From positions 1 through 27,964 of IMG/VR virus record IMGVR_UViG_3300030390_001624: a stretch of 27,964 nt of DNA, one strand, 5' to 3'. The DNA comes from a virus. Positions 1-27,964 of the stretch are shown piece after piece; the first letter of the stretch is position 1; the number at the start of each line of letters is the position of its first letter. The notes under the pieces are model-generated. The model did not search any database and was not told the DNA's origin. It worked only from the letters and a program-made list of their open reading frames with translations. A program made the translations under genes and the position numbers.

Positions 1-2
1 AA

Positions 3-350
3 AACCCTTCGTTAAGTGTCAACTGGTACAGAAACGCGCATCATAGGGAAAGTAACACTGCAAAGATTGAATTTAAGCGCCTTGTAAAGCCTCAGATAGA
101 GGTTTTTGATCCGATTGATTCAAAGGTGCATATTAAATATGTCTATTACTCAGCTAGCGCTAGGCTGTCTGATTTGGATAATTTTGTTGGTACAGTTAAG
201 AAGTTTTTTCAAGATGCTATTGTCGAGTGCGGATTACTTGAGGATGACAACACTGACTTTATAGTGATGAACTCTGAAAAGTTCGGTGGCATTGATAGGG
301 ATAATCCGAGAGTTGAGGCTTTTATTATTCCTCTTGACGAATTTGAATAA
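3..350 (+). CDS. RusA-like Holliday junction resolvase, 5' end cut by the window
   Basis: The frame is open from the first bases of the window to TAA at 348-350, so the gene starts to the left; about 115 C-terminal residues are present. The visible part has the layout of the RusA endodeoxyribonuclease family: an early SVNWYRNAHHR segment, then DLDNFVGTVKKFFQDAI, then LLEDDNTDF, then PRVEAFII. In RusA the D-x-DN and DD acidic residues bind the metal that cuts four-way DNA junctions. In phages this resolvase usually clears branched DNA before packaging or acts in recombination. A GTG at 126 could start a 74-residue ORF, but the RusA-like residues upstream show that this is internal. The family call is from motif memory, without a search. 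Confidence 0.72.
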   Translation, partial: NPSLSVNWYRNAHHRESNTAKIEFKRLVKPQIEVFDPIDSKVHIKYVYYSASARLSDLDNFVGTVKKFFQDAIVECGLLEDDNTDFIVMNSEKFGGIDRDNPRVEAFIIPLDEFE

Positions 351-480
351 TTACAATAAGCTTTAACCTTAATCGTGCTACTCATGCGATTTAAAAGCGC
401 CGGCAATATCCGTTTTTTAACCTTTTTTATGGACTGTCGGAATCCACGCATAATGAGTTAAACAGTTACATTCTCCAATC

Positions 481-505
481 AAAAGCCCCGTCATGGGGTT
501 TTTTC
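481..505 (+). terminator. Rho-independent terminator after the RusA-like gene
   Basis: CCCC (486-489), loop GTCAT, GGGG (495-498), then six T residues; an A-run before the stem makes it longer. It lies about 130 nt after the RusA-like stop and just before the promoter-like element of the next operon, so it separates two forward units. The 350-480 stretch between holds no gene I can support. Confidence 0.75.
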
Positions 506-522
506 TTGTCTAAAATTTATAT

Positions 523-543
523 GCTTATAACTAAATGTTATTT
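523..543 (+). promoter_or_regulatory. Copy 1 of the recurring promoter/operator element (lysis operon)
   Basis: Reads GC-T then TATAACTAAATGTTATTT. It lies 56 nt before the first gene of the dut/lysis operon and just after a terminator. TATAAC resembles a sigma70 -10 box, but no good -35 box stands 16-18 nt upstream. ATAAC and GTTAT form a small inverted repeat around TAAAT. Close copies lie upstream of six other transcription units in the window. Whether it is a promoter, an operator or both is inference. Confidence 0.55.
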
Positions 544-598
544 CACAGTGTCGAGTTTGTTTCATAAGATTAGCTGGTAACTTAATCAGGAGAATGAA

Positions 599-793
599 AT
601 GAGTTTTAATATGAATCTAAATCACCCAGAGCTAGCACTAAAAAACGCAATTAAAGCGGGTAGACTTTGCATTGAGTTTCCGCTTCGCTCAGTAGCAGTT
701 CGAGCCATCAACTCAGCCAAACACCCATTAAGACGTTTTTTTATTGATGAGTTGGATGGTAATTTCATTGTTAGCTGGAAAGAATCGCTATGA
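599..793 (+). CDS. Small phage protein of unknown function
   Basis: Predicted 64 residues, soluble, mildly basic, with no motif I recognise. ATG at 599 follows AGGAGA by 6 nt, the best ribosome site in the area. It is the first gene of the forward operon that carries dUTPase and the lysis genes, and its stop overlaps the next start by four bases (ATGA at 790-793), which indicates translational coupling. A second in-frame ATG at 611 is less well placed. Its position suggests an accessory or early-late protein, but nothing in the sequence gives a role. Confidence 0.65.
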   Translation: MSFNMNLNHPELALKNAIKAGRLCIEFPLRSVAVRAINSAKHPLRRFFIDELDGNFIVSWKESL

Positions 794-1266
794 GAAAAAA
801 ACACAATTCAAACTTACGCGCTATAAAGATGACAAATCACGCAGTAAGAGATTTAGCGGTAATTCACACCCTAGCGGGCGGTGAAGAATCGGTAAAGATG
901 ATTAACATCAAAACTGGTAGCAATGTAGCGGTCGGTTTAACTCTAGCTACAGCAATGAGTAAGAGCGCATTTAAATGGTCAATATTGCTAGTTGTCTTTG
1001 GTCGCAGGCAAGACGGCCAAGAGTACATGAAATGCGAGCAAGTCGACACTCAAGCTCGATACAAGCAAGCCGATTTAACTGAGTTTTTAAACGCTAAGCA
1101 CATCAAAATGATAGATGAGTTTAATGATTTACACTTTGTTAATGTTGGCTGGATTGCTACGCCGTACAATTACGAATTCAGCGAGCACACTGCTGGCGAA
1201 TACTTTGAGCGCTTAAGCGCTTGGGATTACTTATCAAAATGGGAAATGCAAAATGAATCAAATTAA
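790..1266 (+). CDS. Conserved-looking phage protein of unknown function, 158 residues
   Basis: Starts at the ATGA overlap with the upstream gene and overlaps the dUTPase start by 14 nt. It is mixed charged and hydrophobic, with a stretch near residues 62-70 (FKWSILLVVFG) that looks like a core beta strand rather than a membrane segment, and an acidic, aromatic C-terminal third. There is no signal peptide and no catalytic motif I recognise. Codon use and tight packing match its neighbours, so it is very likely expressed. Its place before dut could suggest nucleotide metabolism, but that is only context. Confidence 0.68.
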   Translation: MRKKHNSNLRAIKMTNHAVRDLAVIHTLAGGEESVKMINIKTGSNVAVGLTLATAMSKSAFKWSILLVVFGRRQDGQEYMKCEQVDTQARYKQADLTEFLNAKHIKMIDEFNDLHFVNVGWIATPYNYEFSEHTAGEYFERLSAWDYLSKWEMQNESN

Positions 1267-1648
1267 CATGACACCTACACACCAAACAAGCGGGAGCGCT
1301 GGAGCTGATTTAGTTTGCGCCAATACTGTAACAATTCAGCCAAATGAAACGGTTTTAGTTTCTACTGGTGCTTATGTGCCAAGCGGTTTACCTAAAGGAA
1401 TTACTCTGCTTTTATTTCCACGCTCTAGCGTCGCACTTAAAAAGCGCTTACTGCTAGCTAATTCAGTCGGTGTTATTGATTCAGACTTTAGCGATGAAAT
1501 TAAGTGCATGTACACCAATTTAAACACTGTCGCAGTGACCCTAGTGAAAGGCGAAAGAATCGCTCAGCTAGTGCCAATGCAATATGTGAGCGGTGTTTTC
1601 CCTGTTTCAAGTTCAGAGCGTAAAGGCGGCTTTGGCTCAACTTTGTAA
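1253..1648 (+). CDS. dut: dUTP diphosphatase (dUTPase)
   Basis: Hydrolyses dUTP to dUMP and pyrophosphate, keeping uracil out of phage DNA and feeding dTMP synthesis. All five trimeric dUTPase motifs are present in order in 131 residues: AGADL (16-20), PRSS (56-59), NSVGVIDSDF (70-79), KGERIAQLV (about 99-107) and a glycine-rich C-terminal RKGGFGST arm that closes over the active site. Asp76 matches the catalytic Asp of motif 3. The tyrosine that usually follows in motif 3 and discriminates deoxyribose is Phe79 here, and the usual Gly two residues later is Asp81; both are mild departures. Length is slightly below the E. coli enzyme. It overlaps the upstream gene by 14 nt and sits in the same operon as the lysis genes, an unusual place for a nucleotide-pool enzyme. 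Confidence 0.95.
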   Translation: MNQINMTPTHQTSGSAGADLVCANTVTIQPNETVLVSTGAYVPSGLPKGITLLLFPRSSVALKKRLLLANSVGVIDSDFSDEIKCMYTNLNTVAVTLVKGERIAQLVPMQYVSGVFPVSSSERKGGFGSTL

Positions 1649-1657
1649 GGTTTATTT

Positions 1658-1885
1658 ATGGAAAATCAAAAGTTAAGCAATTCGCAAATAAGAAAGTTAA
1701 TCGAAATGGCTGCAATGGTCGGTGGAATCAGATGTAAAGAGGTAGCATCACCGCTTAATCAGTCCTTAATTGATTTAGGTTTAATTGTCGAGAGTTGCGG
1801 ATTTTACAAGTTGACTGAGAGCGGCTATAAACTAGCTGAGCGTTACAATAAAACCGAGAAAATAATTAAGCGAGATTACCAATGA
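1658..1885 (+). CDS. Small protein with winged-helix-like pattern, unknown function
   Basis: 75 residues. Two amphipathic helices (about 6-20 and 30-40) are followed by LVESCGFYKLTESGYKLAERY, which reads like the wing and last helix of a small winged-helix domain. The pattern "GFYKLTESGYKLAERY" is typical of such folds, but no family is assigned. The ribosome site is weak (AAGG, about 10 nt before ATG). Its stop overlaps the next small ORF by four bases (ATGA at 1882-1885). DNA binding or regulation of the lysis operon is possible but is inference only. Confidence 0.6.
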   Translation: MENQKLSNSQIRKLIEMAAMVGGIRCKEVASPLNQSLIDLGLIVESCGFYKLTESGYKLAERYNKTEKIIKRDYQ

Positions 1886-2046
1886 CAGAGCAAGAGCTAA
1901 TTGAAAATGCAGAGCGCATTAAGAAAATCAAAAAAGCGGCGGAATCATCAGCAAAAAAACGCGCTGAGATTTTTACGAAAAAGCGCCGGGAACTTGAGCA
2001 TAAACTTTATTTAAAATCGTTCGGAGTCAATGAAAATGACATTTAA
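1882..2046 (+). CDS. Very small basic coiled-coil protein (54 residues)
   Basis: ATG at 1882 overlaps the upstream stop as ATGA; the stop is TAA at 2044-2046, 17 nt inside the lysozyme gene. The product is Lys/Glu/Arg-rich and almost entirely helical by composition (EQELIENAERIKKIKKAAES, then AKKRAEIFTKKRRELEHK), with no membrane segment. The overlap at both ends and the absence of any gap in the operon argue for real translation; it may also couple ribosomes onto the lysozyme start. It could be a small lysis accessory protein, but it has no signal sequence, so it is not a spanin. Confidence 0.6.
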   Translation: MTEQELIENAERIKKIKKAAESSAKKRAEIFTKKRRELEHKLYLKSFGVNENDI

Positions 2047-2458
2047 AGATAAAATTAAAGATCAACTTGTGGCGCATGAAAGTTTGAGATTAAAGCCGTA
2101 CAAATGCACGTCTGGCAAGTTAACCATCGGAGTAGGGCGCAACCTAGACGATGTTGGCATCAGCGAGCAAGAGGCGTTTATGTTGCTTGATAGTGATATC
2201 AATAAAATCATCAACTCATTGCCGTTTCAGTTCCCTTTTTACTCTAAGCTTAATGATGCACGAAAAGCAGTTTTGATTAATATGGCATTTAACATTGGCA
2301 TGAGTGGATTGTTTAAGTTCAAAAACATGCTTGCAGCGATTCGCGAAGAAGATTTTGAACAGGCATCTTACGAAATGCTTGATAGCGTGTGGGCTGAGCA
2401 AGTAGGTAATCGAGCAAGGCAACTAGCAAATCAAATGGCTAACGGTGAATGGCAATGA
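2030..2458 (+). CDS. Endolysin, T4-type lysozyme (glycoside hydrolase family 24)
   Basis: Cleaves the MurNAc-GlcNAc bond of peptidoglycan to release virions. 142 residues, close to T4 lysozyme in length. The catalytic block HESLRLKPYKCTSGKLTIGVG (residues 16-36) aligns with T4 lysozyme: Glu17 is the general acid, Cys26 replaces the T4 Asp20, and Thr32 matches Thr26. This E-8-C-5-T spacing is a known variant in phage lysozymes. The C-terminal lobe carries NDARKAVLINMAFNIG, another GH24 hallmark. There is no N-terminal signal or anchor, so export should depend on a holin, which fits the next gene. ATG at 2030 is used; a second ATG lies at 2036. The start overlaps the 54-residue ORF and the stop overlaps the next start. 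Confidence 0.95.
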   Translation: MKMTFKDKIKDQLVAHESLRLKPYKCTSGKLTIGVGRNLDDVGISEQEAFMLLDSDINKIINSLPFQFPFYSKLNDARKAVLINMAFNIGMSGLFKFKNMLAAIREEDFEQASYEMLDSVWAEQVGNRARQLANQMANGEWQ

Positions 2459-2898
2459 GCTGGCTTAATGGTTTAAGGGCTGTTTTAGGCTTTGAAGGCG
2501 TAGGAAATACCGCGCTAGGCATCATAGAAAAAATCGCCGGAACCGATTGGACTCCGCAGCAAAGAGCTGATTTTATACTTAACTACCACGCAGCAACAAA
2601 GCACTTAAGTGTTGCGCGTAGGTTTATAGCAATATCACTGACTATTGGTTTTGCTTTGTACGGCTTCACTTGGTTGTGCTCAACTGTTAGCTATCACCTA
2701 TACATATTTTTTAATGTGGACGGTGAAACGCTAGCTGAAATAGTTGCAAGTGAAAACTTAGCTAAAATAAAAGCTAAACCGCTTTTACAACTATCAAATG
2801 ATTTGATGATTTACATGAAAGATGTGCTGAGCGAGCCTTTTACCTGGATATTGTCATTCTATTTTGTTGTTGATTTGGCAGGTAAGATAAAAAAATAG
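2455..2898 (+). CDS. Holin-like membrane protein
   Basis: About 147 residues from ATG at 2455, chosen because it makes the ATGA overlap with the lysozyme stop; an in-frame ATG at 2449 would add two residues. The N-terminal half is soluble and contains IIEKIAGTDWTPQQRADFIL. A long hydrophobic segment lies at about 56-80 and a second near the C-terminus (WILSFYFVVDLAG), followed by Lys-rich KIKK. The layout (soluble N-terminal part, then membrane segments, right after a signal-less lysozyme) fits the gene-transfer-agent-type or similar holins that open the inner membrane. No separate holin or Rz/Rz1 pair is visible in the window. Function rests on context and topology. Confidence 0.6.
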   Translation: MSWLNGLRAVLGFEGVGNTALGIIEKIAGTDWTPQQRADFILNYHAATKHLSVARRFIAISLTIGFALYGFTWLCSTVSYHLYIFFNVDGETLAEIVASENLAKIKAKPLLQLSNDLMIYMKDVLSEPFTWILSFYFVVDLAGKIKK

Positions 2899-2915
2899 CC
2901 CCGAAAGGGGCTTTA
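2891..2915. terminator. Bidirectional terminator between lysis and tail units
   Basis: Perfect AGCCCC (2897-2902), GAAA loop, GGGGCT (2907-2912), with A-rich sequence on the left and TTATTT on the right, so it can stop transcription both ways. It overlaps the holin-like stop and lies just after the last minus-strand tail gene (stop at 2917-2919), where the forward and reverse units converge. Confidence 0.85.
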
Positions 2916-2916
2916 T

Positions 2917-3060
2917 TTATGGCGCTGGTTCTTTTGGCGCTTCCTCAGGCTTTGCAACAAAACCAACTATTTTACCTCGCCTGATAAACCAATCATGCTT
3001 CATCGGGTCGAAGTCAGGAAATCTAACTAAAGCATCCGCATAATCTTGCTCTGTAATCAT
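2917..3060 (-). CDS. Small protein (47 residues), last gene of the tail unit
   Basis: ATG at 3058-3060 overlaps the previous stop as ATGA; stop TAA at 2917-2919, right against the terminator. The sequence runs ITEQDYADALVRFPDFDPMK, then DWFIRRGKIVGFVAKPEE, with a Pro/Glu/Ala tail. It is acidic and soluble. Position and coupling suggest a distal tail or fibre-assembly role, but no family is recognised. Confidence 0.6.
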   Translation of the reverse strand: MITEQDYADALVRFPDFDPMKHDWFIRRGKIVGFVAKPEEAPKEPAP

Positions 3061-3374
3061 AATAAAACACTCCAAGTTATGCTTGATGCTGACGCATTCA
3101 CCCTTGTTACCTTGATGGATTTTTCAAAAGCAAACCTATCTCCGTATGGATTTTGAGTCACTAGACTAGTTAGTGCGGCTCCAGAAATTGCCTTGCCGTC
3201 GATCTCCATATCAATAACAGCGTCACCTGTCGTACCAATTCTCGCAACACCTTTCCCCGAAAGATCTATAATTACCCCCGCGGCGGATGTGCTTGACGTT
3301 GGTGACGACACAGCGCCATCCTCAAAATAATCAGCAAAAGAACTCCCGCCACTTATACTTATATTGCTTGGCAT
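3057..3374 (-). CDS. Distal tail-associated protein of unknown function
   Basis: 105 residues, Ser/Ala/Gly-rich and beta-like, with no membrane segment. GGAGG stands 7 nt before ATG at 3374, a strong ribosome site. Segments AGVIIDLSGKGVARIG and DAVIDMEIDGKAISGAA look like short beta strands, and the C-terminus KVTRVNASASSITWSVLL is also strand-like. It lies between a fibre-like gene and the last small gene of the tape-measure operon, so a structural role in the tail tip is likely but not shown. Confidence 0.6.
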   Translation of the reverse strand: MPSNISISGGSSFADYFEDGAVSSPTSSTSAAGVIIDLSGKGVARIGTTGDAVIDMEIDGKAISGAALTSLVTQNPYGDRFAFEKSIKVTRVNASASSITWSVLL

Positions 3375-3375
3375 T

Positions 3376-4098
3376 TTAATACCTCCAGTTATTTAAACCG
3401 TTTGAAATAAAATTAACTGAGCCGCCATCCGACCAGTTAATCACGAATCCGTCACTATTACCGCTTGAATCCGTTGTTGTGTCAGAGCCGCTAACCAAAT
3501 GTGTTGTGACAATACCCTGATTTGAGTCAGTTACAGTTACAGTTAAAATAGTGCCAGCACTAACACTGTTAGCGGGTGGGAGCGGGTTTGATTGAGTAGC
3601 TTGAATCTCGTTAACTGCAAGCGCTGTCAATGTTTCCGCAGCAGCTAAAACGATTACGCGATTATTTGCGCCAATTAAAAGCCAATCAGCGTTACCTGTA
3701 CTTGGCTCGCTCAGCGTAATATCAGCTAAATCAACTTTTAGCTGCCATCTAAAATCGTTATTAATTACGATAGCACCCTTAGTTGCTGCACCTGTGGCAG
3801 TTGACCACTCACCAAGAAAATTGGCCGATTGCGCTGCAAAAGTCGCACTTAAAGCTGCTGCGTCTTCGCTTGAAGCCGCATTAGTCGCACTAGTGCTCGC
3901 CTCCACTGCATTATTATAGACTTGCGTTGCTGTTGTATTTTCCCAAGTCGCGAGCGCGTTATTTTGTGGCACTTGCGAGACTTGAGCGTCAACAAGGTTA
4001 TTCGCTTTAACGTCAAATTGGGCTGGTGTATCTGTCGCGCTATTTGGTGCATCAGGTAGCAATGGCAAAACAGGCGGCGCATCTGGTAAAGTTGGCAT
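3376..4098 (-). CDS. Putative tail fibre or tail-tip protein (240 residues)
   Basis: Starts with a Pro-rich stretch (LPDAPPVLPLLPDAP), followed by an Ala/Ser/Thr-rich segment with ATNAASSEDAAALSATFAAQ near residues 71-90, typical of trimeric phage fibre shafts. The C-terminal half is beta-rich with Thr/Ser/Asn and ends in INWSDGGSVNFISNGLNNWR. No membrane segment is seen. GAGGGG stands 7 nt before ATG, and the start overlaps the upstream stop (TAATG). Composition and place after the tape measure point to a fibre or tip component; host-binding is inferred. Confidence 0.6.
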   Translation of the reverse strand: MPTLPDAPPVLPLLPDAPNSATDTPAQFDVKANNLVDAQVSQVPQNNALATWENTTATQVYNNAVEASTSATNAASSEDAAALSATFAAQSANFLGEWSTATGAATKGAIVINNDFRWQLKVDLADITLSEPSTGNADWLLIGANNRVIVLAAAETLTALAVNEIQATQSNPLPPANSVSAGTILTVTVTDSNQGIVTTHLVSGSDTTTDSSGNSDGFVINWSDGGSVNFISNGLNNWRY

Positions 4099-5003
4099 TA
4101 AATCACCCCTCGTACAGTTAGTGATATATTTGATTTGATTGGTGTAGTGTACGTCACATTTAGATCTCGCACAAAGCCATAAGCTAGAGTTACGTCACCT
4201 ATTAATGATGGATTACCTATAAATACAGTAGGATAGTCACCCAAGCTGGATATGCTGGAGTAAGCAGAATCAAGCAGCGGTGTATCAACCATGATATCGT
4301 AATTCACCAATTTAGCTTTAAAGCCACTGCCGTATGATAGGTTGCCGAACTGGTCTTCGTTAACAGGTCTAAAATTTAGCTGCTCAGCTCCAGTGCCCCA
4401 TTGAGCGTCACCGATAGCTACCTGCTCACCAAAAACACAAGTCCCGACACTCGCGCCACCGGTAAATGTAATTTGAATTTTCCCGTCAGTTATTGGTGGT
4501 AAGTCTATCAGCACGAATTTATCAATGATAGAGAATCCGCTGTAATAGTAGTTAAACCATCCGTTAACAAGCGGGCGAGTTTTAAGCTCTATTTCTTTGT
4601 TGTAAATCTCAGCTCCAGCGCCATTAAACGCTTTCACTGTTGCGCTACTGCATAGCACGTTAAAGCATGCAACTGAATTAACTAACTCAATCGGTGTAAA
4701 CTCAATTACAATATCTTCGCCAGTTGATGATGTGTTATTTGTCACATCAAACATTTTATAACGATTAGTTGCGCCGACTCTTACCCAAGTTGCGGGTTTT
4801 TTTGCTGCGCCCACCTCTGGCTCATCCGTTGTCGATGGGTCTGCAACAACTTCATAAACACTGTGATTTGATGTTTTAATTACGCGCTGGCCAAGATTGT
4901 AAGTGCCAGCGCTCCATACCACCTCCCCCTGAGCCACATCAGGCTCAGGGATTGATGAATTTAATTTGACAGTCGTAACTGTCATCGGTTTAAGAAAAAT
5001 CAC
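4098..5003 (-). CDS. Distal tail / baseplate-like structural protein (301 residues)
   Basis: First gene after the tape measure, with its GTG start overlapping the tape-measure stop (GTGA at 5000-5003). An N-terminal module (about 25-85) has VVWSAGTYNLGQRVI, then a VYEVVAD segment and ATWVRVGATNRYKMFD, a pattern seen in tail-tip proteins of several siphoviruses. The middle is a beta-sandwich-like region with KIQITFTGGASVGTCVFGEQ, which may be a carbohydrate-binding fold. An ATG at 4985 is the alternative start but has no ribosome site. It probably builds the tail tip around the tape-measure C-terminus. Confidence 0.65.
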   Translation of the reverse strand: MIFLKPMTVTTVKLNSSIPEPDVAQGEVVWSAGTYNLGQRVIKTSNHSVYEVVADPSTTDEPEVGAAKKPATWVRVGATNRYKMFDVTNNTSSTGEDIVIEFTPIELVNSVACFNVLCSSATVKAFNGAGAEIYNKEIELKTRPLVNGWFNYYYSGFSIIDKFVLIDLPPITDGKIQITFTGGASVGTCVFGEQVAIGDAQWGTGAEQLNFRPVNEDQFGNLSYGSGFKAKLVNYDIMVDTPLLDSAYSSISSLGDYPTVFIGNPSLIGDVTLAYGFVRDLNVTYTTPIKSNISLTVRGVI

Positions 5004-8000
5004 TGCTCAGCGACCTCGCTTTGTAGATACTCAAGCTTTCTAACACTATTAGCTGTTTTAGAGCTATTAACAACAATTTGCTGATTTGCATTATCTAACT
5101 CTTTTCGTAGCTCTTTTAATTCGTTAACTATAGCATTATTTTGCTGTGATTCATAAAGGCTTGGTTTTGGTGGAATGGTCGGGTCTGGCCAAATATCATC
5201 GCGACCTTTATCAACAACATCACCAATTGTTATAGGCTCAGCAATTGCGCGAATATCACCACTCAAATCAAGAATATAATCACCAATCGTTATGATTGCA
5301 TCTTTGACTTCAACGAGTGTTTCAACTTGCTTTGTTTGTATTGCTTTATCAAACTCAGCAAGTGCCGACTGCTCACTCTCAAGCAGTTTGATAGCATCCT
5401 CAATACTCAGCACCGACTTATCAATGCCTAGAATTGCATCAACTTGATCTTGAAGCGCGGCCTTTTGATCTTCAATTGCTTTAAGTTCAGCGTCTAATTG
5501 CTGCTGAGCTAGCGCCCGCAAAGCTTCAAAATCCTCACTCGTAAAATCACCTAGCTCTTGTTGTGCATCTTTTAGAGCGTTGATTGCATCAGCAACAGAC
5601 ATTACACTTTCATCAATACCGAGAGCTACATCAACCTGTTTATTTATAGCGTCAATCTGTGCTTGCGCGTCAGATTTTGCTTGCTCTATCTGCTGCTTAA
5701 TTAACTCCTCTTGAGCTGTGAGCTTTTGCAGTGTATCGCTAGCTGTTACCGCCTCAAGTTCAGCCTGAGCCTTTTGAAACTCAATGATAGCTAAATCAAG
5801 CGAAAGCACCGAATCATCAAGACCAAGAATTGCCTTCACTTCATCTTCTGTGGCTTTTTTATCTAGCTCTATCTGTGCAAGCTGCGCGTCAAGCATCGCT
5901 TTGGCTGAGCTTATTTGGGCCTCTTTCGCTGATTCAGTTGCCGCTATCTGTCTGTCGATATCACTTAGCCTTGAGTCTGCAAGATTGCCTATCTCTGACT
6001 TAGCAAACGCATCCCTAGCCGCCGCTATCATTGCGTCAGTTGAGTTGCTAAAACTTCCTAGCTCACCGATATTTTGAGCTTTAGTAAAATCGCCAGCCCT
6101 TGCTGCTGCCAGCGCTTCGTTAGCTGTAAACTGTTTCGATGCCGCGCCAAGGCTGCCAGCGATTTGCGATACGAGTGAATGCTCATCATTTAACGCTGAT
6201 AATCTAGCATTTGCTAGTGATTCAACTGCGTCAATTTCTGCGTTATAACCTTCTTGAGCTGCATTTGCTAGCGCATCATATTTAGCTAGCTCAGCATCAA
6301 GCGATTTTTCAAGCATTGATTTTGAATTATCAAAGTTAGTTTGCAGTGATGAAAGTAAGTCATTGTAAGCATTTCTAGCTGCAGATACACCGGCAAGCTG
6401 AGCTTCAAGCGCTTGCATCTGAGTGTCAGCAACTTTATTTATCTTGTCAATCTCAGCGCTTCTAGCTGACTCTAAAGCAGTTTTTGCGTTGTTAACATTA
6501 TCTTGTAATGATTGATATAACTGCTCACTAGCCTGCTGCTGCTCATTAATTAGCTCTATCTCTGCGCTGTATCTGTCTCTAGACTTTTGGCTCAACTCAT
6601 CAAGCTTTAAAAGCTCAGCCTTAAGCGCTTTATCTAATTGCTGCTCAGCAAATGCAATGTTATCGACTAAAACTTTGCGCTCAGCTTCACGCGCTTTTGT
6701 TAACTCTTCCTGAGATTTAATTAAATCCTCTTGCGCCCAAATTTCTTTAAGTAGTGCGTGTAATGATTCATCAGTGCGAGCTAATTCCATTTCGCGACTA
6801 AGCGCTAGGGCCGCACTTGAATCGCCTTGAGCCTTGAGTAATCTGATTTGTAAATTTGTTTGTTGGTCTAAAAGTTGCTGAGCTTTTTGAAGTTCCGCAG
6901 CTCGCTCTTTTTCAGCTCTAGCGGCATCGTCAAGCGCCCAAATTTGTTTCATTAACTCGTGCAGTGACTCGTCCATACTTTCTAGTTCAAGCTTGCGAGC
7001 TAAAGCCAGCGCTTCCTCTGATTTACCTTGCTTCTCGAGTAACGTGATTTGCAAGTCAAGCTTGTCTTTTGCTAAATCCTCGAGCGCATCAATATATTCA
7101 GCCATTGCTGGATTGATTTCCATTAGAGCCGCAAATAGTTTTTGACCTTCCTCAGTTGTTAAGTCGATACCCTCGACAAGATTCCTAAATTCATCTTTTG
7201 AAGTGACAAGCGATAAACCGAGAGATTCAAATACGTCACTGAGCGAGCCTTCTAGTATTGATAGCTGCTCTGACTCGCTGTAAAAGTTTTCGAAGTATGA
7301 GCTCGTTAATTCTGCGAATCTCTCAGCGCTGCCCGTTAACTCGATTAGTGATTGAGCCACCTCGATTTGCATAACGCTAGATAGGTCGCTTAGGCTCATA
7401 CCCATGTTTGATATGGCATCATTAAACACAGCCTGCTCAAATGCTACGCGCTGCAGTGTTTCAAACAGACCCTCACCCATTTTTTGATATTCAGCCATTG
7501 CTGGTACAACGTGAGCTGTTATTAAATCGGCTTGCTGACTAAATATCGCCTCCAACTCTTGCTGTATCTCATCGCCCGTTTTATCTTTAAATGAGATTGA
7601 GCCTAAATTAACTTGAAATGATGCAAGCATTTTTTCGACTTCTGCCGCAGTACCTAGACCGAGCGAAGCAATCGAGGCTGAGACAGAATCACCGATAAAC
7701 CCGAAAATCTCAGCCATCTGCTTGTTGATTTCTGAGTCGATTTGGCTTGTGTTTGTGTTGGTGCTTGTCTTTTTAGATAAGCCAAAGAATTTCTTTTTCG
7801 TTGTCTCGACAACTTGATACATCTCAGCAGCAAGAGCGCCTGAGTTGAATACTTCGCTTAATGATTGAGATAAGAATGATATGCCACTATCAACTAGTTT
7901 TTTCTTCGAGCTGCCGAAGAATCCACCAAGAACTGAGCCGATAATGTTATCACCAAATGAGCCTAGAATTTTGTTAAGACCAAGTTTTTCAGCGATGTTA

Positions 8001-10252
8001 ATAATGCCAGAGCCGCTTTGTGTTTTACCAAGTTGGCCGGCGTAACCAGTATCGCCAAAATCTAAACCGGTAACAAACTGTTTAGTTAGTCGCTCAATAC
8101 CGCCAGACAAACCAGTTAACGCACTTCTGATTCCGCGCAATTCAGCTAGTTGATCAATTTGTATTGTTTCAAACTGCTCAAATGAGTCACCAAGGGATGA
8201 TGATTTTGCAGAGTTATCGCCTAGCGTTGTACCTGTGCCGCCTTCTTTGGGTGGTGTATAGCTACCACCTCCACCGCTAAAGCCGCCTAACAAGCTCGCC
8301 ATGATGCCAATCATAGCCGCACCAGCCACAAAATTAACAGGGAATGGCGCTGCAAATGCACTAGTAATAGCTGTTAAAGCGTTAGCGCTTTGTTTGGTGC
8401 CTTCCTGTGCTACATGAGCCGCTGTTGCTGCTTGTCCTGCTGCGATTTTCTGGAATGACATGGCAATCTCAGCTACTGTCATCGCCTTTTCTATCGCGTG
8501 GAAAGTTTTAGCTGCTGCGGTTTTTTCTGAAAACATACCTGCCGCTGCACCAGCCAGGTTTTTATAATTCGCAATCTCAGCAGACGCTTTTTGATTATTG
8601 AGTTTCATCTGCGCTTTATCTAGCGCTACAGTATCAGCGCCTTTCTTTTTGCGCTCTGAATTAATTTTGCTTTGCAGCTTATCAATTTTGACCATCTGCG
8701 AGCCGTAATCATTTAGCGCGTCAGATATACCGCCGAAAGCATCGACTATAACCGAGCCTGTGTTAGACCACGCACCGCCGAAGTTGTCAATATCATCAAT
8801 AAGCGAGCTTATATCGTTTTTAGTCGCGTTAAGTATATCCGCTTGAGTTTTATATCTTGCTAGCGCGTCATTTGTATCAGCATCTTTAGCAGCTTTAAGC
8901 TCTGCGTATTTTGCACCGATAGCTCCGAGCGCATCAATTTGATCATCAGCAGCCTTTATAGCCTCGTCACGCTCGGTCATTATCGAGATGATAGAATCGC
9001 GCCTAACTTGAGCCGTTATTTCCGCTTTGCTTTTTGCGTCATTAAAAATCTTAGTTGAGGCATCAACAGCTAAATCAGCGAGTCTGTTAAGCTCGGATTC
9101 AAGATTGAAACTACCATCAGAGAATGGATCTAACGCTTGACCGATTGCTTTACCGTAAACTTTTGCAGACTCTACAGCTTGCGCAAACTTAACACCTAAA
9201 ACCTCAGCGAAAGCTTGACCATAAGCCGCACCATAATCAACAAGCGAAGCAATCTCAACAGTCATCAACTGAATTGCAGCTCTGATATTCTCAGGCATAT
9301 TCCTAAATGCGTCAGACATAAATGCTGTTGATTTATTAACGTCATCAGCCCAAAGCTTACCAGCATGATCAATCAACTCGGTTATGTATTTAACTGTTAA
9401 AGCTACATCATCACCAAAGCCGCTAAACTTAGTACTCATGATTGTAAATGATTGTTGTAATTGCCCTGAAACAATAAAATCATTCATTGAGTTGAGTGCG
9501 TTGATACCAGTTTTAACTGAGTCTTTTAGTAAGTCGCCGACTCCCTGTTTTGATATATTTAAAAATAAAGTATCGTAGCTGTCACCGAGGTTAGATAGTT
9601 GACCATCAAGAGTATCAATCCTGTTAGCCATGGCTCCGGCAAATTCATTCTCACCAAGAGCCATTAGATAACCTTCAATCGCTCCAGCTTCTTTTTGCAC
9701 CGTCTTGGTTATGCCACGAAAAGTGAATGATACTTTATCGCCTTCACTGCGCGACTTAATGCCAAACTCTTTTAGTCGCTCAAACTCACCTACAGTAGCA
9801 TCGGCTACAGCCTCTATCATTTGATTCAGGCTTTTACCCATGGAGCTAGCTGTATTGCCGTATGAATTAAGTGCTTTTTCAGATGGCGTTAATCCAAGGT
9901 TAACAAGCTTTGCAAAGCTGTCAGTCGCTTGCGCTAAATCGTATGGTGTTGTTGATGCAAACTTTTGTATGCCTTCGAAAGCTGCTGCGGCATTTGAGGC
10001 GCTACCAGTTGCCGTAAGTAATTGCGCGTTAAGCACATCAAACTGACGAGTAACTGATACCAACTTACTACCACCAGCAATTGCAGCGCCAGCACTTGCA
10101 GCCACTACAGCTAGCTTACCGAATGACGATGTTAGGCTTTGGGTTGATTTATCAGCCCTGCCACCCGCCCTCGTCAAGCCGTCCATATCTCTTTGAGCTT
10201 TAACAATTCCGCTTGAATCTGCTCTAAATCCAAGCTCGACTAAATTAGCCAT
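5000..10252 (-). CDS. Tail tape measure protein
   Basis: Sets tail length and is ejected with the DNA. 1750 residues, by far the largest gene. The N-terminal 80-260 region (GIQKFASTTPYDLAQATDSF, then GEFERLKEFGIKSRSEGDKV and ETLDGQLSNLGDSYD-like residues) matches tape-measure N-terminal domains. A hydrophobic patch lies at about 630-660 (FVAGAAMIGIMASLLGGF), as usual for this family. The C-terminal third is coiled coil with repeats: two copies of a unit ending ARTDESLHALLKEIWA (about 1064-1107 and 1130-1173) and three copies of LGIDxSVxSxxDAI (about 1472, 1541 and 1604). At about 0.15 nm per residue the tail would be near 260 nm. GAGGTGATAT before ATG is a strong ribosome site. It has its own promoter-like element, after a terminator. 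Confidence 0.95.
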   Translation of the reverse strand: MANLVELGFRADSSGIVKAQRDMDGLTRAGGRADKSTQSLTSSFGKLAVVAASAGAAIAGGSKLVSVTRQFDVLNAQLLTATGSASNAAAAFEGIQKFASTTPYDLAQATDSFAKLVNLGLTPSEKALNSYGNTASSMGKSLNQMIEAVADATVGEFERLKEFGIKSRSEGDKVSFTFRGITKTVQKEAGAIEGYLMALGENEFAGAMANRIDTLDGQLSNLGDSYDTLFLNISKQGVGDLLKDSVKTGINALNSMNDFIVSGQLQQSFTIMSTKFSGFGDDVALTVKYITELIDHAGKLWADDVNKSTAFMSDAFRNMPENIRAAIQLMTVEIASLVDYGAAYGQAFAEVLGVKFAQAVESAKVYGKAIGQALDPFSDGSFNLESELNRLADLAVDASTKIFNDAKSKAEITAQVRRDSIISIMTERDEAIKAADDQIDALGAIGAKYAELKAAKDADTNDALARYKTQADILNATKNDISSLIDDIDNFGGAWSNTGSVIVDAFGGISDALNDYGSQMVKIDKLQSKINSERKKKGADTVALDKAQMKLNNQKASAEIANYKNLAGAAAGMFSEKTAAAKTFHAIEKAMTVAEIAMSFQKIAAGQAATAAHVAQEGTKQSANALTAITSAFAAPFPVNFVAGAAMIGIMASLLGGFSGGGGSYTPPKEGGTGTTLGDNSAKSSSLGDSFEQFETIQIDQLAELRGIRSALTGLSGGIERLTKQFVTGLDFGDTGYAGQLGKTQSGSGIINIAEKLGLNKILGSFGDNIIGSVLGGFFGSSKKKLVDSGISFLSQSLSEVFNSGALAAEMYQVVETTKKKFFGLSKKTSTNTNTSQIDSEINKQMAEIFGFIGDSVSASIASLGLGTAAEVEKMLASFQVNLGSISFKDKTGDEIQQELEAIFSQQADLITAHVVPAMAEYQKMGEGLFETLQRVAFEQAVFNDAISNMGMSLSDLSSVMQIEVAQSLIELTGSAERFAELTSSYFENFYSESEQLSILEGSLSDVFESLGLSLVTSKDEFRNLVEGIDLTTEEGQKLFAALMEINPAMAEYIDALEDLAKDKLDLQITLLEKQGKSEEALALARKLELESMDESLHELMKQIWALDDAARAEKERAAELQKAQQLLDQQTNLQIRLLKAQGDSSAALALSREMELARTDESLHALLKEIWAQEDLIKSQEELTKAREAERKVLVDNIAFAEQQLDKALKAELLKLDELSQKSRDRYSAEIELINEQQQASEQLYQSLQDNVNNAKTALESARSAEIDKINKVADTQMQALEAQLAGVSAARNAYNDLLSSLQTNFDNSKSMLEKSLDAELAKYDALANAAQEGYNAEIDAVESLANARLSALNDEHSLVSQIAGSLGAASKQFTANEALAAARAGDFTKAQNIGELGSFSNSTDAMIAAARDAFAKSEIGNLADSRLSDIDRQIAATESAKEAQISSAKAMLDAQLAQIELDKKATEDEVKAILGLDDSVLSLDLAIIEFQKAQAELEAVTASDTLQKLTAQEELIKQQIEQAKSDAQAQIDAINKQVDVALGIDESVMSVADAINALKDAQQELGDFTSEDFEALRALAQQQLDAELKAIEDQKAALQDQVDAILGIDKSVLSIEDAIKLLESEQSALAEFDKAIQTKQVETLVEVKDAIITIGDYILDLSGDIRAIAEPITIGDVVDKGRDDIWPDPTIPPKPSLYESQQNNAIVNELKELRKELDNANQQIVVNSSKTANSVRKLEYLQSEVAEQ

Positions 10253-10273
10253 ATATCACCTCTGTTGTGGTTT

Positions 10274-10302
10274 TGTTAAGTATAGCGTTTTTAGTTATAA
10301 GC
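10274..10302 (-). promoter_or_regulatory. Copy 2 of the recurring element, upstream of the tape measure
   Basis: On the minus strand it reads TATAACTAAAAACGCTATAC, preceded by GTGCT as in copy 1. TATACT (10284-10279) is a good sigma70 -10 box. It lies between the terminator after the chaperone gene and the tape-measure start, so it is the obvious place for transcription to restart. Confidence 0.6.
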
Positions 10303-10324
10303 ACATAGCCAAAAAGTAGGCAAG

Positions 10325-10346
10325 AAAAAACCCTCGTTAGAGGGCT
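10325..10346 (-). terminator. Terminator between the tail chaperones and the tape measure
   Basis: Minus-strand stem CCCTC / loop TAAC / GAGGG followed by TTTTTT. It touches the chaperone T stop (TAA at 10347-10349). It would isolate tape-measure transcription from upstream late genes unless there is read-through. Confidence 0.8.
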
Positions 10347-10805
10347 TTATTTTGCTTGCTGTGCTAGTTGTCTCATTTTCTTTGATACTATCTCTGATTT
10401 GAAAGCTTTGAGCTTGTGATAAAACTCAGCGTCATTTTGCTCCATCAGGCAAGGTCTAGCTAAATCATTTGTTGCTTCACTTTGCTCGTTAATGTAGGTC
10501 TTTGACATTTTAACAAGTGCCATGACCTCAAAGGGCGTTAAGTGGGCAACTGATTTTGAATAAGCTTCAATCTCTGCGAATTTGAGCGGCTTGTAACCGT
10601 ATTCACCGCTATCAAATAAACCCAAGTCGTGCCATGCGCTAACAATAAAAGAATCAGCCTCCGGCATTTCAAGTCTCGGGTCGTTTTTATCTAGCTGCTC
10701 AATTCTGGATTTTGGCTTTTCGTCTTTCTTGTGTGACTTAGGGCGACTATGAAGCCACCCTAAGTGTTGTGCATAATTCGCTAAGTCTCGACTTAGCTCT
10801 CGATA
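10347..10805 (-). CDS. Tail assembly chaperone T part, made by -1 frameshift from G
   Basis: This frame continues the G chaperone after a -1 slip at A AAT TTT (10811-10805); the first T codon is TAT. The fusion would be about 282 residues: 130 from G and 152 from here. The segment starts YRELSRDLANYAQHLGWLHS, has a Lys-rich linker, then PEADSFIVSAWHDLGLFD and FAEIEAYSKSVAHLTPFEVM. An internal ATG at 10667 could begin a 106-residue ORF, but it lacks a ribosome site, and the frame is open upstream to the slip site, which supports the fusion. In lambda the GT product binds the tape measure and recruits tail-tube subunits; its position just before the tape measure agrees. Confidence 0.85.
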   Translation of the reverse strand, partial: YRELSRDLANYAQHLGWLHSRPKSHKKDEKPKSRIEQLDKNDPRLEMPEADSFIVSAWHDLGLFDSGEYGYKPLKFAEIEAYSKSVAHLTPFEVMALVKMSKTYINEQSEATNDLARPCLMEQNDAEFYHKLKAFKSEIVSKKMRQLAQQAK

Positions 10806-10811
10806 AAATTT
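10736..10811 (-). other. Programmed -1 frameshift signal with two stem-loops
   Basis: The slippery heptamer A AAT TTT spans 10811-10805 in the G frame (GCA AAT TTT). After a 7-nt spacer comes a hairpin, GCTAAGTC (10797-10790) and GACTTAGC (10787-10780), that contains the G stop codon. A second hairpin follows at 10765-10736, ACTTAGGGTGGC with GTCGCCCTAAGT, 12 pairs including two G-U, loop TTCATA. The CTAAGT/ACTTAG segments of the two hairpins are also complementary to each other, so a pseudoknot or switching fold is possible. Confidence 0.88.
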
Positions 10812-11194
10812 GCACGCTCAGCCATAAAATTCCCGACTTGTACTCGGATATCTTTGTGCTGCATGTAAACTTCGACAGCTTTGTCGTAGCTAAAATCTAC
10901 CGGTAAATTTTCCCAGCCAATAGTTAACTTTGCGTACAACTCACAAGTGCGCAGCTTTTCTTTTTCAACATCAAATTCGTCTTTCTTTGCTTTGCCTTTA
11001 CTATCTTGGCGAGCACGCTTAACAACTAGGCTTTCGAACTCTTTTGAGTCAATGCCTTTTACTGTAATTGATAGAGGTTTTTTTTCTGCTTTATCAGCAT
11101 AAACAACTTCACCGGTTGACGGATGCTTTAGCAATAACGTAGCGCCTTTTTCTGCCGCTGATTCTGTGTCAAAAATTGATAAAATATTAGCCAT
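10793..11194 (-). CDS. Tail assembly chaperone G
   Basis: 133 residues, acidic/basic mixed, no membrane segment: MANILSIFDTESAAEKGATL, then VKGIDSKEFESLVVKRARQD, and a C-terminal helical half with LTIGWENLPVDFSYDKAVEV. The GWENLPVDFSYD and VEVYMQHKDIRVQVGNFMAERANF portions fit the small chaperones that lie between the tail-tube and tape-measure genes in long-tailed phages. A proportion of ribosomes should slip near the end to give GT. AAGG stands 9 nt before ATG. A terminator lies upstream, between the tail-tube gene and this one. Family recognition rests mainly on position and the frameshift signal. Confidence 0.82.
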   Translation of the reverse strand: MANILSIFDTESAAEKGATLLLKHPSTGEVVYADKAEKKPLSITVKGIDSKEFESLVVKRARQDSKGKAKKDEFDVEKEKLRTCELYAKLTIGWENLPVDFSYDKAVEVYMQHKDIRVQVGNFMAERANFIES

Positions 11195-11225
11195 AATTTC
11201 ATACCTTGCGATTATGTTTCATCCT

Positions 11226-11277
11226 AAAAAAGAGCGGGTGACAGTGGATGAAGCTGTCGGCCTAGGCTTTTACCCGC
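11226..11277 (-). terminator. Terminator downstream of the tail-tube gene
   Basis: Minus strand: GCGGGT, then AAAAGCCTAGGC, then a GACAG/CTGTC inner stem, closed by ACCCGC and followed by TCTTTTTT. The outer 6-bp stem plus T-run has terminator form, though with a bulge. It lies between the highly expressed tail-tube gene and the low-abundance chaperones, so it probably trims read-through. Confidence 0.65.
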
Positions 11278-11285
11278 GAAAGTTT

Positions 11286-11738
11286 TTACGCTGCAACGAA
11301 TACGTAAGTACCCGACATGATGCGCATCGAAACGTTTGCACGATAAATCGTATCTTGAGCTAATGCTGCACTAGTAAACGAGTAAACAAGCGTTTCAAAG
11401 TATTCAACGTCACCATTTTGGTGGGTAATCTTAATTGCAACTCGGGCATCAACTTTGGTTTCATTGTGATGGTCGCGTAAGATGACTTGACCTGCATCAG
11501 TGCGGTCGTTATCAACAGTGATAGGCGTTTCATTCCAATCACGCGAGCCTTTCAAGTGTACAACGTCACGACTTGATAGGTTATAAGTTGTGACGTCTGC
11601 AAAGGTTGCGCCGATTTCGCCGATATCGACTACTTGGCCGACATCAGTAAATGTTAACGCAACAAAACCTGCCGCGTCTTTTGTTGCTGCTAGAGTCGAT
11701 GAGACTCCAATCAGTGTTCCGTCTGCTGTTCTAGACAT
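11286..11738 (-). CDS. Major tail tube protein
   Basis: Builds the tail tube as stacked hexameric rings around the tape measure. 150 residues. The core (about 30-145) has VVDIGEIGATFADVTTYN, HLKGSRDWNETPITVD and LVYSFTSAALAQDTIYRA, the signature of siphovirus tail-tube proteins in which the strand pattern leads to polymer contacts. It lies in the standard place, between the tail terminator and the G/GT chaperones, followed by a terminator. AGGAAA stands before ATG at 11738, and promoter copy 7 is just upstream, so it may have its own strong transcript. A paralogue is encoded at 15833-16375. Confidence 0.9.
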   Translation of the reverse strand: MSRTADGTLIGVSSTLAATKDAAGFVALTFTDVGQVVDIGEIGATFADVTTYNLSSRDVVHLKGSRDWNETPITVDNDRTDAGQVILRDHHNETKVDARVAIKITHQNGDVEYFETLVYSFTSAALAQDTIYRANVSMRIMSGTYVFVAA

Positions 11739-11753
11739 ATTTCAGTTTCCTGT

Positions 11754-11796
11754 GTTATATAACAAATTAGTATAAGCTTATACGTTTAAGCAATAA
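11754..11796 (-). promoter_or_regulatory. Tail-tube gene promoter with two palindromes (copy 7 of the element)
   Basis: Minus strand reads GCTTATACTAATTTGTTAT within 11777-11754. TATACT (11774-11769) is a good -10, with a weak TTATTG -35 (11796-11791) at 16 nt. Two perfect palindromes overlap it: GTATAAGCTTATAC (11770-11783) and TGTTATATAACA (11753-11764), at the -10 side and near the expected start. They look like operator half-sites. Confidence 0.6.
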
Positions 11797-12187
11797 CAGT
11801 ATAGCGTATTGTTAGCGCCGTCTTCAAATGTGTTTCATCGTTATAGATTCCGCTTGGTTGAATCGTGCTAATTGATACTTTCTGACCGTTAAATTCGATA
11901 CCTGCGCTAGTGCCACGGGTAAAGTGGCTCATAATCGAATCAACAATTTCAAGGTTGTGAAGCCTTCGCCTTCTTAACTCTGTGCAGATAGTAACCTGAT
12001 AAAAGCCGCGCTGCACGTCCGAGCCATTCCCGACTTTACCTTCCACGCTAGTTGGTACTTCCTTTTCGGCTATGTAATCTTGATCAACCTTCGGAGTAAA
12101 CTGACTTCCGCTAACAGCAATCGGTAGGTTAGTGATTGATTTAAGCTTTTCAAGAAAGGCTTTATTTAATGCAAATTGATTTATCAT
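11786..12187 (-). CDS. Putative tail terminator protein (lambda U-like)
   Basis: Would cap the tail tube and join it to the head. 133 residues, with the alternating strand-helix layout of this small-protein group: N-terminal helix NKAFLEKLKSITNLPIAVSG, a middle SVEGKVGNGSDVQRGFYQVT, then HNLEIVDSIMSHFTRG and a C-terminal beta strand YNDETHLKTALTIRYTVIA. The order gp10-like, this gene, tail tube matches siphovirus connector modules. Start ATG at 12187 overlaps the previous stop as ATGA. The assignment is by position and fold-like pattern. Confidence 0.7.
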   Translation of the reverse strand: MINQFALNKAFLEKLKSITNLPIAVSGSQFTPKVDQDYIAEKEVPTSVEGKVGNGSDVQRGFYQVTICTELRRRRLHNLEIVDSIMSHFTRGTSAGIEFNGQKVSISTIQPSGIYNDETHLKTALTIRYTVIA

Positions 12188-12582
12188 CGTCTTTTAAGTA
12201 CCTCTTCCGCTACAATTTCGGGCCATTTGTCAGCGTTAATTCTGACAAAGCCATTAGGTGCTTTTTGCGACCATCCGTCATATTCAAGTCTTGGACCATA
12301 AACGACCGGATTATTAAAAGTAACCGCTTGACCAATCTCAACCGATGCAAACGTGGCGTTAAGCTCGGTAATCGAGTCGCTGCCACCTTCATTGTCTGGT
12401 TTGCTTGCATAGCTAATCGAGTTGATAGATGTATTCCAGTTGTTAATGAAATGACCTTTATCAACTGGAGTGTCTGTAATTACCTGATTGCCAACACGAA
12501 TCCCACTAGCGACAAAAACGTCTTTGCCTTTTGAGCGTGTCATTTTAGCAATTGCGGCTAATTGGGATTCGATTGATTTCAT
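12184..12582 (-). CDS. HK97 gp10-like head-tail connector / minor tail protein
   Basis: 132 residues. The VITDTPVDKGHFINNWNTSI motif and the C-terminal NNPVVYGPRLEYDGWSQKAP segment are the hallmarks of the HK97 gp10 family, which has a G-N-W core and a late YGxxLEYG-like motif, and assists tail attachment. It precedes the tail-terminator candidate with an ATGA overlap. The ribosome site before ATG at 12582 is weak, and the upstream fibre gene ends 13 nt away. Confidence 0.85.
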   Translation of the reverse strand: MKSIESQLAAIAKMTRSKGKDVFVASGIRVGNQVITDTPVDKGHFINNWNTSINSISYASKPDNEGGSDSITELNATFASVEIGQAVTFNNPVVYGPRLEYDGWSQKAPNGFVRINADKWPEIVAEEVLKRR

Positions 12583-12594
12583 TTGAGCTTCAAC

Positions 12595-13590
12595 TTAAAT
12601 AAAGGCCAGTTGACGCCAGGCGCCCCACGCGCCAGAGTTTTTTACTCTTCTGAAAACGTTATCTTTAGTTGCGCCAGCTAGACCACTAGCCCATTGCTCA
12701 GAGTAGTCGTTTGAATGATATGTGCATCGGATATAGTAATAGTCTGCTGTTGGTGCGTTAGTGAAGTTGTTTCCGCTAAATGATCTAGAAACGTTAATGG
12801 TATCTAGATCTATTCCGCTTTCTTGATCTCCACTACCTATACCAAAATCACCAACCCTCAAATGCCTACCTGTAGTAGTGTCGATTGCCGAAGTTACCGA
12901 GGTTGAAAATGAATCGCTAGACGTTGTAAGAGTTCCATTTACACTAGTGTTTCCACCTAACCTAACTTTACCCGCGTTGGTGTATATTGAATAGTTGTTC
13001 TCTGTATTTGTCGCCCCCGAGATGTCGTGCAAGTAAATTCCGTAACTATTATCAACAGTGCCAAAGTTTTGAGTCGCTGTCATTCTGATACCGTAAAGGT
13101 TTTCTACATGACCAGTAGATCTGTTTCTCGACCAAAGTCTAAGCGCACAATTATCTTTTACAGTTCCAGTACTATTGTTTGAAGCTTCTAGAAATCCAGC
13201 GTAATTACCTCTTATTGTAGATTGCCCGCTGTAAAATGATTTACTTTCGAATAGGTAAAGTTGAGCCTTTGTTAACGGCACGCTGTACGAGTCAACATGG
13301 ACGTCACCGTAAATATCAACTCCGTGATAATCTATATCTGACAACGGGCTTGAAGTTGGTTTGAAATAGTAATTCATATCAACCCAGACAGGTCTGTTAG
13401 TTTCATTTACAGTACCCTCCGTGCGCTCCATGAGGACTTGACCGTCAAGAGTTAAAGCCTTGGTTGCAAGTGTGGCAACGGCTGTGTCACCATTAATAAC
13501 CTGAGCATCTTTTAAATCAACCAAACCATTAACAGTTTCCACCATCTCATTAGTTGTTGACGAATTTATAACTAACTTATTTATTGCCAT
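12595..13590 (-). CDS. Tail fibre with shared N-terminal anchor and pyocin-knob-like end
   Basis: 331 residues. The first 25 (MAINKLVINSSTTNEM, then ETVNGLVD) are nearly the same as in the tailspike at 14432-15823 and should be the particle-anchoring segment. The middle is beta-rich and repetitive (GVDIYGDVHVDSYSVPLT, NSYGIYLHDISGATNTENN), like a trimeric fibre. The C-terminus, about YYIRCTYHSND then RVKNSGAWGAWRQL, resembles a pyocin knob domain that contacts the cell surface. It lies between the stopper and gp10-like genes, an unusual location for a fibre, so it looks inserted. AAGGAAATAAAG precedes ATG. Confidence 0.75.
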   Translation of the reverse strand: MAINKLVINSSTTNEMVETVNGLVDLKDAQVINGDTAVATLATKALTLDGQVLMERTEGTVNETNRPVWVDMNYYFKPTSSPLSDIDYHGVDIYGDVHVDSYSVPLTKAQLYLFESKSFYSGQSTIRGNYAGFLEASNNSTGTVKDNCALRLWSRNRSTGHVENLYGIRMTATQNFGTVDNSYGIYLHDISGATNTENNYSIYTNAGKVRLGGNTSVNGTLTTSSDSFSTSVTSAIDTTTGRHLRVGDFGIGSGDQESGIDLDTINVSRSFSGNNFTNAPTADYYYIRCTYHSNDYSEQWASGLAGATKDNVFRRVKNSGAWGAWRQLAFI

Positions 13591-13592
13591 CT

Positions 13593-13958
13593 TTATTTCC
13601 TTAATTGAATTTTAGTGTAAACCTTGATGCCACTTACAGACTCAAGGCTTTTAATGCTTTTAGCGATGTAAGTTTCACCGTTAATTGTGATTTGATAGTC
13701 AATTTCTGGCTCAGTTTCAGAGTGAAAAAATACGAAACTGTCAGTTGCTAGAATGCGCTCACCATCAATTTCGTGTTGTTTATACCCAAGCAAAGGCGAG
13801 ACCTTACCCTCAATAACCGCATCAGGCTCAGGCGGTAAAACATCACCGAAATCGTCATATCCGCCACCGTTACCTTTCTTTATAAACTGACCATCAGCGC
13901 CAAATTTAGCAATGATTTTTGCGGCAGTTAGTCGAGCTTGTGCGTAATCAAAGCTCAT
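13593..13958 (-). CDS. Head-tail connector / stopper-like protein
   Basis: About 121 residues from ATG at 13958, which overlaps the upstream stop as ATGA. A GTG at 13967 would add three residues. The sequence has an N-terminal helix, then a beta-barrel-like region with AVIEGKVSPLLGYKQHEIDG, DSFVFFHSE and YQITINGETYIAKSIKSLES, ending KVYTKIQLRK. This length and beta pattern fit the small head-tail stopper group, and it follows the DnaT-like connector as expected. The exact family is not certain. Confidence 0.7.
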   Translation of the reverse strand: MSFDYAQARLTAAKIIAKFGADGQFIKKGNGGGYDDFGDVLPPEPDAVIEGKVSPLLGYKQHEIDGERILATDSFVFFHSETEPEIDYQITINGETYIAKSIKSLESVSGIKVYTKIQLRK

Positions 13959-14422
13959 GACCAGCACGCCTTTAGTTTACCCATGCCGCTGCCTACTGTG
14001 TACTTTCTTAGTAACCCATCAATCAGGCTTGTCGAGTGCTTATAATAAGCCGCGCTATTAGCTGCAAATTCAACCTCGCTTTCAAGTACGTCTAATTTGT
14101 CGCGCTGCTTGATTACTTGCCCCGAGCTGTTAGCGGTTGGTGATATAAACAATTCATTGTTTAAAGCCTGCCATGTAGCCTGTGCCGCTGCGTTTTCGAT
14201 GTTTTCGATTGTCACTAAGTCAGTCGGTAATTGCATTGATTGAGATTCAACTAATGCAACACCTTTGAATTTGTAACTAACATCAATAAAATCAACCGAG
14301 GCAACAACAACAGCCGCCTCGATTTGAGTGTCAGTAAACGATGAGTAGTCTTTTAATCGAGCATCAGCCCACGACTTAAAAGTCGCGAGCGTGATGTATG
14401 AGTTTTCGCCTAGTGTTAGCAT
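13955..14422 (-). CDS. Head-tail connector (DnaT-like / gp6-like) protein
   Basis: 155 residues starting MLTLGENSYITLATFKSWAD, a common opening of phage connectors annotated as DnaT-like. Helical features follow: DTQIEAAVVVASVDFIDVSY, then KGVALVESQSMQLPTD and IENIENAAAQATWQALNNEL. It likely binds the portal and passes to the stopper. AAGGAG before ATG at 14422 is a good ribosome site. The tailspike gene stops just upstream, showing an insertion between the coat and connector modules. Confidence 0.82.
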   Translation of the reverse strand: MLTLGENSYITLATFKSWADARLKDYSSFTDTQIEAAVVVASVDFIDVSYKFKGVALVESQSMQLPTDLVTIENIENAAAQATWQALNNELFISPTANSSGQVIKQRDKLDVLESEVEFAANSAAYYKHSTSLIDGLLRKYTVGSGMGKLKACWS

Positions 14423-14431
14423 TTTAACTCC

Positions 14432-15823
14432 TTAGTAGGTTGTTACATTACCATCTTTAACACCTACACCAGAGTGCCTTCGGATATATGCGTTAGCTGT
14501 GCCGTAAGCTGAAACACCAAACCTAGAGCCTACATCGGTACAGCTATCAAGCCACATCTCAACAGCACCGTCCCAAGCGCCAAATGCACCCGTTGAAAGA
14601 GTGCCCCCATTATACACATCGCCACCACTTACACCTGCCTTTGAGCCAAAATGCCAAACCTGTGTGCCATCATTAACGTGTCCAGCATTTGTACCAACAG
14701 AGCCAAGCCAGGTGCTGCCAATGTCAATCGCTTTTAACCCATCATGGATTGTTATACCGTTACACGAAAGTGACCCGCCTACAACTTGACCATTTTTAAA
14801 AGCGCTGCACCTTACTGTCAACATTGATGGCTCGACAGCTCCTTCAATGTGCAAGTTGAATCCATCCTTACTGTTACTTGATGATTCACTGTCAAATGCA
14901 GCGAAAAGCTTACACCCTAAAATCACAACACCATCAATTTCAGTCGGCGATACAGCCGTACCGTTTACCGCATAATTGAATTTACAGCTATCGGCAACAA
15001 CTACATTTGTACTTCCACCCCTAACTCGCAAAGCACCAGAATTCCCGCCTTGGAAAAATACATTGCTAATATAAAAATCATGATTGCCGCTAATTGAGCA
15101 TCCAACAGCGTTGAGTAGCACTCGGGTATTTTCATTACTCACAACGCCAGAATTTATGTGATGAACATACATAGCAACGTTATCGGTGTAAAATGAATTT
15201 GGAGTTGAGTTACATAAAGCTAGGCTGGCAACCTTTTTAAGTGTGATGCAATTGCCATGCTCATCCAATACCTTCGGATTTATAACTTGATTCGCATTGC
15301 TTCTCGATGCCTCATAAACAAAATCCTGGCCTGTTGTTTTTGCCCAAGTTAAATCATCAAAAGTTCCAGTTTCCACCCTACCATAAGCGGATTCAATTGT
15401 AATTGCAGAGGTTAGCATTTTGGTTGCATTTCCATTACAAAAACTTGAGCCTCTAGGGTAAACCCCACCCTTAACAAAAATTCTAGTTGGTAAGGATGTG
15501 GATATAGCTACATCAACAGCAGCTCCAATGCTTTTCTTTGCAGTAGCCCAAGATAAGCCGTCACCGCTGCTATCAGGGCGCGAAATATCTACGTATTGAA
15601 AATTTGTAAATTGACTAAAATCAATCAAATTCTCTGGGCGTAAATTTGCTGTGAAATAATCACCGCTGCGGATTGCTTTGACTTCTGGCAGTAAAGCAGG
15701 CCAATTAAATCCAGTAGGTGCGCTTTCCATGTATGAAACGCTAACGCTATCAACCAAACCATTAACAGTATCAAACATCTCGTTAGTAGTTGATGAGTTG
15801 ATGACTAATTTATTTATTGCCAT
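14432..15823 (-). CDS. Beta-helix tailspike with shared N-terminal anchor
   Basis: 463 residues. The N-terminal 25 (MAINKLVINSSTTNEM, then DTVNGLVD) match the fibre at 12595-13590. About 75-110 reads QYVDISRPDSSGDGLSWATA, a typical entry into a right-handed beta-helix, and the remaining body is a series of short strands with Asn/Gly turns (GVVILGCKLF, LTVRCSAFKNG, NGITIHDGLKAIDIGST) as in pectin-lyase-like spikes. Such spikes bind or cut surface polysaccharide; catalytic residues cannot be assigned by eye. It sits directly after the tail-tube paralogue (9-nt gap), suggesting a functional pair. AAGGATTAG precedes ATG. Confidence 0.78.
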   Translation of the reverse strand: MAINKLVINSSTTNEMFDTVNGLVDSVSVSYMESAPTGFNWPALLPEVKAIRSGDYFTANLRPENLIDFSQFTNFQYVDISRPDSSGDGLSWATAKKSIGAAVDVAISTSLPTRIFVKGGVYPRGSSFCNGNATKMLTSAITIESAYGRVETGTFDDLTWAKTTGQDFVYEASRSNANQVINPKVLDEHGNCITLKKVASLALCNSTPNSFYTDNVAMYVHHINSGVVSNENTRVLLNAVGCSISGNHDFYISNVFFQGGNSGALRVRGGSTNVVVADSCKFNYAVNGTAVSPTEIDGVVILGCKLFAAFDSESSSNSKDGFNLHIEGAVEPSMLTVRCSAFKNGQVVGGSLSCNGITIHDGLKAIDIGSTWLGSVGTNAGHVNDGTQVWHFGSKAGVSGGDVYNGGTLSTGAFGAWDGAVEMWLDSCTDVGSRFGVSAYGTANAYIRRHSGVGVKDGNVTTY

Positions 15824-15832
15824 TTCTAATCC

Positions 15833-16375
15833 TTAATTACCTAAAATTACTTGCCCCGAAGGGATTACTTGACCACCTAAAATAACAAACGTGACAGGGT
15901 CAAACCACGGATCAATCTGTCCATCTGAATCATAAACATAGCTGTTTGATTTAACTCTAAATTCAACCGTTGCACGATAAATTGAGTCCTGGGCAAGAGC
16001 CGAGCTAGTGAATGAATAAACCATAGTTGAGAAAAACTCGACTGCACCGCTTTGAGTGTTTTCTAACTTGATTGATACATAGCCGTTGATGTTGTTGCCA
16101 TTGTGATAGTCTTTTAGGATTTGCTGACCTGCGTCAGTTGTGATGTTATCAACTGTAACCGGAGTTGAACCCCAATCACGAGAGCCTTTTAAGTGCCCTA
16201 CATTGCGCGATGCCACGTTATACGTAGTAACATCAGCAAACACAGCGCCAATCTCGCCTACGTCAACCACAGCGCCAACTTCGGTGTATGTTTTAGCTTC
16301 ATAAGCTGCAAAGGTGTAAGCGCCTGGTAGTCCTGGGGATACCGAAACGATGACACCGTCAGAAGTCATGCTCAT
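15833..16375 (-). CDS. Second tail tube protein paralogue with C-terminal extension
   Basis: 180 residues from ATG at 16375, chosen because AGGA stands 6 nt upstream and because MSMTSDGVIVSVSPGL then aligns with the start of the main tail-tube protein; a TTG at 16381 is the alternative. The core VVDVGEIGAVFADVTTYN, HLKGSRDWGSTPVTVDN and MVYSFTSSALAQDSIYRA is closely similar to the protein at 11286-11738. After the shared core it adds about 30 residues including DPWFDPVTFVILGGQVIPSG, absent from the other copy. It may form a special ring, a second tube subunit or an adaptor for the spike encoded right after it; this is inference. Confidence 0.82.
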   Translation of the reverse strand: MSMTSDGVIVSVSPGLPGAYTFAAYEAKTYTEVGAVVDVGEIGAVFADVTTYNVASRNVGHLKGSRDWGSTPVTVDNITTDAGQQILKDYHNGNNINGYVSIKLENTQSGAVEFFSTMVYSFTSSALAQDSIYRATVEFRVKSNSYVYDSDGQIDPWFDPVTFVILGGQVIPSGQVILGN

Positions 16376-16410
16376 AATCAATCCTATTCGTTTATATTGT
16401 TTTCATTGTA

Positions 16411-16433
16411 GCTTATAACAAAACGATATTAAA
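16411..16433 (+). promoter_or_regulatory. Copy 3 of the recurring element, upstream of the forward cassette
   Basis: GCT then TATAACAAAACGATATTA. It is the least exact copy but has the same GCTTATAAC start. It lies 75 nt before the first gene of the 16486-18000 cassette. The reverse strand of the same region has TACAAT with TTTAAT 17 nt upstream, a possible promoter for the tail-tube paralogue, so this is a divergent control region. Confidence 0.5.
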
Positions 16434-16485
16434 CATTATCAGCTTTCGCTGCTAGTATCTGTTTATCGAAAAAAAGGAGAGTGTC

Positions 16486-16746
16486 ATGAACACAGAAAAA
16501 CAACTTCGCAATCAGCGAGTACAGCTAAAACAGCAAGCAGCGGCTTTGCGTGATAAAAAAGATAAAATCACCTCACTAACTGCTGAGAATTTATTGTTAA
16601 ACATTACGGTTAACAGTCAGCAAGATGAAATAACCGAGCTTGCTGCCGAGCTTTTAAGTGAGAGAAAAGCACATAATCAGACGATTAAATACTGTTACAC
16701 TGCGTTTATTAGTGTACTGGTGATTTTTGGGGTAATTTTATTATGA
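16486..16746 (+). CDS. Coiled-coil protein with C-terminal membrane segment (86 residues)
   Basis: First gene of a seven-gene forward cassette. Helical, Gln/Lys/Glu-rich heptads over residues 1-63 (RNQRVQLKQQAAALRDKKDK, LTAENLLLN), then a single C-terminal hydrophobic segment, TAFISVLVIFGVILL. No signal peptide, so it is probably tail-anchored with the coil in the cytoplasm. AAAAGGAGAGTGTC before ATG is a strong ribosome site. Its stop overlaps the next start as ATGA. Similar plan to the next gene. No family is recognised; it could be a superinfection or membrane-remodelling protein. Confidence 0.68.
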   Translation: MNTEKQLRNQRVQLKQQAAALRDKKDKITSLTAENLLLNITVNSQQDEITELAAELLSERKAHNQTIKYCYTAFISVLVIFGVILL

Positions 16747-17057
16747 ACAATCAAAATAAAAAAGACCAGCTAGTGATGGAGGTAAGCAGGCTTCGCAAGG
16801 AGAATAAAAAGCTCAGCGAGGATAATGCTAACCTTTGCGAGGAAATAAAATCCAAGAACATTAGAATTTCAATGTTTAGAGTAACTGAAAAGCAGGTTAA
16901 TCTAATGGAGATGTTTTGCGAAAAGGAACGCGAATACGGCAGTTCCATGGAAAGAAAATACGAAGACCTTAAGTTAGACTTTAAAAAGAGAGGGGCATTC
17001 ATGGTTGCGCAATTCATTGTTATTGGGTTGCTTTTAGCTGGGTTAATTTCATTATGA
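16743..17057 (+). CDS. Coiled-coil protein with C-terminal membrane segment (104 residues)
   Basis: Starts at an ATGA overlap. A charged coiled-coil (EVSRLRKENKKLSEDNANLC, then VTEKQVNLMEMFCEKERE) is followed by a C-terminal hydrophobic segment, MVAQFIVIGLLLAGLISL. The architecture matches the preceding gene, although sequence identity is low, so the pair may form a hetero-oligomeric coil in the inner membrane. Function is unknown. It ends in an ATGA overlap with the next small gene. Confidence 0.68.
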   Translation: MNNQNKKDQLVMEVSRLRKENKKLSEDNANLCEEIKSKNIRISMFRVTEKQVNLMEMFCEKEREYGSSMERKYEDLKLDFKKRGAFMVAQFIVIGLLLAGLISL

Positions 17058-17173
17058 ATAACGAACATCAAAACGATAACGATCAAGATTTTCTATCAAT
17101 GTTTATCGGCTTAGTCGGCGTGATAGCTTTTTCATGCCTTGTTTTTGCACTTATAATTTGGTGGCTTAAGTGA
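17054..17173 (+). CDS. Small single-span membrane protein (39 residues)
   Basis: ATG at 17054 (ATGA overlap), stop TGA at 17171-17173. A polar, Asn/Asp-rich N-terminus (NNEHQNDNDQDF) is followed by one membrane helix, SMFIGLVGVIAFSCLVFALI, then WWLK. The size and topology resemble phage membrane micro-proteins, but no function can be named. Confidence 0.62.
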   Translation: MNNEHQNDNDQDFLSMFIGLVGVIAFSCLVFALIIWWLK

Positions 17174-17253
17174 TTAATTGGAAACGAATTGGAAAGTACA
17201 TGTACTTCGCAGCACTTATAGTAACTATCGCTTACCTAGTAAGTGAGCTGTGA
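17170..17253 (+). CDS. Very small membrane peptide (27 residues)
   Basis: GTG start at 17170 overlaps the previous stop (GTGA); the stop is TGA at 17251-17253. The product is INWKRIGKYMYFAALIVTIA then YLVSEL: a basic N-terminus and one hydrophobic helix. The start is non-ATG and short, but the four-base overlaps on both sides and the chain of similar overlaps support translation. Confidence 0.5.
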   Translation: MINWKRIGKYMYFAALIVTIAYLVSEL

Positions 17254-17411
17254 AGGTTTTAATTATAGCGTTTCTAGTGCTGACAATTGGCGCTGGATAC
17301 GGTTGTTTTATTAACGATGCAATAAATGGCAATTGGTTAGGTTTATTGATGATAATACCGCTCGCGCTTTTAAGTGAGTGGCTTTTTAAATTAATTGGAG
17401 AGATAAGATGA
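17250..17411 (+). CDS. Small two-span membrane protein (53 residues)
   Basis: GTG at 17250 (GTGA overlap), stop TGA at 17409-17411. Hydrophobic segments VLIIAFLVLTIGAGYGCF and WLGLLMIIPLALLSEW flank a short polar loop (INDAINGN). The plan is holin-like, but it is far from the lysis operon and in another cassette, so a holin role is not assumed. The last codons overlap the next start as ATGA. Confidence 0.55.
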   Translation: MKVLIIAFLVLTIGAGYGCFINDAINGNWLGLLMIIPLALLSEWLFKLIGEIR

Positions 17412-17803
17412 GAGAATTTTTAGAATGGTGCGAAAAGGTTAAGCCGTTTATTGATGCCGCGCTTGATGGTGAAACAATACAGTATCAAGGTTCTGACGGG
17501 AAGTGGGAAGATAAGCTTTCCGGAAAGCTTTTTGCTGATGGGAGTTACCGCATTAAACCCAAAACCATAAACGTTAACGGGTTTGAGATTGCTGCCGGTG
17601 AGAAGGGCGGTTTGAAAGATGGTGATTTGTATTTTGTACCATGCCCTCACTTCGAAAGCCGATTTGTGTCTTCTATATGGCGTGACTTTAAGTCTGGCAA
17701 TCACCTATTAAAAGATGGCTTAGTTCACTTAACAAAAGAAAACGCAATTGCTCACGCTAAAGCAATGTTAGGTATTGACCCGAAAACAGGAGATAAACAA
17801 TGA
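17408..17803 (+). CDS. Phage protein of unknown function (131 residues)
   Basis: Soluble, with REFLEWCEKVKPFIDAALDG, then IQYQGSDGKWEDK, YRIKPKTINVNGFEIAAGE and a C-terminal helix, TKENAIAHAKAMLGI. The RIKPKTIxVNGFE segment looks like that of small conserved proteins in enterobacterial and marine phages. No membrane segment. GGAGAGATAAG precedes ATG, and its neighbours overlap on both sides (ATGA). Not assigned. Confidence 0.7.
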   Translation: MREFLEWCEKVKPFIDAALDGETIQYQGSDGKWEDKLSGKLFADGSYRIKPKTINVNGFEIAAGEKGGLKDGDLYFVPCPHFESRFVSSIWRDFKSGNHLLKDGLVHLTKENAIAHAKAMLGIDPKTGDKQ

Positions 17804-18000
17804 GCTATTTCGATAAAAACGTTGGACGCTTAGACGTTGGTGATTCATTCCCGCGCCTTAACAAAGCAAACGGCACTGTAATTACAGGCCAAAAAAGCAT
17901 TTGGCAATTAGCCGCAGCTAACAACGCAAAAATGAAGCGAGTGATAATCAAGCGGCGCGGTGTTGTGGTTAGTGATAAGTCAGGATTTGTTGAGAGTTAG
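17800..18000 (+). CDS. Small basic protein of unknown function (66 residues)
   Basis: Last gene of the forward cassette, starting at ATGA. The C-terminus is very basic (KMKRVIIKRRGVVVSDK), after VTGQKSIWQLAAANNAKMKR-like residues, which could bind nucleic acid. Stop TAG is followed 6 nt later by a terminator. No family recognised. Confidence 0.62.
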   Translation: MSYFDKNVGRLDVGDSFPRLNKANGTVITGQKSIWQLAAANNAKMKRVIIKRRGVVVSDKSGFVES

Positions 18001-18002
18001 AA

Positions 18003-18027
18003 GAAAGCCCCAATCAGGGGCTTTTTT
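18003..18027. terminator. Bidirectional terminator closing the cassette and the capsid unit
   Basis: AAAGCCCC, loop AATCA, GGGGCTTTTTT (18004-18027). It lies between the last forward cassette gene (stop at 18000) and the last minus-strand gene of the capsid block (stop at 18029), where the two units converge. A-rich sequence on the left serves the minus strand and the T-run serves the plus strand. Confidence 0.85.
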
Positions 18028-18028
18028 A

Positions 18029-18619
18029 TTATGGATAAAAATCAAGCTCCCCTTCGTAAATGTCAACCTTAGCCGTGGCGGTTTGTGACGAGTCAAACGA
18101 TTCAATCTCAAGTAAGATAACATCATTAGGGTTGAGGATATGATTACCACCAAATGAAGTTTGCGTAAATCCTTTCCCTTGATTTTGCGAGTTTGTGATT
18201 GCAAATATATCAGCATGTATCTTATTTGCTTCTACAGCAAGATTGATTAGTGGCGTATTAAATGTTACGTCAGTTTGTGCTGATATTGTTGACTCCGGTG
18301 GCGAGCCGTTAGTGTTGTAATTGTACCAAGTAGCTGATGCGTTAATTGTAACGTCTGACGGTTGTATTTTATAAGCTCGACCGATAACACCGGCACCTGT
18401 AGCGCCCAGCACTCTTGATTTTAAATCAACCGGCTTACTGCCAACCTTTAAAACAGAGTAAACTTTTTGCCCGACCGATGACAAGCTAACAGACCTTGAC
18501 ACCTCCCATTCCGTACCGCGCTTTTTGTTAACCTCGCTGTATGGCTGAATGATAAAAGCTGCTACACCACTTTCGAGCATCCTAGCCATATAGTCAGCGT
18601 AAAAATCTGATATATTCAT
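18029..18619 (-). CDS. Structural protein candidate, 196 residues
   Basis: No family recognised. Starts with a helical SDFYADYMARMLESGVAAFI, then beta-rich: SVGQKVYSVLKVGSKPVDLK, TINASATWYNYNTNGSPP, LLEIESFDSSQTATAKVDIY. The C-terminus DIYEGELDFYP is acidic. It follows two small coat-linked genes and precedes the forward cassette, so a capsid decoration or head-fibre role is possible. The ribosome site is weak (GGG, about 11 nt before ATG). Confidence 0.6.
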   Translation of the reverse strand: MNISDFYADYMARMLESGVAAFIIQPYSEVNKKRGTEWEVSRSVSLSSVGQKVYSVLKVGSKPVDLKSRVLGATGAGVIGRAYKIQPSDVTINASATWYNYNTNGSPPESTISAQTDVTFNTPLINLAVEANKIHADIFAITNSQNQGKGFTQTSFGGNHILNPNDVILLEIESFDSSQTATAKVDIYEGELDFYP

Positions 18620-18634
18620 AAATTTAAACCCGAG

Positions 18635-18874
18635 CTAAGCGAAAACTATGACGTCAGAGGCGTTAGCCTCAATGACGCCAACCAGCGGCACTAATGGCTG
18701 AAAACTAAATGAAGCCCCGTCAATAACTAACGGCTCACCCTCGTTCATTATTACGCTTGCGCTTCCTGTGCCTTGATTTTGAATCAAAACAACTGGGGCA
18801 CCAAAGGTTTCTAAAATATCAACCGGCGTATTAGCTGTTAGTTTGTAACCCTTGATTGCTTGTTGTGATTTCAT
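18635..18874 (-). CDS. Small beta-rich capsid-associated protein (79 residues)
   Basis: 79 residues, short strands with polar turns: GYKLTANTPVDILETFGAPV, VLIQNQGTGSASVIMNE and PLVGVIEANASDVIVFA. Size and beta pattern fit a head decoration protein, but no family is seen. It overlaps the upstream stop by four bases (ATGA at 18871-18874) and has AAGG before the start. The adjacent capsid genes support a virion role by context. Confidence 0.6.
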   Translation of the reverse strand: MKSQQAIKGYKLTANTPVDILETFGAPVVLIQNQGTGSASVIMNEGEPLVIDGASFSFQPLVPLVGVIEANASDVIVFA

Positions 18875-19110
18875 TTTTCAGCCTTAGCAGCTTTAACAGC
18901 TAGCGCATTTGCCTTTTGATGCTCAGCAAGTGAGGCTTTATCATTCTTTTCACGCATCAATCGCAGCTCGTGCAGTGTCGGCTGCTTTGGCATTTGAAGC
19001 GGATTGTCTTTGCAGAACTCTTTGTATTCGGCTTTTGCAACTTCAAGAGCTTTCTCAGCGTCAGTGATTGCAGTAATTAGAGATTCGTGTGTTTGTTCTT
19101 TCTTAGCCAT
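18871..19110 (-). CDS. Small helical protein in the capsid block (79 residues)
   Basis: Charged, Lys/Ala/Glu-rich helical protein (ITDAEKALEVAKAEYKEF, then LRLMREKNDKASLAEHQKAN), no membrane segment. GGAG stands 8 nt before ATG at 19110. It lies after the coat gene and its terminator and is coupled to the next gene by ATGA. Its role is unknown, perhaps capsid assembly. Confidence 0.6.
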   Translation of the reverse strand: MAKKEQTHESLITAITDAEKALEVAKAEYKEFCKDNPLQMPKQPTLHELRLMREKNDKASLAEHQKANALAVKAAKAEK

Positions 19111-19122
19111 TTAATTTACTCC

Positions 19123-19151
19123 AAAAAATAAGGGCTTAATTAAAAGCCCTT
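19123..19151 (-). terminator. Terminator right after the coat gene
   Basis: Minus strand: AAGGGCTT, loop TTAATT, AAGCCCTT, then ATTTTTT. The stem is a perfect 8 bp. It sits 13 nt after the coat stop and before the three small genes that follow, so it probably lets much more coat mRNA be made than downstream mRNA. Confidence 0.8.
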
Positions 19152-19163
19152 TAAATCAATAAC

Positions 19164-20174
19164 TTAAGCATTGGTCTGCAAAAAGCGGATAGGGATGTTT
19201 TTGGCATCCCATACTCGATCCCAGTTTGCCGCAGCTTGTAACTCTGCATAAGTAGCAGATTGACCAGCAACCGAGGCACCAACAAAGCTGAAACCAACTG
19301 GCATAATGATATCAGTGCGGCGCGAGTAAAGCTTAGTTTGACCGCCACCGAAGCCTGAGTCAGGGTCGCGGTACATCTCAGATGCTAACGTATTTGGCAT
19401 ATTACCTTCACCAGCCTGAACAGCTCCAGCACCGAATAGAATTGATGTGTACTTAGGGCGATTAGTGCCTTGAACAACAACTAGCGCATCATCAACAACA
19501 ACACGTTTACCTTGGAATGTAGCAAAGCTTGAATCTTCTGAGTCTTGAACAAAGCTAATTAAGTTCATTGCATACAAGCCATAATAAACGCTTGAGTGCA
19601 TACCGAAAGCTGAAATCATGTCAAGCTTATCACCAGTTAACTCAAGAGCTTTAATGAAATTCAGTGCGCTTGCTTTTTCAGCGTCAGTAATTGCGCCAGC
19701 CGCATCAGTTGCAACATCGTGTACTAAGTCGCCACCGTCATTTGCAACGTTATCAGCTAAAACACCCATTAAAGAATAGATTAAACGGTGTTGGTTATCG
19801 GTAGCCCAATAGTCGCCAATACGGTTTGTAATGCCCGTCATAGGGTCTTGCAAGCCGATTCCACGAGCTAAATCCATCGCTGCCCATGCTTTAGCGCGAG
19901 CTGCTTTGCGATACTTTAATTGTTGAGTGCCAAGATTTGATGTGACAATCTTATCGGCTGGATTGTCATTGGTGTAAGTTGGCTCGTTAGTTTCTAGCGG
20001 CTTGATGTTATCAATATCGCCAGAAAAACCAGACTGTGAACATAGTGTTGACAGCTCAGAGTTGGCAACTTGAACACCTGATTGAATAAAAGCGTTTTTC
20101 TCAACTTGGCGTTCTTGAGCTAAAGTTGTAAAGCGCAACGGATCATAAATATCTGTAATTTGAATAGTAGCCAT
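19164..20174 (-). CDS. Major capsid (coat) protein
   Basis: 336 residues, the size expected for an HK97-fold coat protein. It opens MATIQITDIYDPLRFTTLAQ, a style seen in phage coat proteins, and contains RAKAWAAMDLARGIGLQDPM near residues 92-111, DDALVVVQGTNRPKYTSILF, and a C-terminal WDRVWDAKNIPIRFLQ. It lies directly after the scaffold-like gene, the usual order, and a strong terminator follows. AGGAGG stands 4 nt before ATG at 20174, the strongest ribosome site in the window, in keeping with high expression. Coat identity rests on position, size and residue pattern. Confidence 0.88.
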   Translation of the reverse strand: MATIQITDIYDPLRFTTLAQERQVEKNAFIQSGVQVANSELSTLCSQSGFSGDIDNIKPLETNEPTYTNDNPADKIVTSNLGTQQLKYRKAARAKAWAAMDLARGIGLQDPMTGITNRIGDYWATDNQHRLIYSLMGVLADNVANDGGDLVHDVATDAAGAITDAEKASALNFIKALELTGDKLDMISAFGMHSSVYYGLYAMNLISFVQDSEDSSFATFQGKRVVVDDALVVVQGTNRPKYTSILFGAGAVQAGEGNMPNTLASEMYRDPDSGFGGGQTKLYSRRTDIIMPVGFSFVGASVAGQSATYAELQAAANWDRVWDAKNIPIRFLQTNA

Positions 20175-20182
20175 TTGGCCTC

Positions 20183-20866
20183 CTAATTATTTAAATTTGC
20201 AAGATAGCCTTGCGTTTGATTACTAAGTTTTTTTACATCGTTTTTGGTTGACGCTGACCCAGTGCCGCCCTTACTAAACCCACCTTTGCCGTGAGACTCA
20301 CTTACAAGTGAAGGATATAAATCTACTAACTTCGCTTTGTACTCAGCGATAGTTAAACTTGTTGCTTTGCCGTTTTCGATGACCACTAACTCACCACTGT
20401 CAGCAAATGCTAAATCTTGATCAATCAAGCGCTTTAATGCTGCGCGCGTTGAGTCTGTGCCGAGTGCCGCTAAATCATTTACAACTGCGGTTTTCTTTTC
20501 AGCCTTCATGCTGTTTTGAAGGTTATCAACCAACTGTTGCAGCTCGGCTTTTTCTTTTTCAGCTTGAGTTTTGTAATGCTCAAGTATTTCTTCGTGCTGC
20601 CCGTTTTTCTTTTTAGCTTCTAACTCTAAGCGCTCTTTTTCAGCTTGGCGTTCTGCCTCTGCCGATTCAAGATCCTGTAAGCGCTCTGCTTTTTCTTGGG
20701 CTAATCGCTGAGCTTGAGTTAAATCACCTTTTTGGCGGTAAAACTCTCTTTTAGTCTCAGCTAAATCTTTGTGCATAAAAACGGTTTTATCACCCTCTTT
20801 AAATTCAACAAATGATTCTTTCAATTCTTCCGGTACTTCGTTTAAGTCTTCGTATTGTAATTGCAT
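20183..20866 (-). CDS. Capsid scaffolding protein
   Basis: 227 residues. The N-terminal region (QYEDLNEVPEELKESFVEFK, then VFMHKDLAETKREF) and a long, Glu/Lys-rich coiled coil (about 50-130, with RLQDLESAEAERQAEKER and ILEHYKTQAEKEKAEL) are the plan of scaffolds that line the procapsid interior. The C-terminus is Gly/Ser/Lys-rich (SHGKGGFSKGGTGSASTK), as in coat-binding tails. It lies directly upstream of the coat gene. GAGG stands 7 nt before ATG. Confidence 0.88.
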   Translation of the reverse strand: MQLQYEDLNEVPEELKESFVEFKEGDKTVFMHKDLAETKREFYRQKGDLTQAQRLAQEKAERLQDLESAEAERQAEKERLELEAKKKNGQHEEILEHYKTQAEKEKAELQQLVDNLQNSMKAEKKTAVVNDLAALGTDSTRAALKRLIDQDLAFADSGELVVIENGKATSLTIAEYKAKLVDLYPSLVSESHGKGGFSKGGTGSASTKNDVKKLSNQTQGYLANLNN

Positions 20867-20917
20867 CTCTGAACCTCAGTTTATGCTGTTAAATGGCAGA
20901 CTGCCGATTTTGTTTAT

Positions 20918-20946
20918 ATATTAGCGTATTTGATTAAAAAGTTAAA
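20918..20946 (-). promoter_or_regulatory. Candidate sigma70 promoter for scaffold and coat
   Basis: TTTAAC (20946-20941), a 17-nt spacer, then TAATAT (20923-20918). It lies about 55 nt upstream of the scaffold ATG. It is a moderate match only. It would supply coat mRNA independent of the portal transcript. Confidence 0.45.
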
Positions 20947-20974
20947 CTATTCGCCATTAATGCCGATACTTGCT

Positions 20975-21005
20975 AGGTAGTCAGGACTTCACGCCCTGAC
21001 TGCCT
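20975..21005 (-). other. Long stem-loop between the Gp49-like and scaffold genes
   Basis: Minus strand AGGCAGTCAGG and CCTGACTACCT, 11 positions with one mismatch, 9-nt loop. It starts 8 nt after the Gp49-like stop (21013-21015). No T-run follows, so it is not a classical terminator; it may block or protect mRNA. A second small palindrome, GGCAGACTGCC, lies closer to the scaffold start. Confidence 0.45.
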
Positions 21006-21012
21006 GCCGAAT

Positions 21013-21315
21013 TTACACTTTGAAGCTTAGCTTCTCTCGCAGCAAATAACCCTCGAGCATCCATATTTTATTTACAGCGTTATCACGCGCAGCTTTAGCG
21101 CCCAATTCAGCATCAAAGTTCTCAGGACTTACACAAGCTGACTCACCATGTACAGTGAAGCCATTTTTCAATGTGAGTAGGCAGCTTGTAAATGTACTCC
21201 CGTCGAATACATGGTACTGCTCTTTAACAACTAAAGACTCAATATACTCCTTCGTAACTCTCGGAGCTGTTAAGCCCTTTTCGATAATTTCTTTTTCAAT
21301 TTCTAGGTCGTTCAT
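21013..21315 (-). CDS. Gp49-like phage protein
   Basis: 100 residues: PRVTKEYIESLVVKEQYHVF, then CLLTLKNGFTVHGESACVSP, DAELGAKAARDNAVNKIWML and EGYLLREKL. The NGFxVxGESAxVxPxNFD and NAxxKIWxLEGYLL patterns match the Gp49 family of N4-like and other phages. Its function is not established. It lies between portal and scaffold; AGGA precedes the start. Confidence 0.75.
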   Translation of the reverse strand: MNDLEIEKEIIEKGLTAPRVTKEYIESLVVKEQYHVFDGSTFTSCLLTLKNGFTVHGESACVSPENFDAELGAKAARDNAVNKIWMLEGYLLREKLSFKV

Positions 21316-21342
21316 ATTTTCATTCCTATTTTAAATTTGCGA

Positions 21343-22779
21343 TTATTCGCCACTCATATCAATTTCAGACATTAAAGCCTTAGCTTCAACAGTTAATACT
21401 CCGCCTTGCTCAAGCTGTCTCAGCGCTTCTTGGCGACTAATTAGACCTTGAATGTAATCGTTCCTGATACCGTCACGCTCCTGCGGTGTCAATTTTACGC
21501 CGATAAATTCTCGATTAAGTTTAATGTTAGCGTCAATATCTTGACCCTCAAACATTGCACAGTATTTAATTAGGCGGTTAAATGTTTTTTCAAGTCCACT
21601 TTGCAATGATGACAATACACTTAAACGCTCTGCTGACTCGATGACCGCCGCTGTGGCCGTCTTTTCAGATTGCTGCATATCGACTTCAAAAGCACCGCCT
21701 AGCGCTCGAATCTCTTTAGCGTTGCGCTCTAGATAAGTGGTGAAAAAGTCTTTCTCATAAGCAAATGATAGCACCTCGGCTGTAACGCCCTCGGGCAAGG
21801 TCCAGTGAGCGCCACTCTCAACACTTAAATAATCGCGTCCATCATTCATTTCTTTGAACAACTCAAAGCTGTGATTGGTCCAGCCGCTCGTTACTGTAAA
21901 AGGACTTGAAGCGTATCTTGATGCCTCTTTCATTTGAGCGTTGACGTTATAACGGGCTAAAGTCTTGGAGCAAATAGGCTGCAAGTAGCCGAGCGCATCA
22001 GGTAAAACGCCTTTTGGGTAATTACCTTGGGTAGCAAATTCAAATGGAATGAAGTTAAATGCGCCACCTGGGGTCTCAGGGTAGAAAGCCTCTGACCAGT
22101 TTTCTTTACCCTCAATGCGTTTTTGCTGATAGTAATTACCATTTTCATCAAGAGTCAGGCGCAAATAACTATACGCCTCCACGATTTCTAAACCATCTTC
22201 ACTGATGTCGGTCTCGACCTCTCGCAGTGTAATCATTGACAGTTGCTTGACACCGTTAACCCTGCGATATTCCCAATTGATAATCGCTGAGCGGGGATAG
22301 AACTTAATTGATGAGCGCAAGCCGAGAGCTTTAACTTGCTGGCGGGTTAGCTGCTCGTCATTGATGCCCATACCAGCTAAATCACTGTACTCAGCCAGGT
22401 AACCGCAGAATTTCATCTTTAACAGCTCAGCTTGACCGATACCAATCATTTCATCTAACGATAAGCCGTCACCGTCTGCATCTTCAATGATATAGCCCAT
22501 TGAGTCGGGCAATTCTTCATAGTTGTTTGACTTGTTAGATAGACCACCTAACAGTGCCTCAAGCGTAGTCGATGGCACTCCGTCAAACTCAGCGGAGCAA
22601 ACATACCGATTGTAACGCTCTTGAGCCTCGATTGGGTCTGCATCGCTACAGGCTGGAGATGGTAAGTAAATAAGTTGATTGCCAGCCGCTTTGATAGCTG
22701 GCTCACCGGTAACACAGTCATCAACCTGTTTAATATAAGGCGCTGCCTGGGTGTAGTTTTTGTTTGCGTAGTTAATCAT
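21343..22779 (-). CDS. Portal protein
   Basis: 478 residues, typical of the portal dodecamer that forms the packaging vertex. The residue pattern (YPRSAIINWEYRRVNGVKQL, then PFTVTSGWTNHSFELF, RNAKEIRALGGAFEVDMQ and SAERLSVLSSLQSGLEKTFN) resembles the DUF4055 portal-like group, and the position between the MuF-like and scaffold genes agrees. A C-terminal helical tail ends AKALMSEIDMSGE. The start ATG at 22779 lacks a clear ribosome site (GGTG only), and a long dyad lies directly upstream. Its own promoter makes separate control likely. Confidence 0.85.
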   Translation of the reverse strand: MINYANKNYTQAAPYIKQVDDCVTGEPAIKAAGNQLIYLPSPACSDADPIEAQERYNRYVCSAEFDGVPSTTLEALLGGLSNKSNNYEELPDSMGYIIEDADGDGLSLDEMIGIGQAELLKMKFCGYLAEYSDLAGMGINDEQLTRQQVKALGLRSSIKFYPRSAIINWEYRRVNGVKQLSMITLREVETDISEDGLEIVEAYSYLRLTLDENGNYYQQKRIEGKENWSEAFYPETPGGAFNFIPFEFATQGNYPKGVLPDALGYLQPICSKTLARYNVNAQMKEASRYASSPFTVTSGWTNHSFELFKEMNDGRDYLSVESGAHWTLPEGVTAEVLSFAYEKDFFTTYLERNAKEIRALGGAFEVDMQQSEKTATAAVIESAERLSVLSSLQSGLEKTFNRLIKYCAMFEGQDIDANIKLNREFIGVKLTPQERDGIRNDYIQGLISRQEALRQLEQGGVLTVEAKALMSEIDMSGE

Positions 22780-22782
22780 TTG

Positions 22783-22837
22783 ACACCGCTAATATGTTAT
22801 TTAGAAACATTATAGCGGTGTTGGTGGGAAGGTGCAA
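22783..22837 (-). promoter_or_regulatory. Portal promoter with a 16-bp inverted repeat
   Basis: TTGCAC (22837-22832), 17-nt spacer, perfect TATAAT (22814-22809). Two 16-nt arms, ACACCGCTAATATGTT (22783-22798) and AACATTATAGCGGTGT (22806-22821), are complementary except for two central positions, with a 7-nt loop. One arm covers the -10 box; the other covers the expected transcription start and leader, next to the portal start. It can work as an operator, or as a leader hairpin hiding the weak ribosome site. Confidence 0.65.
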
Positions 22838-22846
22838 AGCTGTTAG

Positions 22847-23200
22847 TTAATAGCCTGTTTCAAAGTCATCACAAGCTTGCTTGATTTGAGTGTAAAGCTC
22901 ATCCCTTACCATCTCTAAAATTGCTGATTTAAAGCTTAAGCCCGATTCAAAGTTATAGTTAAAGCTCGACAGATAATCCATCAGCTTGCTTTCAAAGTCA
23001 GTTTTAGCGACCACATCAGTTAGTGCGTTTCCAAAGTTAATATAAGCACACTTGCAGCCATCAGTCGAGCGGTCTAATGAGTGATGCTTATCAGTCATTA
23101 CCATGTCGACCAATGTATTAACGATAGTTTCACGCTCTAAGTTGTGAATTGCGTACTTTGACGCTAATTGCTCAAAAGTGTTTACTGTTTTTAATTCCAT
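22847..23200 (-). CDS. Protein of unknown function upstream of portal (117 residues)
   Basis: Mainly helical (NTFEQLASKYAIHNLERETI, then DYLSSFNYNFESGLSFKSAI), soluble, with Cys residues in DGCKCAYINFGN. AGGAGAG stands 4 nt before ATG at 23200. No family recognised. It lies between a short leader from the gene at 23261-23599 and the portal promoter, so it is likely a capsid-region accessory. Confidence 0.65.
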   Translation of the reverse strand: MELKTVNTFEQLASKYAIHNLERETIVNTLVDMVMTDKHHSLDRSTDGCKCAYINFGNALTDVVAKTDFESKLMDYLSSFNYNFESGLSFKSAILEMVRDELYTQIKQACDDFETGY

Positions 23201-23260
23201 GCCACTCTCCTAGTTAATTTCGTTAATAGTAATTCAGTTTCAGGGGTTTGTTTAATAACA

Positions 23261-23599
23261 TTATGCTCTATTATCAATGTGCTCAATGCTAACGCGGCGA
23301 GGAAGTTCTGCACCTTCATTCACCCTACCAACAAAAGTAAACCCTTCGGGTGCAGGTAACATTAAGAGCTTAACTCTGTAATGACCGCTAAAGCCATAAA
23401 CACCAGCGATAACGCAGTCGCACTTGACTATCCTTTCAATCTCAAATCCGCAAAGCCCGTAATATTTCAGCTTTTTCCTTTCATAAATTGACAAGTAAAA
23501 ATCATTAAGTGAATTAGTGATTCTAAGTATTTCATCTGAACTAATACACTCAGACTTCTTCCTGCCAAACCCAATCCAATTCTTTAAAGCGTTAAGCAT
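23261..23599 (-). CDS. Protein of unknown function (112 residues)
   Basis: Compact basic protein: NALKNWIGFGRKKSE, EILRITNSLNDFYLSIYERK, then beta-rich KCDCVIAGVYGFSGHYRVKL and LPAPEGFTFVGRVNEGAELP. AGGAGGG precedes ATG at 23599. Copy 5 of the recurring element is about 48 nt upstream, and a divergent gene starts at 23743. No motif assigned. Confidence 0.65.
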   Translation of the reverse strand: MLNALKNWIGFGRKKSECISSDEILRITNSLNDFYLSIYERKKLKYYGLCGFEIERIVKCDCVIAGVYGFSGHYRVKLLMLPAPEGFTFVGRVNEGAELPRRVSIEHIDNRA

Positions 23600-23646
23600 A
23601 AACCCTCCTAATTTTTTCTTATTGTAATGTTTAACCTAGTAAATCA

Positions 23647-23688
23647 TAAATACCGTTTAGCTATACCCTTATGCAAATTTGTTATTTC
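23647..23688. promoter_or_regulatory. Divergent copies 5 and 6 of the recurring element
   Basis: Minus strand (23667-23647): TATAGCTAAACGGTATTT, for the gene starting at 23599. Plus strand (23669-23688): CTTATGCAAATTTGTTATTT, for the gene starting at 23743. The two copies are head to head, one turn apart, between two divergent genes, which supports a role in initiating each transcript. Confidence 0.6.
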
Positions 23689-23742
23689 AAAATCAGCATA
23701 AATTGAAATAATATTGAGTGAATTTAAAAAAAGGAGATAGAA

Positions 23743-24201
23743 ATGAGTGAAATTAAATGGGTAGATGGTGCTGAGTTCTTTGCTAGCCACCAGCAATATA
23801 AAATTGTGAATGGAAAAGCTTTTTATGGTGACAAGCTTGGTTGGCTGGAGTCTGGTTACACTTGCGAATATCTTATGTCGCTACCCAACTACATCAAGCG
23901 CCCAAGGCAAGATAATTCAACCGGTGATTGGCCGAAGGTTGGTGATATCGTTACTTGGGGCTTTTGCGAAATGGTAGGGGAGGTTAAGTGCATATCAGAC
24001 GATTTAGCTTGGATTAAGAGTGAGGAGGATGTGTACATAAATCAAGAGCTGCTCAACCTTCGAGAGCCATTAACACCGGAACAGTTACTCATGAAAGGCT
24101 TAATGGGTTTGGTGGGGTGTCACGCCGTCAAGAGTAGCGCCGCACTTGCGATTGCGACCGATATTATGAAATATTACAACCTAACCAAAAAGCCGCAATA
24201 G
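23743..24201 (+). CDS. Forward accessory gene with an MSEIKW module (152 residues)
   Basis: Lone forward gene inside the minus-strand head block. The N-terminus MSEIKWVDGAEFFASHQQ resembles that of the gene at 27154-27846 (MSEIKWKEGAVCYADGEQ), which suggests a shared module. The middle WPKVGDIVTWGFCEMVGEVK is a beta-barrel-like segment and the C-terminal part (EPLTPEQLLMKGLMGLVG) is helical. AAAAGGAGATAG precedes ATG. It ends inside the terminator that follows the MuF-like gene. Function unknown; probably a late-inserted (moron) gene. Confidence 0.7.
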   Translation: MSEIKWVDGAEFFASHQQYKIVNGKAFYGDKLGWLESGYTCEYLMSLPNYIKRPRQDNSTGDWPKVGDIVTWGFCEMVGEVKCISDDLAWIKSEEDVYINQELLNLREPLTPEQLLMKGLMGLVGCHAVKSSAALAIATDIMKYYNLTKKPQ

Positions 24202-24206
24202 CGGCT
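24188..24206 (-). terminator. Terminator after the MuF-like gene
   Basis: Minus strand: AGCCGC, loop TATT, GCGGCTTTTT. It overlaps the MuF-like stop (24205-24207) and the end of the forward gene. It works on the minus strand only, as no T-run follows on the plus strand. It ends the TerS-TerL-MuF unit. Confidence 0.78.
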
Positions 24207-25368
24207 AATCTAACCCTGCTCTGCGCCAAGCCCTTTCACCCTCGGCTGTTGCTCTCAATTCTGCGAGAGTTAACGGCCTTCCTTGCAAATTAGTAAACTT
24301 ATCAATTTTCAATCCACCATCTAAAAACAGCTTAGCTCTAGTCTTGCCGAGTGTTGATTCAACAAAAAACCTTGGCTGCCTCTCAAGCCACTTTTGAGCT
24401 GTAACTTTTGCGCTTACTTGGTCAACTGTGAAAACATCTAAATCTTTGCGACCTTTGTATTTAACCTTTTTATCCGTCCTATCTTGGCGAGATTCGAACT
24501 CATCTGCCGCACCTTTTTTACCACCGATAACAGGACGAGTACCTTCAAGCGGGTCTATGCCATTACCGGCAAATAAATACACTGACCGCTCACCGAAATG
24601 CAGGGGCAACACCGGCTTTTTAGGGTCGTCATTTTTCCATCGTGACAAATGAAAATGCAAACACTGAGTTGTTGTTCTATTGTCGAGAGTTGCAAAGAAT
24701 ACAGACTCAGGAATGATTTTTTTATTGGTCTCTGCAAATGAATCTCTTGCCCTATTCGAATAATGACTCACGCCAGTTCTTGCAAGTGCCTCAGCCCTAT
24801 TCGCATTAACACCGTTTAAGATACCGCCCATATACGACTTTGTTGATTTGTTGTAAGTACCGCGCAAATCTACAGCCATATCATTTAGCGTCCGTCCAGC
24901 TCTAAATCCATCCCTAACAATCGCATCAACTTCCTTGATTGCGGTGAGTTTGTTTTGCTCTATCAATTCAGACCATAAACCAACGGTTTTACCGATATTT
25001 TTCTCTAGTGACAGTATCGCACCATCTGCCGCCTTAATCGCTGTAGTGGCTACCACTGAGGCAAATACCGCGCCTGTGAAGTCTTCGTATAGACCCTCAA
25101 TAAACTCCGCTTCCTCGGCTGTCATGCCGTGCAATTCTTTGGTAATTGATTCAAACATTAAAGTCATACGCTTGTCGATTAGCTCTCGAATCTCACGCGC
25201 AAGCTTTTTTTGCTCGAATTTAGATAGGTCCTGATAATCAGTTAAAAGGCTCGGTATTTCACGCGAAAGCCTTTGCATCGTGAGGTTGATGTATTCTGAT
25301 TTTAGATAGGTGCCGAAGCGCAATAACTGTGCATCTCGGCGAATTGTAGCGTCTAGTAAATTGTTCAT
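24205..25368 (-). CDS. MuF-like head morphogenesis protein
   Basis: 387 residues. The C-terminal half has ARTGVSHYSNRARDSFAETN, FFATLDNRTTTQCLHFHLSR and a PLHFGERSVYLF segment, matching the SPP1 gp7/MuF head-morphogenesis domain with its conserved ARTxxxxxxN, TCxxC/H-type and SNC-like positions; here Cys and two His appear in QCLHFHLS. The N-terminal half is helical. Such proteins ride inside the capsid near the portal and can carry toxin tails, though none is visible. ATG overlaps the TerL stop (TAATG), with GAGGATA before it. Confidence 0.82.
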   Translation of the reverse strand: MNNLLDATIRRDAQLLRFGTYLKSEYINLTMQRLSREIPSLLTDYQDLSKFEQKKLAREIRELIDKRMTLMFESITKELHGMTAEEAEFIEGLYEDFTGAVFASVVATTAIKAADGAILSLEKNIGKTVGLWSELIEQNKLTAIKEVDAIVRDGFRAGRTLNDMAVDLRGTYNKSTKSYMGGILNGVNANRAEALARTGVSHYSNRARDSFAETNKKIIPESVFFATLDNRTTTQCLHFHLSRWKNDDPKKPVLPLHFGERSVYLFAGNGIDPLEGTRPVIGGKKGAADEFESRQDRTDKKVKYKGRKDLDVFTVDQVSAKVTAQKWLERQPRFFVESTLGKTRAKLFLDGGLKIDKFTNLQGRPLTLAELRATAEGERAWRRAGLD

Positions 25369-26606
25369 TATCCTCGCCTTCTTGGTGCGGCTATCGGCTT
25401 GTGTATTGGGAATCTTCTATTGATAAAATAGCCAGTACCATCAACCCAATCATCTATAGCGGGGTGGTCATTAAACTTCTCAGGCTCACCCTTGTCGTTA
25501 TAGCCTTGCTGTTCAAGCGCTATCGTCAACTCTGGACACAGATGGGTATTAACAAGGAATTCATCCTTACTTATCTTTGAGTTTAGGCAGTTTATTCTAT
25601 CCCTAACGAAAGGGTTTGAATCTGGCGCATCTGTAGCGAATCCAGCTCTGTTTATTATGTCGATATCTGTAGCTGTTGCGTTTGTCTTGTTAGCCTTACC
25701 ACTAGCGTCAGGGTAAACAGTTAGATTGTGATTTTTATACTTTGTAAGCCTGTTTACAAAATCATAAGTATCATGACTAACAAATTCATCCACAGCAATC
25801 GGTGTATCTCCATCAATAACAAAAACGTTAGAGCAACAACCACCAATATTAAAATCTATTGTGATATAAAGCCTATCACCATCAAGCCTAACCCTATCCG
25901 AGTGATGCTCTTTCCTATCAAAGAAATGATAAACCTTCTTGTCGCTAAGATTTACTATTTCACCTTCAATGTACATGTCAGCGAGTAATGGGTCATAGTT
26001 AGCCCTTATCTGCTCAATGTATCCATCCGGTAGGTATGGATTACTATAAGTTGGCGCTTTTATTACTTGATAGCCAGCTTGCTTCTTCTTATACCATTTT
26101 TCATAGATAAAGCCGCTAAACCCTTGGTCTGGAGTTGTAACGCAAGCTATGGTGTTTGGTTGACCATTCTTTTTCTTCTGCCTATTCCTTTCCGTTATCT
26201 TTCGCCAAACTAAAGCGGCCTTTTCTCTTGGTAGAGTATCAAGCTCATCGACTATTGAGTCCGATGTTTCATAGGCTACTATTCTCTCCGGTCTATCGTA
26301 AGATCTAAAAATGATTTTCCCGTAACCAACCACAGAAATAGAATAGTCAGTTTTATTTACGTTAAACGGCAAACCTAAAGATTCTAAATCTTCCTCAACA
26401 CCTGGCATTGCTCTAAGTTTCAAAAGGTCGTAACTAGGCATGTAATAACCTATGTTTGCGCCTTTATTCTCAAGCAATTTGAGTATTGCCCTCATTGTTC
26501 CGCCACGAGATTTCCCAGACCCTAAACCACCTATGATTGCTGGAAATGGCTCGCTAGTTTGACAGAATGTTTTTTGAGGAGCTGTTAGCGGTATATCAAT
26601 CAACAC
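25368..26606 (-). CDS. terL: Terminase large subunit (packaging ATPase and nuclease)
   Basis: 412 residues. Walker A GGLGSGKS (26-33), Walker B SIVDELD (117-123, with Asp120 and Glu121) and a coupling motif at about 154-159 (ACVTTP) form the ATPase. The nuclease part has YITIDFN (Asp251), a later VYPDASG and HPAIDDWVDG near the C-terminus, supplying RNaseH-fold acidic residues that cut concatemers. The GTG start at 26606 overlaps the TerS stop by 11 nt. It is short of the lambda-type enzymes but similar to many siphovirus large subunits. Confidence 0.93.
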   Translation of the reverse strand: MLIDIPLTAPQKTFCQTSEPFPAIIGGLGSGKSRGGTMRAILKLLENKGANIGYYMPSYDLLKLRAMPGVEEDLESLGLPFNVNKTDYSISVVGYGKIIFRSYDRPERIVAYETSDSIVDELDTLPREKAALVWRKITERNRQKKKNGQPNTIACVTTPDQGFSGFIYEKWYKKKQAGYQVIKAPTYSNPYLPDGYIEQIRANYDPLLADMYIEGEIVNLSDKKVYHFFDRKEHHSDRVRLDGDRLYITIDFNIGGCCSNVFVIDGDTPIAVDEFVSHDTYDFVNRLTKYKNHNLTVYPDASGKANKTNATATDIDIINRAGFATDAPDSNPFVRDRINCLNSKISKDEFLVNTHLCPELTIALEQQGYNDKGEPEKFNDHPAIDDWVDGTGYFINRRFPIHKPIAAPRRRG

Positions 26607-27051
26607 TTGGCTTTACCGCATCAACGAAGTTAATAGTGATATCAGGTGATAAATCTTTAGCCTCAGCTTTATAGCCTGATTTGTACTTTATCGGTGCAAG
26701 CCTTTCAGCATCCCACTCAATAGCTCTAACCTTCTCCTTGATTAGATTACCCCATACAGCAGCATTAAAGCCCTCTGGCATTTCTTCATATTGAATCTTG
26801 TTGATTGCGTCATTGATTACAGCATGCCTTTCTTCTGCCTTTAAGTGCGTCCTAAACTCAAGAGCCTGTGCATATCTCTCCGCAAAAATTGGCTTATTTG
26901 CTAGCCATTTGTAAAGAGTGCTATTCGCTGGCATGTGCTTGTCTTTAATTATCGAGCAAACAGCCTCACCCGCCATGATTCTTTTAATTAACTCTGTCGC
27001 AAGCCTAAAGTTATACTTTGTTGGTCTGCCTAGCTTTTTAAGTTCAGTCAC
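26596..27051 (-). CDS. Terminase small subunit (DNA-recognition)
   Basis: About 151 residues from GTG at 27051, chosen because AGGAGG stands 7 nt upstream; a longer ORF reaches 27090 but without a ribosome site. The start reads TELKKLGRPTKYNFRLATEL, then a helix-turn-helix around AVCSIIKDKHMPANSTLYKW, typical of homeodomain-like terminase small subunits that bind the packaging site. TerL follows with an 11-nt overlap. Recognition of the DNA site is inferred. Confidence 0.85.
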   Translation of the reverse strand: MTELKKLGRPTKYNFRLATELIKRIMAGEAVCSIIKDKHMPANSTLYKWLANKPIFAERYAQALEFRTHLKAEERHAVINDAINKIQYEEMPEGFNAAVWGNLIKEKVRAIEWDAERLAPIKYKSGYKAEAKDLSPDITINFVDAVKPSVD

Positions 27052-27085
27052 CGACTTCCCTCCTATGATTAGCGAAACTCGCATT

Positions 27086-27098
27086 AACACTCATTATA
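27086..27098 (-). promoter_or_regulatory. TerS promoter -10 box
   Basis: Minus strand TATAAT (27098-27093), consensus -10, about 42 nt upstream of the TerS GTG at 27051. A -35 box is not clear because a terminator T-run occupies that place. A weak extra match to the recurring element, TATAGCTAA, lies on the plus strand at the same spot. Confidence 0.5.
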
Positions 27099-27114
27099 GC
27101 TAATTACAGACAAT

Positions 27115-27136
27115 AAAAAACCCCGCGATTGCGAGG
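27115..27136 (-). terminator. Terminator after the DUF3310 gene
   Basis: Minus strand CCTCGC, loop AATC, GCGGGG (one G-U), then TTTTTT. It separates the DUF3310 gene (stop 27154-27156) from the TerS promoter. Confidence 0.75.
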
Positions 27137-27153
27137 CTTGTTTTTGTTACGTT

Positions 27154-27846
27154 TTACTTGTAGCACTTATCTTTGTGCATTTCATAAAGCTCACCGTAAA
27201 AATTAGCCTTATCAATATCTTGCTGTAACTTATCTTTTTTACCTGCCCTGATTCTGTACTTAAGAATATTACCCAAACAGAAACCATGCCATTGCTCTTT
27301 AGTCATCGAGCGAGCGATAATCTCGATAGATTCAATACCTTCTATTAGTTGATAATGACTTGGGCTTTTTACGTTATCGCTAATATCCGGAGTTAAGTCC
27401 GGAGCTGTTTTAGGTGCGGACTTTTCGCGCTTAATCATCTCGCGTTTTAAGCTGCCTATTGCCATTAACTGCTCGAATGTCACTTTTACATCCCCGCCAT
27501 CACTCCTCAAATCTTCTCGCCAATTGTGATTATCAAGACCAAGAAACGCTTTAGCATCTTGGAGAGGCCAATCACTAAAATGAAATCCCTTCAACCCAAA
27601 AAGCTTGAGCGCATCCATAGCTATATTAAACTTTTCCTCAGTGTCCAACTCTGACTTAGTTATGTAGTAACCCTCTTGAGGCTCGTTTAATTGGAGGTTT
27701 TTGGAAAGGTCAACCATGTCAGGAAATGAATAACAAATACATAATGTTGACTTGTTAATTAACTCATACCTATCATCACCACCACAAAACCATTGCTCAC
27801 CATCCGCATAACAAACAGCACCCTCCTTCCACTTGATCTCACTCAT
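27154..27846 (-). CDS. MSEIKW-module protein with C-terminal DUF3310 domain
   Basis: 230 residues. The N-terminal module (MSEIKWKEGAVCYADGEQ) matches the gene at 23743. Residues 158-230 carry the DUF3310 pattern: NVKSPSHYQLIEG, GFCLGNILKYRIRAGKKDKL and a QQDIDKANFYGELYEMHK helix. DUF3310 proteins are frequent in phages and often annotated as putative nucleotide kinases, but their biochemical role is poorly established. A linker of about 80 residues rich in Lys/Asp joins the parts. AGGAGAGTGAA precedes ATG. Expected to be an accessory early-late protein. Confidence 0.82.
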   Translation of the reverse strand: MSEIKWKEGAVCYADGEQWFCGGDDRYELINKSTLCICYSFPDMVDLSKNLQLNEPQEGYYITKSELDTEEKFNIAMDALKLFGLKGFHFSDWPLQDAKAFLGLDNHNWREDLRSDGGDVKVTFEQLMAIGSLKREMIKREKSAPKTAPDLTPDISDNVKSPSHYQLIEGIESIEIIARSMTKEQWHGFCLGNILKYRIRAGKKDKLQQDIDKANFYGELYEMHKDKCYK

Positions 27847-27902
27847 TTCACTCTCCTTTTATTTAATTAACACAAATGCTAACCCAAAAATCCAACATCA
27901 AT

Positions 27903-27922
27903 AAATAACATTTAGCTATATC
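27903..27922 (-). promoter_or_regulatory. Copy 4 of the recurring element, upstream of the DUF3310 gene
   Basis: Minus strand TATAGCTAAATGTTATTT, differing from copy 1 at a single position of 18. It lies about 60 nt upstream of the DUF3310 start and just after a terminator, exactly like copy 1. Confidence 0.6.
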
Positions 27923-27930
27923 CATATAAC

Positions 27931-27953
27931 AAAAAACCCCGCATTAACGGGGC
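27931..27953 (-). terminator. Terminator for a unit entering from the right
   Basis: Minus strand CCCCG, loop TTAATG, CGGGG, then TTTTTT. It would end a minus-strand gene that begins beyond the right edge; no gene is visible in 27954-27964. Confidence 0.75.
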
Positions 27954-27964
27954 TTAAATCTCAG

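Follow-up and report, generated by a model that had tools for sequence, protein, structure and literature searches.

The late module of the phage studied here codes for two tail-tube paralogues, the second of which, tubeB, bears a C-terminal arm and directly precedes the gene for a spike/fiber-like protein, spike1. This much is a solid sequence observation; as for the mechanism behind it, we tentatively propose that tubeB is a duplicated tube subunit that is built into the tail tube and docks spike1 through its arm.

The window, i.e., the whole 27,964-base virus record analyzed, carries this siphophage late module on its minus strand. From high to low coordinates, the module starts with the small and large terminase, the head morphogenesis protein, portal, scaffold and major capsid protein. 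These are followed by a PHROG 5335 protein (18029-18619), a block of plus-strand ORFs, tubeB (15833..16375), spike1 (14432..15823), the head-tail adaptor Ad1 (13955..14422; PHROG 477, 9.4e-20), the head closure protein Hc1 (13593..13967; PHROG 161, 1.5e-13) and a second fiber-like protein, spike2 (12595..13590). Next come the neck/tail completion protein Ne1 (12184..12582; PHROG 169, 1.5e-32), the tail terminator (11786..12187; Pfam Phage_tail_terminator_5, 3.8e-11; PHROG 179), tubeA (11286..11738), the chaperones (a tail assembly chaperone at 10793..11194; PHROG 313, 1.9e-9) and the 1750-aa tape measure protein (5000..10252; PHROG 7740, 7.4e-126), with all of the genes from tubeB onwards lying on the minus strand. 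Thus, tubeA occupies the canonical slot in the order terminator, tube, chaperones and tape measure. In contrast, tubeB is placed 4.1 kb upstream of it, with spike1 starting 9 bp past the tubeB stop, bearing out the original prediction that tubeB adjoins a tailspike and tubeA the chaperones. Promoter-like matches for tubeB were fewer than in shuffles and we claim no promoter for it.

The 150-aa tubeA and the 180-aa tubeB align with 86 identities over 148 positions (58%; BLASTP E = 1e-62), which is far past chance, and both match PHROG 158, the major tail protein (1.4e-11 and 7.5e-10, respectively), with the Pfam Phage_TTP_12 match remaining below the family cut-off. The three segments that they had been predicted to share (GEIGAxFADVTTYN, HLKGSRDW and VYSFTSxALAQDxIYRA) are all present, and both minus-strand ORFs are found where they had been reported. 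For tubeB, the ORF list gives a TTG start at 16381; we instead take the ATG at 16375, which has an AGGA upstream and yields the 180-aa product. Residues 1-149 constitute the tube domain and about 150-180 the arm. The AlphaFold model of tubeB reaches moderate confidence (pLDDT 61); the solved structures nearest to it in Foldseek searches are the tubes of phage YDC107 and lambda (6e-6 and 1.4e-5, the latter to gpV in 8k36), with TM-scores of about 0.5. Accordingly, a tube β-sandwich fold comparable to that of lambda gpV is predicted for tubeB at the moderate confidence of the model.

Both tube ORFs are intact and, with synonymous sites saturated (pS 0.77) and a pN of 0.29, the two copies have long been kept under purifying selection. 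Their identities are clustered, with 28/36 positions in residues 34-69 and 15/18 in residues 119-136 being identical as compared to 43/96 in the remainder. Residues 34-69 are the most conserved stretch (best 36-residue window p = 0.03) and span the β-hairpin region into which the ring-to-ring contact loop of tube proteins falls (PMC8718954). Such conservation is as expected if tubeB must stack with tubeA, and suggests from the sequence that it may be fit to do so.

The roughly 30 extra C-terminal residues attributed to tubeB in the original prediction are real and begin at residue 150. Encoded at 15833..15928 (minus strand; ..SDGQIDPWFDPVTFVILGGQVIPSGQVILGN), this arm is missing from tubeA and every other aligned homolog, barring a shorter extension of its own in one distant duplicate discussed below. 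It is rich in hydrophobic, β-prone residues, is too short to be an Ig or FN3 domain and has no Pfam match or significant relative in phages; AlphaFold yields no confident model for it (pLDDT about 36-40). Its best phage matches, a T4-like gp34 and a cyanophage structural protein, were rejected (E 0.9-7).

The adjacent spike1 (463 aa) can be assigned by sequence to the spike/fiber families, as it matches PHROG 16653 'hydrolase' (2e-50) and PHROG 32409 'tail fiber' (6e-34), and it is 57% identical to a Pseudoalteromonas phage HM1 protein along its entire length. A single-sequence AF2 model with which we checked for a β-helix was unusable (pLDDT 33). Just downstream of the spike1 homolog in phage HM1, a terminase-like gene contains an intein-like stretch (L012:10167-12797). 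Spike2, which sits among the neck genes and weakly matches the tail-fiber PHROG 1836, has only its first 25 residues in common with spike1. Of these, 23 are identical, and at the nucleotide level 65 of the 75 bases are identical, with seven of the nine changed codons being synonymous. An N-terminus thus kept by selection in both spikes implies a common docking partner, for which the tubeB arm is one candidate and a neck or head protein another.

In a 29-row tree of tube proteins, tubeA and tubeB are sisters with 100/100 support, on a long stem and apart from all other tubes, pointing to a lineage-specific duplication; gene conversion between them could mimic a recent one. Among 50,697 phage records there are no two-copy relatives, all 33 records with a tubeB relative and all 109 with a tubeA relative having a single copy. 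Scans of IMG/VR and GTDB with tubeB and of IMG/VR with the tubeA+tubeB alignment recovered no relatives, and the tubeA scan retrieved distant ones only (32-33% identity). Branch lengths of 0.71 versus 0.19 in the tree hint at faster evolution of tubeB, for which relative-rate tests in the window were not significant.

We also scanned IMG/VR with the tube protein of Salicola phage CGphi29 as the query and ran profile searches on the recovered loci, which uncovered duplicates of two kinds, namely tandem pairs and one dispersed case. The tandem group comprises short contigs related to phage CGphi29 (L039, L041, L045, L046, L051, L052 and similar), with two tube genes about 10 bases apart and no extension. 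In the tree, the second copy of L046 clusters with that of L039, suggesting that the tandem duplication is older than their split. In Acinetobacter phage Effie, tube and chaperone-like genes precede the terminase and are separated from the remaining tail genes (L004:4029-5399), apparently as a relocated block.

The dispersed case (L062/L063) is a phage that, over the compared region, is identical to a locus on the Methylophaga MAG contig NZSL01000014. Its canonical tube gene (L062: 10001-10459) has a 71% identical duplicate at 17861-18367, 7.4 kb away and beyond the genes for the tape measure and tail tip. The 168-aa duplicate has about 16-19 extra C-terminal residues, evolves faster than its partner (pooled relative-rate p = 2e-4) and its stop codon overlaps, within TAATG, the start codon of a gene for a 1,236-aa protein that includes a putative Ig domain. 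We term this protein fiber-like because of its size, position and Ig domain; it matches nothing in the phage records and is not significantly similar to spike1. Throughout the late module, the phage is a distant relative of that in the window (TerL 54%, major capsid protein 39%, portal 34%). Both have a dispersed, C-terminally extended tube duplicate directly before a large fiber-like gene. However, they differ in the sequences of the arm and fiber and in the location of the duplicate, which in the second phage follows the tail-tip genes. Since the two tube pairs are placed apart in the tree, the arrangement seems to have originated on two occasions. As neither the two arms nor the N-termini of spike1 and the fiber-like protein show significant sequence similarity, the correspondence in pairing is positional only. 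Among 57 genomes of one family and 369 sampled from one class, there was no third duplicated-tube case.

Based on these observations, we posit that the duplicated subunit would have kept its tube-forming core, acquired a C-terminal arm and entered the tail tube, either as a minor component or in the form of one or several special rings that stack with those of tubeA. The arm would exit the tube domain at the position of the surface extensions borne by lambda gpV, SPP1 gp17.1* and the tube proteins of the 936 phages, and would dock the spike1 encoded directly downstream, and perhaps also spike2 with its common 25-residue N-terminus, making the tubeB-spike1 gene pair a potential spike-mounting cassette. 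The main support for a specialized, spike-paired tubeB is the recurrence of the arrangement in the second phage. The mounting of spikes by tubeB is further favored by the paralogy and tube fold, the purifying selection, the hairpin conservation and the lineage-specific duplication, by the N-terminus kept in common by both spikes, which suggests a common docking site, and by the established adhesin-bearing tube extensions of the 936 phages. Against it, there are just two independent cases, compared after the fact, the arm is predicted without confidence and the pairing is positional only. The original prediction of a specialized ring or side-fiber adaptor is partly upheld, being the best-supported reading; the presence of tubeB in tube rings is predicted from sequence and context, whereas its incorporation into the virion, its mixing with tubeA and the arm-spike contact are what we infer. 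It is also possible, if on balance doubtful, that tubeB acts as a dedicated bracket, whose arm captures the N-terminus of the adjacent spikes so as to array them along the shaft or at a set level of it rather than at the tip, with such cassettes arising repeatedly.

Next in our ranking, and rather unlikely, is that tubeB makes up a special ring or serves as a stabilizing minority subunit, with its arm folded onto the adjacent ring, its proximity to a spike being by chance. The C-arm of SPP1 gp17.1 (residues 143-176), of nearly equal length and position, indeed bridges rings (PMC7666168), the hydrophobic, β-prone composition of the tubeB arm fits such packing and the location of tubeB before the head-tail adaptor genes is compatible with a head-proximal role. 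However, gp17.1 and gp53, which carry the C-arm in SPP1 and 80alpha, are the sole or major tube proteins of these phages, whereas tubeA lacks such an arm, and the recurrence of an extension next to a fiber-like gene in the second phage would be left unexplained.

The slot between the major capsid protein and Ad1 contains differing large genes in related Vibrio phage genomes (L087:3895-7151 vs. L086:6617-7213; L007:1383-6656) and is an insertion hot spot, where some of the genes have head-decoration matches. Consequently, spike1 could be a head protein: in this alternative, which we regard as improbable, it would be a head or neck fiber in a decoration-gene slot and tubeB an unrelated duplicate remaining in the block. 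The related phages with other large genes at this position (1.151.O vs. 137E35-1), the head-decoration matches in 1.119.O (phrog_24595, phrog_2647) and, weakly, 1.151.O (phrog_766), and the presence of spike2 among the neck genes are all in keeping with it, but the duplicate and fiber-like gene of the second phage are located past the genes for the tape measure and tip, outside any head/neck slot. The least probable explanation, to which we give little credence, is that tubeB is a redundant copy, or one that serves as the tube protein under other conditions, devoid of structural specialty. While the tandem duplicates on related contigs indicate that duplication itself is common in the group, those copies are unextended, in contrast to tubeB with its C-terminal extension and conserved core.

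Unequal tube subunits are already known as an idea from several phages. In SPP1, gp17.1 and gp17.1* are made in a 3:1 ratio by frameshift, and the C-arm of the former folds onto the next ring (PMC7666168). As proposed for tubeA and tubeB, plain and C-terminally extended subunits thus occur in one tube; however, the gp17.1* extension is an FN3 domain produced from one gene, whereas in the window the extension is an approximately 30-aa arm, present in tubeB only, and no programmed frameshift is involved as tubeB is a separate gene, beside a spike gene. In the 936 lactococcal phages, tube subunits are extended by frameshift with carbohydrate-binding modules (PMC6669499). Their MTP and TpeX, like the proposed tubeB, place an adhesive function on the tube via the C-terminus of some subunits, though with the adhesin fused by the frameshift rather than encoded as a separate gene like the adhesin candidate of the window. 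Lambda gpV, with its C-terminal Ig domain, is a single gene unlike the two-gene tubeA/tubeB system. Several separate major-tail-protein genes have been annotated in actinophages (PMC11080557, PMC10652937). One such, Microbacterium phage DizzyRudy, has three separate paralogous tube genes, which, as in the window, differ in C-terminal length (gp17, gp19 and gp20 of 286, 586 and 255 aa; gp19 51% and gp20 42% identical to gp17). These, in contrast, are clustered in the tail operon with no spike gene annotated between them, and are major tail proteins by annotation rather than by PHROG 158 comparison. Hence, the earlier contention that a second tube subunit is usually the product of a frameshift and not of a separate gene was too strong, given DizzyRudy, other actinophages and the IMG/VR tandem duplicates.

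We found no description in open-licence papers of a dispersed, extended tube duplicate paired with a separate spike gene. If true, the proposed mounting of spike1 by tubeB would represent a modular route by which siphophages gain new receptor-binding proteins on the tail shaft, through tube duplication plus an arm and a spike. It can be reduced to a concrete two-gene test, and offers a search rule for further cases, namely to look for fiber genes that come after a dispersed, extended tube paralogue.

Elsewhere in the window, four small plus-strand ORFs (16486-18000) break the minus-strand late operon between the head and tail genes; two of these (16486-16746 and 16743-17057) have a coiled-coil-like look and a hydrophobic segment at the end. 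Further, two proteins on opposite strands (27154-27846 and 23743-24201) have a common N-terminal start, MSEIKW..GA, the first showing a nucleotide-kinase PHROG match in its C-terminal half.
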